Source: Bryobacterales bacterium (GTDB lineage: Bacteria; Acidobacteriota; Terriglobia; Bryobacterales; Bryobacteraceae). From it: a stretch of 64,000 nt of DNA. The notes beneath the pieces are model-generated. The model worked only from the letters and a program-made list of their open reading frames with translations, was not told the DNA's origin and searched no databases. Position numbers and translations under genes: made by a program. This document shows, in pieces, positions 1 to 64,000 of this stretch. Location: the NCBI GenBank assembly GCA_003164035.1, contig PLRS01000007.1:1-64000 (forward strand), in the 5' to 3' direction. Positions within the stretch are counted from its first letter, which is position 1. Each line of letters starts with the position of its first letter.

Positions 1-141
1 GTTTTTGGCGGCGAGTTGCCGCTGGATGAATTGATCAGTCATCGTTATCCTTTGGTTAAAATCCGTTCAGGAATGGATTTGGCATTGCATCCAGGATCTA
101 AATCGTTGAAAATAATCGTTCAGCCACAGAGGTGGTCATAG
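1..141 (+). CDS. Zinc-type medium-chain dehydrogenase, C-terminal end (partial)
   Basis: The frame is open from the first base and ends at TAG 139-141, giving 46 residues that start VFGGELPLDELISHRYPL. The pattern FGG, then a substrate-loop helix, then GSKSLKIIVQP at the end is typical of the C-terminus of medium-chain (zinc) alcohol or polyol dehydrogenases. The next gene belongs to the same superfamily and starts on the stop codon (TAGTG overlap), so the two are likely translated together. Only the end is visible, so substrate and metal ligands cannot be judged. Confidence 0.6.
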   Translation, partial: VFGGELPLDELISHRYPLVKIRSGMDLALHPGSKSLKIIVQPQRWS

Positions 142-1181
142 TGAACAGCCAGATGATGGCTGCCGTGCTGTACGGCAAGGAACACTTGCAGGTAGAGCCG
201 GTAGCCGTTCCGACTATCGATAGCGGGGACATTCTTGTTCGCGTCAAGGTGGCGCTGACCTGCGGCACCGACGTCAAGGTATTTCGCCGTGGATACCATG
301 CCCGCATGATTGTTCCCCCGGCGGTTTTCGGCCACGAGTTGGCCGGCGACGTGGTAGCGGTAGGCGAAGCGGTCAAAGGGTTCTCCGTGGGCCAGCGGGT
401 GGTGTCCGCCAACTCCGCGCCCTGCGAGCAATGCTATTTTTGCCGTCGCGGTCTGGAAAACCTGTGCGAAGACCTGTTGTTCAATAATGGCGCCTACGCC
501 GAGTACATCCGCATTCCGTCGCGCATCGTAGAGCGCAACACGTATCTGATTCCCCGCCACGTGGGTTATCATGACGCCGCGCTCCTGGAACCGTTGGCCT
601 GCGTGCTGCGGGGGTGGGAAGAGACCCTGCCGCGCCCGGGCGACGTAGTGACGATCATCGGTCTCGGTCCGATCGGGCTGATGTTCGTGAAGATCGCCAA
701 GCTGTCAGGCTGCCGCGTTGTGGCGGTGGGCCGGCGGCAGACGCAACTGAAGCGCGCGGCCGCATTGGGAGCCGACGAACTGATCGTGGGCGACGACGCC
801 AGCGATCCGGTGAAAACGGTGCGCGGATTGACCGGCGGGCGGGGCGTGGATATCGCCATCGAAGCCGTGGGCAAGCCGCAGACCTGGCAGTGGGCGGTGA
901 ACATGGTGCGGCGCGGCGGCACGGTGAACTTTTTCGGCGGCTGTCCCAACGACACCACGGTGAACCTGGATACGCAGTTGCTCCACTACTCGGAGATCAC
1001 CTGCAAAGCCAGCTTCCATCACACCCCGGCCTATATTCGCAAAGCTCTGGACCTGGTATCGAACGGCCACATCGCGGCCTCGTTCTTCGTGAACCGCGAG
1101 GAGCCGCTGTCCAATCTGCTGGAAGTGATGCGCCACCTGATGAGCCACAACGGGCACCTGAAGACGGCGATCGTTCCCTGA
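141..1181 (+). CDS. Zinc-dependent medium-chain alcohol/polyol dehydrogenase
   Basis: About 346 residues, normal for the threonine/sorbitol dehydrogenase branch of the MDR superfamily, which oxidises an alcohol with NAD(P). Visible are the catalytic-zinc Cys in LTCGTDVKVF, the GHELAGDVVAVG signature with its His, the four structural-zinc cysteines in CEQCYFCRRGLENLC, and the Rossmann turn GLGPIGLM. I prefer GTG 141 because AGAGGTGG lies just before it and it overlaps the upstream stop; GTG 132 and ATG 153 are alternatives. It lies directly before hpnC-hpnD. A link to isoprenoid alcohol metabolism is only a guess from position; the substrate is unknown. Confidence 0.85.
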   Translation: MNSQMMAAVLYGKEHLQVEPVAVPTIDSGDILVRVKVALTCGTDVKVFRRGYHARMIVPPAVFGHELAGDVVAVGEAVKGFSVGQRVVSANSAPCEQCYFCRRGLENLCEDLLFNNGAYAEYIRIPSRIVERNTYLIPRHVGYHDAALLEPLACVLRGWEETLPRPGDVVTIIGLGPIGLMFVKIAKLSGCRVVAVGRRQTQLKRAAALGADELIVGDDASDPVKTVRGLTGGRGVDIAIEAVGKPQTWQWAVNMVRRGGTVNFFGGCPNDTTVNLDTQLLHYSEITCKASFHHTPAYIRKALDLVSNGHIAASFFVNREEPLSNLLEVMRHLMSHNGHLKTAIVP

Positions 1182-1214
1182 CGGGGTAACGGGCCGCGAA
1201 GAACCAAGAGATAG

Positions 1215-1290
1215 GCCACAGATGAACACAGATAAACACAGATAAAGAGACGGAAGGTTTTATCTGTGTTCATCTGTGTTTATCTGTGGC
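1215..1290. repeat. Inverted repeat built from 10-bp CACAGATRAA units
   Basis: The left arm (1215-1246) carries three tandem copies of the 10-mer CACAGATRAA. The right arm (1258-1290) is its reverse complement, again three copies, with the variable R positions in a different order. It fills the gap between the dehydrogenase and hpnC, and could fold into a long hairpin. A GTG at 1286 inside the right arm is in frame with hpnC. Confidence 0.8.
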
Positions 1291-1324
1291 TACTTTTCTT
1301 CGTCGCTTTGATCGGCATGCTGCC

Positions 1325-2251
1325 ATGAAGTTTCCCCCGCCGCTTGCGCCCGCCGAGTTCGTCCGCTCTCCAGAAGCGCTCGGTAAAGTGTACTCCCCCG
1401 GCGAAGCGCAAGCCTACACGCGCTGGCTGGCGACCCATCATTACGAAAACTTTCACGTGGTGAGCTTTCTGCTTCCCAAGCGGCTGCACCAGGATTTCTT
1501 CAACGTGTACGCCTACTGCCGCTGGGCGGACGACCTGGGCGACGAAATCGGAGACCGGGCGGAAAGCTTGCGGCTGCTCGAGTGGTGGGGCGGCCTCGTC
1601 GACGAGATGTACGCGGGACGGGCCACGCACCCGGTGTTCGTCGCCTTGCGCGATACGGTGGCGCGGCACTCCATTCCGAAGCAGCCATTTGCCGATCTGA
1701 TCCGGGCATTCGTGGCGGACCAGACCGTAACCCGCTACCGGACCTGGGAAGACGTGCTGGCTTATTGCCGCTTCTCGGCTAATCCGGTGGGCCGGCTGGT
1801 GCTATATCTTTGCGGCTACGCGGACGCGGAACGGCAGCGGCTTTCCGACGCCACCTGCACAGGTCTGCAGCTTGCGAATTTCTGGCAGGATGTCACGGTG
1901 GATTTATTGAAGGACAGGGTATATATTCCGCTCGAAGTATTGGAGCGTCACGGGTATTCGCTGGAGGAGCTAGCGACACGGCAATACACCCCGGCGTTTC
2001 GCAATGTCATGCGGGAAATCGTGGAGCGCGCGCGGGCGATGTTTATGGAGGGTCTGCCGCTGGTGGGGATGGTGGACCGGCGGCTGGCGCTCGATCTGGA
2101 CCTGTTCAGCCGGGGCGGCTTGCGCGTGCTGGACAAGATCGAACGGCTGGACTACAATGTCCTGGCGCGCCGGCCGGCGATCTCAAAAGGGGAACGGCTG
2201 ACCTTGCTCGTGGGCGCTTTGACGAGGGCCGCGTTTTCGCGAGCCGCGTGA
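1325..2251 (+). CDS. hpnC: Hydroxysqualene synthase HpnC (squalene/phytoene synthase family)
   Basis: 308 residues of the trans-isoprenyl diphosphate synthase fold. In the HpnCDE route HpnC converts presqualene diphosphate to hydroxysqualene, a precursor of hopanoids. The first Asp-rich motif is DDLGDE (residues 69-74); the second region reads QLANFWQDVTVDLLKDR (182-198). Calling it HpnC rather than phytoene synthase rests on the ANFWQDV pattern and on the adjacent hpnD. ATG 1325 is chosen; GTG 1286 would add 13 residues encoded by the upstream repeat. The stop overlaps the next start (TGATG). hpnE and the cyclase gene are not in the window. Confidence 0.88.
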   Translation: MKFPPPLAPAEFVRSPEALGKVYSPGEAQAYTRWLATHHYENFHVVSFLLPKRLHQDFFNVYAYCRWADDLGDEIGDRAESLRLLEWWGGLVDEMYAGRATHPVFVALRDTVARHSIPKQPFADLIRAFVADQTVTRYRTWEDVLAYCRFSANPVGRLVLYLCGYADAERQRLSDATCTGLQLANFWQDVTVDLLKDRVYIPLEVLERHGYSLEELATRQYTPAFRNVMREIVERARAMFMEGLPLVGMVDRRLALDLDLFSRGGLRVLDKIERLDYNVLARRPAISKGERLTLLVGALTRAAFSRAA

Positions 2252-3105
2252 TGACGACGATCGACGAATCCTATGCCTATTGCCGCTCGGTGGCGCGCGG
2301 CAAAGCCAAGAACTTTTATTATTCCTTTCTGTTGCTGAGCCGGCAACAGCGCAAGGCCATGTGCGCCATCTACGCCTTCATGCGGCACTCGGACGATCTC
2401 AGCGACGAGGCCGGCGCGTCGCGGGCGGCTCTGGAGAACTGGCGGGCCCAGCTCGAAGACGCCCTCGAAGGCCGTTTCAGCGGGCACCCGGTCTGGCCGG
2501 CGTTTCACCACACCGTGCGGCGGTTTTCGATTCCACCCGCGTATTTTCGGGAGATGATCGCCGGTGTGGTTTCGGACCTGGAGCCGCGGAAGGTGGAGAC
2601 CTTCGAGCAGCTCTACGGCTACTGCTACCAGGTGGCCTCGGTGGTGGGCCTGACCATCATTCATATTTTCGGCTTCGATACGCCACGGGCGCTGCCGCTG
2701 GCGGAAAAGTGCGGCGTGGCCTTCCAGCTCACCAACATCCTCCGCGACATCCGCGAAGACGCCGAACGGGGGCGGATTTACCTGCCCGCCGAAGACCTGC
2801 GGCGGTTCGGGGTCGGCGAGAGCGATCTGCGCGAGGGCCATCGCACGGAAGCCTTCCTGCGGCTGATGCAATTCGAAGCCGACCGCGCGCGCGCCTACTA
2901 CGACGAAGCTACGCCGCTGCTGGACCTGATTCATCCGCGCAGCCGGCCATCGCTGTGGGCGCTGATCGCGATCTATTCCGGCCTGCTGGAGCGCATCCGC
3001 CGCGGCAACTTCGACGTTTTCAGCCACCGCGTGCGGCTTACCGCGCTCGAAAAAAGCTGGATCGTACTGCGGGCGTTCACGAGAGCGGGGATAGAGGCGC
3101 GCTAA
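2251..3105 (+). CDS. hpnD: Presqualene diphosphate synthase HpnD
   Basis: 284 residues. Family knowledge: HpnD joins two farnesyl diphosphates into presqualene diphosphate, which HpnC then uses. Both Asp-rich metal motifs are intact: SDDLSDE (47-53) and the stretch from FQLTNILRDIRED (158-170) followed by GRIYLP. The ATG overlaps the hpnC stop by one base, so the two synthases are translationally coupled, as expected for a shared pathway. The next 250 bp hold repeats and no third hopanoid gene. Confidence 0.9.
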   Translation: MTTIDESYAYCRSVARGKAKNFYYSFLLLSRQQRKAMCAIYAFMRHSDDLSDEAGASRAALENWRAQLEDALEGRFSGHPVWPAFHHTVRRFSIPPAYFREMIAGVVSDLEPRKVETFEQLYGYCYQVASVVGLTIIHIFGFDTPRALPLAEKCGVAFQLTNILRDIREDAERGRIYLPAEDLRRFGVGESDLREGHRTEAFLRLMQFEADRARAYYDEATPLLDLIHPRSRPSLWALIAIYSGLLERIRRGNFDVFSHRVRLTALEKSWIVLRAFTRAGIEAR

Positions 3106-3138
3106 GCAGCCCGTCAAGAAATAACTGTGCCATTTTGG

Positions 3139-3252
3139 CGTGGCGCACGCACTCGTGCGTGCCGCGTCGCACTTTTGCCGACGCTCGGCGCACCCTACGC
3201 GACCGGGTGTCGAGAGAGTCTCGACACGGCACGCACGAGTGCGTGCGCCACG
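3139..3252. repeat. Long inverted repeat with CGCACGCACTCGTGCGTG arms
   Basis: The left arm 3139-3164 and right arm 3228-3252 are near-perfect reverse complements (core GGCGCACGCACTCGTGCG). An inner palindrome GTGTCGAGAGAGTCTCGACAC begins near 3208. No transposase or ORF lies inside. It sits just after hpnD and before the convergent GNAT gene, so it may end transcripts from both sides. The whole looks like a MITE- or REP-type element. Confidence 0.75.
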
Positions 3253-3348
3253 TCGCGCTCCAGGATTTGGCATGGTTGTTTCATGAGGATTCTAAGCGGT
3301 TACCGGCGGGCGCGTTTCGATTCGTCCGGGACTTTCGAGATGGCTTCG

Positions 3349-3377
3349 GCAACCGCTCCCTCACGGTCGCGGCTCGG
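3349..3377. repeat. Partial copy of the GGCAACCGCTCCCT repeat (family B)
   Basis: This 29-bp stretch matches one arm of the longer elements at 3928-4077 and 24191-24348. It overlaps the 3' end of the GNAT gene: the TGA stop (3361-3363) and the last few codons (SEPRP) lie inside the repeat. Confidence 0.7.
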
Positions 3378-3876
3378 ACTCGAGTATCGCATACAGGAAA
3401 CTGCTCTTCCAGGCTCCGTGGATCTTCAGGTTGCCTACCAGGAAGCCTTCCTTTCGCATGCCTACCTTTTCCAGTACCCGCGCCGAGGCGGGATTCTCCG
3501 GAAGACAGGTGGCCCAGATCCGGTGCAGCCCGAGTTCTCCGAATGCGACATCGAGCAGTTGCCCGGCCGCGTCCGTCGCGACCCCCTTGCCCCAGGATTC
3601 GGGGTTGACGAGGTACCAAATCTCGCCCTCCTCGGCGCCCCGCAACACTACCACGCCGCAGAGGCCAATGAGATCGCCGCTGGGGAAATTGCCGATCGCG
3701 CGAACCACGGATCTCCACGGTTCCGAGGGAGACTCGAGGATCGAGCTGCGAAGGAATTCCTCGCTCTCTTCTCGCGAGCACACTGGCAGGAGCATGTAGC
3801 GCACAACGTCCATTCGGGAGACCAGGGCGTGGACGGCGTCGAGATCGGACAATTCCAATTTGCGCAATTTGACCAT
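3361..3876 (-). CDS. GNAT N-acetyltransferase, RimJ/RimL type
   Basis: 171 residues, the usual size for RimJ/RimL-like acetyltransferases that move acetyl from acetyl-CoA to an amino group. Features in order: an N-terminal LRKLELSDLDAVHALVSR strand-helix; GDLIGLCGVVVLRG and EIWYLVNPESWGKGVATDA, the latter being the acetyl-CoA loop region; then LGLHRIWATCLPENPAS and KVGMRKEG near the end. AAGGAGG lies 8 nt before the ATG, so the start is firm. The last residues and the stop are encoded by a dispersed repeat, so the natural C-terminus may have been altered. Substrate unknown. Confidence 0.85.
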   Translation of the reverse strand: MVKLRKLELSDLDAVHALVSRMDVVRYMLLPVCSREESEEFLRSSILESPSEPWRSVVRAIGNFPSGDLIGLCGVVVLRGAEEGEIWYLVNPESWGKGVATDAAGQLLDVAFGELGLHRIWATCLPENPASARVLEKVGMRKEGFLVGNLKIHGAWKSSFLYAILESEPRP

Positions 3877-3927
3877 GGCCTGGGCCTCCTTCCAAGAATA
3901 CAGGGGGGCCCCTCACCACCAGACCAG

Positions 3928-4077
3928 GGTGCTTAACCGATCTTGGGGAAATCCATTCCGGCAACCGCTCCCTCGCGGTCGCGGCTCGGTAAGTGACCGA
4001 AAACACGCGGCGTTCGTAACCGAGCCGCGACCGCAAGGGAGCGGTTGCCGCGCCGAAACCCGGATCGGTTAAGCACC
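3928..4077. repeat. Family B inverted-repeat element, full copy
   Basis: The ends are GGTGCTTAACCGAT and ATCGGTTAAGCACC. Inside are two long inverted arms, GGCAACCGCTCCCTCGCGG and its complement, separated by about 25 bp. The same architecture recurs at 24191-24348. There is no coding potential. Together with 4078-4177, which holds nothing else clear apart from a short repeat, it fills the gap between the GNAT gene and the small gene ending at 4178. Confidence 0.85.
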
Positions 4078-4097
4078 CCTTAGGCCAAGCTAGCCAG

Positions 4098-4130
4098 GCT
4101 GACGACAAAAAGGCGATCCTCTGTCCTGCC
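4098..4130. repeat. Short repeat shared with 18441-18475 (family F)
   Basis: The string CTGACGACAAAAAGGCGATC followed by CTCTGTCCTGCC resembles CTGACAGACGACAAAAGACG plus ATCGTCTGTCCCACC at 18441-18475. The second copy keeps 9-bp inverted arms, while this one is eroded. Confidence 0.5.
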
Positions 4131-4177
4131 CAGTCTTGCGGGAGGCCTGACGCCGGGGCCGGCGCGTGGCGCCGGGC

Positions 4178-4426
4178 CTATTCCGGAATCAGGCTAAGCT
4201 GGCGAGGGTCCGACCAGGGTTTTTCCTGTTTGGGCCTTTCCAGATCGTCATGGCCAGGATTCCAGCGGCGGATGAGCTGGTTGATACGCAGCGAAGCTTC
4301 CCAAATCTCAAGCATTAAAGTGCAGCGCGGGCAACCCCCCTTAATGCCGCCGAGGCCGTCGATGGCGGGGTTATACCTCTTGTGGCGCGAACAGCGCCCA
4401 TTAAACTTGCGGCTTCGAATCTTCAA
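4178..4426 (-). CDS. Small Cys-containing protein of unknown function
   Basis: 82 residues, start TTG, beginning 10 bp after the tatA stop on the same strand. The composition is protein-like: a basic N-terminus, then CSRHKRYNPAIDG and GGIKGGCPRC, a Cys-His/Cys-x2-Cys arrangement that could bind zinc. A helical stretch MLEIWEASLRINQLIRRW and a polar tail follow. I cannot name a characterised family. The operon position after tatA is the only clue to its role. No good ribosome binding site is seen, so the start is uncertain. Confidence 0.55.
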   Translation of the reverse strand: MKIRSRKFNGRCSRHKRYNPAIDGLGGIKGGCPRCTLMLEIWEASLRINQLIRRWNPGHDDLERPKQEKPWSDPRQLSLIPE

Positions 4427-4436
4427 GGCGCTGGAG

Positions 4437-4604
4437 TCAGACTTTTTCGACTTCCTTGGTTTCCGGCGCGCCCTTGAACGCTTGCTTGAAGTTCCGGATC
4501 CCTTCGCCCAAGCCCTTGGCCACCTCGGGGATCTTCTTGCCGCCGAACAGCAGCAGAGCCACCACGAGGATGACCATCAGTTCCGGGAATCCAATTGTTT
4601 CCAT
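4437..4604 (-). CDS. tatA: Twin-arginine translocase subunit TatA/TatE
   Basis: 55 residues: a single N-terminal membrane helix ([14 protein letters not shown]), the [20 protein letters not shown] amphipathic helix and a short charged tail. This is the canonical TatA/E layout; TatA oligomers form the pore that exports folded proteins. It is at the short end of the family. The ATG at 4604 is chosen; an ATG 18 bp upstream would add MERGPA before the helix. tatB and tatC are not nearby. The M20-like protein at 18498-20009 carries a likely Tat signal. Confidence 0.88.
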
Positions 4605-4658
4605 CGCAGGACCTCGTTCCAAAAAGAATCGACGCCTCCATTCTAACGCCGATCAGCC

Positions 4659-4748
4659 GTCAGTTTTCAGTTCACAGTTTTCAGTCAACACCAGCGCCAG
4701 AGGGCGCGGTTTGGCCTTGGCTGAGAACTGACAACTGATAACTGACAA
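4659..4748. repeat. Inverted repeat of CAGTTTTCAGT / ACTGACAACTGA type (family D)
   Basis: The left part has tandem CAGTTTTCAG and CACAGTTTTCAG units. The right part has AACTGACAACTGATAACTGA, their approximate reverse complement. The loop holds CGCCAGAGGGCGCGG. A second copy lies at 61364-61442 between glpK and glpF. Here it separates the divergent tatA and mlaD-like genes. Confidence 0.75.
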
Positions 4749-4768
4749 CGCTCTTCGGTTTTTTTCGC

Positions 4769-4774
4769 TACAAT
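4769..4774 (+). promoter_or_regulatory. -10-like TACAAT for the mlaD-like gene
   Basis: TACAAT ends 9 nt before ATG 4784, so transcription would begin at or within a few bases of the start codon. No Shine-Dalgarno is present and no -35 box is seen at 17 bp. This suggests a leaderless mRNA. Confidence 0.4.
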
Positions 4775-4783
4775 CCCTGGTGA

Positions 4784-7028
<2,245 letters not shown>

Positions 7029-7053
7029 CATCTCACGCTCGATAGGTCGTAAC

Positions 7054-7368
7054 GTGTATCTGAATCTATTCGTGCAAACGGCGCCGTCCGGCTCTTCGTC
7101 ATTCCTCGGAATCGTTCCGATTCTTCTCATTTTCGGTATTTTCTACTTCCTCTTATTCCTTCCCATGCAGCGCCAGAAGAAGCAGCAGCAGAAGATGCTG
7201 GCAAGCCTCGAAAACGGCCAGGTGGTGATTACCTCGGGCGGCATCGTCGGCACCGTCGTGGCCATCGATAACGATATTCTGGTGCTGCGGGTCAAGCCGG
7301 ACAACATCAAGATCCAGGTAACCCGCGGCTCGGTTTCGAGCCTGGCGGCGGCTGAAGGAAAAAAGTAG
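7054..7368 (+). CDS. yajC: Preprotein translocase subunit YajC
   Basis: 104 residues: one membrane helix (FLGIVPILLIFGIFYFLLFL), then PMQRQKKQQQKMLASLENG and GQVVITSGGIVGTVVAIDN, the hallmark of YajC. YajC binds SecDF and the SecYEG holotranslocon. GTG 7054 is taken as start because it places NLFVQTAPSG just before the helix; in-frame upstream codons overlap tgt. secD begins 16 bp after the stop, giving the common tgt-yajC-secD-secF order. Confidence 0.93.
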   Translation: MYLNLFVQTAPSGSSSFLGIVPILLIFGIFYFLLFLPMQRQKKQQQKMLASLENGQVVITSGGIVGTVVAIDNDILVLRVKPDNIKIQVTRGSVSSLAAAEGKK

Positions 7369-7384
7369 GAATTAAGGCAGCGAC

Positions 7385-9004
7385 ATGAAGACGAATTTGA
7401 AGGCGAGGGCCGCGGTGATTGCGGCGGTCATCCTGATCTGCATTTACGGGATCGTCGGGGTGCCCAAATCCAAAGCGGATCTCGCGCAGAACCTGAAGAA
7501 CAACATCCGGCTGGGGCTGGACTTGAAGGGCGGCAGCCACCTGGTGCTGGAAGTCGAGGTGCAAGACGCCGTCAAGGCGGATGCCGACCTGACCATGGAA
7601 CGGCTCAAGGACGATCTGAAAAAACAAAACATCGCCTGGGTGAGCATGGACCGCAACGAGCCGCAGTCCGTCCAGGACGCCAACAGCGTGCTGATTGCGG
7701 TCAAGGGCGTGCCGGCTACCCAATCGAGCGATTTTCGCAACGTCGTCAACGAGAAGTATCCGACCTACGTGGTGGCGGCGGTGAACTCCAGCGACTACAC
7801 CATGCGGTTGCGGCCTTCGGACCTGATCGCGCTCAAGCGCGACACCGTGCAGCGCACCATCGATACCATCGACAACCGCATCAACGCGCTGGGCGTGGCC
7901 GAAAGCTCGGTGCAGCAGTACGGGCGGGCCGGCGCCGACTATGAACTGTTGGTGCAACTGCCCGGCGTGGACGACCCGGCGCACGTGAAAGAGTTGATCG
8001 GCACGGCCGCCGTGCTCGAAATCGACTCGGTGAAGGAGGGTCCGTTTGCCAGCCGTGAAGAGGCCCAGGCGCAGCACGGCGGCGTGTTGCCGCTGAACAC
8101 CCGGCTGGTGCGCGCCAAGCCGCGCGGCGCCCAGGAAGGCGTGCAGTGGTACCTGGTGGGCCGGCCTCCGGTAGTGAACGGCAGCGAGATGCGCAACGCG
8201 CGTCCCGGCCAGGACGATTTCCGCAAATGGCAGACCAGCTTCACCCTGTCGCCCGAGGCGGGCAGGCGGTTCGGCACGTTCACCGAGGCCAACATCGGCA
8301 ACAAGCTGGCCGTGGTGCTGGATAATCAAGCCGTGAGCGTTGCCACCATCGAGGCGCGCATCGAGGATTCGGGCCGGATCACCGGCCTCGGCAGCGAGGA
8401 GGAGGCGGATGATCTTTCCCGCTATCTGCGCTCCGGCTCCTTGCCGGCCAGCGTGAAGTACCTGGAAGAGAATTCGGTGGGCCCGTCGCTGGGCGCCGAT
8501 TCGATCAGGGAAGGGCTCTCCGCCGGCGTGGCTGGTCTCATCGCCGTGGTAGCGGTCATGCTCGTCTACTACAAGCGCAGCGGGATCAATGCGGTACTGG
8601 CGCTGGGGCTGAATACCGTCATTCTGTTGGCGGCGATCTCGTATTTTTCGGCGGCGCTGACGTTGCCCGGTATTGCCGGCGTGATTTTGACCATAGGCAT
8701 GGCGGTGGATTCCAACGTGCTCATCTTCGAGAGAATCCGCGAGGAGTTGCGGACCGGCAAGTCGGTGGTGGCGGCGGTGGATACGGGATTTGGCAAAGCA
8801 TGGTGGACAATTGTGGATACGCACGTCACCACGGTGGTATCCTGCGCATTCCTGTTTCTGTTCGGTGAAGGGCCGGTAAAGGGTTTCGCGGTCACGTTGA
8901 CGATCGGGTTGATCGCCAATATTTTCACCGCGGTTTTCGTTTCGCGGACCATTTTCGACTATGAGTTGTCCGGCCGCCGTGGAATGGCCACGTTGAGCAT
9001 TTGA
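7385..9004 (+). CDS. secD: Protein translocase subunit SecD
   Basis: 539 residues. SecD with SecF uses the proton gradient to pull proteins out on the periplasmic side. Features: first membrane helix (about 9-24), LGLDLKGGSHLVLEVEV at the start of the periplasmic P1 domain, NRINALGVAESSVQQYG, and the RND membrane domain from about residue 375 with GLIAVVAVMLVYY and TIGMAVDSNVLIFERIREE. Length and motif order are typical. It is separated from secF by 132 bp, not overlapping as in many species. Confidence 0.95.
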   Translation: MKTNLKARAAVIAAVILICIYGIVGVPKSKADLAQNLKNNIRLGLDLKGGSHLVLEVEVQDAVKADADLTMERLKDDLKKQNIAWVSMDRNEPQSVQDANSVLIAVKGVPATQSSDFRNVVNEKYPTYVVAAVNSSDYTMRLRPSDLIALKRDTVQRTIDTIDNRINALGVAESSVQQYGRAGADYELLVQLPGVDDPAHVKELIGTAAVLEIDSVKEGPFASREEAQAQHGGVLPLNTRLVRAKPRGAQEGVQWYLVGRPPVVNGSEMRNARPGQDDFRKWQTSFTLSPEAGRRFGTFTEANIGNKLAVVLDNQAVSVATIEARIEDSGRITGLGSEEEADDLSRYLRSGSLPASVKYLEENSVGPSLGADSIREGLSAGVAGLIAVVAVMLVYYKRSGINAVLALGLNTVILLAAISYFSAALTLPGIAGVILTIGMAVDSNVLIFERIREELRTGKSVVAAVDTGFGKAWWTIVDTHVTTVVSCAFLFLFGEGPVKGFAVTLTIGLIANIFTAVFVSRTIFDYELSGRRGMATLSI

Positions 9005-9136
9005 GCGGCGCGGGGGCCGGCCGGAGAGGCTGGGCCCGGGCGGTCCTTTTCTCCCAGGTTTGGGAACGTGTGCGGGAACAATATGGGGAGGGCTGGTGTC
9101 CAATTGTTTTAAGCGATACCATGCACGGCAAGGGTA

Positions 9137-10369
9137 ATGGAGTTATTTAAGCAAACCAACTACGATTTTCTCGGCAAGAAGTGGCCGTTCATCATCGCTT
9201 CATTGATATTGACGGCCGCCGGGCTGGGTAGTATCGCCGCAAAAGGTGGTCTCAAGTACGGGATCGATTTCAAGGAAGGCGTGTTGATGACGGTGAAGTT
9301 CACCTCCGCGCCTCCACTGAATAAGATTCGTGCCGCCATGTCCGCCAGCCCTAAGATTAAGGGCGAGGTATCGGTTCAGAATTTGACTGGAAGCGGTTCG
9401 GAGAATACCGTACAAATCGGTACGGAAGCGCAGGAAGAAGGTCAGCTCAACGTCAATCGCCAGGACATGATGGAGGTACTGTACGCCACCTTCGGGCAGC
9501 CTGGCAGCGGGAAACTGGACTTCAACAACGCCGGTCACGACGCGCTGGTCAACCGCCTGCGGCAGCCCCTGGCCGAGCACGGCGTCCCGCTCACCGACCA
9601 GCAACTGGAAGACCTGGTGACGGCGCTGCTCAGCGGGCGCGACACCCAGCATTCCGGCCTGATTGCGAGCTACGGCCAGTTATCGGCCGTGCCGGGCGCG
9701 AGCGGGCAGGTCGTCGCCACCTTACAGCAGGAGACTTACCTGGCGCCGTTCCACATCATGCAAGCCCAGATGGTCGGGCCCAAGGTGGGGGCGGAGTTGC
9801 GCCAGAAAGCGATTCTGGCTACCCTTTACGCTTTGGGTGGCATGCTGGTATACATCGCCTTTCGGTTCGAGTGGATTTACGGTCTGGGCGCGGTCATCGC
9901 CGTGTTCCACGACACCATTATTACGATCGGGTTGTTCTCGCTGTTCAATAAAGAGATGACCATGACGGTCATCGCGGCCCTGCTCACGCTGGTAGGCTAC
10001 TCGATGAACGATACCATCGTGATTTTCGACCGCATTCGCGAGAATCTGAAGTTTTCGCGCCGGGAACCGCTGGAAGCCGTGATGAACCGCGCCGTCAACC
10101 AGACGTTGAGCCGGACCATCATGACGTCGGGATTGACGTTCCTCACCGTGATCGCTCTGTTTTTGTTCGGTGGACCCGTATTGAACGGGTTCTCTTTTGC
10201 CCTGGTTTGTGGCATTATTGTCGGGACGTATTCTTCCGTGTTTATCGCGAGCCCGATCGTACTGTTCTGGCATAACTACGCCGACCGGCGTGGGAAATCG
10301 CCCACCGCGCCCTCGACGGCGCCGCGCACGGGGCCGGTGTCCAAAAGTACCATTCGGGCGGTGAAGTAA
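9137..10369 (+). CDS. secF: Protein translocase subunit SecF
   Basis: 410 residues, somewhat longer than E. coli SecF (about 320). After the first helix comes GGLKYGIDFKEGVLMTVKF, the SecF version of the P1 motif. The periplasmic part has an insertion of about 80 residues (NRLRQPLAEHGVPLTDQQ region). The membrane domain carries VIAVFHDTIITIGLFSLFN and YSMNDTIVIFDRIREN. The C-terminal tail is Pro/Ala/Thr-rich. The 132-bp gap before it holds no recognisable gene. Confidence 0.95.
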   Translation: MELFKQTNYDFLGKKWPFIIASLILTAAGLGSIAAKGGLKYGIDFKEGVLMTVKFTSAPPLNKIRAAMSASPKIKGEVSVQNLTGSGSENTVQIGTEAQEEGQLNVNRQDMMEVLYATFGQPGSGKLDFNNAGHDALVNRLRQPLAEHGVPLTDQQLEDLVTALLSGRDTQHSGLIASYGQLSAVPGASGQVVATLQQETYLAPFHIMQAQMVGPKVGAELRQKAILATLYALGGMLVYIAFRFEWIYGLGAVIAVFHDTIITIGLFSLFNKEMTMTVIAALLTLVGYSMNDTIVIFDRIRENLKFSRREPLEAVMNRAVNQTLSRTIMTSGLTFLTVIALFLFGGPVLNGFSFALVCGIIVGTYSSVFIASPIVLFWHNYADRRGKSPTAPSTAPRTGPVSKSTIRAVK

Positions 10370-10398
10370 TGCGCAGAAGTTTTTGAAAGGAAGCGCCT

Positions 10399-11151
10399 AT
10401 GTTCGAGCAAACTTTTGTAGCAACGGGAAAGACCAATAAGGGGTGGACGGTGGTGATTTCCTTCACCATCCAGTGCCTCCTCCTCGTCGTTGCAGTGATC
10501 CTGCCTATGGTGTATTTCGATGTGCTGCCGGCGGCCCAGTTGAGCAGCTTCCTGGTGGCGCCGCCTCCACCGCCGCCTCCACCGCCTCCTCCTCCGCCGA
10601 ATGCGGTTCCTAAGATCGTGAAAGTCATTCCGCGGCAGTTCGACGCCGGAAAGCTGATCACGCCGAAAGCGATTCCAAAAGATATCGCGATCATTCGGGA
10701 AGAAGAGCTGCCACCTGCCTCGGCCGGTGCGGGCGTTTACGGTGGAATTGCGGGCGGTATCGGCGGGGGCGCCGCTGGCGGCGTGCTGGGTGGCATTATC
10801 AATTCGGTGCAGGCGGCCGCTCCGCCGCCACCACCACCTCCTCCCAAGGCTGTGGTTCCGCAGCGAATCCGCGTCGGCGGCAACGTCCAGGCCGCCAACC
10901 TGATCAACCAGGTTCGGCCGGTCTACCCGCCGCTTGCCAAGCAGGCGCGTATTTCGGGCGTGGTGGAATTATCGGCGATCATCGGTAAAGATGGCCGCGT
11001 GCAGGATTTGAAAGTCGTCCGGGGGCACCCGTTGCTGGTGCAGGCGGCTCTCGATGCGGTGAAGAACTGGGTGTACCGTCCTACACTCCTGAACGGAGAG
11101 CCGGTCGAGGTCTCCACCACCATTGATGTGAACTTTACGTTGAGTCAGTAG
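10399..11151 (+). CDS. tonB: TonB family protein (energy transducer)
   Basis: 250 residues. A cytoplasmic N-terminus is followed by one helix (about 20-40). Next come a run of 13 prolines (about 55-67), a Gly-rich linker [18 protein letters not shown], a second run of 8 prolines, and a TonB C-terminal domain from about 165 ([18 protein letters not shown] to [11 protein letters not shown]). The C-terminal domain binds the TonB box of outer-membrane receptors such as those at 34560 and 56467. The exbB and exbD genes follow, so this is a complete energising complex. AAAGGAAG precedes the ATG by about 8 nt. Confidence 0.92.
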
Positions 11152-11219
11152 TAACCCGGCGTTGTGCGCCGGACGTCGGTAAAAAGAAGTACCAAATCAA
11201 CTCGCAGGAGATTATAAGA

Positions 11220-11957
11220 ATGTTCGCGCATTTGCATGCAATGTCGCTGTTCCTGCTGCAGGAAGGCGAATCCGTAGGTTGGGACCCGGTTCACCTCTGG
11301 GCCCAGATGGGAGTTCCCGCCAAGCTGGTGGTCATCCTCCTGTTTATCATGTCGGCGTACTCGATCGGCGTCATGATCGATCGCTTTCTGGCGTTCAGCG
11401 CGGCTAAGAAACAGTCGCGGCAATTCGCTCCGCTGGTGGCGGGCGCATTGCGGGAAGGCAAGTTGGATGAAGCAATTAAGATTGGCGACCGCTACAAGAA
11501 GAGCCATTTGGCAAAGGTAGTGGTAGCGGGCTTACAGGAGTTCCAGGCGCACCAGGTGTCGAGTGAAATTCCGGGTGAAGAGATTGAAGCTTCCCGGCGC
11601 GCCTTGGACCGCTCCGAAGCCATTGTGCACGCCGAATTGAAGCGCGGTGTCGGCGGTTTGGCGTCGATCGGTTCCACGGCCCCCTTCGTGGGACTGTTCG
11701 GAACGGTGGTGGGCATCATCAACGCGTTCAAGGGCATTTCCCAGAACAAGTCGACTGGTCTCGGCGCCGTGGCCGGCGGTATTTCCGAAGCTCTGGTCAC
11801 CACCGCTATCGGCCTGTTCGTCGCTCTGCCCGCCGTATGGGCGTTCAACTACTTCACCAGCAAAATTGAAGCGTTCGACGTCGAGATGGGCAATTCGAGC
11901 TCGGAGCTGATCGACTACTTCCTGAAACGCAGCCAGCAGCGCACGGCCCGCAAGTAA
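11220..11957 (+). CDS. exbB: ExbB/TolQ/MotA-family proton channel subunit
   Basis: 245 residues with three membrane segments: about 36-56 ([18 protein letters not shown]), about 145-165 ([19 protein letters not shown]) and about 185-210 ([20 protein letters not shown]). The [14 protein letters not shown] and [12 protein letters not shown] motifs define the family. It forms the pentameric channel around an ExbD dimer that drives TonB. The soluble loop between helices 1 and 2 is of typical length. GGAGATTATAAG precedes the ATG. Confidence 0.93.
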
Positions 11958-12013
11958 GCGGCACCGGCGGGTCGATATCGAGCGAACAGTTGGGATCCGG
12001 CGAGTAAGAACCG

Positions 12014-12037
12014 CGGGGAGGCGCAAAGTCCTCCCCG
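12014..12037 (+). terminator. Stem-loop between exbB and the first exbD
   Basis: CGGGGAGG (12014-12021) pairs perfectly with CCTCCCCG (12030-12037) across an 8-nt loop. It is followed by GGTTTCTC rather than a clean T-run, so it may act as a partial terminator or an RNA-processing/stabilising hairpin. Confidence 0.4.
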
Positions 12038-12068
12038 GGTTTCTCTCGGGTTCAAGGGAGATAAGAAC

Positions 12069-12581
12069 ATGGCACGTCAACGGGAACGCAAAACCAACGA
12101 AGGGCTGAAACAGAAAGCCCCGCCTTTGGCTGCGGATATCAACGTCACTCCCATGGTGGACGTGATGCTCGTGCTGCTCATCATTTTCATGGTGATCACG
12201 CCGATGTTATCCAAAGGCAAGGACGTGGATAAGGTCAAAGCCCGCAACCCGATTCCGATGCAGGCCGCCGACAAGAGCGACGCCGTTCTGATCGCGGTCA
12301 CTCGGGATGGCGGCACGTACCTGGGCAACGATAAAGTGGCTCCGGACGAACTGGCGCCCAAAGTGAGGGACGCGCTGAGCGACCGCGTGGACAAACAGGC
12401 CTTTCTGAAGGCCGACCAGCGGGCGAAGTACGAGGTTGTCTTGCAGGTCGTCCAGAATCTACAGGCAGCCGGCGTCGACCAGTTGGGGCTTTTGACCGAT
12501 CAGCTCCAGGACGCCAAAGGCCGGGCGGTGACGGGTGGCGGTGCCGCTGGCGGCTCGACCGCGCCGCCAGCCGCCCAATAA
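12069..12581 (+). CDS. exbD: ExbD/TolR-type biopolymer transport protein (first copy)
   Basis: 170 residues: a basic N-terminus, ADINVTPMVDVMLVLLIIF with the membrane Asp at residue 31 that carries protons, then a periplasmic domain ending in a Gly/Ala/Pro-rich tail. It is longer than the second copy because of a lysine-rich linker (KGKDVDKVKARNPIP) and the tail. AAGGGAGATAAGAAC before the ATG supplies a ribosome site. Two ExbD copies after one ExbB are common in Acidobacteria and suggest hetero-dimers or division of labour. Confidence 0.92.
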   Translation: MARQRERKTNEGLKQKAPPLAADINVTPMVDVMLVLLIIFMVITPMLSKGKDVDKVKARNPIPMQAADKSDAVLIAVTRDGGTYLGNDKVAPDELAPKVRDALSDRVDKQAFLKADQRAKYEVVLQVVQNLQAAGVDQLGLLTDQLQDAKGRAVTGGGAAGGSTAPPAAQ

Positions 12582-12614
12582 TAGGAGCCGAAGGAAGAAA
12601 AAGGAGCGATTTTT

Positions 12615-13037
12615 ATGTCAATGTCAGTTGGCGGTGGCGGTAGTCTGAAGTCCGACATGAACATGACACCCATGATCGACGTCTTGCTCGTGCTGATCAT
12701 TATTTTCATGGTCATCACTCCGCTGACGCCGAAGGGGTTGGAGGCGCTGGTGCCGCAACCACCGCCGCCCGGGGCGCAAGCGGACGAGTCCTCGACCCGG
12801 ACCGTAGTAATTACGATCAACGGCGACCACTCCATGTTGATCAACGCGGAGCCGACCAACATGGACAGTCTGGGACCACGGCTTGCGGACATCTTCAAGA
12901 CCCGCGCCGAGCGCGTGGTCTTCGTGAAGGGCGATCCCACTCTGGAATACGTCTGGGTAGCTCAGGCGATCGACATCGCCCACGGCGTAGGTATCGACAA
13001 GGTCGGACTGATGCCGTTCAAAGACCTGGGACAATAG
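12615..13037 (+). CDS. exbD: ExbD/TolR-type biopolymer transport protein (second copy)
   Basis: 140 residues. MNMTPMIDVLLVLIIIFMV holds the membrane helix with Asp 22; a Pro-rich linker (PQPPPPGAQ) and a periplasmic domain follow. The hydrophobic core matches the first ExbD closely, but the periplasmic halves differ, so the copies are old duplicates. AGGAGCCGAAGGAAGAAAAA lies upstream with GGAGCG close to the start. Confidence 0.92.
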   Translation: MSMSVGGGGSLKSDMNMTPMIDVLLVLIIIFMVITPLTPKGLEALVPQPPPPGAQADESSTRTVVITINGDHSMLINAEPTNMDSLGPRLADIFKTRAERVVFVKGDPTLEYVWVAQAIDIAHGVGIDKVGLMPFKDLGQ

Positions 13038-13053
13038 GAGCTTCGAGAGAAAG

Positions 13054-13869
13054 ATGCGTAAATTGACATTGTTCCTGGCCGTCGGCTCGCTGGCCCTGGT
13101 GGGCTCGGGCTGTAAGCAGCTAAAGTCGCGGGATCAGATCAACCAGGGCGTCACCGCCTTCAAGGGCGCTCAATACCCGGAAGCGGTGGAGCACTTCAAA
13201 CAGGCGGTGGAGCTCGATCCCGGGTTCGTCACGGCGCGGCTTTATCTGGCGACGGCGTACATGCAGCAGTACATTCCGGGAGCCGATTCACCGGAGAATA
13301 CGCAAATGGCGAAGGCCGCCATGGATCAGTTCAACACGGTGCTCCAAACGGATCCTAAGAACTCCGTGGCGATTGCCTCCATTGCGTCTCTTTACCTGAA
13401 CGAGAAGAAGTTGGACGACTCGCAACAATGGTACGAAAAGCTGGCGTCCGTCGATCCCAATAACAAGGACGCCTACTATAGCCTGGGCTTTATTGCCTGG
13501 TCGAAATGGTATCCGGCTCTCGGGACCGAGCGTGCCAAGCTGCACATGAAGCCGGAGGATCCCGGTCCCATCAAGGACAAGAAAGTCAAAGCGGCGCTGA
13601 AGGAGCAGTATGGCGCCATTGTCGACGCCGGGCTGAAGAATCTCGACAAGGCGCTCGAGATCGATCCCGAGTACGATGATGCGATGGCTTACGAAAACCT
13701 GCTGATTCGGGAACGGGCGGACTTGGCCGACTCGAAGGAACAGTACGAGCAGGAGACCAAGGTCGCCGATGGCTGGGTGCAGAAAGTGCTGGCCACCAAG
13801 AAGCTGAAGGAAGAAAAGAAGGCGGCCAAGGCGCAGGGCGGCGGTATCACCACAGAGACCCCGAAGTGA
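13054..13869 (+). CDS. TPR-repeat lipoprotein
   Basis: 271 residues. The N-terminus MRKLTLFLAVGSLALVGSGC is a lipoprotein signal with the lipidated Cys at residue 20. TPR-like helical pairs follow: YPEAVEHFKQAVELDPGF, FNTVLQTDPKNSVAIASIAS, WYEKLASVDPNNKDAYYSLG and NLDKALEIDPEYDDAMAYEN. The C-terminus is a charged Lys/Glu/Ala helix. It starts 16 bp after exbD, so it probably belongs to the TonB-ExbBD operon and may scaffold an envelope complex. The partner is unknown. Confidence 0.85.
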   Translation: MRKLTLFLAVGSLALVGSGCKQLKSRDQINQGVTAFKGAQYPEAVEHFKQAVELDPGFVTARLYLATAYMQQYIPGADSPENTQMAKAAMDQFNTVLQTDPKNSVAIASIASLYLNEKKLDDSQQWYEKLASVDPNNKDAYYSLGFIAWSKWYPALGTERAKLHMKPEDPGPIKDKKVKAALKEQYGAIVDAGLKNLDKALEIDPEYDDAMAYENLLIRERADLADSKEQYEQETKVADGWVQKVLATKKLKEEKKAAKAQGGGITTETPK

Positions 13870-14027
13870 CGCTCGACCGGAAGTGGCACGGGCTCTAACC
13901 CGCTCGGCCGCCGGTTTTGGGCGCGTAAGAACAGTATGAAGGCTGGAGGGGCAGGCGTTTCGCCGGCCCCTTCCGCGTTTTGGAGGGACACTTATACGGG
14001 CTGGGGCATGTGCAGCCCGCCTCTTCC

Positions 14028-15566
14028 ATGTACATTCGCGTAAACCCCCGCGATAACGTTGCTATTGCCGTCGAACCCGAAGGCTTGACGCCTGGCACGA
14101 CCGAGGCCGGCGGCTTGGTCGTGCGCGAGCGGATTCCGCAGGCTCACAAGATAGCCTTGCGGCCGATTGCGGCAGGCGAGCCGATTCTGCGTTACGGAGA
14201 GGTTATAGGCTACGCCAGTCGCGACATCTTGCCCGGGAGTTGGGTGCGGGAAGAACTGGTCGAAATGCCAGCGGCGCGGCCCCTGGACGAATTGCCGCTG
14301 GCCACAGCCGTGCCGGCCGCTCCACCCCCGCTCGACGGCTACACTTTCGAAGGCTACGCCAATCCCGATGGCAGCGTGGGGACCCGCAACCTGCTGGGGA
14401 TCGGGACCACGGTGCAGTGCGTCGCTCCCACCGTCGACTACGCCGTCGGCCGTATCAGGACAGAGTTGCTGCCGCGCTTCCCGAATGTGGACGGGGCCGT
14501 AGCCGTCACCCATAGTTACGGCTGCGGCGTGGCCATCGACGCACCCGGCGCGGCGATTCCCATTCGCACCCTGCGGCACATCGCTCTGCACGCCAATCTT
14601 GCGGCCGATCCGTTGATGGTCAGTTTGGGCTGTGAAAAGCTGCAACCAGCCCGGTTGTTTGCCGCCTCGGAGCCGCCGACGGGCCAGCGCCCCGAGTCTC
14701 TCCCGATTCTGGACGCATCGAATGTGATCCGCCTGCAGGATGAGCGCGGCTTTTCGGAAATGGTGGCGGCGATTCTGAGGGCTGCCGAAAAGCGCCTGGA
14801 GCGCTTGAATCGCCGCCGCCGCACGACTTGCCCCGCTTCCGACCTGGTGGTCGGTCTGCAATGCGGCGGCAGCGACGCCTTCTCCGGCGTCACCGCGAAC
14901 CCGGCCGTGGGTTTCGCCGCCGATCTGCTGGTGAGGGCCGGCGCCACCGTGCTGTTCTCGGAAATCACCGAAGTGCGCGACGCCGTACACCTGCTCACTC
15001 CCCGCGCCGCAACTCCCGATGTGGCCCGCGCTCTGATCCAAGAAATGCGCTGGTACGATGAATATCTCGCCCGGGGAGGCGCCGACCGCAGCGCCAACAC
15101 CACCCCCGGCAACAAGCGCGGCGGCCTGGCCAATATCGTCGAAAAGGCCTTGGGCTCGGTGGCCAAGGCTGGCAGCACGGCCCTGTGCGCGGTCGCGTCG
15201 CACGGTGAAAAGGTAACCTCCAAGGGCTTGGTTTTTGCCGCCACCCCGGCCAGCGATTTCATCTGCGGCACCGGCCAACTTGCCTCCATGAACCTGCACG
15301 TCTTCACTACTGGAGAAGGCAGCCCGTACGGCTTGGCGCTGGTTCCGGTGGTAAAGGTTTCCTCGCGCACGGCGCTGGCCGAAAAGTGGCCGGATCTGAT
15401 CGATCTCGACGCCGGCCGCATCGCCACCGGCCAAGCCACCATCGAGGAAGTCGGCTGGGAGCTTTTCCGCTTTATCCTTGCGGCCGCCAGCGGACGCCAG
15501 ACCTGGGCCGAGCACTGGGGCCTGGCCAATGCCATGGCTCCCTTCAATCCCGGTCCGGTCACGTAG
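14028..15566 (+). CDS. UxaA-family altronate/galactarate dehydratase
   Basis: 512 residues from ATG 14028; a TTG at 13980 would add 16. The family dehydrates sugar acids (D-altronate or galactarate) using iron. The N-terminal SAF domain ([20 protein letters not shown]) is followed by the catalytic part: [64 protein letters not shown] and a C-terminal [17 protein letters not shown]. Both domains are in one chain, as in GarD and fused UxaA. Which sugar acid is used cannot be read from the sequence. Confidence 0.85.
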
Positions 15567-15605
15567 CCGCTCCCTCCCAAGCTGGTAAACTCATAGAAGC
15601 ACGGT

Positions 15606-16022
15606 ATGGCTCAAACCAAGGAACAACGACAGGCCCCGCCGCCAATCGGGCAGTGGCTGCCGGCGGTAGCGCTAGGCTGGCTGGTGCCCGGCGGCGGGCA
15701 CGTTTTGCTCAAGCGCCCGGGCCGCGGCGCATTATTAGGGATCACCATTACGCTGATGTTCGTGCTCGGCCTGATGATGCGCGGCAGCATGTTTCAGCCG
15801 CAAACCGGAGACCTGTTGACCGTCCTCATCAACGTGGGCGGATTCATCGGCGACGCCTGCTCGGGTATTCTATACCTGCTCAGCGCCTGGCTGGGTTACG
15901 GCCAGCCGGACATGGCCGGCCACGTACACGATTACGGGACCAAGTTCCTGGTCACGGCCGGTTTGCTCAACATTCTGGCCATGGTGGATGCATTTGAAAT
16001 CGCGGCCGGGAGGAAAGACTGA
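15606..16022 (+). CDS. Small multi-pass membrane protein (DUF6677-like)
   Basis: 138 residues with about four membrane segments: the WLPAVALGWLVPGGGHVLL region, GALLGITITLMFVLGLMM, the DLLTVLINVGGFIG to LYLLSAWLGYG region, and FLVTAGLLNILAMVDAFEI. The GWLVPGGGHVLL and RGRGALLGI motifs resemble the DUF6677 family as I remember it; this was not searched. Function unknown. The stop overlaps the next start (TGATG), so it is co-translated with the 61-residue membrane protein. Confidence 0.8.
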   Translation: MAQTKEQRQAPPPIGQWLPAVALGWLVPGGGHVLLKRPGRGALLGITITLMFVLGLMMRGSMFQPQTGDLLTVLINVGGFIGDACSGILYLLSAWLGYGQPDMAGHVHDYGTKFLVTAGLLNILAMVDAFEIAAGRKD

Positions 16023-16207
16023 TGCCCAAGATGAACCTGTCTCACTTCGAGGCGTCGTTCCTGTTCGCTTTATTAGTCAGCATCGTGTTGGGCGTGGTGA
16101 CCAAGCGCAACGACCGCGAGCGTCTGGAATACGGCATCTACACCTTCGCCTGCTTTATGGTGGCGCTGTTCGGCCTGGGCTGGCTGATGTACCTCGGCCA
16201 CCGGTGA
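16022..16207 (+). CDS. Small two-helix membrane protein
   Basis: 61 residues with two helices: SFLFALLVSIVLGVVT and YGIYTFACFMVALFGLGWLM, separated by a charged KRNDRERLE loop. The start overlaps the preceding DUF6677-like stop, and GGGAGG precedes the ATG by 7 nt. I do not recognise a named family. The pairing suggests a two-subunit membrane complex. Confidence 0.78.
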   Translation: MPKMNLSHFEASFLFALLVSIVLGVVTKRNDRERLEYGIYTFACFMVALFGLGWLMYLGHR

Positions 16208-16216
16208 GGGCGGCCG

Positions 16217-17092
16217 CTATTTCAGGCCGTAAGTCACGCTGACGGTGACCGGAGAGCCGGTCCCCACAAATACCAGCAGCGAGCGTTTTGTGGCGTCATC
16301 CGTGCCAATGACCGAACCGCCGCCGGGGCTTGAGATGTTGGTGGTCTTGAGCCCCAGCTCCTTGCATTTGTCCTGATAGAAGCTCAACACCCGTTCCTGC
16401 GAGTCCGTGGTCGTGAACGTGAAACTGCCGCTGACGTTGCCGTCGCCGGCGGAAGCCGAGAAGGTGGATTTGGGCGTCGAGCCACCGGGGTAGGACGGCA
16501 CCCAGCCGGGAATGCCCCTGACCGAACCGCCGAAATCGAGAGTAGCATTCTTGCCCTGGTCGTCCTGAGCCGTCACGCTGAACTGACCGTTCCTAGCCTG
16601 GTCGAAGGTTAGCGTAGTGACTTTCCCGGTTCTCCGGTCGCGTACGGTGATGGTGCCGGCGCCGTCGTCGGTATTCAGCACTTGGATGTCGGGATTGGTA
16701 GAGGCCACCAGCTTCGAAATGGCGAGGCCGGGATTGCGCGCCATGAGGTCCGGATCGAGCCCCGCCTGTCTGACCTTGTGAACCACAAAAAAGCCCAAGC
16801 CCGCGATCGTCAGTCCGCCCAGCACGAATAGGCCTAGAATGATGACCAGCACCCAGACAATGGGGCTGGTTTTCCGCTGGGCCGCCACCGCGGGCGCGAA
16901 CGGAGGCTGCGCCATCGGAGGCGGCTGGTAGGCAGCCGCTGGAGGAACCGGCGTCGCGGGTGGGGGAGCCGCAGCCACGGGAGGAACCGGCGCCGCGGCG
17001 GGCGATGGGGGAGCCGCGGAGCCGGCCGGGCGGCCGCACTGCGTGCAGAAAGCGCCGTTTATCGTGGCGCCGCAATTCGTACAGAATGCCAT
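16217..17092 (-). CDS. Zinc-ribbon membrane protein with a periplasmic domain
   Basis: 291 residues. The N-terminus MAFCTNCGATINGAFCTQCG is a four-Cys zinc ribbon. A long Pro/Ala-rich stretch follows (about 21-80), then one membrane helix (IVWVLVIILGLFVLGGLTIA). The outer domain has two beta-rich parts, one around VRDRRTGKVTTLTFDQARNG and one around SGSFTFTTTDSQERVLSFYQ. GGAGG lies 7 nt before ATG 17092. The layout is common in Acidobacteria, but its role is not known to me. It converges with the 61-residue membrane protein. Confidence 0.8.
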   Translation of the reverse strand: MAFCTNCGATINGAFCTQCGRPAGSAAPPSPAAAPVPPVAAAPPPATPVPPAAAYQPPPMAQPPFAPAVAAQRKTSPIVWVLVIILGLFVLGGLTIAGLGFFVVHKVRQAGLDPDLMARNPGLAISKLVASTNPDIQVLNTDDGAGTITVRDRRTGKVTTLTFDQARNGQFSVTAQDDQGKNATLDFGGSVRGIPGWVPSYPGGSTPKSTFSASAGDGNVSGSFTFTTTDSQERVLSFYQDKCKELGLKTTNISSPGGGSVIGTDDATKRSLLVFVGTGSPVTVSVTYGLK

Positions 17093-17329
17093 TCGTGCCT
17101 CCAATCGCACTACTCTATGCCAGCCCGGGTTCAATAGCAACGGTCCCGGTACCAGCGGTGCGCCTCAGAAGGCCTTTCCAGGGAAAGAACATGCGAATTC
17201 CGCGACTTCGACCGACGTTATTAACAGCTTTCGATTTTCCCGGTGGAATGTGGATTGGGCGGGTTTCCAGGAGAAGCTACTTGAGGCTTCAAATGGGAAA
17301 GCCCGGATAGCGTCCGGGCCTTCCACACG

Positions 17330-17352
17330 AAGCTGGAAAGGAGGATCCAGCT
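17330..17352 (+). promoter_or_regulatory. Hairpin presenting a Shine-Dalgarno in its loop
   Basis: AGCTGGA (17330-17336) and TCCAGCT (17346-17352) pair perfectly, with AAGGAGGA in or next to the loop. ATG 17354 follows almost immediately. The arrangement could tune translation of the mini-ORF. Confidence 0.5.
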
Positions 17353-17353
17353 T

Positions 17354-17437
17354 ATGATCCTTCTGCTGGTAAAGTTCCGGTCCGTTATCGGCCGGCTTAC
17401 GGCGCTGATCGTTTGGACCCGTCAGGGCTGGCGGTAA
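17354..17437 (+). CDS. Candidate 27-residue hydrophobic peptide
   Basis: The ORF encodes MILLLVKFRSVIGRLTALI followed by VWTRQGWR and TAA (17435-17437). AAGGAGG lies 10 nt upstream within a hairpin. The peptide is hydrophobic with basic residues, like leader peptides or small membrane peptides and type I toxins, but no homologue is known to me. No biosynthetic gene follows on the same strand, which argues against a classic attenuation leader. Confidence 0.35.
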   Translation: MILLLVKFRSVIGRLTALIVWTRQGWR

Positions 17438-17539
17438 GCGTCAGCGGGGGCCGGGTCGCCATACCCGGTTCCCGCTACCAGCATCATACCGCAACACGCC
17501 CTGGTTTTTCCAGGCCTAGCTATCGCGAGCGTGGGAGCG

Positions 17540-18328
17540 TCAGTCCAGTCCGAAACCGAAGCTGCGCAGCGAAAGATTTCCCAGCTCGAAACCTTCGAGC
17601 AAGTTCACCGGCGGCTCGTCGGCGAAGGCCGACCCCAAGGTCGCAAAAATAGGGTCGAAGTGTTCGGTGGTTGGCGCCGCTTCGGCTGCGTGGGGCGCCA
17701 GGCTGCGATAGCGCAACAGGCTCTCCACGTCCCCGGCGGCCACGCGGGAGGCAACCCAACCGTCGAACGACGCCGCCCAATCGTCCACCGCGTCGTCCGC
17801 CGCGCCGAAGCGTACCCGTCCCAGGTTGTGCACGATGCCGCCCGTCCCGAGCAGTAACACTCCTTCGTCGCGCAACGGCCGAAGCGCGCGCCCCAGTTCC
17901 AGAATCCGGCTGGGTGGGGCATCCGGCAGCGAAAGCTCCAAAACCGGAGTGGCGGCATCCGGCCATGCCAGCCGCAACGGTACCCAAGCACCATGATCCA
18001 GGCCGCGCCGGGTCTCGAGCACGGCGTCGATTCCGCTGGCCCGCAACAGGCCGGTAACGTGCTCGGCCAGCGCCGGGTCGCCGGGCGCCGGATATTGCAG
18101 GCTATAGAGTTCGTCGGGGAATCCGCCGAAGTCGTATACCAGCCCGGCATGGCGCCAGGCGGTGATGCGCACCGGCTCCGGAGTCTGCCAATGCGCCGAA
18201 ATCGCCAGGATCGCTTTCATCCCCCGCACCCGCTCGCCCACCTGTCGCAAACCGGCCGCCAGCCGGTCGGCGCCCAGAGCCGACATCGGCGAGCCGTGGG
18301 CGATAAACAACGTTGGAACACGCGTCAT
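17540..18328 (-). CDS. DODA-type extradiol ring-cleavage dioxygenase (LigB/YgiD family)
   Basis: 262 residues. The family contains 4,5-DOPA extradiol dioxygenases that open catechol rings with a bound metal. Putative metal and active-site His residues are in LFIAHGSPMSALGA, AILAISAHWQTPEPVRIT, RRGLDHGAWVPLRLAWP and LLGTGGIVHNLG. ATG 18328 is chosen because MTRVPTLFIAHGSPM matches the family N-terminus; upstream in-frame codons run into a repeat. Length fits YgiD (about 260). The physiological substrate is unknown. Confidence 0.87.
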   Translation of the reverse strand: MTRVPTLFIAHGSPMSALGADRLAAGLRQVGERVRGMKAILAISAHWQTPEPVRITAWRHAGLVYDFGGFPDELYSLQYPAPGDPALAEHVTGLLRASGIDAVLETRRGLDHGAWVPLRLAWPDAATPVLELSLPDAPPSRILELGRALRPLRDEGVLLLGTGGIVHNLGRVRFGAADDAVDDWAASFDGWVASRVAAGDVESLLRYRSLAPHAAEAAPTTEHFDPIFATLGSAFADEPPVNLLEGFELGNLSLRSFGFGLD

Positions 18329-18440
18329 TGTCAGTCTGTATGGATGCGCGGGTCTCGTCGGGCGATTCGCCGGGGCACAAGGTGGCGGCGTTGCCCGCCA
18401 GCCGGATGAGTCTGTCGGGCCCTCGCGAGGCCGTAACAGC

Positions 18441-18475
18441 CTGACAGACGACAAAAGACGATCGTCTGTCCCACC
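18441..18475. repeat. Short inverted repeat (family F), second copy
   Basis: GACAGACGA (18443-18451) and TCGTCTGTC (18462-18470) are perfect 9-bp arms around a 10-nt loop. It resembles the eroded copy at 4098-4130. It lies between the convergently unlinked dioxygenase start and the M20-like gene stop. Confidence 0.6.
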
Positions 18476-18497
18476 TCTGGGTCAGGGTTCGCCCGGT

Positions 18498-20009
18498 TCA
18501 GCTTGCCGCTAACTCGTACAGGTACTCTACCTGCGATCGTACGCCGCCGTCGAAACTCTTCACCTTCGGATTCGCCGATTCGATGACCAGGTACTCGTCG
18601 GGGGCGTGAGCGCCGTTCCCGTGGCCCAATCCGAAATGTCCCGCGGGCAGATTCACCGGTTCGCCTGTAAAGACGTAACCGGGCCACGACCCCGCCAGCC
18701 TGGGCCAGAAGACGGGCTCGATTCCGTTGCGCCGGTATACCGCCGCCTGCGCCTGAATCAAACTCGACGTCCGCGGCGTTGTGGTCGGATCGTAACCGCC
18801 GGTCATGTTGACCTCGATGTCGCCAAACCCGCGCTTCGCCAGGTGCGCTTTCAGCGCGGCCAGCGAATCGGTTGCCGTCATGTTCGGCACCAGGCGCAAG
18901 TCGAGTTTCGCCACCGCGCGATGGGGCAGAATGGTCTTGCCGCCCGGCCCGGTGTAGCCGGAGACCAGTCCTTCGATATTCACCGTCGGCCGGCCAGCCA
19001 GCAGTTCCAGCGACTCCAGCCAGTCCACGTCGTGCACCCAGTGTTCCACGCCCATTTGTTTTTTCGCGACGTCTTCGCTTTGACGGGTGGCGGCTTCGCG
19101 AATCAGCGCCTTCTCTTCCGCGTTCAGCGGGCGGGCCTTTTCGGCGTAACCGTCGATAGCCGGCGTGTGGCCATCCGGACCGACCAGCGTGGCGAGCGCC
19201 TGCACCAGGTGCCACACCGGACTGTCCACGCGAGCCTCGTTCGATGAATGCAGGTCCTGCAGGGGTCCGCGATGCCACCGCTCGCCGCTCGACACCAATT
19301 CCAGTTCGACTACGCCCTTGGCGCCTAGGTTGATGGTCACCGTTCCGTCCAGCGTCTGCATCGGCATCGGCATGTAGACGCCGGTGCATTTGCGAAGCGC
19401 GGCCAGAACCTCCGTCCGATGGACAACCTGATGGAAGTGGGGCGAGCCGATCTCCTCCTCCCCTTCCGCCACGAAGACCAGGTTCACCGGCAGCTTACGG
19501 TGCGTGCCCTTAAAGGCGTGCAACGCCGCGAGCCACATCGCTTCCGGTCCTTTTTGGTTGACCGCGCCGCGGCCGATCAGGATCTTTCCGACTCCGGGCC
19601 TGTCGACCAGACGCGCCTCAAACGGCGGTGACGACCATTCGGACGGGTCCGCCTGCTTCACGTCGTACATGAAATAAACGCCGACCGTTTTCGGCGCACC
19701 GGCATCGAGCGTGGCGAACACTCCGGGATGGCCGCCGGTCGGAATCTTCGCGACCGCATCGAAACCCGCGTCCCGAAGCATGCGCATCAACAGGTCGCAG
19801 CCTTCGTTCATACCGCGATTCTCGGCCGCAATCGCGGGTTGGCGAATCCAGTCCTGGAGCCGCCCGACAGCTTCATCGTGGCGCCTGGCGATCTCGGCTT
19901 CGAACGGTTTCCAATCGACGGTATCGGCAGGTAGCCGGAATGGAGCCGATGCCAGCGCGGCAGCCGACAGCGACCGCTGCAGAAAGAGACGGCGATTGAG
20001 TGGGGTCAT
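18498..20009 (-). CDS. M20-family metallopeptidase-like protein with altered metal ligands, Tat signal
   Basis: 503 residues from ATG 20009. The N-terminus MTPLNRRLFLQRSLSAAALA is a twin-arginine signal, so it is likely exported by Tat. The fold is M20/M28-like: DWIRQPAIAAENRGM, then YFMYDVKQADPSEW, GRGAVNQKGPEAMW, FVAEGEEEIGSP, and near the end GLGHGNGAHAPDEYLVIES. In active M20 enzymes the first motif is HxD and the second DxKG; here they read MYD (Met near residue 114) and NQKG (Asn near 151). The Glu pair and the final His are kept. It may have lost hydrolysis or use another metal arrangement. Confidence 0.82.
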   Translation of the reverse strand: MTPLNRRLFLQRSLSAAALASAPFRLPADTVDWKPFEAEIARRHDEAVGRLQDWIRQPAIAAENRGMNEGCDLLMRMLRDAGFDAVAKIPTGGHPGVFATLDAGAPKTVGVYFMYDVKQADPSEWSSPPFEARLVDRPGVGKILIGRGAVNQKGPEAMWLAALHAFKGTHRKLPVNLVFVAEGEEEIGSPHFHQVVHRTEVLAALRKCTGVYMPMPMQTLDGTVTINLGAKGVVELELVSSGERWHRGPLQDLHSSNEARVDSPVWHLVQALATLVGPDGHTPAIDGYAEKARPLNAEEKALIREAATRQSEDVAKKQMGVEHWVHDVDWLESLELLAGRPTVNIEGLVSGYTGPGGKTILPHRAVAKLDLRLVPNMTATDSLAALKAHLAKRGFGDIEVNMTGGYDPTTTPRTSSLIQAQAAVYRRNGIEPVFWPRLAGSWPGYVFTGEPVNLPAGHFGLGHGNGAHAPDEYLVIESANPKVKSFDGGVRSQVEYLYELAAS

Positions 20010-20062
20010 GATTTGACCGATTATGACGAGGCCGCGGCGGAAATGCAACTTTCCGTTGCCGA

Positions 20063-20139
20063 GTGGGACAGGCCTCCTGGCCTGTCGCCGGCTGGAAGAG
20101 CCGCTTCGCGGTCACGACAGGCCGGGAGGCCTGTCCCAC
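20063..20139. repeat. Family A inverted repeat, copy 2
   Basis: Arms 20063-20086 and 20116-20139 match GTGGGACAGGCCTCCTGGCC and its complement. The loop contains GAAGAGCCGCTTCGCGG, also present in the copy at 56301-56377. It fills the gap between the M20-like gene and the beta-propeller gene, four bases from the latter's stop. Confidence 0.9.
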
Positions 20140-20142
20140 TTC

Positions 20143-22434
20143 TTATTGCGCCACGTACACCATCATCGTCATCGGCTCCCCTGGGGCGAAACTCAAACTG
20201 AGAGATCCGGGCAGGGGTACGACGAACGGTCCTACGATCGCCCCGCTCACGATCGGCCCGTTATAGTTGAAGATCACCGGAAACTGGTACTCCGGGGTGG
20301 CTCCGGGTTGGCCCGTGCAAGCCGACGGAGAAGCGGGCATGGCCACATTCACCTGGTAGACGAAATCGCCGATGAGAGCCGCACTGGTCACCAGCGCGGA
20401 ACAATACCCGACCGTGGCCGTCAAATCCCCGATCTGCCCCACCGGTGGGAAGCCGAGTTGGTTCGCGCCGATGCCGTGCATGTAGAACGATACCGTGGAA
20501 CCGGCTGGGGCGGGATTGGTGCACGAGTTGAAAGTACCGTCGGCATTGGTCGCCACCGGTTGATATCCCAGGTCGCTGAGGCTGGCGCCAGGGCACGAGC
20601 TCTGCCCGGCCATCAGGTTGGCGAACAGGTTCAGGTTCGTCAAGAGGTACGGAAACTGGCGGCTGAGGGTGGTGCCGTTTACGTTCAACTGCATCGCGGT
20701 CGCGGTTGGCCACGCGGTTTCCGTGCGCGAGGGCAGCGGCAGCGGCACGGCCAGGTTGATCTGTGTCGAGGAAACATAGAGCAGTTGGGCGGGGTTGTCG
20801 CCGTCGAAGGTCGCGGACACCCCGGCGACGGAGGTATCGGTGCCATCGGGCGCCGCCACGCCCGTGGCCGGCCCCAGATTGGCGCCGAAAATCGAGATCA
20901 ACTGGAAGCCCGTCACCCCGCCCACATGAGTCATGTTACCGGCGTCCAGCACGCACCCAATCGCCGGACCGGTATTGGGGCCGGTTGAAAAATCGGCCGC
21001 CGCCAGCCAGCCGCCCTGCAGAAATCCTGGTCCCAGGCTCAACGGCGCGAAGGGCGCCAGCACGCCGGGCGAAAACGGCACGTCGGGCGCCACAGCCGTG
21101 CCCGTGGCCCAAACCTTACCGCCGGCCAGCACAATCGCGATAGCGCTGGTGGCCGATCCATCGATCCACTGCCCGTCCACGATATTGCCCGTGGCGGGGT
21201 CGACCCTGATCTCGTACGCACCGCTGATGGCGGTGATATTGTTCGGCAGGCAGGCTGCGGGCAGCCAGGAGAAAACCGACGGAAGCCCCGGCGGCGGGTT
21301 TGGGGCGGGGGTAAAAAGCTGTGTGGCACTGGTCGCCGTGCCGCCCGCATAGACAGCGCCCGCCGAATCCAGTTGCACGCCCGCGCCGCCGAACGGAATC
21401 GAGAACAACAAGTTCGCGCCCGAAGGATCGAGCTTCGAAAGATAACCGGTATAGATATTCGGCGGCGTGACCGTAAATGGATAGGACGCCTGCGACAGCG
21501 TGCCGGTGACATAAGCGTTTCCGGCCGCATCCACCGCCAGGCCGGTGTTGGTGGTAGATCCGGCGCCGCCCGTGATGGCGTTCAGGCCCGTCGAGTAAAT
21601 CAGCTTCGAAGCCGCGGCGTCCACCTTGGTGACGTGCTGCAATCCGCCGGGGTATCCGATCTGGCACAGAAAGCTGCAGGTGTAGCCCTGCACGAAAGTG
21701 GTCTGATAGGCGCCGGCCGTGGTGGGATAATCGGTTCCCGTGCTGCTGCCCGCCAGATAAATGTTACCCGCCGCGTCCACCACGATCGAACTGCCGCCGA
21801 TCCCGGTCGCGGAGAAAATCGTCTTGCTGGCAGTCGGGTCCAGCTCCATCAGGAACCAGTGGTTGGTGGAGTCCGCGACGCTGTAAGCTCCCTGGGTAAC
21901 CGGGAATCCGGTGGCGTTGGCGACGCCGCTCACCAGGATCTGCCCTTGCAGGTTGACCGCGATGCCGCTCGCCGTGGAGGCGACCGACCCGCCGATCAGC
22001 ACCGCGAACACGACCGCGCCTTGCGGGTTCAGCTTGGCGACGAACGATCGCAAGTCGCTGCTGCTTTTGGGCGCAGTGCCGAGCGCGCCGCCCCCTGTTA
22101 CGGGGAAATTGGGATTTCCGGTCCAGCCCGCGATGTACGCGTTGCCGGCGCTATCCACTGTCATGGCTGAGATCCGATCGCTGGCGGCGCTATCGAGATA
22201 AGTGAGATAAAGATACTGACTGACCTTGCCGTCGACTTTCGCAACCATCGCGCCCGTGCTCTGCGCCTTCGGGTCGATGACGGTGCTGCCCGCGACGTAC
22301 ACGTTGGCCTGCGCGTCCGCCGCGATGGCGGTGGGAGTGAAGCCGTCTTTCAAAAACGTCGAGACCGCCAGGCTAGCCGGCCAAAGGGCTTGCACAAATG
22401 CGACGGCGGAAAGGAAGCAAACGAATCGGTGCAC
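20143..22434 (-). CDS. Secreted SBBP beta-propeller protein with Solibacter-type C-terminal domain
   Basis: 763 residues from GTG 22434, which has GGAGG 6 nt upstream. A signal peptide (FVCFLSAVAFVQALWPASLA) is followed by about seven repeats of the form DAAGNxYVAGxT (for example AADAQANVYVAGST, DSAGNAYIAGWTG, DAAGNAYVTGTLS), typical of SBBP/NHL-like propellers. From about residue 525 comes ISIFGANLGPATGVAAPDG and LLYVSSTQINLAVPLPLP, matching the TIGR03437 'Soli_cterm' pattern as I recall it. Such proteins are abundant in Solibacter and presumed extracellular; function unknown. This gene is a main taxonomic clue. Confidence 0.85.
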   Translation of the reverse strand: MHRFVCFLSAVAFVQALWPASLAVSTFLKDGFTPTAIAADAQANVYVAGSTVIDPKAQSTGAMVAKVDGKVSQYLYLTYLDSAASDRISAMTVDSAGNAYIAGWTGNPNFPVTGGGALGTAPKSSSDLRSFVAKLNPQGAVVFAVLIGGSVASTASGIAVNLQGQILVSGVANATGFPVTQGAYSVADSTNHWFLMELDPTASKTIFSATGIGGSSIVVDAAGNIYLAGSSTGTDYPTTAGAYQTTFVQGYTCSFLCQIGYPGGLQHVTKVDAAASKLIYSTGLNAITGGAGSTTNTGLAVDAAGNAYVTGTLSQASYPFTVTPPNIYTGYLSKLDPSGANLLFSIPFGGAGVQLDSAGAVYAGGTATSATQLFTPAPNPPPGLPSVFSWLPAACLPNNITAISGAYEIRVDPATGNIVDGQWIDGSATSAIAIVLAGGKVWATGTAVAPDVPFSPGVLAPFAPLSLGPGFLQGGWLAAADFSTGPNTGPAIGCVLDAGNMTHVGGVTGFQLISIFGANLGPATGVAAPDGTDTSVAGVSATFDGDNPAQLLYVSSTQINLAVPLPLPSRTETAWPTATAMQLNVNGTTLSRQFPYLLTNLNLFANLMAGQSSCPGASLSDLGYQPVATNADGTFNSCTNPAPAGSTVSFYMHGIGANQLGFPPVGQIGDLTATVGYCSALVTSAALIGDFVYQVNVAMPASPSACTGQPGATPEYQFPVIFNYNGPIVSGAIVGPFVVPLPGSLSLSFAPGEPMTMMVYVAQ

Positions 22435-22949
22435 GGGAGACCTCCGAAGCGGGGCGCGGTACTTCCAGTCTAACAATTGCGCCGCTTCTAAATAGCTGAT
22501 CGGAGCATGTATCACAGCACACTCCCGCCGCAACGACCTCTTTGTGGAGCGGACCCCTCGGTCTGCCACGCCGGGACTCATCTCGGCGCGTTTGGTTGCG
22601 CCAGCGGCTACCCCGTGGGGCAGCCAATCATGGCTGCAGCCGCCTTTCAGGCGGCTCTTCCCTTCGCGAACCCGCCCACCCATATTGAAAACGATGCACT
22701 TGTTTTGGTGGCGCAGGCGGTTCCGCCTGCGACTTGTGATTTTTTCACCGCTCCGTTGAAGACGCGGTCCAAGGCATCGATTCCATTGGACCGACAATTG
22801 GCGTCTTCATTCTCTTTGGTGGCCCGCCGCGGGCCATAGGGCACTCCCTGGCGGTCGCGGCTCGGTAAGTAGCGGCAATACACGCGGCAGGCGTGAAAAA
22901 TCGGCTGGCAGGCGGAACCGCCTGCCCCACCATCGCCAGTGCGTCGCCC
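22435..22949. other. Gene-free stretch with several repeats
   Basis: This 515-bp gap has no convincing gene on either strand. It contains a hairpin AGCCGCC-TTTCA-GGCGGCT (22638-22656), a family C pair (22707-22730 and 22907-22932) and a partial family B arm (about 22841-22890) nested between them. The rest shows no signal I recognise. Confidence 0.6.
22707..22932. repeat. Composite element: family C arms around a family B fragment
   Basis: GGTGGCGCAGGCGGTTCCGC (22707) and, inverted, GGCGGAACCGCCTGCCCCAC (22911) bound the unit. Each end is itself a palindrome (GCAGGCGG/CCGCCTGC). Inside, CCCTGGCGGTCGCGGCTCGG matches the family B arm. A related single end is at 47113-47136. Confidence 0.7.
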
Positions 22950-23555
22950 CTAACGCTTTTTCGCGCGAATCGTCACCGCCAGTTGATCGTTGCGGATATT
23001 GGCGAAGCGGAGCATGGTGCGTCCCTGCGCGTCCAGCGTAATAACGGCGGGAGTGTTGACGCTGGTGAGAGTCCAGCCATCCGGCAGAGTTACATAATTT
23101 AACGGGCGGCCGAGCGTGCGCGTCCATTCGAGCTCGCCGTTCTTCAGGGTATAGCCGACCGGATCGGTATACGTTTCCTCGACGCGGATGCGAACCGATT
23201 CGCCCTCGGCTACGGCTTTCGGCAGGTCGCCCTGGACCACCACCGAGTCCGGATCGGTGGGAGTGGGATAATAGCCCAGCGCGTTGACGCTCTGGCCCGT
23301 CACCAGGTGAGTGGCGAGCGATTCTCCGCTATCCAGGTTGAACATTTTGGAATCGGGGGCGACGGTGCTGCCCTTGCGCACGAAACTGTGAACCGACTTC
23401 TGCCCGACGCGCGTCACGGTGAAATCGTGCGAGATGCGGAACTGGTGGCCCGCGGGGTCGAGCAGCCAATAGCGAATCTCCAGATCCTGTTCGGCGCGAT
23501 GAAATGCCGTCTGCGCCCAGAGCAGCGCGGGAAGCATCAGCAACAGTAGCTTCAT
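22950..23555 (-). CDS. Secreted protein of unknown function, paralogue B
   Basis: 201 residues with a short signal peptide (MKLLLLMLPALLWAQ). The rest is beta-rich, with VRIRVEETYTDPVGY and then LGRPLNYVTLPDGWTLTSVN near the C-terminus, ending NIRNDQLAVTIRAKKR. It is a clear paralogue of the gene just upstream (23552-24136), with matching TYTDP, LPxG, PAxxxxxxxGR and DQLxVxI positions. The start overlaps that gene's stop by 4 bp (ATGA), so they form a coupled pair. No named family is recognised. Confidence 0.8.
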   Translation of the reverse strand: MKLLLLMLPALLWAQTAFHRAEQDLEIRYWLLDPAGHQFRISHDFTVTRVGQKSVHSFVRKGSTVAPDSKMFNLDSGESLATHLVTGQSVNALGYYPTPTDPDSVVVQGDLPKAVAEGESVRIRVEETYTDPVGYTLKNGELEWTRTLGRPLNYVTLPDGWTLTSVNTPAVITLDAQGRTMLRFANIRNDQLAVTIRAKKR

Positions 23556-24136
23556 TTCACTTTCCTTCCCACGATGCGCACCGGCAACTGATCGTCGCGG
23601 TCGTTCAGGAAGCTCGCGCGGATGCGCCCGTCCGCGCCGGTGGAAACGATTGCGGGCGATGCCGAGCCGATCAGTTCGTAGCCTTTGGGCAGGACCACGA
23701 GGTTGCGTTTGATCCCGAGCGGACGGTCGAACACGAAGCCATCGTCCTTCTCGTAATAAGACGCCGGATCGGTGTAAGTCTTGAAGATTCGGATGCGCGT
23801 CTCGGCGCCTTTGGGAACGGGACCGAGCAGTTTCACGCGCAGGTATTGCGCGTCGTCGGCAGTGCGCGGCCCCACTCCTCCCGCCGCTTTGGCGGACTTG
23901 CCGTCGACTGTCGCCAGCTCCAGCGGTTTGCCCGTCGCCAGATCGATGGCTCTTTCGTTAGTGGCCACCGAGCCGGGGCGAATGGGATTGTAGAAGTACG
24001 GCGAGCCCTCCCGCGTCTGGGTCACATCGTAGACGATGTCGAAGGAGTGGGTGGAAGGCGCGAGCAGCTCGTACACGGTGAAATCGTCCGCCGCCCAGAG
24101 CGCGGTTGCCGCCAGCAACAAAGCGAGTGTCCGCAT
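23552..24136 (-). CDS. Secreted protein of unknown function, paralogue A
   Basis: 194 residues with signal peptide MRTLALLLAATALWAADD. The mature part includes PSTHSFDIVYDVTQTREG, IRIFKTYTDPASYYEKDDG, LGIKRNLVVLPKGYELIG and NDRDDQLPVRIVGRK. It is a tandem duplicate of the downstream gene. A TATAAT sits 8 nt before the ATG with no Shine-Dalgarno, so the mRNA may be leaderless. The beta-rich pattern suggests a periplasmic binding or adhesion role, which is only a guess. Confidence 0.8.
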   Translation of the reverse strand: MRTLALLLAATALWAADDFTVYELLAPSTHSFDIVYDVTQTREGSPYFYNPIRPGSVATNERAIDLATGKPLELATVDGKSAKAAGGVGPRTADDAQYLRVKLLGPVPKGAETRIRIFKTYTDPASYYEKDDGFVFDRPLGIKRNLVVLPKGYELIGSASPAIVSTGADGRIRASFLNDRDDQLPVRIVGRKVK

Positions 24137-24144
24137 ATCGGGTC

Positions 24145-24150
24145 ATTATA
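24145..24150 (-). promoter_or_regulatory. -10 TATAAT for the paralogue pair
   Basis: A perfect TATAAT on the minus strand ends 8 nt before ATG 24136, placing the transcription start at or next to the start codon. The -35 region is not conserved. Confidence 0.5.
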
Positions 24151-24190
24151 GCCAAGACCTTCAGGCGGACATCTCAGGCGGTGCCGCGAG

Positions 24191-24348
24191 GGTGCTTAAC
24201 CGATTTGGGGGAGTTAGTTCCCGGCAACCGCTCCCTTACGGTCGCGGCTCGGTTACGGACACCGCGTGTTTGCAGTCACTTACCGAGCCGCGACCGTAAG
24301 GGAGCGGTTGCCGGGCCTCAACTGCGAAATTCCCAGATCGGTTATGTA
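24191..24348. repeat. Family B inverted-repeat element, second full copy
   Basis: The ends are GGTGCTTAACCGATTTGGGG and GATCGGTTATGTACC. The inner arms are GGCAACCGCTCCCTTACGGT and its complement. It matches 3928-4077. The TTA at 24342-24344 inside its right end is the TAA stop codon of the HAD phosphatase gene. Confidence 0.85.
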
Positions 24349-25040
24349 CCCGTGCCGCGGACGCCCACGTCGTCCAGGTGGGCCAGCAGGTCCGCCGGGT
24401 CCTGGTAAACGCGGTATGCGCCGGCACGTTCCAGTTCCTCCTGGCCGTAACCGCCGGACATCAATCCGACGCCGAGCGCGCGCGCCCGCCTTGCCGCCAG
24501 CAGGTCCCAGATGCTGTCGCCCACCACCACCGAGTGTTCAATGGGCACGCCCACCCGATCGGCGGCTGCCAGAAACAGATCCGGGTCCGGCTTGGCGTGC
24601 CCCACCTGGTCGCGCGTGACCACCGGCACATCCGGCCCCACGCCCAGGGCCTTCAGCGTGGGTCCCGCGCTCTCGATCCGCCCGCTGGTGGCGATGGCGT
24701 GCGGGACCCCGGTTTTCGCCAGGTAGGCCAGCAGTTCGCGCGCGCCGGGCAAGGGCCGCACCTGGGATGCATACTGGCGGAAGGCTTCCGCGTGAAACTG
24801 CTGGACGCGCACTCCGTCCTCCGCGGTCAGGGTATGGCCGATTTCGCGCGCGAGTGCATTCACCATCAGCCCGCCGCTCATCCCGATCCGCCGGTGGATC
24901 AGCCAGACCGCCAGCGGCAGCCCCGCGCGTTCCAGGGCATCGCGCCAGGCGAGCACGTGCTGGTACACGCTGTCCACCAGCGTACCGTCCAGATCGAAGA
25001 GCAGGGCCGGGGTGCTAAATCGGTTGGAAGCCTGCGTCAT
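24342..25040 (-). CDS. HAD-superfamily phosphatase (PGP/beta-PGM-like)
   Basis: 232 residues. The nucleophile motif I is LLFDLDGTLVDS (13-24); motif II is AIATSGR; the Lys of motif III is in GHAKPDPDLFL; motif IV is VVVGDSIWDLLAARRA. A helical cap lies between motifs I and II. The layout fits subfamily IA phosphatases such as phosphoglycolate phosphatase or sugar-phosphate phosphatases; the substrate cannot be fixed. The stop codon is supplied by a dispersed repeat, so the last residues (VRGTGT) may be recent. Confidence 0.87.
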   Translation of the reverse strand: MTQASNRFSTPALLFDLDGTLVDSVYQHVLAWRDALERAGLPLAVWLIHRRIGMSGGLMVNALAREIGHTLTAEDGVRVQQFHAEAFRQYASQVRPLPGARELLAYLAKTGVPHAIATSGRIESAGPTLKALGVGPDVPVVTRDQVGHAKPDPDLFLAAADRVGVPIEHSVVVGDSIWDLLAARRARALGVGLMSGGYGQEELERAGAYRVYQDPADLLAHLDDVGVRGTGT

Positions 25041-25063
25041 GAGAAACCTCCGATGACGTCCTG

Positions 25064-25801
25064 CTACCTGCCGAGAGCCTGTGCAATCGCCGCTTCCGCC
25101 AGCGGGTTCATGATCTGGTAGCCTTTGGCGTTTGGATGCAGACCGTCGTCGGTAAGTTCAGCGCGAAACAATCCCTTGTCGTCCACGGTCGCCGAGAAGT
25201 AGTCCAGAAACACCAGGCCATGGTTGGCGGCGAAATCCTTGATCCAGCGGTTCAGCACCCGGATGGTTTCGGGCGGCCTTCCGGGCGTCATGGGCGGCTT
25301 ATCCGGAATGTCGCAAACCGAAGTCAGCGATGCCATGACGACCTTGATCCCGTTGGCGCGCGCCATATCGGCCATGGCGGCCAGGTTGTTCTCGGTCGAT
25401 TCCAACGGAACGGGCCCGATGTTGCCGCCGATGTCGTTGGTGCCGCCGAAGATCACCACCGCTTGCGGCTGTAGCGCGATCACATCCTGGTGGAAGCGCA
25501 GCAGCATCTGTCCGGTCACCTGCCCGCTAATGCCGCGATTCAGGTACGGCTTGCCCGGAAAGAACGGACCGAAGCGCTGGGTATTGTGCATATTGTCGGT
25601 AATGGAATCGCCCATGAAGACGACGCGCCGCTCGCCGGCCGCGGGCGGGGTGACTGCGGCGTTTTCAGCCGCGTACCGCCGCGTGTTGCCGAAATCGTTG
25701 ATGAGGCTTGCCGCCTGCCGCAGTGGCGGAGGGATTGCACCCGGAACTCCAGGTTGAGCCAATGCGGCCAACGGTATGAAGAGCGCAAGGGGAACTCGCA
25801 T
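25064..25801 (-). CDS. Secreted SGNH/GDSL hydrolase
   Basis: 245 residues with signal peptide MRVPLALFIPLAALAQ. Catalytic blocks are complete: block I VVFMGDSITDN (Ser), block II GISGQVTGQMLL (Gly), block III VVIFGGTNDIGGN (Asn), and block V DGLHPNAKGYQIM (Asp and His). Such enzymes are esterases or lipases acting outside the cytoplasm, often on acetylated polysaccharide or lipids. TACAAT lies 6 nt before the ATG and there is no clear Shine-Dalgarno, so the message may be leaderless. Confidence 0.9.
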   Translation of the reverse strand: MRVPLALFIPLAALAQPGVPGAIPPPLRQAASLINDFGNTRRYAAENAAVTPPAAGERRVVFMGDSITDNMHNTQRFGPFFPGKPYLNRGISGQVTGQMLLRFHQDVIALQPQAVVIFGGTNDIGGNIGPVPLESTENNLAAMADMARANGIKVVMASLTSVCDIPDKPPMTPGRPPETIRVLNRWIKDFAANHGLVFLDYFSATVDDKGLFRAELTDDGLHPNAKGYQIMNPLAEAAIAQALGR

Positions 25802-25929
25802 GCCGCCATTGTACACGCCACTGGCTTCGAGAGGCATCCCGGCGGCGCGTCCCTGGCCGCGGACCCTCAGCCGCGCGTCGCACCCCAAGGGCTTGATAAA
25901 ATAAAACTCGGGAGAGCCGCCGCATCTAT

Positions 25930-26271
25930 ATGTCTCAAGTTTTGGTTAGACTTCAAAGAAAAGGTCAGATGGTAATCCCCAGGAGCCTGCGGGAGGAAGC
26001 CGGGGTGGTGGAAGGGACTCTGCTTCAGGTCGCCGTTGTGGAGGGCGGCCGGTTCCTAGTGACTCCACAGCTAGCCGTAGACGCCGCGCCTGTCGCCGCC
26101 CCGCAAAAGAACCGGAAGCATCTGCTGCGGGAATTGGCGGAGACAGTGGCCGGACTGCGGCGGGAAGCCAATGCCAAGGGCCTCGACAAGATGCCCCCGC
26201 GGGAGATCGACGCTGCCGTTGCGGAGGCCCGGCGGGCCGGTAAGGCCGCCGATAAGCGCCGCATCAAATGA
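25930..26271 (+). CDS. AbrB/MazE-like antitoxin
   Basis: 113 residues. Residues 1-47 form a swapped-hairpin AbrB DNA-binding domain (VRLQRKGQMVIPRSLREEAG). A linker and a C-terminal charged helix (KMPPREIDAAVAEARRAGKA) would wrap the toxin. The stop overlaps the next gene's start by 4 bp, the usual antitoxin-toxin layout. The module probably represses its own promoter; an AT-rich stretch (GATAAAATAAAACT) lies about 30 bp upstream. Confidence 0.85.
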   Translation: MSQVLVRLQRKGQMVIPRSLREEAGVVEGTLLQVAVVEGGRFLVTPQLAVDAAPVAAPQKNRKHLLRELAETVAGLRREANAKGLDKMPPREIDAAVAEARRAGKAADKRRIK

Positions 26272-26684
26272 TCCGTGTGGTGCTCGACACCAGCGTCCTG
26301 GTATCCGCCGTGATCTCGCCTACAGGCCCGAACGCCCAGGTATTCGACCTGATAGTGGCCGATAGGATCCGGCCCTGCCTGACCGACGCTCTGATTGCCG
26401 AATACCACCGCGTGTTTGAGTACGAGCGCTTGCGGCATCTCAGTCGACGGCGGATTGCCAAGCTGCGCGGCCTGCTGGAAGCCGTGAGCGTCAGGGCGAA
26501 GCCTCGTGGCAGGCTGAAAATCTCCGATCACGAGGACGATAACCGCGTCTACGAATGCGCCGCCGCGACCAGGGCCGACTACATCGTGACCGAGAACACC
26601 AAGCACTTCCAGCAGCCCCATAAGTCGACCGCGATCGTTACGGCTCGCCAACTCCTTCGGTTGCTGGAAGCGGGCCAGGTCTAA
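26268..26684 (+). CDS. PIN-domain toxin (VapC-like ribonuclease)
   Basis: 138 residues of the COG1569-type PIN family. Acidic catalytic residues are in VVLDTSVLVSAVISP (Asp near 7), the Glu of DALIAEYHRVF, DHEDDNRVYECAAATRADY, and VTENTKHF. PIN toxins cleave RNA; the upstream AbrB-like protein would neutralise it. The ATG overlaps the antitoxin stop (ATGA). All expected acidic positions appear present, so it is probably active. Confidence 0.87.
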   Translation: MIRVVLDTSVLVSAVISPTGPNAQVFDLIVADRIRPCLTDALIAEYHRVFEYERLRHLSRRRIAKLRGLLEAVSVRAKPRGRLKISDHEDDNRVYECAAATRADYIVTENTKHFQQPHKSTAIVTARQLLRLLEAGQV

Positions 26685-26851
26685 CGGCTCGGGTCCGCCA
26701 GCTTGGCAGAAAGTCCGCTGCAGACGAGGACGGCGCACCACGCCCCGGCGTCCGTGGCGTCCGCGTGCTTCCCCAGCGGTCCCGCCATCTGTGTTATCCT
26801 GTGTGCGTACCAGAACGAGATAAAGAGAAGACAAGGAGTTTTACCCAGCGA

Positions 26852-27121
26852 ATGGCACTGGCGATTGAAGCTAAGCGGCAAGTTGTTTCCACCAATCAAC
26901 GCCACAAATCCGATACAGGGTCGCCTGAAGTACAGATTGCACTGTTGAGCCAGCGTATCACGCTGCTGACGGAGCACTTCAAGACGCACCGCAAGGATCA
27001 TGGTTCCCGCAAAGGGCTGCTGACCTTGGTTGCCAAGCGTCGCCGGCTCTTGACCTACCTGCGCGATACGGACCCGGATTGTTACAAGGCGGTCCTGCAG
27101 CGTTTGGGCATTCGGCGCTAG
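26852..27121 (+). CDS. rpsO: 30S ribosomal protein S15
   Basis: 89 residues, the standard S15 length. It has the signatures DTGSPEVQIALLSQRITLL and HFKTHRKDHGSRKGL, then LLTYLRDTDPDCYKAVLQ. S15 binds 16S rRNA early in small-subunit assembly. AAGGAG lies upstream of ATG 26852. pnp follows, the widely conserved rpsO-pnp order. Confidence 0.97.
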   Translation: MALAIEAKRQVVSTNQRHKSDTGSPEVQIALLSQRITLLTEHFKTHRKDHGSRKGLLTLVAKRRRLLTYLRDTDPDCYKAVLQRLGIRR

Positions 27122-27212
27122 TTCCGGAGGCGCGGGGACTCGCAGCAAACCCACCCTGTCAACTCCAGTCTCATGGTGGCTTCCCGATGGAGGCCAAAAC
27201 ATGAACTGGCCC

Positions 27213-27233
27213 GTGAGGGGATGCACTCCTCAC
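27213..27233 (+). promoter_or_regulatory. Stem-loop in the rpsO-pnp intergenic leader
   Basis: GTGAGG (27213-27218) and CCTCAC (27228-27233) can pair around a 9-nt loop, 32 bp before the pnp start. In other bacteria the pnp leader folds for autoregulation by RNase cleavage; whether this hairpin does so is inference. Confidence 0.35.
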
Positions 27234-27264
27234 GCCGGCCGAGGTTGGAGGTTTTAAGAAATAA

Positions 27265-29367
27265 ATGTTTCACACCGTTGAAGTTGACCTGGACGGCCGC
27301 AAGATTACCTTTGAAACCGGTAAGATGGCCAAGCAGGCGAACGGCGCCGTTGTCGTTCGTTCCGGCGATTCCGTGGTGCTGGTATCGGCTTGTATGGCCG
27401 ATAAGCCCAAAGCGAATGCCGGCTTTTTCCCTCTCACGGTCGATTACCGCGAGTATACTTACGCCGCCGGAAAGATTCCGGGCGGCTTTATCAAACGCGA
27501 GGGCCGTCCCTCTGAAAAAGAAATCCTCACCAGCCGGCTGATCGACCGGCCGATTCGTCCGCTCTTCCCCGAAGGTTTGCTGTACGAAACCCAGGTCATC
27601 GCCATGGTTCTGTCGGCCGATCCCGAACAGGACCCCAATACGCTGGCGATTTGCGGCGCCGCCGCCGCGCTGGCCATTTCCGATCTGCCGTTCCCGCACA
27701 TTCTGAGCGGGGTCCGCGTGGGCCTGAAGGATGGCAAGTACGTGGCCAATCCGACCTACACCGAATCGCGCGAATCGAAGCTGAATATCGTGGTGGCCGG
27801 CACCGAACAGGGTATCGTGATGGTGGAAGCCGGGGCGCAGCAGGTTTCCGAAGCCGAGGTGCTGGGCGCCATCGAATATGGTCACGAGTGCTGCAAGAAG
27901 ATCGCCGACGCGATTCGGCAACTGGTGAAATTGACCGGCAAGACGAAGCGGGAATTCAACCCGCCGGTGCTTGACAAGGAAGTCTATGCGGCGGTCGAAA
28001 CGGCCGTCCGCGTGGAGCTGACCGACGCGCTCGATACCAAGAAATACGAGAAGCTGGAAAGCTACGCCCGCGTGGACGCACTGCGGCAGAAGGCCCTGGA
28101 GGGCTTCGCCGAAGAAAAGCGGGAAGAAGCCGGCGATTGCTACGACGCCCTGAAGGAGCGCATCTTCCGCGACGAGATACTGAAAAGCCGCCGCCGTCCG
28201 GATGGCCGCGCCTTCGACGAAATCCGCCAGATCACGATCGAGACCGGCGTGCTGCCGCGCACCCACGGCTCGGCGTTGTTCACTCGCGGCGAAACCCAAG
28301 CCCTGGTGACCCTGACCCTGGGCACCAAGGACGACGAGCAGCGCATCGAGCTGCTCGAGCCCGGCGAAGCCTCCAAGCGCTTCATGCTGCACTACAATTT
28401 CCCGCCGTTCAGCGTGGGAGAAGTAGGCTTCATGCGGGGGCCGGGCCGGCGCGAAATCGGCCACGGCGCCCTGGCCGAGCGTTCCCTGAGCGCACTGATT
28501 CCCGACGAGCAGAAATTCCCTTATACCTTGCGCGTGGTCAGCGACATTCTGGAATCCAACGGTTCCAGTTCGATGGCCACGGTTTGCGGCGCATCGCTGA
28601 CGCTGATGGATGCCGGCGTGCCGATCGCCTCGCACGTGGGCGGCGTCGCCATGGGCCTGGTGAAGGAAGGCGACGACTACGCCATCCTGACCGATATCGC
28701 CGGCGCCGAGGATCACTACGGCGACATGGACTTCAAGGTGGCCGGCACGCGCGAGGGCATCACCGGCCTGCAGATGGATATCAAGGTCCCCAACGTGACC
28801 ACCGCCATCATGAAGGAAGCGCTGGAGCAGGCCCGGCGCGGCCGGTTGTTCATCCTGGATAAGATGTACGCGGCGATTGCGGCGCCCTCCAGCAGTATGT
28901 CGCAGTACGCGCCGCGCATCTACACCATGACCATTCCGCAGGATAAAATCCGCGACGTCATCGGACCGGGCGGCAAAGTCATTCGCGGCATCATCGAGCA
29001 GACCGGCGTGAAGATCGACGTCGAGGACGACGGCACGATTCACGTGGCATCGGCCGACGAGGCTTCCGCCAACAAGGCCCTGCAGATCATCTCCGACCTC
29101 ACCGCTTCGGCCGAAGTCGGCAAGACTTACCTCGGCAAGGTGGTGCGGCTGGTCGATTTCGGCGCTTTCGTCGAGATCTTCCCCGGCACCGACGGCCTGC
29201 TGCACATCAGCGAAATCGCCGAAAACCGCATCAAGGACGTACGCGACGAGTTGAAGGAAGGCGACCAGATTCTGGTGAAGGTGCTGGCGCTCGAAGGCAA
29301 CAAAATCAAGCTCAGCCGCAAAGCCGTACTTCGCGAGCAGCGCGAAAAACTAAAGCAGGCGAAGTAA
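27265..29367 (+). CDS. pnp: Polyribonucleotide nucleotidyltransferase (PNPase)
   Basis: 700 residues, the normal size. PNPase degrades RNA from the 3' end with phosphate. Domains: first RNase PH-like (about 5-220, GKIPGGFIKREGRPSEKE), helical linker, second RNase PH-like (about 310-540, FMRGPGRREIGHGALAE and SDILESNGSSSMATVCG), KH (about 555-615, KIRDVIGPGGKVIRGI) and S1 (about 620-690, GKVVRLVDFGAFVEIFPG). GGAGG lies 12 nt before the ATG. Confidence 0.97.
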   Translation: MFHTVEVDLDGRKITFETGKMAKQANGAVVVRSGDSVVLVSACMADKPKANAGFFPLTVDYREYTYAAGKIPGGFIKREGRPSEKEILTSRLIDRPIRPLFPEGLLYETQVIAMVLSADPEQDPNTLAICGAAAALAISDLPFPHILSGVRVGLKDGKYVANPTYTESRESKLNIVVAGTEQGIVMVEAGAQQVSEAEVLGAIEYGHECCKKIADAIRQLVKLTGKTKREFNPPVLDKEVYAAVETAVRVELTDALDTKKYEKLESYARVDALRQKALEGFAEEKREEAGDCYDALKERIFRDEILKSRRRPDGRAFDEIRQITIETGVLPRTHGSALFTRGETQALVTLTLGTKDDEQRIELLEPGEASKRFMLHYNFPPFSVGEVGFMRGPGRREIGHGALAERSLSALIPDEQKFPYTLRVVSDILESNGSSSMATVCGASLTLMDAGVPIASHVGGVAMGLVKEGDDYAILTDIAGAEDHYGDMDFKVAGTREGITGLQMDIKVPNVTTAIMKEALEQARRGRLFILDKMYAAIAAPSSSMSQYAPRIYTMTIPQDKIRDVIGPGGKVIRGIIEQTGVKIDVEDDGTIHVASADEASANKALQIISDLTASAEVGKTYLGKVVRLVDFGAFVEIFPGTDGLLHISEIAENRIKDVRDELKEGDQILVKVLALEGNKIKLSRKAVLREQREKLKQAK

Positions 29368-29383
29368 TCAATCCCCGATCGGG

Positions 29384-29402
29384 CCGGCGCTCCTGGCGCC
29401 GG
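29384..29402. terminator. Stem-loop between convergent pnp and the HicB-like gene
   Basis: CCGGCGC (29384-29390) and GCGCCGG (29396-29402) pair perfectly around TCCTG, 17 bp after the pnp stop. A weak T-rich tail (TTCGCTTC) follows. It could end transcription from both directions. Confidence 0.45.
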
Positions 29403-29415
29403 TTCGCTTCGGCGG

Positions 29416-29853
29416 TTATGCCGCGTCCTCGAATCTGACCACGATCCGTTTGCCGAGCGCCGCCAGTGCGGCCTGAATCCTCTCGGGCCTGGTAGCGTGT
29501 TTTGGGTCAAGCATGCGGCGGACAACGGTTTCGCTGACGCCGAGCCGCTTGGACAGATCCGTATTCCTCAACCCACCCTCCCGCATGGCCAGATAGAGGG
29601 CAAGCTTGGGCGCCAGGTAGAGCGGCACGCCGACGGAAAACTGGCCGCGCTTCAGTCTGGATGGGGCCGGAATTGGGTCGCCTCGGGCGATCCGTCCGGC
29701 AATGGCTTCGGCCAGACAGCCGGCGGACTCGGCAAGTGTGTCGTCCGGATCGGCTCCTCCCGTGAGCGCTTCGGGCAAATCCGGAAACCGCACGTGAAAG
29801 CCCTTACCGTTCTCCTCGGGTAGAAAACTGGCGGGATAGCTGGCCGTGAACAC
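29416..29853 (-). CDS. HicB-like antitoxin/regulator with C-terminal helix-turn-helix (no HicA seen)
   Basis: 145 residues from GTG 29853. GGAGG sits 7 nt upstream, and the GTG overlaps the cysteine desulfurase stop (TAGTG). The N-terminal part is a HicB partial-RNase H fold (GFHVRFPDLPEALTGGADPD, DTLAESAGCLAEAI); the C-terminal part is a DNA-binding domain (NTDLSKRLGVSETVVRRML). An ATG at 29877 is in frame but lies inside the desulfurase gene. No HicA toxin gene is adjacent, so it may be an orphan regulator, perhaps of the desulfurase operon. Confidence 0.8.
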   Translation of the reverse strand: MFTASYPASFLPEENGKGFHVRFPDLPEALTGGADPDDTLAESAGCLAEAIAGRIARGDPIPAPSRLKRGQFSVGVPLYLAPKLALYLAMREGGLRNTDLSKRLGVSETVVRRMLDPKHATRPERIQAALAALGKRIVVRFEDAA

Positions 29854-31046
29854 TACAGGTCCTCCATTGTCGAACACTTGTGTTCGATTCGCAAGGCCCT
29901 TTGCCGCAGGCGCGTCACCTCTTCGATCACCCGCCCCGCCGCGAAATCGATATCGTCCTCGCTATGAAACCGGCCCAGCCCGAAGCGAATCGACGAGCGC
30001 GCCTCGGCTGGGGATAGACCGATGGCGAGCAGCACGTGGCTCGGTTCGGGAGTGGCGGACGAGCAGGCCGAGCCGGTCGAGACCGCCACGTCGGGCAACG
30101 CGGTCACGAGTGTGGAGGCGTCGATTCCTTCAAAGCGCACATTCAGATTGCCCGGCAGGCGCGACGCCAGCGAGCCGTTCACGGCCACGCCCTCGAGCGC
30201 CGCGGAAAGCCGCGCCAGCAGCCGGTCGCGCAGGCGCGCCACGCGCTTCGATTCCTCCGCCATTTCGTCACCGGCGATGGCGCAAGCCGCTCCGAACCCG
30301 ACGATTCCGGGGACGTTGAGCGTTCCCGAGCGCATGCCGGCCTCGTGCCCGCCGCCATCCATTTGGGCCGCCAGTTCGACGCGCCTTTCGCGCCGCCGCA
30401 CGTACAGCGCGCCCACCCCCTTGGGTCCGCAAATCTTGTGCGCGGTCACCGAGGCCAGGTCCACCGCGGCGGCGTCCACGTCGAACCGAATCTTGCCGAA
30501 CGATTGCGCGGCGTCGCAATGAAACAGTACGCCGCGCTCGCGGCACAGCGCGCCCATGGCGGCGATCGGCTGCACTACGCCGATTTCGTTATTGGCGTGC
30601 ATCACGCTGGCCAGCGCGGTCGTCGGCTCGATCGCCGCCGCCAGCCGGTCCGGATCGAGCCGGCCGTCCGGGCCCGGGTCGAGCACGGTCACGCGCCATC
30701 CCATCCGCTGCAAATGGCGCAAAGGGTCGAGGACGGCGCGATGTTCGGTCGCGACCGTTACCAGGTGATCGCCACGGCTGCGATAGGCTTCTGCCGCTCC
30801 CTTCAGGGCAAGGTTATTGGATTCGGTGGCGCCGCTGGTGAACACGATCTCGCGAGGATCGGCCCCGGCCAATTCCGCCACCTGCCGCCGCGCCCGGTCC
30901 ACGGCCTTTTCGGCTTCCCACCCGAATCGGTGCCCGCGGCTGGCCGCATTGCCGAACCGCTCGCCGAAGTATGGCAGCATGGCGTCCAGCACGCGCGGAT
31001 CGACTGGCGTGGTAGCCTGGCAGTCGAGGTAGACGGATCGGCGCAT
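29853..31046 (-). CDS. Cysteine desulfurase (NifS/IscS family)
   Basis: 397 residues. It removes sulfur from cysteine for iron-sulfur clusters and tRNA thiolation, using PLP. It begins RRSVYLDCQATTPVDPRVLD. FTSGATESNNLALKGA is the cofactor-binding region; the PLP Lys is in ASVTAHKICGPKGVG; the persulfide Cys is in STGSACSSATPEPSHVL. ATG 31046 is preceded by half of a family A repeat. No iscU or regulator iscR is nearby. The gene overlaps the HicB-like gene at its 3' end. Confidence 0.92.
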   Translation of the reverse strand: MRRSVYLDCQATTPVDPRVLDAMLPYFGERFGNAASRGHRFGWEAEKAVDRARRQVAELAGADPREIVFTSGATESNNLALKGAAEAYRSRGDHLVTVATEHRAVLDPLRHLQRMGWRVTVLDPGPDGRLDPDRLAAAIEPTTALASVMHANNEIGVVQPIAAMGALCRERGVLFHCDAAQSFGKIRFDVDAAAVDLASVTAHKICGPKGVGALYVRRRERRVELAAQMDGGGHEAGMRSGTLNVPGIVGFGAACAIAGDEMAEESKRVARLRDRLLARLSAALEGVAVNGSLASRLPGNLNVRFEGIDASTLVTALPDVAVSTGSACSSATPEPSHVLLAIGLSPAEARSSIRFGLGRFHSEDDIDFAAGRVIEEVTRLRQRALRIEHKCSTMEDL

Positions 31047-31063
31047 GCGATGTCGTTGGTCGT

Positions 31064-31087
31064 GACAGGCCGGGAGGCCTGTCCCAC
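31064..31087. repeat. Half of a family A repeat, copy 3
   Basis: Only the right arm is present (GACAGGCCGGGAGGCCTGTC followed by CCAC). It lies 18 bp upstream of the cysteine desulfurase start, in the divergent promoter region shared with clpS. The missing arm suggests erosion. Confidence 0.8.
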
Positions 31088-31144
31088 TAGGCCTGCTTTC
31101 CATTGTGACGCGAATTGACGGATACTGGTCGGTGACCGACGGCA

Positions 31145-31468
31145 ATGACAAAACCCGCGGCGTTTCCCGGAACCGACGTTTCCGAACAGGACCGAACTGT
31201 CCCGCTCTACCAGGTCGTATTGCTGGACGATAACGATCACACCTACGATTACGTCATCGAGATGCTGCAGCGGTTGTTCATCTTTTCCCTGGAACAGGCC
31301 TGGCAGCACACCGAGGAAGTCGACCGCACCGGACGCACCGTATTGATCGTCTGCGAGTTGGGCGAAGCCGAATTCGCCCGCGACCAGATCCACGCCTTTG
31401 GCCCGGATTGGCGTCTGGCCCGCTCCAAAGGCTCCATGTCGGCCGTGGTCGAGCCGGTAGCGAGTTAA
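31145..31468 (+). CDS. clpS: ATP-dependent Clp protease adaptor ClpS
   Basis: 107 residues. The core YQVVLLDDNDHTYDYVIEML carries the DDxxxxxxYV signature. EEVDRTGRTVLIVCELGEAE and DQIHAFGPD follow. ClpS hands N-degron proteins to ClpA/ClpC; no clp gene is nearby. Its stop lies 1 bp from the convergent hpnI stop. Confidence 0.9.
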   Translation: MTKPAAFPGTDVSEQDRTVPLYQVVLLDDNDHTYDYVIEMLQRLFIFSLEQAWQHTEEVDRTGRTVLIVCELGEAEFARDQIHAFGPDWRLARSKGSMSAVVEPVAS

Positions 31469-31469
31469 C

Positions 31470-32606
31470 TTACCCTTCCTGCAGCAACTCGAAGCGCCCA
31501 TCCGGCAGCAGATTATACTTGCGGCCGCGCCACAGGATGGTCTTGCCGTGGAAACCCGCCAGCCAGACCAGAAAACTGGCGATGTCTCCAGCCGGCGTCA
31601 GCCACCACCAGCGCCGCGTCAGCGGATCGCGCAGAACCAGAATACCGGTGGCCCAAATGGCGGCGGCCCGCGCCAGGCACGTCACGGCCGCCAGCGGCCA
31701 CCAGGACGGCTGCACCGCCACGAGCAGCAACGCCAGCGGAATCGGGTGCGTGAACACCTGGCCGATGTACCCCCGTGGACGGGAGCGCCGCGTGCTGCGC
31801 GTCCAACGCAGACGATGTTTCAGATTGTTGGCGAACGGCTGGGAGCCGATGCGATGCTCGATCACGCGGCTGGAGAGCAGCACGCCGAAACCGTGTTCGG
31901 CGGCCAGCTTGCCCATCACGAAATCTTCCGCCAGGTAATCCTTGACGGCGTTGAACCCGCCGATGGCGGCCAGCGTGGCCCGGCGCGCGGCGATGGTGGG
32001 GCCGATGGCAAACTTCATGCCGTCCAGGCAGCGCGCCACCAGCACGCCGCCCAGAAAATCCGTATTCAGCCCGAGCGCCTCCAGCCGCGACCAGAAACCG
32101 CGGCCCGGCACGGCGCGATACGGGCAGGTGGCCAGTCCCAGGGTGGGATCCTGGAATTCGGCGGCGATTCCGGCCAGCGTCCCCGGCGCGAAGCGTACGT
32201 CGCTATCCGCCATCACGATCAGATCGTAACGGGCCGCGGCCAGCATCCGGTCCAGGCTGTAGACTTTGGCGTTGGCGTAGGGCGGCTCGCCGGTCAGCAG
32301 CAGCCGCGACGCCACCGCTGGATAGCGCGCCATTAGTTTTTCCGCCAGCGGCGCGGCCGGGTCTTCCGCGTTGCGCACGGCAAACAGGATCTCAAAGTCC
32401 GGATAATCCTGCTCGAAAAAGCTGACCAGATTCTCTTCCAGGCCGTCGTCGATGCCGGCCAGCGGTTTGAGCACACTAATTGAGGGTAGGGCGCGAGGCG
32501 CGGGGGGAGCCACCCTGCGATAACGCCACGCCGACACAACCGTCAGCACGCAATAAATCCACGAGCCGGCTACCAGAGCCGACAAGAGGGCCAATCCTAT
32601 CACCAT
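31470..32606 (-). CDS. hpnI: Hopanoid glycosyltransferase HpnI-like (GT2)
   Basis: 378 residues from ATG 32606. An N-terminal membrane helix (VIGLALLSALVAGSWIYCVL) leads to a ceramide-glucosyltransferase-like GT2 domain: SISVLKPLAGIDDGLEEN, YDLIVMADSDVRFAPG (metal DxD region), YLAEDFVMGKLAAEHG, and HRLRWTRSTR, the (Q/R)xxRW acceptor motif. C-terminal membrane helices follow. HpnI adds N-acetylglucosamine to bacteriohopanetetrol in other bacteria. Linkage to hopanoids is supported by hpnC-hpnD elsewhere in the window. TACATT lies 7 nt before the ATG. Confidence 0.82.
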   Translation of the reverse strand: MVIGLALLSALVAGSWIYCVLTVVSAWRYRRVAPPAPRALPSISVLKPLAGIDDGLEENLVSFFEQDYPDFEILFAVRNAEDPAAPLAEKLMARYPAVASRLLLTGEPPYANAKVYSLDRMLAAARYDLIVMADSDVRFAPGTLAGIAAEFQDPTLGLATCPYRAVPGRGFWSRLEALGLNTDFLGGVLVARCLDGMKFAIGPTIAARRATLAAIGGFNAVKDYLAEDFVMGKLAAEHGFGVLLSSRVIEHRIGSQPFANNLKHRLRWTRSTRRSRPRGYIGQVFTHPIPLALLLVAVQPSWWPLAAVTCLARAAAIWATGILVLRDPLTRRWWWLTPAGDIASFLVWLAGFHGKTILWRGRKYNLLPDGRFELLQEG

Positions 32607-32613
32607 TACCTCT

Positions 32614-32619
32614 AATGTA
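32614..32619 (-). promoter_or_regulatory. -10-like TACATT for hpnI
   Basis: The hexamer on the minus strand ends 7 nt before ATG 32606. It lies in the short divergent space before selB. The intervening AGAGGTA is too near the ATG to be a normal Shine-Dalgarno. Confidence 0.35.
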
Positions 32620-32652
32620 CCGCCGGCGATGGGAGAATGGGATTCGACACTC

Positions 32653-34524
32653 ATGAAATTCGTCGTCGCCGGCACAGCCGGACACATCGATCATGGTAAG
32701 ACCGCCCTGGTCCGGGCGCTCACCGGAATCGATACCGACCGCCTGGATGAGGAGAAGCGCCGCGGCATCTCCATCGATTTGGGATTCGCGCATCTCGACC
32801 TGCCGCCGGCCCTTCGCATCGGCCTGGTGGACGTTCCGGGGCATGAGCGTTTCGTCAAGAACATGCTCGCCGGGGTGGGCGGCATCGACCTGGTGCTGCT
32901 GGTGGTCTCGGCGGTGGAATCGATTCAGCCGCAGACCCGCGAACACTTCGATATCTGCCGCCTGCTGGGCATTCCGCGCGGCGTCGTGGCGCTCACCAAG
33001 GCGGACCTGGCTCCGCCCGAGATGCTGGAAGTTTGCCGCCAGGAGGTGGGTGGGCTGGTGGCGGGGTCGTTTCTGGAAGCTGCGCCGATCGTACCGGTAA
33101 GCTCCGTCACCGGCGCGGGCCTGGACGAGTTGCGCCGGGCGCTGGCCGCGGTTGCCGGCCAGGTGCCGCCCCGCGACTCTGGCGGGCACTTTCGCCTGCC
33201 GGTCGACCGCGTCTTTGCCGTGCGCGGATTCGGAACCGTGGTCACCGGCACCCTGGTTTCGGGATCCATCGGCGCCGGCGACGAAGTGGAGGCATATCCG
33301 CTGGGGTTGCGGCTGCGCGTGCGCGGCGTCGAGGTTCACGGGTCGAAGGCGGAGCGCGCGGTGGCGGGGCAGCGGACGGCGTTGAACCTGGCCAACGTGG
33401 AAGCGGCCCAGTTGGGCCGCGGCGTGGTGCTTTCCGAACCGGGCCGTTTCCAGGCGGTGCGCCAGGTGGATTGCCGACTGCGGCTTCTAACCGGCGCGGC
33501 CGCGCTGAAGCATCGGGCGCCGGTGCATTTCCACGCCGGCACGGCGGAAATCGAGGCTGAAGCGCGCCTGCTCGATGGGGCGGCCAGGCTGGAGCCCGGC
33601 GCTACTTCCTATGCCCGGCTGGTGTTGCGAGAGGCCGCGCTGTTGCTGCCGGGAGACGCCTTCGTCATCCGCCGATTTTCGCCCGTGGTCACCATCGGAG
33701 GCGGCGTTGTGGTGGATACCAGCGGCCACCGATATCGGCGCGGCGAAAGTGCCGCGGAGCGCCTGAATATTCTGGCCGGCGCCGATCGAGCCCGGCGCCT
33801 GGCCCTGCTGGTCCGCGAGTCGCCATTCGGCGCGGGCATTTCTCAACTGGTGATGGCCACCGGGCTGACCGCCGCGGAAATTCGCGTCACGGCGGGGGAA
33901 GCTTCGCTCGAAACCGCCGGCGACGCCAGGGACTGGTATCTCGACCGGGCCTGGCGGGAGGCGGAAAGCGCGCGGCTGGTGGAATCCGTGCGCCGCTTCC
34001 ATCGCGAACAGCCCATGCTGGCCGGGATCCCCCTCCACGATCTGCGCGCCGGCGGATGGCGCGATGCCCCAAGTTGCGTGTTCGAACTTGTGCTGGCAGG
34101 GGCGGCCGGGGTGGAGGTTGCGGGCGAAATCGCGCGCTTCGGCGGCCGCGCCCCGGTGCTGGCCGCCGAAGAAATCCGTGCGCGAGAAACCATCGAGGCC
34201 GCATTCCGTACCGCTGCGCTGGCCGTGCCGGGGGTGGGGGAAGTGCTGGCGGCTTGCGGGGTGGCGCCGGCGCGGGCGCGCACGCTGCTCGAAATCCTGG
34301 TCAAGGACAAGCGCCTGGTGCGCATCGATGCCGAGTTGATTTTTCATTCCGCCGCGATCGCGGACCTGTGCCGCATGCTGGCGGACCGGCGCCCGGTCCG
34401 TTTCAGCGTCGCCGATTTCAAGCAGTGGACCGGCGTGTCTCGCAAATACGCCATCCCGCTGCTGGAATACCTGGACCGCAACCGGGTGACGCGCCGGGAA
34501 GGCAACCAGCGTTTGATCCTATAG
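32653..34524 (+). CDS. selB: Selenocysteine-specific elongation factor SelB
   Basis: 623 residues. SelB brings Sec-tRNA to UGA codons marked by a SECIS hairpin. GTPase motifs: [20 protein letters not shown] (G1), [14 protein letters not shown] (G2 region), [13 protein letters not shown] (G3), LTKADLA (G4). Domains II-III follow ([18 protein letters not shown]), and winged-helix domains fill about 380-623, ending [23 protein letters not shown] 32653 fits the family start; ATG 32629 would add eight residues. selA, selC and selD are not in the window. Confidence 0.93.
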
Positions 34525-34559
34525 AGTTGAGCCGCCGGCCTTCAGAGGCCCAAAGCCGG

Positions 34560-37500
34560 TTAGAACCTGAACCGGAGCGAGCCTTGCATCACTCTCGGGG
34601 GACGTGTCGCATTCACCTGGCCGAAAGACGCATTGCTTTGAACGCCGGCCGGCGTGAATAGAGCGGCGGCATTCACACCACTGAACTGGGCATGGTTGAG
34701 AAAGTTGTACATTTCCCAGCGAAACGTAAGAACTCGCTTTTCGCTCCCGAGGTTAAAGTTTCGGAAAATTGTCGCGTCCCAATTGTTGATTCCCGGCCCC
34801 CGGATAGGATTTCGATCGGCAGACCCGGGTTGCCCAATTCCCATCAGTTGCACGCACGAGGTATTGAAAAACTGATTGTCGCTGCGACTGCCCCATCCGT
34901 AGTTCGGGCCGCAAGTCAGGTTCACCCTCTGCGGGTCGCCCCCACCCGAAGTATTCTCGCCGTTGGTCATCGAAAAGGTAATCGAAACCGGCTCCCCGCT
35001 TGCAAATGTGGTAACACCCGAGACTTGCCAGTTCGAAGCGATCAGTTTGGCCGCCGGGATGGCCTTCCAACTCTCGGCTACCGGGATATTGTAGGTGTAA
35101 TGGAAAGCAAAGACGTGGGTCGCGTCGAAGCCGGCCAGAGCGTAGTTCCTCTGCGCCGAGAAATACGTCGGTTGGCCAATCACCTGGTCAGTATCGGCAA
35201 AATCCATAACCTTGGAATAGGTATACGCTAGGCCGTACGAAAGACCATGACTAAGCCGCCGATCCGCCGTCACCTGGAGCCCGTTGTAGTTGGAGGAGGT
35301 CATCGGCGCAAAGTAAGTGAGGCTGGACCCGTATCCGGTGTAGGGTACCAGCAGGCTGGTGACATAAGGCGCGCCACTAGGACTGGTCGGATCGATATTT
35401 TGCGGCAGAAATTGAGCGCCCATTGGAAGCAAATTGAGGTTTTCCTCAGTCCAGAGATGCCGGCCGTAGGTGCCGACCCATCGCGCCTCCACTATCGTTC
35501 CGCCGCCTATATCCCGCTGGATGCCAAACGATGTGTTCATGTTATAAGGCGTAATGGCCTTCTGCTCCTGAGCTAGGGAGCTGGCCGGCGCCGACAGGGG
35601 ACCGCCGCTCAGCATAGTACTGACGTTGCCGTTATACACCAGCGACGTGATTTGGTTGGGCGGAGCCCCTACCATGTTGAAACCGATATTTCCGTCCGTG
35701 AGCGTCTGGTAGAACATGCCAAAACCGGCACGGATCGAAGTCTTGCCGTTCCCGAACGGGTCATAGGAGAAACCGACGCGCGGCTCCGGCCGCGGCGGCG
35801 AGTGGTCGATGAAGCCACGTGGACCTGTATAATTCGATGCAAGGGCTGAACCCGGGGCGATGCTGCCCGTGCCGGGAACGAAGGCACCGATCGCGGCCGC
35901 GGACACGGTCGATCCGCTGATCGCGTCGTATCCCACGCGGACGCCGTTGATAATCGCAGGCTTGTAAAGGCGCGCCGACTCGGAGGGACTGTACTGGGAG
36001 AGGATCAAATCCGCCGCGTTCCACTCCTTTAGGTTGTCCTGAGAAAATGGAGTGTAATACACCACCCGGACACCCAAATTGAGCGTCAGCTTCTTCGATA
36101 CCTTCCAGGTGTCTTGCACGTAGTTGTCCCAATCCGTGGCCCGGCTCTGCACGCTGACATGGTACTCCGCTTCGGTGTAAGTATTGAAGTTCCCGAGAAT
36201 CATGTTGGCAAAAGGATTTCCGCTGTTCTCCGGGTTGGTGGCATTGGTGCTGAAGTCGAAAGCACCGGCATAGGTGCCTTCCGGGCCTTCAAACTCGCGA
36301 CGGTGGTTCCAATACGTGCCTACTTTGAAAGTATGCGAACCGTGAACGATGGAGAGCGAATCCGAGATGTCGAAAGTCGTGTCTGCGCCCGTCTCTATCA
36401 GCCGGAAGTCGTAGGTCAGAGTCGGCGAGTCGCTCACGCCAGCCAACGAAGTAACCTCGGGAATAATGTCCAATGGGTTGTCCCCCGGGTAGAACTGGCC
36501 AGCCGTAAATCCAACCGCCGAACGAGTCATCACCTGGTTAAATGCCGCCGGATAGACTGGAGGCCCGCCTTCGGTGCTGTGTCGAACCGCGCCCAGAAGT
36601 TCGTTCACAACGCTGGGACTGAAGATGTGGGTTTCGTGCACGGCCATAGAGTCGTCCGTATACTTATAATGCCCGTAGAAGAGCGGCCAAAGGGGGGCGC
36701 CGATCGCGCCGGTATCCCACGCCTGCTCGTCGGAATGGTAGACGACACCTCTGAAAAACATGGAGTCCTTCGGGTTAATGGGCGCGTCGATTCGAAACAT
36801 AGTGCTGAGCTTCGGTACGTGGAAAGTGTCGTTGAAATCGTAATTATAAGCTCCGCCCGTTGACGCCGTGTTGAGGTTGTTCGGCAGCGGAAAAAGATTC
36901 ATCTCGTTCTGGGTGCTCGAGTTGATGCGGCTCGCCGGAATGATGCCGCCAGGGAAGGGTGCGCCGCTTTCGTAGTCGGTCGGCTTGGTGGCCGATTGAG
37001 AAAAATTGCCTATCCGTTCCAGGGCGGTGGGCATCGTAAAGTACACGGTATTCTCGCCGGGTGCCGGAAACGTGGACTGGGTGTCGTCGAAGGAGTAGAA
37101 GAAATACAGGTGGTTTTTCAGCCTTCCCAAAGCGACCGGGCCCCCGAGTGTGGCGCCCTCGGTATTGAACTTATATTCCTGTTTCGGAAGGCCAGCCCTG
37201 TTAACCAGGAAGTCGGTGGCATTGAATAGCTGGTTCCGCACATACCAATACCCCGATCCGTGAAATTCATTGGTGCCCGACTTGGTGATGGTGGATAGAA
37301 CGGAGCCCCCATTCCTGCCGTATTGCGCTTCATAATTGTTCAGCAGGACGCTGACTTCGGCGATGGCATCCATGTTGATCGAGCTGGCCAGCGCGGAAGC
37401 GGTGCCCGAGTCATTTCCGGCCACTCCATCCACGGTGAAATCCATGGCCCCGTTCCGGGCACCCGAGATATTCGGAGCGGTCGTTCCCGGAGGGCCGCCG

Positions 37501-38051
37501 GAGCCTCCAAGCTCTTCCGTCTGCGTGGTTTGGGCAACACCCGGCAAAAACCGCAGCATGTCGACAACGTCGCGGCCCCGCTCGGCAATCATGTTCAGCT
37601 CCGTAGCCGTCAGGGTAGCCGAGTTTGTATAGCTTGAGGTTTCGACTTGGGCGGCCACAGCCTGGATTTCAACGGTTTGGTTCACCGAGCCGACTTCCAG
37701 GGCAATCGTCCCTAAGGAAAGCTCCTGGTTGGCGATCAGCGAGTCACCCGCCCTCTCAAACGTCTTAAATCCGGTCCTTACCACCTTCGTGTTGTATGTG
37801 CCAGGCTCGAGCGAAGGCAAAGTAAAGAGTCCGGAGTCGCTCGTGGTCGTGGTTCTGATGGCCTTAGTGGCCTGGTTGGTAACGGTTACATTGGCTCCCG
37901 GGACGGAGCCGCCTTCCGGGTCAACGACTGACCCCCTGATTGTTCCGGTTGTGATTTGCGCAAACAGCGCTGTGTCCGGCAAAATCGCCAGCCCCATCGC
38001 GACGGCCGAAACAAAAGCGAACGCGGTACTGCGACGCACGTGGTGAAGCAT
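34560..38051 (-). CDS. Oar-like TonB-dependent receptor with carboxypeptidase-regulatory domain
   Basis: 1163 residues. After a signal peptide (about 1-31, ends TALFAQ) comes a CarboxypepD_reg/Ig-like domain (TIRGSVVDPEGGSVPGANVT, LPSLEPGTYNTKVVRTGF), then a plug (MIAERGRDVVDMLRFLPGVA; GARNGAMDFTVDGVAGND) and a long beta-barrel ending SLRFRF with terminal Phe, as outer-membrane proteins require. Such receptors abound in Acidobacteria and are presumed to import large carbohydrates or other nutrients with the TonB-ExbBD complex. No SusD-like partner is adjacent. Confidence 0.92.
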   Translation of the reverse strand: MLHHVRRSTAFAFVSAVAMGLAILPDTALFAQITTGTIRGSVVDPEGGSVPGANVTVTNQATKAIRTTTTSDSGLFTLPSLEPGTYNTKVVRTGFKTFERAGDSLIANQELSLGTIALEVGSVNQTVEIQAVAAQVETSSYTNSATLTATELNMIAERGRDVVDMLRFLPGVAQTTQTEELGGSGGPPGTTAPNISGARNGAMDFTVDGVAGNDSGTASALASSINMDAIAEVSVLLNNYEAQYGRNGGSVLSTITKSGTNEFHGSGYWYVRNQLFNATDFLVNRAGLPKQEYKFNTEGATLGGPVALGRLKNHLYFFYSFDDTQSTFPAPGENTVYFTMPTALERIGNFSQSATKPTDYESGAPFPGGIIPASRINSSTQNEMNLFPLPNNLNTASTGGAYNYDFNDTFHVPKLSTMFRIDAPINPKDSMFFRGVVYHSDEQAWDTGAIGAPLWPLFYGHYKYTDDSMAVHETHIFSPSVVNELLGAVRHSTEGGPPVYPAAFNQVMTRSAVGFTAGQFYPGDNPLDIIPEVTSLAGVSDSPTLTYDFRLIETGADTTFDISDSLSIVHGSHTFKVGTYWNHRREFEGPEGTYAGAFDFSTNATNPENSGNPFANMILGNFNTYTEAEYHVSVQSRATDWDNYVQDTWKVSKKLTLNLGVRVVYYTPFSQDNLKEWNAADLILSQYSPSESARLYKPAIINGVRVGYDAISGSTVSAAAIGAFVPGTGSIAPGSALASNYTGPRGFIDHSPPRPEPRVGFSYDPFGNGKTSIRAGFGMFYQTLTDGNIGFNMVGAPPNQITSLVYNGNVSTMLSGGPLSAPASSLAQEQKAITPYNMNTSFGIQRDIGGGTIVEARWVGTYGRHLWTEENLNLLPMGAQFLPQNIDPTSPSGAPYVTSLLVPYTGYGSSLTYFAPMTSSNYNGLQVTADRRLSHGLSYGLAYTYSKVMDFADTDQVIGQPTYFSAQRNYALAGFDATHVFAFHYTYNIPVAESWKAIPAAKLIASNWQVSGVTTFASGEPVSITFSMTNGENTSGGGDPQRVNLTCGPNYGWGSRSDNQFFNTSCVQLMGIGQPGSADRNPIRGPGINNWDATIFRNFNLGSEKRVLTFRWEMYNFLNHAQFSGVNAAALFTPAGVQSNASFGQVNATRPPRVMQGSLRFRF

Positions 38052-38529
38052 ACAACCTCGCTAGCAGCTTAGACAGTCTTGGTCGTGGTTGTTGGTTTTG
38101 GTAGCTGCACAGCCACCAGCATCGATAAAGATCATTAACTAAAGATCGACACCTCCGGCCGGGTCCTCGAGTTATTCACCTTTTTGCTTAATCGGCAATC
38201 TTTCGATGAGGTCTTTGTATCTTTAGGACGCTCCCCAGAGTTGGTTCTACAGCATTCGTCACTCAAATGCAAGGCCTTTTGGTCAATGCGTTAAGAAACA
38301 TACCAAAGTCGCCGTTTGGCGTCCGCCCGACCCGAAGCCGGGCTTGGCTCAAGAGGCAGGCGGCAGCAGAAGCGGGGCAAGGGCGTGGTGTTACGGGTGC
38401 CGTCGGGAATTCCGCCAAAATTCCCGCGGCCACAAGGAACCAAAACGCCGGAGGAGCAGTGAAACCGCCGCCCGTCGCATATCGTGCTAAACTGATGCGC
38501 AAATCCGGAATGTCCGGGAAGGGAAAGGC
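38052..38529. other. Gene-free divergent intergenic region
   Basis: This 478-bp region lies between the divergent TonB receptor and MBL-fold genes. 38052-38290 is clearly AT-richer than its surroundings and is likely promoter-bearing for the receptor. 38290-38480 is GC-rich with no convincing ORF. TAAACT near 38490 may be a -10 for the MBL-fold gene. Confidence 0.45.
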
Positions 38530-39600
38530 ATGAGAATCCTTAAGGTGGGTTTGCTTTTGACGTTTCTCGGTTCCGTCCTCGCGGCCGCCGATAGGCTCGA
38601 CGTATATACGGTTGACGTCGAGGGGGGCAAGTGTCTGCTGGTTGTTTCTCCTTCCGGGGAGTCGCTGCTCATCGATGTCGGCTGGCCGGCGTTCAATGCC
38701 CGCCCGGCGTCGACGGATCGAGTTCTGGAGGCTGTCAAGGCCGCCGGTCTGAAGCGGATCGACTACCTGTTGATCTCGCATTTCGATATCGATCACATTG
38801 GAGACGTTCCGGCGCTGGAGGCTAAGTTCCCCATCGGGCATATTTACGATCACGGCGACATTCAGTTTTCAACCGCCATCACCGATGAAAAGTATACGCG
38901 AGGGTTGGATTCTCAGCGGGAGCGGTTTAGAGCCTACGACGCCGTTCGTCGGAAGGTTGGCCACACGGTAGTCAAACCGGGTGACAAGATTCCGGTCAAG
39001 GGCGTGGATGTGGAGGTGGTGGCGGCAGCGGGGAAGTTCATCCGGAAGCCGCTCCAGGGTGCGGGCGCGCCAAATCCGCTGTGCTCGACTAACCCCCGGC
39101 AGGCCGTGATTGAGAGAGATGTGGAAGATAACCTCTCAGTCGGTCTGCTGTTTACCTTAGGAAAGTTCCGCATGCTAGACCTGGCAGACCTGGAAGCGCA
39201 CTACAGTCGCGATTTGGTTTGCCCCAACAACTTGCTGGGGAAGGTGGACGTGTATCAGGTGAACGTGCACGGCCAGTTCAAGGGGATCGCGCCGGAGTTG
39301 ATCGGAGCGGTGCACCCGCGGGTAGCGATCGTGGGCAATGGCGCGAGGAAAGGCGCCGATCCGCAAACCTGGCCGGTCCTGCGCGCCACGCCCGGCCTGG
39401 AAGACATCTGGCAGGTTCACTTCTCGGCAAACGGGACCAAAGATACGAATCCGCCGGACGATTTCATTGCCAACCTGGAACCGGCCGACGAGTACAGATC
39501 GATCAAACTGTCGGCGGAATCGACTGGGACCTTCACGGTGACCAATCCAAGGAATGGTTTCAGCAAGACTTATAGGCCCATAATCGGCGGACCGAAATAG
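38530..39600 (+). CDS. Secreted metallo-beta-lactamase-fold hydrolase (ComEC-like)
   Basis: 356 residues with a signal peptide (about 1-19, ends VLAA). The MBL core resembles the ComEC C-terminal domain: VYTVDVEGGKCLLVVSP, SLLIDVGW, YLLISHFDIDHIGD (the HxDxDH metal motif), and later LADLEAHYSRDL. VHPRVAIVGNGARKGADP lies in the position of the last metal ligands but lacks an obvious His except the first. Exported, free-standing forms are common in Acidobacteria; the substrate is unknown. The C-terminal ~60 residues look like a small beta domain. Confidence 0.83.
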   Translation: MRILKVGLLLTFLGSVLAAADRLDVYTVDVEGGKCLLVVSPSGESLLIDVGWPAFNARPASTDRVLEAVKAAGLKRIDYLLISHFDIDHIGDVPALEAKFPIGHIYDHGDIQFSTAITDEKYTRGLDSQRERFRAYDAVRRKVGHTVVKPGDKIPVKGVDVEVVAAAGKFIRKPLQGAGAPNPLCSTNPRQAVIERDVEDNLSVGLLFTLGKFRMLDLADLEAHYSRDLVCPNNLLGKVDVYQVNVHGQFKGIAPELIGAVHPRVAIVGNGARKGADPQTWPVLRATPGLEDIWQVHFSANGTKDTNPPDDFIANLEPADEYRSIKLSAESTGTFTVTNPRNGFSKTYRPIIGGPK

Positions 39601-39850
39601 CGCGCCGCCCGGCAGGACCAGCAACCGCGCGCGTTACCGAACCGTTGGGTGGATGTTCGCCGGCCTGAGCTGCCAGCTTTCGGCCCACACTGGACTTCGC
39701 CACAGTCCTGGCGTTAAAGTCGACCGCATCGGGTCCGTCTCCAACCGCACCGGCAGCGAGAAACGGCTCACTTGAACGCGACCCCATAGCGATTCGGTTC
39801 GGCTCGATCGGAGTGCGCATGTTTCGCACCAGGGCGTTGTCGATTGTCGT

Positions 39851-40189
39851 CTATGCCGAACGCCGGATCGGTACAAAACGGATCTCGACCCGCTGATTCA
39901 ACGCGCCCGCTATCCTGCGCAACATCGCCAGGGAGTGGCCCTCATAATCGACGTCCTCAAGGCGACAGATGACCGATGCGGTGGTGCCTATGAGCTTGGC
40001 AAGCTGAGTTTGGGTGAGGGCCGCCGCTGACCTCAATTCTTGGATTTTACGGGCGATCTCTTCATTCGCGCGCGCCTCTTCCAGGTTCTTCAGCCGGGCC
40101 GGCTTGCCTTCGTAGAGACGGCGGTGAAGGATCTCCACCGCATCGCTGGTCGGTTTCAGCGTCTTTGCTTTGTTATCTGGCATGGTCAA
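39851..40189 (-). CDS. HigA-like XRE-family antitoxin
   Basis: 112 residues. A charged N-terminus (EEARANEEIARKIQELRSAA) leads to a Cro/C1 helix-turn-helix: LTQTQLAKLIGTTASVICRL, then LAMLRRIAGALNQRVEIRFV. The start overlaps the toxin stop by 4 bp. Toxin-first order is typical of higBA. It probably binds the palindrome at 40569-40584. Confidence 0.87.
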   Translation of the reverse strand: MTMPDNKAKTLKPTSDAVEILHRRLYEGKPARLKNLEEARANEEIARKIQELRSAAALTQTQLAKLIGTTASVICRLEDVDYEGHSLAMLRRIAGALNQRVEIRFVPIRRSA

Positions 40190-40554
40190 GCCTCCTCATA
40201 AGTGTGCTTCGCCGGATTCGCCTCAAGCCGCTTCTTGCGTTCGACGGCGCGATCGATCTCTTTCGGCGGGACCACCCGCTCTTTCGCAAGACCGTGAGAG
40301 ACCACGGCCGCCACGGCGCCGTGGAAGAAGTACAGGATCCGGTGATGAACGCCTCCCAGGCTGGCTCGCAGTTCGTAGATGCCGTCTCGCAGGAAGTCCG
40401 CTTCGGGCCGACGCAGTTCGTGGCCCATCTCGCCCAATCGTTCCAACCGGAGGAAGCACTTGTCCTGGACTTTCGCCGGTAACTTGTCGAACCACTCGAT
40501 GAACGGGCATGATCCGTCTTCCTCCCGGTAGAGGGCAACTCTGGTCTTCGACAC
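40186..40554 (-). CDS. HigB-like toxin (RelE superfamily, Gp49-like)
   Basis: 122 residues from GTG 40554. VALYREEDGSCPFIEWFDKL is the family N-terminus, followed by LRRPEADFLRDGIYELRASL, HHRILYFFHGAVAAVVSHGL and KEIDRAVERKKRLE. The Arg and His residues of the HigB RNase region are present. HigB cleaves translated mRNA. A -10-like TAAACT lies 8 nt before the GTG, so the operon may be leaderless. Confidence 0.87.
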   Translation of the reverse strand: MSKTRVALYREEDGSCPFIEWFDKLPAKVQDKCFLRLERLGEMGHELRRPEADFLRDGIYELRASLGGVHHRILYFFHGAVAAVVSHGLAKERVVPPKEIDRAVERKKRLEANPAKHTYEEA

Positions 40555-40568
40555 TCGATCCCAGTTTA

Positions 40569-40584
40569 TTCGCAATATTGCGAA
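40569..40584. promoter_or_regulatory. Perfect 16-bp palindrome upstream of higBA (operator)
   Basis: TTCGCAATATTGCGAA is a perfect palindrome 15 bp upstream of the toxin start, immediately preceding the TAAACT -10-like box. Its position fits an operator through which HigA represses the operon. Confidence 0.65.
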
Positions 40585-40794
40585 AACGCAAGTTGGCTTT
40601 GCGACGCTGCGAAGGCGGTCACCGCTCCACGTGGGGGGGGGGAACCTGAATCGCAAGTGTACAAATGGCGCGGCCGATCTTCCACGCGTGTCTGTTTTGA
40701 CACGGCCAGCGAACAAAAAAAGTGAAACAAATCAGCGAGTTATGGTTTGGTCGCGCCACTGCATAGAAGAGAGATCGTACGGAGGAATCGGACG

Positions 40795-41334
40795 ATGCTC
40801 TCGCGGGTTGCAGAACGGCAGATTAGAAGGATGGCCGCACTTACCAGCACGTTGCTGTTTGCCACAGCGGAGGCTTTGGCGCAGCAGGAGCAAGCCAGGG
40901 GTTCGCGGCGGATCGTGGTCAGCATTCCGGATTGCAAACTGGCAATTCTGGAATCGGGCAAAGTGGTCAGGATTTATCCCACCGCGGTGGGAGCGGTGGG
41001 CTCGCCCAGTCCGGCGGGCAAATACACCATCGTGACGCGGTTGACGGAGCCAACCTGGTACGGCAAGGGAAAGATCGTGGGTCCGGGAAAGAACAATCCG
41101 CTGGGGACGCGCTGGCTGGGCCTGAGTGTTTTGGGTTACGGCATTCACGGCACAAACGCCCCGGCATCGATCGGGCATAACGCATCGCACGGCTGCATTC
41201 GGATGCGGAATCGGGACGTGGAGGAGTTGTTCGCGATGGTTTCGGTGGGTGACGAGGTCGAATTATACGGCCAGCGTTCACCGGAACTGGACGCAATTTT
41301 CGGGGTGGAGACGGCGGCTGCGGGAACGCAGTGA
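40795..41334 (+). CDS. L,D-transpeptidase (YkuD domain)
   Basis: 179 residues from ATG 40795, with GGAGG 9 nt upstream. A signal peptide ends near FATAEALA. The YkuD domain runs from RIVVSIPDCKLAILESGKVV, through PTAVGAVGSPSPAGKYTI, to the active site HGTNAPASIGHNASHGCIRM with the catalytic Cys near residue 133. These enzymes form 3-3 peptidoglycan crosslinks or attach proteins to the wall. The downstream 140 bp hold a polypurine/polypyrimidine repeat. Confidence 0.9.
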   Translation: MLSRVAERQIRRMAALTSTLLFATAEALAQQEQARGSRRIVVSIPDCKLAILESGKVVRIYPTAVGAVGSPSPAGKYTIVTRLTEPTWYGKGKIVGPGKNNPLGTRWLGLSVLGYGIHGTNAPASIGHNASHGCIRMRNRDVEELFAMVSVGDEVELYGQRSPELDAIFGVETAAAGTQ

Positions 41335-41339
41335 AGGCG

Positions 41340-41460
41340 GGAGTTGGAAGGAAGTTGGAAGGCTGAAGGCTGAAGGGAGAAGAAGAAGGAAGAGGAAGGA
41401 AGAAGGAAGTCGAGCTGACTTCTACCTTCTACCTGCTACCTTCTATCTTCCGATTTCTGC
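41340..41460. repeat. Polypurine-polypyrimidine inverted repeat
   Basis: A purine-rich tract (41340-41410, GGAAGGAAGAAGGAAG units) faces a pyrimidine-rich tract (41416-41450, CTTCTACCTTCTACC units). The two halves are partly complementary around TCGAGCTGA. It could form a hairpin or triplex; no coding potential. Confidence 0.6.
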
Positions 41461-41480
41461 GTTCTCGGAAGGATTTATTC

Positions 41481-41621
41481 ATGTCGAACGGACTCGAAAG
41501 CACGCTCGGGTGCATCCTGATGGCGGCGGTTTCGTTGCCGCTATCGTTTTACCTGGCGCGGGGATGCCTGCGCGGGGTGTTGCGTCTGCTTAACGGGAGT
41601 CAACGCCGCGATGTGCTATGA
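41481..41621 (+). CDS. 46-residue membrane peptide, coupled to the next gene
   Basis: The ORF encodes MSNGLESTLGCILMAAVSLP followed by LSFYLARGCLRGVLRLLNG and a polar end. One helix (about 10-25) and a basic amphipathic tail suggest a small inner-membrane protein. AAGGA lies 8 nt upstream. The stop overlaps the next ATG (ATGA). No family is recognised. Confidence 0.55.
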   Translation: MSNGLESTLGCILMAAVSLPLSFYLARGCLRGVLRLLNGSQRRDVL

Positions 41622-42814
41622 TCGCAGCCGTGAAGGGCTGGCACGCGGTACTCGCCGCGGCGTGTATGCTGGTTCCGGCGAGGGGTTGGGCGGCCGACGA
41701 TGCGGCCGGTGCCGCGCGCGAACTGGCGGCGCAGACAGCGCTTTTTGCGGGCGCGGGCGCCACCATCGCGGTTTCGTTTCGCAATCTCTCTTCGTTGGGT
41801 CCGGTACAACTGGAACAGGGGCGAACCGGCTATGAAGCCGCGCTGCGGCAGGCAGGCATGCGGCTGGGCGAGGGCGGTACGGTGGAGGCCCGCGTCTCGC
41901 TCTCCGAAAATGGATCGCAATACCTTCTGATCGCGGATCTGCGCAAGGGCGATGAGCGGCAAGTGGCGATGGCGGCATGGAAGCGCGGCGCCGGCGCGAA
42001 ACCCGCCGATTCGGCTGCCTGGATCGAGCGCAAAGCGGTTTGGGAGCAGGAGGAGCAGGTTCTGGACGCCGCCTTTCCGGGGGACGCCATGGTTTTGCTG
42101 GCGCCATCCGGGGTGGGCATTTATGCCAAACGCGGCGAGCGGTGGGAGCAGCGCCGGCTGCTGCGCATTTCGTCCTCCCGGCCGTGGCCTCGCGACCTGC
42201 GCGGCCATCTGAGTTTCCAGGGCACATCTTTCCGCGCCTTCCTTCCGGGCGTGACCTGCAGCGGCACGACCGAACCGGAGGCAAGCATGGAATGCCGCGC
42301 GGGTGAGGACCCCTGGAGCCTGGAATCGGCCGGCGGGGTGGGCATGTCCGCGTATTTCACGGCCGGGCGGAACTACTTCGACGGCCGCCTCGCCATTGGG
42401 AGCGGAGCGACACGCAGCGGGGCGCCATTCTATTCGGCGGCGGCGGTGGCGGGCGACCAGCGCCAGCCGGTCTGGCTGCTCGCCCTCGTCAACGGGAAAG
42501 CGCAAGTCGTGGACGGCGGATTCAACGTGCTGGCGGAGATCGCCGGGTGGGGCAGCGATATCGCGTCGGTCGAGACCCGCTGCGGGACCGGGTACCAGGT
42601 GCTGGCGACTCAATCTTCCGACGCCAACGACAGCGACGCCATTCAGGCCTATATCTGGAAAGGCGGGTCGATGGCGGCGGGTACCCCGGCGGCGGCCTTT
42701 CCCGGGCCGGTGACCGCGTTGTGGGCGAAGGGAGACAGCGCGGTAGCGGTGGCGCGCGACTTGCAAACGGGGAATTACGTGGTCTATGTGCTCACGGTGG
42801 CTTGCGGCGGATAA
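41618..42814 (+). CDS. Secreted protein of unknown function, 398 residues
   Basis: A signal peptide (MIAAVKGWHAVLAAACMLVP, cleaved near ARGWA) is followed by a domain with FAGAGATIAVSFRNLSSLGP, LRQAGMRLGEGGTVEARVSL and GDERQVAMAAWKRG. A second, propeller-like half follows with several beta strands (FYSAAAVAGDQRQPVWLLAL; KAQVVDGGFNVLAEIAGWGS) and three scattered Cys. I do not recognise a named family. It begins the coupled run leading to the kinase. Family A repeat copy 4 starts directly after its TAA. Confidence 0.75.
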   Translation: MIAAVKGWHAVLAAACMLVPARGWAADDAAGAARELAAQTALFAGAGATIAVSFRNLSSLGPVQLEQGRTGYEAALRQAGMRLGEGGTVEARVSLSENGSQYLLIADLRKGDERQVAMAAWKRGAGAKPADSAAWIERKAVWEQEEQVLDAAFPGDAMVLLAPSGVGIYAKRGERWEQRRLLRISSSRPWPRDLRGHLSFQGTSFRAFLPGVTCSGTTEPEASMECRAGEDPWSLESAGGVGMSAYFTAGRNYFDGRLAIGSGATRSGAPFYSAAAVAGDQRQPVWLLALVNGKAQVVDGGFNVLAEIAGWGSDIASVETRCGTGYQVLATQSSDANDSDAIQAYIWKGGSMAAGTPAAAFPGPVTALWAKGDSAVAVARDLQTGNYVVYVLTVACGG

Positions 42815-42876
42815 GTGGGACAGGCCTCCTGGCCTGTCTTCTTCGAACAGCCGACAGGCCAGGAGGCCTGTCCTAC
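42815..42876. repeat. Family A inverted repeat, copy 4, inside an operon
   Basis: Arms 42815-42838 and 42853-42876 match the family. It begins directly after the TAA of the 398-residue protein and ends 2 bp before ATG 42879 of the binding-protein gene, filling the space between two co-directional genes. Confidence 0.9.
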
Positions 42877-42878
42877 TG

Positions 42879-43871
42879 ATGATCGTCCTCGCCCTGGCGG
42901 GCTCCACGCAGGCGGCTACGCGGCCGCGCTACGGAGGCGTGCTCCGGGTGGAGATACGGGAGAGCTTCGAATCGGTGGACCCGCCTGACAGCGGCACGGG
43001 ATTGGCGGATTTGCTGGGCGCGTTCTCCATCACCCGCTGGGAAGCTGGGCGGCGGGCATCCTATGCGGCGGACAATAACGCTGCTGGCGGGCGCCCGTTC
43101 GTGGACGCGGTCGAGGTTCAGATGGGGCGTACGCTGCGCGAGCAATCGATCGACCTGGAAGTGGGCAAGGCAGACGTCATCCAGCTCGGAGCCGGCGAAT
43201 CGCGGCGCGGCGTGGGAGGACGGAAAATGTGGGTATCGGCGCCAGTCCGAATCGTGGCGCTGGCGTTCGGCCCGCGCGTGGAGGACGCGCGCATCCGCGA
43301 GGGGCTGGCGCTGGCGGTGGACCGCACCGCGATTCTCAACGTACTGCTGCAAAAGCAAGGTGAAATTTCGGGAGCGCTGCTGCCGCAATGGATTTCCGGC
43401 TACGCGTTCCTATTCCCGTCGGATAGGGACCTGGGGAGGGCGCGGGCGCTGGTTGCGGCGGCCTCGCCCGGCGGCCGCAACCTGTCGCTGGGTGTGGAAG
43501 ATGCAAGCCTTCGCGCCATGGCGGACCGGGTAGCGCTGAACGCACGCGATGCCGGCCTGGCGGTAACCACGGCGACGCAAACCAATGCCAGTGACGTTCG
43601 CCTGCTGGAAGTCGAGGTCGCCGCCGGCGACCCGGCCAGGGCGTTGGCTGCGATTGCCGCCGCTCTGGGACTGACCGCGCCTGCGCGGATGGAGAGTATC
43701 GAGGCCGTGTACAACGCCGAACGGGCCATGCTGGAAGGGTTTCGCGTGGTCCCGCTGTTTCATCTGCCCGACGTGTACGGCGCCGGGCCGCGGGTGAAGG
43801 GCGCCGCGGGAATCTCGCCGCTGGGGCAGTGGAGGTTCGAGAACGTGTGGCTGGAAGGCGACCGGCCATGA
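42879..43871 (+). CDS. Degenerate family 5 solute-binding protein-like (OppA/DppA fold)
   Basis: 330 residues from ATG 42879, shorter than the usual 500-550. It has a short signal (VLALAGSTQAA) and then typical fragments: RPRYGGVLRVEIRESFES, VALAFGPRVEDARIREGLAL, AVDRTAILNVLLQKQGEISG, LLPQWISGYAFLFPSDRD, and LGQWRFENVWLE at the end. Parts of lobe I seem missing. There is no adjacent permease, and its stop overlaps the kinase ATG, so it more likely senses a ligand for the kinase than imports one (inference). Confidence 0.75.
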   Translation: MIVLALAGSTQAATRPRYGGVLRVEIRESFESVDPPDSGTGLADLLGAFSITRWEAGRRASYAADNNAAGGRPFVDAVEVQMGRTLREQSIDLEVGKADVIQLGAGESRRGVGGRKMWVSAPVRIVALAFGPRVEDARIREGLALAVDRTAILNVLLQKQGEISGALLPQWISGYAFLFPSDRDLGRARALVAAASPGGRNLSLGVEDASLRAMADRVALNARDAGLAVTTATQTNASDVRLLEVEVAAGDPARALAAIAAALGLTAPARMESIEAVYNAERAMLEGFRVVPLFHLPDVYGAGPRVKGAAGISPLGQWRFENVWLEGDRP

Positions 43872-45610
43872 CGTTTCGCACCCGTCTGCTGTTGATTTTC
43901 ACCCTCGCGGTAGTGGCCTCGGTAGGGGTGGTGGAACTGCTGGTGCAGAAAGCCACGCGGCGCGAATTCGAGCGCATGGACGCGGCGCGTTCCGACGCAT
44001 TGGTAACCCAATTCCGCAAAGAATTCGACCGGCGCAGCCAGGAGGTAGTGCGCGCGGTAGAAGGCATCGGGCAATCCGACAGCGCTCTGAATATCGCGAT
44101 CTCGCCCGACCCCACCTCGTTCTATGGCGAAGCCGGGGCGCTGGCGGCGGCCCACAGCCTGGACCTGCTGGAACTGGTGGCCGGGGATGGCTCCATCGTC
44201 TCGTCGGCCGAGTGGCCGGCGCGTTTCGGCTATCGGGAAGACTGGCTGTTGGAGCACGGAGACTGGTCCGAGGGCCACGCTTTCCTGCGGCGCGCCGAAT
44301 TGCCGGACAGGTTCACCCTGGCGCTGGCCGCGGTTTCCACGGTGACTGCGGGCGACCGGAAACTGTTCGTGGTGGGCGGACAGCAGCTCGACCAGGCGTT
44401 TCTATCCTCGCTGGTGCTGCCGGACGGGATGCGGGCGCTGTTGTATCGCAGCCTCGATCCGAAATTCGCGCCGGAGCAGATGCTGGGGCCCGGCCCCCGG
44501 TCCCCGGAATTGCGGGCGCTCGTGGAGGACACGCTGGCGCGGAAGCGGGAGCGGTATCGCGTGGTCGGCGCGGGCGCGGCGGCGGAATCGTTTCACGCCT
44601 TGCCGCTAACGGGTTACGATGGCGCGGCCCTGGGGGCGCTGCTGATCGGCAGTTCACGGCGCGGCCTGGCGGTGCTGGAATCGAAGCAATTGCGCTACGG
44701 CATCGAAGTAGCAGGTTTCGGCATCCTGATGAGCGTGGCGTTGGGCGCGTGGGCCACGGCGCGGGTCACCCGCCCGGTGGAGCGGCTGGCGCGCAGTGCG
44801 ACGGCGGTGGCCGCGGGCAACTGGGATACCACCGTGGAAGTGACCTCCGGCGACGAGATCGGGCGGCTGGCGCTGGCCTTTAATCGCATGACCGAGGAAC
44901 TGATGGCGCAGCGCGAGCGGCTGGTGCAGGCCGAGCGGGTCGCGGCCTGGCGCGAGTTGGCGCGGCGCCTGGCGCACGAATTGAAGAATCCGCTGTTTCC
45001 GCTGCAGATCACGGTGGAGAACATGCAGCGCGCCCGGTCGCAGTACCCGGAGCAATTCGACGAAGTATTTAGCGAGGGCAGTCAGACGCTCCTGGCGGAG
45101 CTCGGCAACCTGAAACAGATCGTGGCGCGCTTCAGCGACTTCGCCAAAATGCCGGCGCCGGAAATGCAGCCGCTCGATTTCAACCGGCTGACCGGCGAGA
45201 CCATGAAACTGTTCGAGGCGCAACTGGCGCAGGCCGGAATCGCGGCCCAATTGGAACTGGACCCCGCGGCTCCCGCGGTGATGGCCGACCCGGAACAGAT
45301 CACTCGCGCGCTGCGCAACCTGATTCTGAACGCTATCGACGCCATGCCGCAAGGGGGCACGCTGACAGTGCGCACGCGCCGCTTGGGCGCGGGCTTGCGC
45401 ATCGAGATCGCCGATACCGGGCAGGGCCTGACGCCGGAGGAATGCGGGCGCCTGTTCACGCCGTACTACACCACCAAGACGCACGGCACGGGGCTGGGAC
45501 TCGCCATCGTGCAATCGGTGGTGAGCGATCACCACGGCCGTATTTCGGTGACCGGCGCGCCGGGGAAAGGCGCCACGTTTCAGATCGATCTGGGGGAGCG
45601 GGCGGGATAG
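43868..45610 (+). CDS. NtrY-like sensor histidine kinase
   Basis: 580 residues from ATG 43868 (overlaps the binding-protein stop). Membrane helix 1 is at about 5-27 and helix 2 at about 277-298, enclosing a ~250-residue periplasmic sensor. HAMP at about 298-350; the HisKA His near 370 in RRLAHELKNPLFPLQITV; ATPase N-box NLILNAIDAMPQGGTL, ADTGQGLTPEECGR and THGTGLGLAIVQSV. The kinase type pairs with NtrC-like regulators, and one follows after 6 bp. Confidence 0.92.
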   Translation: MTFRTRLLLIFTLAVVASVGVVELLVQKATRREFERMDAARSDALVTQFRKEFDRRSQEVVRAVEGIGQSDSALNIAISPDPTSFYGEAGALAAAHSLDLLELVAGDGSIVSSAEWPARFGYREDWLLEHGDWSEGHAFLRRAELPDRFTLALAAVSTVTAGDRKLFVVGGQQLDQAFLSSLVLPDGMRALLYRSLDPKFAPEQMLGPGPRSPELRALVEDTLARKRERYRVVGAGAAAESFHALPLTGYDGAALGALLIGSSRRGLAVLESKQLRYGIEVAGFGILMSVALGAWATARVTRPVERLARSATAVAAGNWDTTVEVTSGDEIGRLALAFNRMTEELMAQRERLVQAERVAAWRELARRLAHELKNPLFPLQITVENMQRARSQYPEQFDEVFSEGSQTLLAELGNLKQIVARFSDFAKMPAPEMQPLDFNRLTGETMKLFEAQLAQAGIAAQLELDPAAPAVMADPEQITRALRNLILNAIDAMPQGGTLTVRTRRLGAGLRIEIADTGQGLTPEECGRLFTPYYTTKTHGTGLGLAIVQSVVSDHHGRISVTGAPGKGATFQIDLGERAG

Positions 45611-45616
45611 ACATTC

Positions 45617-46978
45617 ATGGCGAATCTGCTGATTGTGGACGACGACCAGAATACGCTGGCCTCGCTGGCGCGGGCCTTCCGCATGGCCGGCCATGAGGCC
45701 ACGGTTTGCGACAACGCGGCGCGGGCGCTCGAATTGCTGCAGACGCGGCGGTTCGACATGATGATGTCCGACGTGGTGATGCCCGGCAAGGACGGGCTGG
45801 TGCTGCTCGAAGAGGTGCGCGGGCTGGGAATCTCGCTGCCGGTGGTGATGATTTCCGGACAGGCCAATATCGAAATGGCGGTACGCGCCACGCGGCTGGG
45901 CGCGGCCGATTTTCTGGAGAAGCCGCTTTCCACCGACAAGCTGCTGCTGACGGTAGACAACACGCTCAAGCTGAAACGCCTGGAGGAAGAAAACCGCGAC
46001 CTGCGGCGGCGCGTGGGCAGCCACGAAATCGTGTATGCGGGCGAGGCCATGCACCGGGTGATGGCGCAGGTGGAGCGGGTGGCGGCCAGCGAAGCGCGCA
46101 TCTGCATTCTGGGCGAGACGGGAACGGGAAAAGAGCTGATCGCGCGGGCGCTGCACGAAAACAGCCCGCGGCGCGGGGGCCCTTTTGTCACCCTGAATTG
46201 CGCCGCCGTGCCGGCCGAGCTGATCGAAAGCGAGCTGTTCGGCCACGAAAAGGGCTCTTTCACCGGCGCGGTATCGCGGCATATCGGCCGCTTCGAGCAG
46301 GCCAATCACGGCACTTTGTTTCTGGACGAAGTAGGCGACATGCCGGTGCTTATGCAATCGAAGCTTCTACGCGTGCTGGAAGAGCGGCAGGTGGAGCGCA
46401 TCGGCGGCGACCGCAGCATCGCCGTGGACGTGCGCGTGGTGGTGGCCACCCACCGCAACCTGGAAGAGCTGGTGCTAAAGGGCGCATTCCGCCAGGATCT
46501 GTATCACCGGATCTTCGTCTTCCCCCTGTTGCTGCCGCCGCTGCGCGAGCGCACCGACGACATTGCCGCCCTGGTGGCGCATTTCGCTGCGCAGGTCGCC
46601 GCGATCAACGGATGGAAGACGAAGCCGTTTCAGCCGGATGCCATCGCCGAGCTGCAACGATACGCCTGGCCCGGCAACATCCGCGAGTTGCGCAACGTGG
46701 TGGAGCGTCTGTTGCTGCTGGCCGATGGCCCGGTGGACGCCGCGGCGGTGCGTCTGGCGCTGCCGGCGACGGCCGGCGGAGGGTACGCGCAAACAGCCAC
46801 GGGCACGCTCTCCCAACGCATGGACTTCTTCGAACGGGAGCAGATTCTGGAAGAGCTGAAGCGGCATAACCAGCGCATGACCGACACGGCGCGGGCGCTG
46901 GGCCTGGAGCGCAGCCATTTGTATAAGAAGTGCCAGGCGCTGGGAATCGATTTAAGGGCGCTGCGGGGCGGGAAATAG
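45617..46978 (+). CDS. Sigma54-dependent NtrC-family response regulator
   Basis: 453 residues. The receiver domain (1-120) has the phosphorylatable Asp 52 in MMMSDVVMPGKDG. The AAA+ domain has Walker A LGETGTGKELIARAL, the sigma54 loop GSFTGA (usually GAFTGA), and Walker B TLFLDEVGDM, followed by RIGGDRSIAVDVRVV. A Fis-type helix-turn-helix ends it (TDTARALGLERSHLYKKCQA). It would activate sigma54 promoters in response to the preceding kinase. Its targets are unknown. Confidence 0.93.
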   Translation: MANLLIVDDDQNTLASLARAFRMAGHEATVCDNAARALELLQTRRFDMMMSDVVMPGKDGLVLLEEVRGLGISLPVVMISGQANIEMAVRATRLGAADFLEKPLSTDKLLLTVDNTLKLKRLEEENRDLRRRVGSHEIVYAGEAMHRVMAQVERVAASEARICILGETGTGKELIARALHENSPRRGGPFVTLNCAAVPAELIESELFGHEKGSFTGAVSRHIGRFEQANHGTLFLDEVGDMPVLMQSKLLRVLEERQVERIGGDRSIAVDVRVVVATHRNLEELVLKGAFRQDLYHRIFVFPLLLPPLRERTDDIAALVAHFAAQVAAINGWKTKPFQPDAIAELQRYAWPGNIRELRNVVERLLLLADGPVDAAAVRLALPATAGGGYAQTATGTLSQRMDFFEREQILEELKRHNQRMTDTARALGLERSHLYKKCQALGIDLRALRGGK

Positions 46979-47112
46979 GTGGCGTAAATTCGATTTGAGC
47001 CACCGATCAACGCCGATAAATTCATTGATTTCTCAACCCTTGTTCGTCCCCCTTCCTCCTGAAGTCGCCTCGACATTCCGTAGACCTGATGAAATTAGGC
47101 GCAGCCATTTTG

Positions 47113-47136
47113 GTGGGGCAGGCGGTTCCGCCTGCC
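47113..47136. repeat. Family C end (GGTGGGGCAGGCGG...)
   Basis: GGTGGGGCAGGCGGTTCCGC followed by CTGC resembles the composite element at 22707-22932. Downstream, GGCATGCGCCACCCC (47173-47187) may be a worn partner. Confidence 0.6.
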
Positions 47137-47221
47137 CGCGCCGGCGCATGCGCCCGTCGTGCGCAAGCCAAGGCATGCGCCACCCCGGAACCGAAACCGG
47201 CTCGCCTTCAATACCACGACC

Positions 47222-47728
47222 TCAGGAGCGGGGGACGGTCCCTGGCGGGATCGTCTGTGGCGTCAGAAACCTCGCGTCACCCGACTCTTTGTTTACAACG
47301 GCTTGCGCAGAGGTTTCTGGAGAGCTAGGAGCCTTTTCGCTAATCCACTGTTTGAGTGCCTCGCCGGTATCGATAATATTGTCGACGCCCTCGAGAATTT
47401 GGCGGTAACAGTCCGGATGAATCTGGTTCTTCGAATATCCAGTAGGCCACCCCCGGCGGGAGTCTTGGCTGTTTGTAGCCAGCAACGATCCACGAATCCT
47501 CGAAGCTTTTCGTGCGCGCCCGCTCATGAGACCGCGCGACGGCTTGCCGACGAGCTCTGCTACCGCGCCGCAGGTTGCGCGTTGTTTGTGTGCGTCCAGG
47601 CGCGCAACAATCCCCTGAAGGCTCAGGCCGGACACCCCGGAGAACGTTGCTTCCTCTATTCGCCGATTCCTGGCGATCCGATCAGCAATGCGCTCCGCGG
47701 AAGTCATTTCGTGATACGCCTTGCTCAT
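47222..47728 (-). CDS. Conserved-looking protein of unknown function, 168 residues
   Basis: It starts at ATG 47728, overlapping the upstream stop by 4 bp. It begins MSKAYHEMTSAERIADRIAR, with VARLDAHKQRATCGAVAELV, GKPSRGLMSGRARKAS and WPTGYSKNQIHPDCYRQILE. The central region is reminiscent of small proteins I have seen annotated as hypothetical beside tiny antitoxin-like genes, but I cannot assign a function. The last ~20 residues lie in low-complexity repeat-like DNA near 47222, so the C-terminus may be altered. Confidence 0.6.
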   Translation of the reverse strand: MSKAYHEMTSAERIADRIARNRRIEEATFSGVSGLSLQGIVARLDAHKQRATCGAVAELVGKPSRGLMSGRARKASRIRGSLLATNSQDSRRGWPTGYSKNQIHPDCYRQILEGVDNIIDTGEALKQWISEKAPSSPETSAQAVVNKESGDARFLTPQTIPPGTVPRS

Positions 47729-47946
47729 CTCAATATCTCCGGCAGGCTCCCAATCAGTTCCGTGAATAACTCCGCAGGCCATCCATGTTGCACGGCCTCA
47801 TCCACCACGCGGGCCGACACCATAGAACGTGGAGGTGCCTCCGCGCACCCGGCTTGTGAAAGGCCATGGATGATCCGAGCCACCTCGTCCACCTGGTCCG
47901 GGCGCAGCTTCTTGAGCTCCGTAATTACATCTTCAACTGACGCCAT
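47725..47946 (-). CDS. Small antitoxin-like protein, 73 residues
   Basis: It encodes ASVEDVITELKKLRPDQVDE and then VVDEAVQHGWPAELFTELIG and SLPEILR. The N-terminal helix resembles short antitoxin-type proteins with ELKKLxPxxxxEV patterns. It is coupled (ATGA) to the 168-residue gene. The two-gene, overlapping layout is like a toxin-antitoxin pair, which is an inference only. Confidence 0.6.
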   Translation of the reverse strand: MASVEDVITELKKLRPDQVDEVARIIHGLSQAGCAEAPPRSMVSARVVDEAVQHGWPAELFTELIGSLPEILR

Positions 47947-48036
47947 ACTTCTACCCTATGCCAACTTCCGCTTCAACGGGGCGACCATGTCCGCGGCGGG
48001 GCTGAAGTCTGGCTGCTTGATATGCTGGAGGCTGCG

Positions 48037-49098
48037 GTGGACTTCAACCCCTCTTCAGTAGCGCGGGTGTGCGTCCGCTCCACCAACTGGCTGGGCGACG
48101 CGGTGATGTCGCTCGCGGCCATTCGCGCCATTCGGAATACGCTGCCGCACGCGCAACTGGCGCTGGTGGCGCGGCCGGGGCTGGCGGATTTGTTCAGCCG
48201 CGAAGGCGCCGTGGATCGGGTAATCCCGTATCCGGCGCCGCGCAATCTGGCGGCCCGGCGCGCCTTCGCCTCCCAGCTTCGCGAAGAGAGGTTCGATTGC
48301 GCCATCCTGCTGCAGAACGCCTTCGACGCGGCGCTGATCGCCTGGCTGGCGGGTATTCCGGAACGGATCGGCTACGGACGCGATGGCCGCGGCCGGTTGT
48401 TGACGCGCGCCATTCCCGTTCCCGAGCCCGGCGATATTCCGCGGCATGAGCGGTTTTATTACCTGGAACTGCTGCGCCGGGCGGGGATCATCGACCGATT
48501 TCCGCCCTGCGAATCGATTGTGCTGGAGAACGTCGAAACCGCGCGCCGCTCCGGGGCCGAACATCTGGCGGCGCTGGGCATCGCCGAGCCGGTGATCGGC
48601 ATCAGCCCGGGCGCGGCCTACGGGAACGCCAAACGGTGGATGAGCGAGCGCTTCGCCGAGTGCGGCCGTGCGCTGGCACCGGCGGATGGCACGGTGTTGG
48701 TGCTTGGTGCCTCGGCAGAGCGGGAGTTGGCGGAAACGGTGGCGCGGGGAATTCCCGGCGCGCGCAACCTGGCGGGTGAAACCACGCTCGGCGAGTTCAT
48801 CGACCTGGTTGCCTGTTGCCGGCTGTTTCTGTGCAACGATTCGGGCGCGATGCACGTGGCCTCCGCGCTGGGCGTACCGACGGTAGCGGTATTCGGCGCC
48901 ACCGACGACGTAACCACCGGACCGACCGGCTCGAACGCGGTGGTGGTCCGGGAGCACGCCGAGTGCAGCCCATGCCTGCTGCGCGAGTGCCCCATCGACC
49001 ACCGGTGCATGACGCGGGTTACGGCGGAGCGGGTGATTGAAGCTGCCGGGAAGCTTTGTGCCGGCGCGGTGATCAGCGGCAGCCCCATCAACCGCTGA
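48037..49098 (+). CDS. Glycosyltransferase family 9, LPS heptosyltransferase II-like
   Basis: 353 residues from GTG 48037, which has GGAGG 5 nt upstream; ATG 48022 is an alternative. The GT9 N-terminal fold is visible in VRSTNWLGDAVMSLAAIRAI, LALVARPGLADLFSREG and ILLQNAFDAALIAWLAGIPE. The donor domain has VIGISPGAAYGNAKRWMSER and FLCNDSGAMHVASALGVPTV, then VFGATDDVTTGP. WaaF-like enzymes add ADP-heptose to the LPS inner core. A second GT9 gene is at 50076. Confidence 0.88.
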   Translation: MDFNPSSVARVCVRSTNWLGDAVMSLAAIRAIRNTLPHAQLALVARPGLADLFSREGAVDRVIPYPAPRNLAARRAFASQLREERFDCAILLQNAFDAALIAWLAGIPERIGYGRDGRGRLLTRAIPVPEPGDIPRHERFYYLELLRRAGIIDRFPPCESIVLENVETARRSGAEHLAALGIAEPVIGISPGAAYGNAKRWMSERFAECGRALAPADGTVLVLGASAERELAETVARGIPGARNLAGETTLGEFIDLVACCRLFLCNDSGAMHVASALGVPTVAVFGATDDVTTGPTGSNAVVVREHAECSPCLLRECPIDHRCMTRVTAERVIEAAGKLCAGAVISGSPINR

Positions 49099-49136
49099 TG
49101 AGCACGGGTTCCGCTCGTCTGCTATCCTACTGGCAG

Positions 49137-49154
49137 AAGCAACTTGAATTGCTT
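49137..49154. promoter_or_regulatory. Inverted repeat before the AbrB/RelE module
   Basis: AAGCAA and TTGCTT flank CTTGAA, 5 bp upstream of the antitoxin ATG. Candidate operator for autoregulation. Confidence 0.4.
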
Positions 49155-49159
49155 GCCCT

Positions 49160-49444
49160 ATGACTGTGACCGTCAGCAATAAGGCCGAGTTGGTAGTGCC
49201 GCCCAGCGTGCAGCGCCAGGCCGGGATCCAGCCCGGCGACCGGCTGGAGTTTAGGGTCAATTCCCGCACCATCACAATTACTCCGGCTACCTATAAGCCG
49301 ACCAAATCCGAACTGGCGGCGATTCGCAAAGGGGAAGCCGCCATTGCCCGCGGCGAGTCTGTATCCTTAGCCGATTTTCTCCATGGCGTGGACCGTAACC
49401 GTCGCAAAGCCGGCACAAAAGCAAGCCGCAAGGTTTCCCGCTAA
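49160..49444 (+). CDS. AbrB/MazE-like antitoxin
   Basis: 94 residues. TVTVSNKAELVVPPSVQRQA and GIQPGDRLEFRVNSRTITI form the AbrB-type hairpin. A C-terminal helix and a basic tail follow. Its last 62 bp overlap the RelE-like toxin gene in another frame, so the two are tightly coupled. An inverted repeat AAGCAA-CTTGAA-TTGCTT (49137-49154) lies 5 bp before the ATG and may be its operator. Confidence 0.83.
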   Translation: MTVTVSNKAELVVPPSVQRQAGIQPGDRLEFRVNSRTITITPATYKPTKSELAAIRKGEAAIARGESVSLADFLHGVDRNRRKAGTKASRKVSR

Positions 49445-49640
49445 GGACCAGGACCGGGTTGCCGCCGCCATCCGTTCGATGGCCGTCGATCCTTTCAGCG
49501 CCGATGTCCTCAAGCTGGAAGGCCAAGGCAATCGCTGGCGCCGCCGCGTCGGCAGCTACCGAATTTTTTTCGCCGTCGATACTACCGCCAAAGCAGTAGC
49601 AGTCAGCGCAATCCTGCGCCGGACATCGAGTACGTATTAG
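49383..49640 (+). CDS. RelE/ParE-family toxin
   Basis: 85 residues. AWTVTVAKPAQKQAARFPAK, VLKLEGQGNRWRRRVGSYRI and FFAVDTTAKAVAVSAILRR match the RelE/ParE fold, including the WRxRVGxYRIxF core. It overlaps the antitoxin gene by 62 bp. It may be an mRNA interferase or gyrase toxin; the sequence does not decide. Confidence 0.86.
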   Translation: MAWTVTVAKPAQKQAARFPAKDQDRVAAAIRSMAVDPFSADVLKLEGQGNRWRRRVGSYRIFFAVDTTAKAVAVSAILRRTSSTY

Positions 49641-49714
49641 GAACATGATGGCGCGCTTCCCGCCTGCGCTACATTGGTTCTAAGCTGGCGTGTGCGCGCC
49701 GGCTGGCACACTCC

Positions 49715-50083
49715 ATGGATACTCGCAGCAAGATCGTCACGCCGGAGGCACTGGCGGCTCTGGGGGTGAATGGGCCCACGGTCGCGGTCGGGTATTTCGA
49801 CGTGCTGCGGGCCGGGCACGTCGTGGAACTGGAAGCGCTCGCCGGCGCCGGGCCGCTGGTCGCGGTGGTTCTGCCGCTCGAAGGCGAACTGCTGGCCCAG
49901 CGTTCGCGGGCGGAATTGGTTGCGGCGCTGCGGGCGGTGGATTACGTGGTGGCAGCGGAAGATTCCGATCCATCCAAGCTGCTCGACCGGTTGCGGCCTT
50001 CCCGCGTGGCGCACCTGGAAACGGCGGACCTGCGCCGCCGCCATGAGCTGATCGAAAATGTCCGCCGCCGACACCATGCCTGA
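49715..50083 (+). CDS. HldE C-domain-like nucleotidyltransferase with altered active site
   Basis: 122 residues. The fold matches the cytidylyl/adenylyltransferase half of HldE: SKIVTPEALAALG, PTVAVGYFDVLRAGHVVELE, RSRAELVAALRAVDYVVAAE and DRLRPSRVAHLE. The family motif GCFDxLHxGH is here GYFDVLRAGH, so the first His of the HxGH catalytic pair is Arg, and the usual Cys is Tyr. It lies between two heptosyltransferase-like genes and overlaps the second by 26 bp. It is probably non-catalytic or changed in function. Confidence 0.75.
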   Translation: MDTRSKIVTPEALAALGVNGPTVAVGYFDVLRAGHVVELEALAGAGPLVAVVLPLEGELLAQRSRAELVAALRAVDYVVAAEDSDPSKLLDRLRPSRVAHLETADLRRRHELIENVRRRHHA

Positions 50084-51038
50084 ACTTCGGCTGCTGGTTG
50101 TGCGCCTGGGCGCCATGGGCGACGTGCTGCACGCTTTGCCCGCGGTAGGTTCGCTGAAGGCCAGCCATCCCGCCGCGCGCATCACCTGGGCGATAGAGCC
50201 GCGGTGGGCGCCGCTTCTCGAAGGCAACCCCTATCTGGACCGGGTGGTGATGATCGAGCGCGGCAGCCTGGCTTCGCTTCGCGAAAGCTGGCGCGAACTG
50301 CGCTCGGAGCCGTACCATTGCGCGGTGGATTTTCAGGGTTTGTTGAAATCGGCGCTGGTGGCGAAACTGGCCCGCCCGGGCCGCCTGTTCGGTTTCGACC
50401 GCTGCCAGGTGCGCGAGCGGGCGGCCAACTTGTTTTATTCCGATACGGTTCATTCCAGCGCCGCGCATCGCGTGGATCAATGCCTCGACCTGGCGGCGGC
50501 GGTGCCCGGTACGAACACCAGGTTTCGCGATTTCCCGCTGCCCGCGGGACGGCCGGAAGGGGAACTGCCGGCTGGCGATTTTGTGCTGGCGTCGCCGGTG
50601 GCGGGATGGCGCGGGAAACAATGGCCGCTGGAGTTTTACGCCGCATTGGCGGTGCGTTTGCGGCGTGAGTTGAACTTGCCGCTGGTGTGGAACGTCCCAT
50701 CGGCCGGGAGCGTGCCCGCAATCGAGGGAGTGGGGCTGCACGTTTCGTCGCTGGAGGGGTTGATTTGGGCCACGCGGCGGGCCACGGCCATCGTCGGCGT
50801 GGACAGCGGCCCCATGCACCTGGCGGCCGCGCTGGCGAAGCCTGGCGTGGCGATTTTCGGCCCCACCGATCCGGCGCGCAACGGCCCTTACCAGGCCGGC
50901 GCCGGCCTGCGCGTCCTTCGCGACGCGGGCGCCGTCACCAGCTACCAGCGTGGCGATACCATAGACGACAGCATGCGCCGCATTTCACCCGACCAGGTTT
51001 TCGAGACACTGCGCGAAGCTCTCGGGTTTGCCGCTTGA
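50076..51038 (+). CDS. Glycosyltransferase family 9, LPS heptosyltransferase I-like
   Basis: 320 residues from ATG 50076; ATG 50058 would add six. Motifs: ELRLLVVRLGAMGDVLHALP, WAIEPRWAPLLEGNPYLDRV, DFQGLLKSALVAKLARPG, FVLASPVAGWRGKQWPLEFY, and the donor-binding region VGVDSGPMHLAAALAKPGVA with IFGPTDPARNGPY. WaaC-type enzymes add the first heptose to Kdo. The gene overlaps its neighbours on both sides (ATGA/TGATG), so it belongs to an LPS-core operon with the nucleotidyltransferase-like and ICMT-like genes. Confidence 0.88.
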   Translation: MPELRLLVVRLGAMGDVLHALPAVGSLKASHPAARITWAIEPRWAPLLEGNPYLDRVVMIERGSLASLRESWRELRSEPYHCAVDFQGLLKSALVAKLARPGRLFGFDRCQVRERAANLFYSDTVHSSAAHRVDQCLDLAAAVPGTNTRFRDFPLPAGRPEGELPAGDFVLASPVAGWRGKQWPLEFYAALAVRLRRELNLPLVWNVPSAGSVPAIEGVGLHVSSLEGLIWATRRATAIVGVDSGPMHLAAALAKPGVAIFGPTDPARNGPYQAGAGLRVLRDAGAVTSYQRGDTIDDSMRRISPDQVFETLREALGFAA

Positions 51039-51592
51039 TGCCGCGGTTCCCCAAGCCTTACGCCGACGCGGTGGCGCGCCTGCGGGTGCCGTCCGGATTC
51101 CTGCTGGTGCTGGTGTTCGCCTGGTTTTCGCACCCCACCGCGCGCTCTTTGTGGACCGGCCTGCCGCTGTCGCTGGCCGGCCTGGCGCTGCGCGGATGGG
51201 CTGCTGGCTGCCTGGCCAAGAACCGGCAACTGGCTACCGGCGGACCGTATGCTCATACCCGCAATCCGCTCTACATCGGCACGCTGCTGGTGGCGGCCGG
51301 GCTCTCCGTCGCCGCGCGCAGCCCGTGGCTGGCGATTCTATTCGTAGTGGTATTTGTTTTGGTTTACCTTCCCGTGATTCAACTGGAGGAGCAGCACCTG
51401 CGCCAGATTTTTCCAGGCTACGCGAACTACGCCGCTCGAGTTCCGGCGCTCTGGCCGCGGCTTCGGCCCGCGCCGCAAAATAGTCCGAATCCTTTTTCCT
51501 TCCATTTGTATCTAGTGAACCAGGAGTATCAAGCCGGGGCGGGTTTTGCTGCCGGGATGCTGTTCCTTCTTTGGAAACTGTGGTTCGCCTAG
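51038..51592 (+). CDS. ICMT/PEMT-like membrane methyltransferase
   Basis: 184 residues with about four membrane helices. The conserved C-terminal core reads GGPYAHTRNPLYIGTLLVAA, then LEEQHLRQIFPGYANYAARV, which holds the SAM-binding RNPxY and the ExxL...Y residues of isoprenylcysteine carboxyl methyltransferase-like proteins. In bacteria the acceptor is usually unknown. It overlaps the GT9 stop by one base and ends at a strong terminator. Confidence 0.85.
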   Translation: MPRFPKPYADAVARLRVPSGFLLVLVFAWFSHPTARSLWTGLPLSLAGLALRGWAAGCLAKNRQLATGGPYAHTRNPLYIGTLLVAAGLSVAARSPWLAILFVVVFVLVYLPVIQLEEQHLRQIFPGYANYAARVPALWPRLRPAPQNSPNPFSFHLYLVNQEYQAGAGFAAGMLFLLWKLWFA

Positions 51593-51593
51593 G

Positions 51594-51624
51594 ACGGGCG
51601 TTTTCTGCGAGACGCCCGTTCTTT
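51594..51624 (+). terminator. Rho-independent-like terminator after the LPS-core operon
   Basis: ACGGGCGT (51594-51601) pairs with ACGCCCGT (51612-51619) around a 10-nt loop, followed by TCTTT. It begins 1 bp after the ICMT-like stop. Confidence 0.7.
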
Positions 51625-51739
51625 CCGTCTTCACAGCCGCCCAGTGCGAGAACGATCCTTCAAATCAAGCTACCGATACGCCGATCGCGAGTCGCCGCCG
51701 TGCCGGCGCGCCGTAGCAGGCAAACGCGATGAAATACTC

Positions 51740-51780
51740 CAAAGACCGCTGCTTTGCGGTCGCGGCTCGGCCGGGTCGCC
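51740..51780. repeat. Possible family B fragment
   Basis: GACCGCTGCTTTGCGGTCGC followed by GGCTCGG resembles one family B arm, with GACCGC/GCGGTC able to pair. It lies upstream of the efflux operon. Confidence 0.4.
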
Positions 51781-51850
51781 CGCATTCCCTAGAATCCCAA
51801 TGGCCCTGTCCGCTTTGACAGACGGCCCTCCAACCGGAGATCCTCAAAAG

Positions 51851-53317
51851 ATGCGACTCGAATTGCGCGTTACCGCTCTGGCAGTGTGCGCCGGCGCGTT
51901 GCTGTATGCCCAGGCACCACCCGAATCGGGACCGCAGCCCACCCGCGCCACCCAACTGCCGCTCTCCGGCCGCGGCGTCATCCAGGCCGCCAGTCCGGGC
52001 GCCGTTCCCCCGTCGCAGGCGCCCGGTCCGTCCTTCGCCCTGTCGCTGGAGGAAGCCATTCGCCGCGGCGTGTCCGCCAACCTCAGCATGCTCGCTTCCA
52101 GCGCGTCCGTGCGCCAGGCGCAAGGAATCGCCAACCAGGAACGCAGCAATTTGCTCCCGACCGTGACCGCGGGCCTCGCGGCGGACGATCAACAGAGCGA
52201 CCTGGCCGCGCTCGGCTTTAGCGCCATCAAGCTGCCCAGCTTCGACGGGATCAGCTTCAACTTTCCCTCCGTGATCGGCCCGTATCATTATTTCGACCTT
52301 CGCGCGGGCGTGTCGCAGGCGCTTCTCGACCTAGCGCGCCGGCGCAACTGGCGCGCCAGCCAGGTGTCCGAAAAGGCGGTCCGGCTTGGGGCCGACGACG
52401 CGCGCGACGTGGTGGTCGCCGCCGTCACTACCGGCTACCTGGACGTGCTCGCCGCCGCCGCCCGCGTGGATGTCGCGCGCGCCCAGGTCGCGGCGGCGCA
52501 GGCCGTGGCGCAGCAGGCCACCGACCGGCACGCCTCCGGCCTGGCGGCGCGCATCGACGTCACCCGCACCCAGGTGGAGCTGATTACCAATCAACAGCGG
52601 CTGACCTCCAATGAAAACGATCTGGCCAAGCGCAAAATCGCCCTGGCGCGGTTGATTGGCCTGGCGCCGGGCCAGCCGTTCACTCTTAGCGACACCATGG
52701 TGTTCGCCCCGCTGGCCGATCTGACCGTGGAGCAGGCCATCGAACGCGCTCTCGCCGGCCGCGCCGATCGGAAAGCCGCCGAAGCCCAGGTCCGCGCGGC
52801 CGAAACCGCTCGCGGCGCGGTGGAAGCGGAGCGCTATCCCACCGCGTCGGTCAACGCCGATTACGGCGTAATCGGCACCGGGCCGGAGAATTCCCACGGC
52901 ACTTTTACCCTGACCGGCTCCGTGCGCGTGCCGCTGTTTCAGGGCGGCCGTGTAGCGGCCGATCGCGAGCAGGCCGAAGCCGTGCTCAGCCAGCGCCGGG
53001 CGGAGTATCGGGAAATCGGCAGCCGCATCGATGCCGAAGTGCGCTCGGCGTTTCTCGATTTGGAATCGGCCGCTACCCAGGTCGCCGCGGCGCGTAGCAA
53101 TCGCGATCTGGCCAACGAAACCCTGGACCAGGCGCGCGACCGCTTTGCCGCCGGCGTGGCCGACACCGTGGAAGTGGTGCAGGCGCAGGAATCGGTGGCC
53201 GCGGCCGAGCAGGACCTGGTCTCCGCCCTGTACGCGCACAATCGCGCCAAAGCCGATCTGGCGCGGGCGCTGGGCGAGACCGATCGGAACATCAAGCAGT
53301 TCATGGGGAGACCGTAA
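51851..53317 (+). CDS. TolC-family outer-membrane efflux protein
   Basis: 488 residues from ATG 51851 (GGAGAT upstream). A signal peptide ends near GALLYAQA, followed by a Pro-rich lead. Two OEP repeats follow: AIRRGVSANLSMLASSASVR to TRTQVELITNQQRLTSNEND, and IERALAGRADRKAAEAQVRA to AEQDLVSALYAHNRAKADL. These coil and barrel segments form the TolC tunnel. The periplasmic adaptor begins 2 bp after the stop, so the three efflux parts are one operon. Confidence 0.9.
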   Translation: MRLELRVTALAVCAGALLYAQAPPESGPQPTRATQLPLSGRGVIQAASPGAVPPSQAPGPSFALSLEEAIRRGVSANLSMLASSASVRQAQGIANQERSNLLPTVTAGLAADDQQSDLAALGFSAIKLPSFDGISFNFPSVIGPYHYFDLRAGVSQALLDLARRRNWRASQVSEKAVRLGADDARDVVVAAVTTGYLDVLAAAARVDVARAQVAAAQAVAQQATDRHASGLAARIDVTRTQVELITNQQRLTSNENDLAKRKIALARLIGLAPGQPFTLSDTMVFAPLADLTVEQAIERALAGRADRKAAEAQVRAAETARGAVEAERYPTASVNADYGVIGTGPENSHGTFTLTGSVRVPLFQGGRVAADREQAEAVLSQRRAEYREIGSRIDAEVRSAFLDLESAATQVAAARSNRDLANETLDQARDRFAAGVADTVEVVQAQESVAAAEQDLVSALYAHNRAKADLARALGETDRNIKQFMGRP

Positions 53318-53319
53318 GC

Positions 53320-54522
53320 ATGCCAACCGCGGAGACGGAAACGACACCGAAAGCCAAGGGCAGTCGCGCGCCGCTCGTGATCGCACTCATGGTGGGATTG
53401 ATCGTGCTGGTGGGCGGGTTTTTCTTCTGGCGCCATTCCCTGCTCTATGAATCCACCGACGACGCCCAGGTGGATGGGCACCTGGTAGCGATCGAATCGC
53501 GCATCGCGGGCACCATCACCGTCGTGAATTTCGAGGCGAACCAATCCGTTAGCCAGGGACAGGTCATGGCCGAAATCGATCCGCGCGATTACCAGGTGGC
53601 GCTCGAAGAAGCCCGTGCCTCGGTGGTGCAGGCCGAGGCCGATATTCAGGTGCAGCATCCCAATATTCCGATTACGGAAACCTCCAACGCCACCAGCATC
53701 GCCACCGGCGAGGCGGAGTTGCAGAATACCAGCGCGGGGGTGGCCGGAGCCGAGCGCGACCTGGCCGCCGCCGAGGCGCGCCTGCGCGAGGCCGAAGCCA
53801 ACAATGCCAAAGCCCAGGCCGATGTGGCGCGTTATCGCGCCCTGGTGGATAAAGACGAAGTTCCGCGCGAGCAGTACGATTCGGTGACGGCCCAAGCCAA
53901 GGCGCTCCAGGCCCAAGTGGATTCCGCGCGCGCCTCCGCCGAGGCTGCCCAGAAGACCGTCGACCAGCGCCGCGCCCAGCACGCCGAAGCCCAAAGCCGT
54001 TTCGAACAGGCCAACCGCAACGCCCCGCGGCAGGTGGCCGTGAGCCGCGCCATGCTGGCCTCCAGGCAAGCTGCCGCGCAGGTGGCGCGCGCCCACGTGG
54101 ACCGCGCCCTGCTCGACCTCAGCTACACCAAAGTGTTCGCTCCGGCCGGCGGCGTGGTCAGCCGCCGCGACGTGGAAGTGGGCAACACGGTGCAGGCCGG
54201 ACAAGAGTTGTTCAGCCTGACCCGCCTCGACGATCTCTGGGTTACGGCCAATTTCAAAGAAACCCAGTTGCGCCGCATGCATCCCGGCCTGCGCGTGGAA
54301 ATCAAGGCCGACGCCCTGGACGAAACGCTAGTGGGCAGGGTCGAGAGCATGCCCGGAGCGACCGGCGCCGTGCTCAGCCTGTTGCCGCCCGAGAACGCCA
54401 CCGGCAACTACGTCAAGGTGGTGCAGCGGTTGCCCGTGCGCATTCGCTTCGAGCCCAACCAGAAAGCCCTGGAGCGGCTGCGGCCGGGCATGTCGGTGGA
54501 ACCCAAAGTCTGGCTGCAGTAG
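53320..54522 (+). CDS. EmrA/HlyD-family periplasmic adaptor
   Basis: 400 residues. A membrane anchor (PLVIALMVGLIVLVGGFFFW) is followed by YESTDDAQVDGHLVAIESRI, the start of the EmrA barrel. A long coiled-coil hairpin with heptad Ala/Glu/Gln repeats follows (about 95-265), and then DLSYTKVFAPAGGVVSRRDV and DDLWVTANFKETQLRRM. It links the inner-membrane pump to the TolC-like channel. The layout and downstream MFS pump favour EmrA over RND adaptors. Confidence 0.92.
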   Translation: MPTAETETTPKAKGSRAPLVIALMVGLIVLVGGFFFWRHSLLYESTDDAQVDGHLVAIESRIAGTITVVNFEANQSVSQGQVMAEIDPRDYQVALEEARASVVQAEADIQVQHPNIPITETSNATSIATGEAELQNTSAGVAGAERDLAAAEARLREAEANNAKAQADVARYRALVDKDEVPREQYDSVTAQAKALQAQVDSARASAEAAQKTVDQRRAQHAEAQSRFEQANRNAPRQVAVSRAMLASRQAAAQVARAHVDRALLDLSYTKVFAPAGGVVSRRDVEVGNTVQAGQELFSLTRLDDLWVTANFKETQLRRMHPGLRVEIKADALDETLVGRVESMPGATGAVLSLLPPENATGNYVKVVQRLPVRIRFEPNQKALERLRPGMSVEPKVWLQ

Positions 54523-54525
54523 CGT

Positions 54526-56097
54526 ATGGCCGACCATAGCGACTGGATTCCGAAACATAACCCGTGGGCGGTGGCGCTGACGGTTACGCTGGCGACGTTC
54601 ATGGAAGTGCTCGACACCTCCATCGCCAACGTTTCCCTGCCGCACATCGCGGGCAATCTTTCGGCCAGCGAGCAGGAAGCCACCTGGGTGCTCACCAGCT
54701 ACCTGGTGTCCAACGCTATCGTGCTGCCGATGAGCGCGTGGCTGTCGCGCCTGATCGGCCGCAAGCGTTTCTATATGATGTGCGTGGCGCTATTCACCTG
54801 CAGCAGTTTTTTGTGCGGGCTGGCGCCCAGCCTGGGCGTGCTGGTGATCTTCCGCATTCTGCAGGGCGCCGGCGGCGGCGGCTTGCAGCCCAGCGAGCAG
54901 GCCATTCTGGCGGATACCTTTCCGCCCGCGCGGCGCGGCATGGCGTTCGCGGTCTATGGCATGGCCGTGGTGGTGGCGCCGGCCATCGGTCCCACCCTGG
55001 GCGGCTGGATCACCGACAATTTCAGTTGGCGCTGGATTTTCTACATCAACGTTCCCATCGGCGTGCTTTCGCTGTTTCTCACTCACCGGTTAGTGGAAGA
55101 TCCGCCCTATCTGAACGAGGAGCGTGCGCGCGGCCGTGTGCGCGTCGACTACATCGGCCTGAGCTTGCTGGTATTGGCCGTCGGCTGCCTGCAGGTGGTG
55201 CTCGATAAGGGGCAGGAGAACGACTGGTTCGGCAGCACCTGGATCGTGGTGACTCTGGCGGTCGCGGTCTACTCGTTCGTGCTCTGGATTCTTTGGGAGT
55301 GGCGCCATCCCGAGCCGATCGTGAACCTGCGCCTCTTCCGTCATCGCAATTTCGCCACCGCCATGCTCTTCACCTTCGTGCTGGGCATCGTGCTGTTCGG
55401 CACTACCGTCATCATTCCGCAATTCCTGCAATTGCTGCTGGGATACCCGGCGCAGCTTTCGGGCGAAGCGCTGGCCGGCGGCGGTTTGATCATGCTCTTC
55501 ATGATGCCCATCGCCGGCTTCTTCGTTTCCCGCATCGACCCGCGCATTATGATGGCTTTCGGTTTCTGGAGCACGGCCGCCTCGCTCTACTTCATCGCCA
55601 CGCATCTCAGTCTGCAGATGGATTTCCGCACGGCTTTCCTTCTCCGCACTTTCCAGGCGATGGGCCTGGCGTTCATCTTTCTGCCCTCCAACACGTTGGC
55701 CTACCTGGGCATTCCGCGTGAAAACAACAACCAGATTTCCGCCATGAACAGCTTTGTGCGCAATATCGGGGGCAGCATCGGCATCGCCGTGATTACCACC
55801 TATATCACCCGCCAGGCGCAAAAGCACCAGAACTACATGGTGGCTCGCGCCGTATCCGGCAACCGCGCCTTCGATCAACTTACCGCCGCCCTCCGCCACA
55901 ATATGCTGCACCAGAACCAGGCCCACCCCAGGGCCGAAGCCTACGGCCGGGTGATGGGATTGATCCAGGGCCAGGCTACCACGTTGGCCTACATCGACGT
56001 CATTTACATCATGGCGCTTGTGGTGGCCCTGCTGCCGCCTTTCATCCTGTTCATGCGCAGGCCGAAGGCCGCCGCCGCTCCGGCCGCGACGCACTGA
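54526..56097 (+). CDS. EmrB/QacA-type MFS drug efflux transporter (DHA2, 14 helices)
   Basis: 523 residues. Motif D1 FMEVLDTSIANVSLPHIAGN is diagnostic of DHA2 pumps. LSRLIGRKRFYMMCVALFTC covers motif A, and GMAVVVAPAIGPTLGGWITD motif C. Fourteen membrane segments can be traced. EmrB-like pumps export hydrophobic drugs or uncouplers with H+ antiport through EmrA and TolC. Its 3' end is close to a methyltransferase remnant on the other strand. Confidence 0.93.
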   Translation: MADHSDWIPKHNPWAVALTVTLATFMEVLDTSIANVSLPHIAGNLSASEQEATWVLTSYLVSNAIVLPMSAWLSRLIGRKRFYMMCVALFTCSSFLCGLAPSLGVLVIFRILQGAGGGGLQPSEQAILADTFPPARRGMAFAVYGMAVVVAPAIGPTLGGWITDNFSWRWIFYINVPIGVLSLFLTHRLVEDPPYLNEERARGRVRVDYIGLSLLVLAVGCLQVVLDKGQENDWFGSTWIVVTLAVAVYSFVLWILWEWRHPEPIVNLRLFRHRNFATAMLFTFVLGIVLFGTTVIIPQFLQLLLGYPAQLSGEALAGGGLIMLFMMPIAGFFVSRIDPRIMMAFGFWSTAASLYFIATHLSLQMDFRTAFLLRTFQAMGLAFIFLPSNTLAYLGIPRENNNQISAMNSFVRNIGGSIGIAVITTYITRQAQKHQNYMVARAVSGNRAFDQLTAALRHNMLHQNQAHPRAEAYGRVMGLIQGQATTLAYIDVIYIMALVVALLPPFILFMRRPKAAAAPAATH

Positions 56098-56104
56098 AAA
56101 TGCC

Positions 56105-56285
56105 CATCCAAAAGCCCTTCCAGGCCGTTTCCGCCCGCGATTCCAAGCACCGCGACCGAACCTGGCCGGCAATGTTCCAGGGCTGCCGCGAATAGCTTCG
56201 ACAGCGCGTCCAACTGCCGGACTTCGGCCGATTTCATGTGCCCTTCATAATCGGCCAGGGGCACGCTCAGCCAGGGACTCGACAT
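56105..56285 (-). pseudogene. Truncated SAM-dependent methyltransferase (N-terminal fragment)
   Basis: From ATG 56285 the frame reads SSPWLSVPLADYEGHMKSAE, VRQLDALSKLFAAALEHC and RPGSVAVLGIAGGNGLEGLL. This is the opening of a class I methyltransferase up to the SAM-binding glycine motif (LGIAGGNGL). Beyond about residue 60 the frame enters the antisense of the MFS gene and is no longer methyltransferase-like. Most of the catalytic domain is missing, so this is a gene remnant. Confidence 0.65.
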
Positions 56286-56300
56286 ACTCCGATGCTACCA

Positions 56301-56377
56301 GTGGGACAGGCCTCCTGGCCTGTCGGCAGCTCGAAGAGCCGCTTCGCGGCTACGACAGGCCGGGAGGCCCGTCCCAC
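56301..56377. repeat. Family A inverted repeat, copy 5
   Basis: Arms 56301-56324 and 56354-56377. The loop GAAGAGCCGCTTCGCGGCTAC matches copy 2 at 20063. It lies between the methyltransferase remnant and the TonB receptor gene. Confidence 0.9.
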
Positions 56378-56466
56378 CTAACTAAGCGGGGCCGATGGGG
56401 CTCGAACGCCGTTTATTTTTGACTATCACAGCATACGCCGGATACCCTATCGACATGGGTGTATTT

Positions 56467-58623
56467 ATGAGGGGAAGCGCGCTTCGACTGACGATTCTGC
56501 TTGTTTCCGCGGGCTGCTGCTACGCGCAGGTGGTGGGGGGATCGGTTTCGGGCGTCGTCAAAGATAGTTCAGGCGGGGCGCTACCTGTCGCACTGGTGGA
56601 AATCAAGAACGCCGAAACCGGCGCGGAGCGAAAACTAATTACCGACGGCTCCGGCCGTTACGCCGCGCCCTCCATTCCCGTCGGCAGCTACCAGATCACC
56701 GTGTCGAAAGAAGGGTTTGTGTCGCAGGCCAGAGGCGGGATCGATCTGGTGGTCGGCCAGCACGTCAATCTCGATTTCGAGCTGCCGGTCGGCGACCTGA
56801 AACAGGTGGTGACGGTGGAGGAAGCGGCCACGCCGGTGAGCTTATCCACCGAATCCACGGCGGGCCTGGTGAACGAGCGCCAGGTGAAAGACCTCCCGCT
56901 CAACGGCCGCAGCTTCGATCTGCTTATGACGATGAACCCCTCGGTGGTCAATTACACTTCCGGGCGCTCCGGCGGCGTCGGCACGGCGGACGCGGCGCTG
57001 GGCAACATGTTTTCGGTTTCCGGCCGCCGGCCGCAGGAAAATCTGTACCTGCTGAACGGCATTGAATACACCGGCGCATCGCTGATCAACGTGACGCCGG
57101 GCGGCGCCAGCGGCCAGTTGCTGGGCGTCGATGCGGTGCGCGAATTCAACGTGGTCAGCGACACCTACGGCGCCGAGTACGGGAAGCGGCCGGGCGGGCA
57201 GGTTAGCATTGTCACGGCTTCGGGCACGAACCAGCTTCATGGGACGCTTTACGAGTTTTTGCGCAACAGCGATTTCGACGCCCGCAATTTTTTCGATCAG
57301 GGTTCGGTTCCGCCCTTCCGCCGCAACGAATTCGGAGGCGCGCTGGGCGGTCCGGTGAAGAAGGACAAGCTGTTCCTATTCGGCAACTACGAAGGCTTCC
57401 GCCAGCATCTTGCGCTCAGCGACGTGACGCTGGTGCCGGATAACAACGCCCGCCTGGGCCTGTTGCCGAATTCGAGCGGCACTCTGGCGAACGTGGGAGT
57501 GGCTGCCGGCGTAGCGCCGCTGCTCTCGCTCTGGCCGGCGCAAAACGGTCCGGATCTGGGCGGGGGCATCGGGGAGGCATTCAGCCATCCGCTGCAAACC
57601 ATCCGCGAGGATTTCGGCACCACGCGCTTCGATTACAACATTTCCAGCCGCGACACCTTTTCGGCGGTCTACACGGTGGACGACAGCGCCGACTTTACGC
57701 CCTCGGTGAATCCGCTTTCGAGCGCCGTCGAAACCCTGCGCGAGCAGGTGGCCAGCGCCCAGGAACAGGATGTCCTTACACCCAGCCTGTTGAATACGGT
57801 GCGGGTTGGATTCTCGCGCGCCACCTTTTTCTTCAATGGCGTGAGCGGGGTGGACCTGCCGGGGTGGGTGGCCGGCCGGCCGATTGGCGCGGTCGTAATC
57901 GGCGGCGGTACGGCGCTGAATGGCGCGTCTTCGATCAGCGGGGCCGGAACCAACGCGGGAAGCAATCTGGCCATGGCGCGCAATCTCTACACGGTGGACG
58001 ACCATGTCGTGTGGACGCACGGCATCCACCAGATCGAGGCCGGTTTCTGGCTGCAGCGCATCCAGTCCAACGACAGCCTGGCGCAGGATCAGAACGGGCA
58101 GGCGTCGTTTTCGAGTTTGCAGACCTTTCTGCAGGGAACCATCGCCACGTTTACGGTGGTCCCATCGCCGACCGAGCTAGGTTGGCGCTCGCTGGAAGCC
58201 GCGGGGTTTGTGCAGGACGCCATTAAGCTGCGCCCCAATCTTGAACTCAAAATCGGATTCCGCTTCGAATCTTCCAACGGATGGAACGAGGCCTACGGAC
58301 GGGCCTCCAATTACGCTTTCCAGAGCGGCGTCATCGAGACCAACCCCGTGATCGGCAATTCCGCCTTTACCACCAACCGCGCCGGATTCATGCCGGAACC
58401 GCGGGTGGGGCTGGCCTGGGATCCGTTCGGCAGAAGCAGAACGGTGGTTCACGCCGGCTTCGGCGCCTATCGCGCGCTGCTCCTGAACCGCGCCAACTTC
58501 GGCATTCCCAACACGGTCGTCTACACCGCCGCCGGAAATACCCCATCGCCGACCGCAGGGGTAATCACGAGTACGGCCACGACGTCGAGGCAGGTTCAAT
58601 TCGGATTGAAGCTGTTGGGGTGA
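56467..58623 (+). CDS. Oar-like TonB-dependent receptor with an internal deletion
   Basis: 718 residues from ATG 56467; typical relatives exceed 1000. A signal peptide (LTILLVSAGCCYAQ), a CarboxypepD_reg domain (SGVVKDSSGGALPVALVEIK) and a plug (LVNERQVKDLPLNGRSFDLL; DAVREFNVVSDTYGAEYG) are intact, as is the first half of the barrel to RVGLAWDPFGRSRTVVHAGF. Then GAYRALLLNRANFGIPNTVV jumps directly to the family's C-terminal end (SPTAGVITSTATTSRQVQFG, then LKLLG). An in-frame loss of about 300-400 barrel residues is the simplest reading. The final residue is Gly instead of an aromatic, so outer-membrane assembly is doubtful. Confidence 0.8.
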   Translation: MRGSALRLTILLVSAGCCYAQVVGGSVSGVVKDSSGGALPVALVEIKNAETGAERKLITDGSGRYAAPSIPVGSYQITVSKEGFVSQARGGIDLVVGQHVNLDFELPVGDLKQVVTVEEAATPVSLSTESTAGLVNERQVKDLPLNGRSFDLLMTMNPSVVNYTSGRSGGVGTADAALGNMFSVSGRRPQENLYLLNGIEYTGASLINVTPGGASGQLLGVDAVREFNVVSDTYGAEYGKRPGGQVSIVTASGTNQLHGTLYEFLRNSDFDARNFFDQGSVPPFRRNEFGGALGGPVKKDKLFLFGNYEGFRQHLALSDVTLVPDNNARLGLLPNSSGTLANVGVAAGVAPLLSLWPAQNGPDLGGGIGEAFSHPLQTIREDFGTTRFDYNISSRDTFSAVYTVDDSADFTPSVNPLSSAVETLREQVASAQEQDVLTPSLLNTVRVGFSRATFFFNGVSGVDLPGWVAGRPIGAVVIGGGTALNGASSISGAGTNAGSNLAMARNLYTVDDHVVWTHGIHQIEAGFWLQRIQSNDSLAQDQNGQASFSSLQTFLQGTIATFTVVPSPTELGWRSLEAAGFVQDAIKLRPNLELKIGFRFESSNGWNEAYGRASNYAFQSGVIETNPVIGNSAFTTNRAGFMPEPRVGLAWDPFGRSRTVVHAGFGAYRALLLNRANFGIPNTVVYTAAGNTPSPTAGVITSTATTSRQVQFGLKLLG

Positions 58624-58760
58624 TGGGCAGGTCTGGAACATAAGCACCAATAGTACTATACCCGCCTTCCGACGAAACTCGGAGTTTGTCGGTCCAAATA
58701 CTACAATTTGGTTTACACTGGGTCAAGGATTCATGAACTTGAATCGACGAGGGGATCCAA

Positions 58761-59456
58761 ATGAATCAATCCGCAAATCGGTCAATGGCAATTTGTTTCG
58801 TAATGATCGCGTCCGCCTCCCTGGCAGCGGCTTCCAGTGCCGAGGGAAAATCGAACGCGGCCATCGCGCCGGTTGCAGCCGCGGCTGCGACCACCAATCT
58901 CGAACCTTTCACCCACACCGCGTATATCCCGGCGGGCGCCGACCTATCGTCCATCCAATTTGAAAGCGTCAAGGCGATTAAGGTCGCGACGGCCAGAATG
59001 TCGGCAGGCGATAAGGGCTACTGCGCGGCAGGCTCTCCGGAACCGGGCGGTTCTCTTTACTGCCCCTACGTGCGGGACGAATCCCCCAGGGCCGCCTATC
59101 GGGTCACTTATTCGTTCAGCGGTCCGGCAATGGCTTCCGACGAATACGGTGGAACCCGGTTTACCTTCAGCGTGAATCTTCGTCCGGAGGACCTGGGCCC
59201 GGCGACACGGGAAGCGCTATCGGAGCGGAAGATGAGCCGGGCGGCGGCGGCAAAACTGTTTGCGTTTGCCACCTCCCGCGACCTGGTTCCGCGGGTCGAG
59301 ATCGACGAAGCGAATTCGACATTTTGCGAGGGCCGGTATACGGACGGCGCCTGGACTCAAACCAATGCGAATTGCGAAGAGAAAGTGACTTACAAGACGG
59401 TGAGAGCGCCGTCGGGTTACATCGCGGTGAGAGTCGATCCGGCGCCGGTGCAGTAG
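58761..59456 (+). CDS. Secreted protein of unknown function, 231 residues
   Basis: A signal peptide (about 1-27, AICFVMIASASLAAASSAEG) is followed by an Ala-rich linker and a domain with four cysteines (CAAGS, CPYVRD, FCEGRY, NCEEK) that could form two disulfides. GAGGGGATCCAA precedes the ATG. Other stretches are YRVTYSFSGPAMASDEYGG and TRFTFSVNLRPEDLGP. No family is recognised, and the neighbours give no functional hint. Confidence 0.75.
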   Translation: MNQSANRSMAICFVMIASASLAAASSAEGKSNAAIAPVAAAAATTNLEPFTHTAYIPAGADLSSIQFESVKAIKVATARMSAGDKGYCAAGSPEPGGSLYCPYVRDESPRAAYRVTYSFSGPAMASDEYGGTRFTFSVNLRPEDLGPATREALSERKMSRAAAAKLFAFATSRDLVPRVEIDEANSTFCEGRYTDGAWTQTNANCEEKVTYKTVRAPSGYIAVRVDPAPVQ

Positions 59457-59870
59457 GGTGGGGCCGGCGGTCATGCCGGCGTTTGCCTGCAGCACACGGC
59501 CGGGCTGACGCCCAGTTGGACCTGGCCGAGGGGGCGCCCCCAATCGGTCCGCAGGTTGCCAACCTGCGCCCGTTTGGCCCGCTCTCCCGGCTCGGTGTCC
59601 GGCACGGGTTAAGCTCTCGAGTGTTCTCCCTGGTCAGTGGCCTTCCCTTCACAACCTCGGCCGGCGGTTGCCCGCTTTGGTTCGGCTGCTTCGTCGGTGT
59701 CGGTCCCCGCCCGGAAACAAACGCGGTTAAAATCAGACGTGCGCCCAAGTCCGGCGGTGAGATGACAATCCGCTCAGGTGGCGCAGGCTTCTGCCTAATG
59801 CCACGTACTCCTTTTTTTTCCCAACCCGCCAGTCCGGCCACCACAACCAGTCGCGGAGGAAACGACCACA
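59457..59870. other. Intergenic stretch before glpK
   Basis: 414 bp without a convincing gene. It holds the palindrome GGGGGCGCCCCC (59530-59541) and a hairpin GCAGGTTG-C-CAACCTGC (59551-59567), both likely dispersed repeats. The region just before glpK (59830-59870) has GGAGGAAACGACCACA, its ribosome binding site. Confidence 0.5.
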
Positions 59871-61358
59871 ATGCCGAATTACGTAGGAGCGATCGATCAG
59901 GGAACCACCAGCACGCGGTTTATCGTGTTCGACCGCGCGGGGCGAATCGTGAGCGTGGCTCAGAAGGAGCACGAGCAGATCTATCCCAAGCCCGGCTGGG
60001 TGGAGCACGACCCGGAAGAAATCTGGCGCCGCACCGGGGAAACGATTGGCGAAGCGATGGGCGCGGCCGGGCTGTCGCGCACCGATCTGGCGGCCATCGG
60101 GATCACCAATCAGCGTGAGACCACCGTGGTGTGGAACCGCAAGACCGGCAAACCCGTCTACAACGCCATCGTCTGGCAGGATACGCGGGTGGCCGCAACC
60201 GTGGCCGAATATGCCGCTCGGGGCGGGCAAGACCGCTATCGCGGCCGAACCGGCCTGCCGCTGGCGACTTATTTCAGCGGTCTGAAGCTGCGGTGGATTC
60301 TGGAGAACGTTGCCGGCGTGCGGCGGCAGGCTGAAGACGGAGAGCTGCTGTTCGGCAACATCGACACGTTTCTGATCTGGAAGCTAACCGGGGGCGTTCA
60401 CGTCACCGACGTCACCAATGCCAGCCGCACGCAGCTCATGAACCTGGAGACGTTCGAGTGGGATCGTGGCATTCTCGACGATTTCGGCATTCCCGCCGCC
60501 ATGCTGCCGAAAATCGTCTCCAGCTCCGAGGTCTACGGCCAGGCGACTCTGCCGGCGATCGCCGGCGTACCGGTGGCGGGCGACCTTGGCGATCAACAGG
60601 CTGCCTTGGTGGGACAAGTCTGCTTCACTCCCGGCGCGGCCAAGAACACTTATGGCACAGGTTGCTTCCTGCTGCTGAATACCGGCGAAAAGCCCGTCCA
60701 ATCCACCAGCGGCCTGATCACTACGGTGGGTTATCGATTCGGCACCGCGCCGGCGGTTTACGCTCTGGAAGGCAGCGTCGCCATTACCGGCGCGCTGGTG
60801 CAATGGGTCCGCGACAACCTTGGCCTGATCGAGAAGAGCTCCGACATCGAAACCCTGGCTCAAACCGTGCCGGACAACGGCGGCATTTATTTCGTGCCGG
60901 CCTTTTCCGGCCTTTATGCCCCGTATTGGAAGGATAGCGCGCGGGGTGTGATTGCCGGCCTGACGCGCTTTGTCCACAAAGGACACATCGCGCGGGCGGT
61001 CCTGGAAGCGACCGCCTACCAGGTTCGGGAAGTGGTGGAGGCCATGCAGCGCGACTCGGGGGCCGCGCTGGAGATTCTACGCGTGGACGGCGGCATGGTT
61101 CGCAACGACTTGCTGATGCAGTTCCAGTCCGATATCCTGGCCCGCCCGGTAGTGCGTCCGGTGGTGCAGGAGACCACCGCGCTGGGCGCTTCTTACGCCG
61201 CCGGTCTGGCGGTTGGTTTCTATGCGAGCCCCGACGAACTGGTGGATCACTGGGCCGCCGACCGGCGCTGGAATCCCGCCATGGACGATGCGCGGCGCGA
61301 ACACCTGTATCGTTTTTGGAAGAAGGCGGTAACCCGATCGTTCGATTGGGAAGAGTAA
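59871..61358 (+). CDS. glpK: Glycerol kinase
   Basis: 495 residues, normal for GlpK, which phosphorylates glycerol to glycerol-3-phosphate. It starts [20 protein letters not shown] (phosphate 1 motif). [19 protein letters not shown] and NAIVWQDTR bind glycerol, [18 protein letters not shown] is the phosphate 2 region, and [19 protein letters not shown] the adenosine region. GGAGG lies 10 nt upstream. glpF follows after a family D repeat. Confidence 0.96.
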
Positions 61359-61363
61359 AGTTT

Positions 61364-61442
61364 ACAGTTGTCAGTTTTCAGTAGTCGGTAACAGGCGCCG
61401 CGGCGCGCCACTGACAACGGATAACCGATAACTGACAACTGA
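61364..61442. repeat. Family D inverted repeat, second copy
   Basis: ACAGTTGTCAGTTTTCAGTA opposes ACTGACAACGGATAACCGATAACTGACAACTGA, with GGCGCCGCGGCGCGCC as loop. It matches 4659-4748 and fills the glpK-glpF gap. Confidence 0.75.
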
Positions 61443-61452
61443 GGTTTCAGCT

Positions 61453-62184
61453 ATGTCTTCACCGGTAGTCGGCGAGTTCATGGGAACGATGATTTTGATT
61501 CTGTTGGGCGATGGCGTGGTAGCCGGGGTGCTGCTACATAGATCCAAAGCCGAGAATGCCGGCTGGATGGCCATCGCCACCGCCTGGGGATTTGCCGTGC
61601 TGTGCGGCATCTTCACGGCCATGGCGTGCGGCAGCCCCGACGCCCATATCAACCCGGCGGTCACGCTGGGCCTGGCCATTGCCACGGGCGATTATTCCAA
61701 GCTGCCCGGCTACGTCGCCGCGCAAGTAGCGGGCGCATTCGCCGGCGCCGCGCTGGTCTGGCTGGTGTACTGGGACCATTGGCGGCAAACGCCGGAGCAA
61801 GACCTGAAGCTTGGTGTTTTCTGTACCGCGCCGGCCATTCGCCGCCGGGTCCCGAATCTGATGACCGAGGCCATCGGCACGGCGGCGTTGATCTTCATCG
61901 GGCTTACGTTCGGCTCCAAGGCGGTTTCTCAAACGGGTCTCCCGGCCGGGTATGGGCCGTTTCTCTGGGGCCTGCTGGTGTGGGGCATCGGGCTGTCGCT
62001 GGGAGGCCCGACCGGCTATGCCATCAACCCGGCCCGCGACTTCGGACCGCGTCTAGCCCATGCCATCCTGCCCATTCCAGGTAAGGGCGGCTCGGACTGG
62101 GGATACGCCCTGGTACCGATCATGGGGCCCTTCCTCGGCGCCGCCATAGCCGCGGCGTTTCTGAGGGCATTCGGGTTAGCGTAG
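61453..62184 (+). CDS. glpF: Glycerol uptake facilitator (aquaglyceroporin)
   Basis: 243 residues with six membrane helices and both NPA half-helices: DAHINPAVTLGLAIATGD and GPTGYAINPARDFGPR. The Asp after the second NPAR is diagnostic of glycerol-conducting rather than water-selective channels. The protein lets glycerol diffuse in, where GlpK traps it. It lies 94 bp after glpK. Confidence 0.93.
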   Translation: MSSPVVGEFMGTMILILLGDGVVAGVLLHRSKAENAGWMAIATAWGFAVLCGIFTAMACGSPDAHINPAVTLGLAIATGDYSKLPGYVAAQVAGAFAGAALVWLVYWDHWRQTPEQDLKLGVFCTAPAIRRRVPNLMTEAIGTAALIFIGLTFGSKAVSQTGLPAGYGPFLWGLLVWGIGLSLGGPTGYAINPARDFGPRLAHAILPIPGKGGSDWGYALVPIMGPFLGAAIAAAFLRAFGLA

Positions 62185-62259
62185 CTAGAACTAGAGGCTG
62201 CCGAAGGGCAAGACAAGACGCGGAAATACCGGCCGACTCGGGGCTGACCGCAATACTTT

Positions 62260-62490
62260 CTAGCTCTTGGGCTTCTTCAACCGCCGGTAAGCCTGGTAAC
62301 CGAGGAAGAAGCTCGCGGCGCCGGCCAATGCCCCAAGGCCGATGACTACGCCGGCGGAGAGTGCCGTCACGGTTCCCGTGGTGGCGGCAAGTTCGAGCAC
62401 GCCGACCGTCGCCCCGCCGGCCGTGCCGACTCCCGCGCCAACGCCAGTCACTGCGGCGGCTTCCACTTTTTCCTTGTCGGATTCCGTCAT
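62260..62490 (-). CDS. Small Gly/Ala-rich two-helix membrane protein
   Basis: 76 residues from ATG 62490, with GGGGGAGGAGCG as Shine-Dalgarno. A charged start (MTESDKEKVEAAAV) leads to a glycine-rich hydrophobic stretch (GVGAGVGTAGGATVGVLELA) and a second helix (GVVIGLGALAGAASFFLGYQ), ending YRRLKKPKS. Such glycine-zipper-like proteins are often annotated as hypothetical; no role is assigned. Confidence 0.7.
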   Translation of the reverse strand: MTESDKEKVEAAAVTGVGAGVGTAGGATVGVLELAATTGTVTALSAGVVIGLGALAGAASFFLGYQAYRRLKKPKS

Positions 62491-62524
62491 TGCGCTCCTC
62501 CCCCGGCAACCAGGTCCACTATCT

Positions 62525-64000
62525 TCATTGTATGCCGCCTTCGGATGCGGGATACCGGCCGGTGTGCCAGGCCAGGAACCGGGCGGCGGCGGATTTACCG
62601 AAGTAGCGGTCGAGAACCGGCGCCGGAGCGGCGCGCAAGTCCACCATGATGAGCGCATCGAGCACGTCGGAAAAAGCGTGGTCCACATGGAATGCCAGCA
62701 GTTTGCCGCCGGTTTTCAGGTACTGCCGCAGCAGGATCGGGATTCCTTTTCCGTCGCGCTCCAGGTCGGCGATCAGCTCCGACAGGCGGTCCGGATCGGC
62801 GGGCACGGGCGGCAATTGGCCGGTGTGGCGCAGCAGGCGCGCGGAGCGGTACGGACGGCGCGGTTTGACCATGTCGGACAACTCGGCGGCGCGGTGCGCT
62901 TCCAGAAATCTGACGATCAGGTGACGCGAGACCGCGTGGTAATCGTTGCTGATGCTGACCGCGCCGAACAGCACGGCGCACTCCGGACGCCGCGCCACGT
63001 AAGCGGCGATGCCCTTCCACAGCAGCAGCAGGGGAGCGAATTGCTTCTGATACTCGGGTCGGATGAAGGAGCGCCCCAGCTCCAGCGCCGGCCCCAGCCG
63101 GTCGAACAGGTCCCCGCGGAAACGAAACAGGGTGTTGGTATAGAGGCCGCCCACGCCGCGGCGGGGCAGAATGTCGCCGGTGGCCCCCAGCCGATAGGCG
63201 CCGGCCACTTCGTTCGCCTGGCGGCTCCAAAGCACCAGGTGGGTGTAATTGCCGTCGAAGCGGTCCAGGTCCCGCGCGCGTCCGGTCCCCTCGCCCACCT
63301 GGCGAAAGGCCGCCTCCCGCAGGCGGCCGATTTCCTCCACGACGCCGGGAAACTCCTCGCGGCCGGCTGCGTACACCGCGAATTCGGCGGTTTCCAAAAG
63401 CTTGCGCCTGGGATCGAGTCCGCCGATCTCCTCCGCCAGCCGCTCCGGCGAATCGAGGGCCGCAAGCGGCGCGGCGGGGCGCACCCGTACCAGGTCCCGC
63501 ACCAGGCGCGGCACGCCCGTGGAGGCTTTCGTCCCGAACCCGAGCAGGTACGTGCGGCAGCGCAGATAGTCCACCGCCTCGCGCGGCGTTACAAAACCGC
63601 GCAGCACGCCGGCGGAGACGGGCCGGCCGATGCGCATGCGAATGGTTTTGCCTCGCTTGTTCAGGAATTCGCGCGGCAGGCTGGCAGTGCGGAGGCCGGG
63701 ATGAATGGCTCCGGCCAGTTGGAATCCCAGGCCGTTGGCGCCCTCGAAAAACACCGGCACCGCGCACGCGCCGGCGCGCTGGGCGATCCACGTCACCGCG
63801 GGATTCCATGGCGGATCGGCCAGCCTTCCGTTCCGCCAATCGAAGTGCGCCACCTCGCCGGCCGGGAACACCGCCAGCATGCCGCCCGTTTCCAGCCAGT
63901 GATTGGCCTCGCGCAGGGCGCGGGCATTGGCGGGCACGGCGCGGCTGGCGCCGAACGGATTCACGAAAATGCAACGCCGCTGTAACTCGTCGACACCGGC
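62525..64000 (-). CDS. PlsC-like acyltransferase fused to an OlsB-like N-acyltransferase (partial)
   Basis: The frame is open to the right edge (at least 491 residues). The visible N-terminal part has LETGGMLAVFPAGEVAHFDW and VPVFFEGANGLGFQLAG, matching PlsC motifs III and IV; the His motif would lie beyond the window. The C-terminal half resembles the GNAT-like OlsB/hemolysin domain: DRFDGNYTHLVLWSRQ, NEVAGAYRLGATGDILPR and CAVLFGAVSISNDYHAVS. The PlsC-OlsB fusion suggests synthesis of ornithine or related amino lipids, which is an inference from family. Confidence 0.8.
   Translation of the reverse strand, partial: AGVDELQRRCIFVNPFGASRAVPANARALREANHWLETGGMLAVFPAGEVAHFDWRNGRLADPPWNPAVTWIAQRAGACAVPVFFEGANGLGFQLAGAIHPGLRTASLPREFLNKRGKTIRMRIGRPVSAGVLRGFVTPREAVDYLRCRTYLLGFGTKASTGVPRLVRDLVRVRPAAPLAALDSPERLAEEIGGLDPRRKLLETAEFAVYAAGREEFPGVVEEIGRLREAAFRQVGEGTGRARDLDRFDGNYTHLVLWSRQANEVAGAYRLGATGDILPRRGVGGLYTNTLFRFRGDLFDRLGPALELGRSFIRPEYQKQFAPLLLLWKGIAAYVARRPECAVLFGAVSISNDYHAVSRHLIVRFLEAHRAAELSDMVKPRRPYRSARLLRHTGQLPPVPADPDRLSELIADLERDGKGIPILLRQYLKTGGKLLAFHVDHAFSDVLDALIMVDLRAAPAPVLDRYFGKSAAARFLAWHTGRYPASEGGIQ

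Follow-up and report, generated by a model that had tools for sequence, protein, structure and literature searches.

Introduction

Between two minus-strand genes on contig PLRS01000007.1 of a Bryobacterales bacterium (assembly GCA_003164035.1), an earlier note had singled out a short plus-strand stretch in which a Shine-Dalgarno (SD) sequence lies in a hairpin loop directly before a tiny ORF, with further hairpins on either side. The note proposed three readings: a small peptide under translational control, a type I toxin, or a structured RNA of unknown kind. The locus raises the question of what kind of element it represents. Our analysis started from the first 64,000 nucleotides of the contig (hereafter the window) and was extended to related genomes, whose copies combine a selected ORF, covarying helices that occlude the translation start, and conserved signals for an antisense promoter and terminator. 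The locus is probably a single copy of a type I toxin-antitoxin system whose family is new and lineage-specific, with toxicity and transcription as predicted properties.

According to a 2025 report, type I systems are known only from Proteobacteria, Firmicutes and Tenericutes, together with the cyanobacterial case presented in that report, and the range is thought to look narrow because discovery relies on similarity to known systems (PMC12390103). A literature search, with subscription papers mostly outside its reach, returned no type I system described for Acidobacteria or Acidobacteriota, and the available part of a survey of orphan toxin and antitoxin numbers across phyla describes no type I locus in Acidobacteriota (PMC12654330). 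The element looks like a new family of an already known kind, predicted to be transcribed and toxic. A family that was found through its structure and has dozens of copies, divergent and in tandem, would extend the type I range to a major soil phylum, and it would supply a natural covariation set for studying what keeps toxin mRNAs silent and antisense pairs specific.

The locus and its competing folds

Every part named in the earlier note is present in the sequence. A perfect 8-bp stem (AAGCTGGA, 17330-17337, with TCCAGCTT, 17346-17353) encloses the loop AAGGAGGA (17338-17345), the ATG at 17354 abuts this stem directly, and the 27-codon ORF is preceded by a GC hairpin at 17301-17319 and followed by a long stem at about 17446-17475 (Table 1). 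As described, the stretch lies between two minus-strand genes, which are a 307-aa ORF on one side and a LigB-family gene on the other. The inverted repeat CCTGG-TTTTT-CCAGG exists at 17500-17514, but the source genome's other two copies do not preserve it. The stretch folds much better than its dinucleotide shuffles (z -5.66, with none of 200 shuffles as good), and the other strand also folds well (z -4.75). The minimum-energy fold pairs AGGAGGATC (17339-17347) with GATCCTTCT (17356-17364), so the modelled folds comprise two competing states, and the stem that holds the SD in its loop is just one of them.

Table 1. Features of the locus; positions are those of the window, and roles in toxin or antitoxin function are predicted
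Feature	Position	Strand	Basis
Conserved structured element (putative toxin-mRNA body), ~230 nt	17262..17489	+	R1 match 215 bits; R2 match 167.5 bits
5' outer stem, 17264-17269 with 17294-17299, around small GAAGC/GCTTC hairpin	17264..17299	+	Helices 1 and 2 of A5 and A8, two-sided changes
GC hairpin, candidate antisense intrinsic terminator, weak in the window copy (TTT only)	17301..17319	minus	T-run counts
Hairpin of the earlier note, AAGCTGGA / TCCAGCTT, SD in loop, putative early folding state	17330..17353	+	Stem of at least 6 bp in 5/53 copies
Shine-Dalgarno AGGAGG	17339..17344	+	Sequence; copy comparison
SD-sequestering helix, 17342-17347 with 17356-17361; 9 bp in minimum-energy fold	17342..17361	+	Helix 5 of A8
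27-aa ORF MILLLVKFRSVIGRLTALIVWTRQGWR, putative membrane toxin	17354..17437	+	Codons 17354-17434, stop 17435-17437; pN/pS
Long-distance helix, 5' arm (codons 4-6)	17364..17370	+	Pairs with 17477-17483; helix 6, swap test
3' hairpin past stop codon, variable sequence, pairing kept	17446..17475	+	Helix 9 of A8
Long-distance helix, 3' arm	17477..17483	+	Pairs with 17364-17370; helix 6, swap test
Antisense -10, TATGAT (reading 17488 to 17483)	17483..17488	minus	TAnnnT at exact place in 44/53 copies
Antisense -35 candidate, TGGAAA, 18-bp spacer	17507..17512	minus	TT enriched at matching place across copies
Predicted antisense RNA (putative antitoxin), about 180 nt	17297..17476	minus	Ends inferred from promoter and terminator; minus-strand fold z -4.29
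LigB-family gene	17543-18346	minus	Pfam

Copies and distribution

The source genome carries three dispersed copies, of which the other two are 84% and 87% identical to that of the window over ~260 bases. The three peptides are 81-89% identical, and the hairpin 3' of the stop codon differs in sequence among the three while its pairing is largely kept. By Pfam, the second copy neighbours an aldehyde dehydrogenase and a polysaccharide deacetylase/formyl transferase, and the third lies near an aldo-keto reductase. Direct DNA similarity across 60 relatives found nothing beyond the source genome, and a DNA pattern run over 84,980 genomes gave three matches only, in Bryobacterales bog_159, Bryobacteraceae JOPF335 and Terriglobia SRVP_16. 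A profile of the three peptides, searched against 237 genomes of the same family (genomes and loci bear our working labels, G and L), returned ten matches at E<=1 in G102, two of them in tandem, together with matches in G204 and, more weakly, G170; matches elsewhere with E above about 0.005 were not counted as members.

Covariance models reached further. The first, R1, was built from 14 copies and matched at E<=0.1 in 29 of the 237 family genomes, with nine candidates scored per genome; the broader model R2 gave 114 matches across 28 genomes chosen for re-search, from 1 to 13 per genome. The covariance-model matches fall almost entirely within one acidobacterial family and are often multi-copy or tandem, with tandem units of roughly 290-400 bp in several genomes. 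At class level a match at E<=0.001 occurred in 19 of 399 genomes, outside the family only in G059 and G444, and the G444 match reads as an ordinary terminator reached by chance. At phylum level (396 genomes) only the source genome and one chance match were returned, the latter in G873, where it likewise reads as an ordinary terminator.

For the comparisons below, 66 matches were reduced to 57 by removing nine that were degenerate, belonged to the polar sub-class or ran off a contig end, and 53 copies remained for testing after removal of one without an ORF and three that were frameshifted or truncated; in three copies the start codon was shifted to an upstream in-frame ATG.

Several loci hold arrays of two or three full units spaced roughly 360-400 bp apart (L091, 1034-1987; L089, 3262-3878; L105; L120), and the peptides and long-distance helices of these units mostly differ. 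Frameshifted, truncated or SD-less copies lie near or among intact ones at L113 (1429-1659), L065 (2224-2424), L112 (1034-1268) and L108. The presence of damaged copies alongside intact ones suggests continual duplication and loss.

Covarying helices and the folding path

The earlier note had proposed covariation analysis of homologous regions, and nine helices indeed covary in two alignments. In A5, a plain MAFFT alignment of 14 copies whose consensus structure was derived from A5 itself, two-sided changes occur in 24 of 59 pairs, compared with 11.2 +/- 1.8 in shuffles; in A8, a model-fitted alignment of 32 copies that is biased in favour of the model structure, they occur in 52 of 59 (39.6 +/- 2.3 in shuffles), and 93.9% of cells are paired. 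The layout comprises a 5' outer stem with its small hairpin, the GC hairpin, a helix between the SD region and codons 2-3, a long-distance helix between codons 4-6 and the 3' end, an intra-ORF helix and a post-stop hairpin. In A8 the SD-sequestering helix 5 has 94.3% of cells paired and two-sided changes in five of six pairs, the long-distance helix 6 has 96.8% and six of seven, and the post-stop helix 9 has 98.4% and all eight. For the locus as a whole, stems and ORF are therefore conserved in relatives, the RNA architecture better than the peptide sequence.

Independent evidence backs the long-distance helix. The sum of pairing energies for true partners was -805 kcal/mol, as against -645 +/- 20 kcal/mol when 3' ends were permuted among copies, and none of 20000 permutations reached the true sum, in a test that ignores kinship. 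A helix of at least 7 bp forms in 44 of 53 copies versus 22% of partners swapped between genomes; four of the nine copies that fall short of 7 bp belong to G014.

The hairpin with the SD in its loop fared differently. Its perfect 8-bp stem is real, but a stem of at least 6 bp is carried by only five of 53 copies, namely the three of the source genome and those of G204, where a compensatory G-C to A-U change preserves it, and G086; it is therefore a lineage-specific early state and not part of the family core. Growing transcripts of eight copies, folded computationally, follow an orderly path. In the lineage of the window the SD would be free in the loop until the start codon has been made, and 12 nt later codons 2-4 would have paired with it. 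Once the element is complete, seven of the eight copies show codons 4-6 joined to the 3' end. Covarying helices 5 and 6 and this folding path thus describe a putative mRNA whose fold occludes the SD and start codon, as type I toxin mRNAs do.

A selected small ORF

The peptide is 22-29 aa long in the 53 clean copies and has a hydrophobic front and basic residues, in agreement with the earlier description of the ORF as hydrophobic and basic. Its sequence varies across copies while it stays short and mostly hydrophobic and basic, and the SD and start codon are retained in nearly all of them. Pooled over the 53 copies, pN/pS is 0.38 (0.24-0.63 within classes) as compared with 0.96 and 2.07 in the shifted frames; the ORF is under purifying selection. 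In the main classes the ORF is thus under 60 aa, hydrophobic and selected, as expected of a type I toxin; the minor polar sub-class lacks the hydrophobic character.

Signals for an antisense RNA

On the minus strand, TAnnnT occurs at one fixed place at the 3' edge of the element in 44 of 53 copies and in 35 of the 39 outside the R1 set, compared with a background of 0.0073 per position. One comparison of the promoter region used 52 copies picked by TAnnnT, in which those three letters are fixed by construction; the counts given here are the unselected ones. A TT lies 23 nt upstream of the -10 (17-bp spacer) in 20 of 52 copies, versus a mean of 3.1 at other offsets, and the next highest count, 15, is at the adjacent offset; this candidate -35 site falls outside the modelled region. 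The -10 and -35 weight matrices are matters of general knowledge. Read on the minus strand, 35 of 53 copies carry a run of at least four T after the stem of the GC hairpin; read on the plus strand, no copy does. Together, the conserved -10, the enriched TT upstream of it and the minus-only terminator signal delimit a predicted antisense RNA that would extend across the SD and the whole ORF. On the sense strand, a conserved promoter was sought and not established, good sigma70-like sequences being found in some copies only, and no terminator is conserved across copies.

A proposed mechanism and its alternatives

In the reading that we favour, the plus strand would yield a compact mRNA for a hydrophobic, basic peptide of 22-29 aa. 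During its transcription, successive hairpins would trap the SD, which in the lineage of the window would first be exposed in a loop and then paired with codons 2-4, and in the full-length RNA codons 4-6 would be held by the 3' end. From the promoter at the 3' edge, the minus strand would yield an antisense RNA of ~180 nt, ending at the terminator in the 5' hairpin of the toxin mRNA and spanning SD and ORF; by binding the toxin mRNA it would stop translation or trigger decay. Processing of the toxin mRNA at its 3' end may bring about activation. Several findings count against this reading: a few members encode polar, non-membrane peptides; the window copy has only TTT at its antisense terminator and only TGGAAA as its -35; the sense promoter is not clearly conserved and no sense terminator is; nine copies lack the 7-bp long-distance helix; and some copies have no good start codon or frame.

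The same anatomy could serve a non-toxic membrane or regulatory peptide that tunes a membrane protein under antisense RNA control, and anatomy does not distinguish such a regulator from a toxin. A polar peptide sub-class on the same RNA scaffold is compatible with this alternative, as are the peptide searches: no family reached its cut-off in Pfam, NCBIfam or PADLOC, and neither profile A6 nor one divergent peptide matched any PDB sequence. The PXXXGC motif that characterizes the Fst/Ldr superfamily (PMC8309996) is absent, by reading, from the listed peptides. We nevertheless consider a regulator unlikely, since multi-layer silencing, 1-13 copies per genome, tandem arrays and decaying copies typify type I toxins, as is generally known and as described for Ldr and Ibs/Sib (PMC4147584).

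Strong covariation, in an architecture conserved better than the peptide, might instead point to a structured non-coding RNA, or two overlapping ones, with an incidental ORF. Two G014 copies (L096 and L118) fit this picture in that they keep the full frame but begin it with ATT or CTG in place of the ATG or GTG seen elsewhere; these codons may be rare starts, or they may mark the onset of decay. The in-frame constraint (pN/pS of 0.38 versus about 1 and 2 out of frame) and the near-universal retention of SD and start make an incidental ORF very improbable. The Rfam check proposed in the earlier note was run and gave no match in the window, and across the loci of 17 relatives the best E was 0.26, below the gathering score.

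Although the copies are dispersed among unrelated gene neighbourhoods and form tandem arrays, a MITE- or REP-type mobile repeat whose hairpins serve transposition is the least probable explanation, as a selected ORF and a conserved antisense promoter and terminator are unexpected for such repeats and a Pfam scan of seven neighbours found no transposase family. Those seven genes were ordinary chromosomal or unmatched, and at the loci of 15 relatives all strand arrangements occur; no link to neighbour genes was found. Searches of phages and plasmids, and of viral contigs with two patterns, gave no matches, and there is therefore no link to mobile replicons.

Comparison with known type I systems

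Among known systems, aapA/IsoA of Helicobacter resembles the proposed toxin-antitoxin element in several traits (PMC6733600): several chromosomal copies, a cationic membrane peptide of ~30 aa, a cis antisense RNA opposite the ORF (predicted in our case), and a 5'-3' long-distance interaction preceded by SD-sequestering hairpins, one with an anti-SD inside the ORF. In aapA3, successive hairpins trap the SD before the 5'-3' interaction forms, 3' trimming relieves this interaction, and the antisense RNA is the antitoxin (PMC6733600). The 3' end of aapA3, however, pairs with the SD (aSD3; PMC6733600), whereas that of our element pairs with codons 4-6 and its SD with codons 2-4; the element is therefore not assigned to aapA/IsoA. 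IsoA3 is also 80 nt long (PMC6733600), as compared with a predicted ~180 nt ending at a terminator inside the toxin 5'UTR. aapA/IsoA belongs to Epsilonproteobacteria and the element to Acidobacteriota; the likeness drawn here is one of working principle.

The Escherichia coli systems share other traits. Ibs/Sib is a repeat of ~140 nt in five copies, with an antisense RNA spanning the whole ORF and RBS of a tiny hydrophobic peptide (PMC4147584); the IbsC C-terminus, unlike that of our peptide, is described as not positively charged (PMC8309996), and the likeness is by description only. In Ldr/Rdl the chromosomal repeats lie in tandem, and each encodes a small membrane peptide whose C-terminus is charged, together with an antisense RNA, but Rdl (~60 nt) overlaps the 5'UTR and not the RBS or start (PMC4147584). 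Finally, msoT1/msoA1 of Microcystis is, like our element, a candidate type I system beyond the three classic phyla; as described, its antisense RNA differs in spanning the 3' part of the ORF and the 3'UTR, and it belongs to a different phylum (PMC12390103).

A polar sub-class on the same RNA

Polar peptides of the form PKGYRL..DG..E..L.P occur on the same kind of RNA in two genomes, G245 and G059, the latter from another family of the class, and a profile of three polar peptides matched in four of 299 class genomes. Beta-type peptides with PKGYRL..DG..E..LEP were seen at L133 (1601-1693), L124 (from 1484 onwards), L132 and L136, the loci of G059, G245, G023 and G210. Such peptides are unlikely to act as simple membrane toxins. 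It is conceivable, although we would not call it probable, that the element represents the first type I family of the Acidobacteriota and combines a stable RNA chassis (antisense promoter, terminator and long-distance interaction) with an exchangeable peptide, which would be membrane-directed and cationic in most members and, in the sub-class, polar (GYRL..DG..E..LEP) with probably another target. If so, a tandem array whose long-distance helices diverge would represent an evolving set of toxin-antitoxin pairs, each insulated from the others.

Other features of the window

The left neighbour of the element (16217-17140, minus strand), the 307-aa ORF, has a likely start near 17092 and no Pfam match at E<=0.001. 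It is proline-rich and, by eye, has an N-terminal CxxC..CxxC zinc-ribbon-like stretch and a membrane segment. The sole tRNA gene found in the window is a tRNA-Val (gac) at 28567-28637 on the plus strand.
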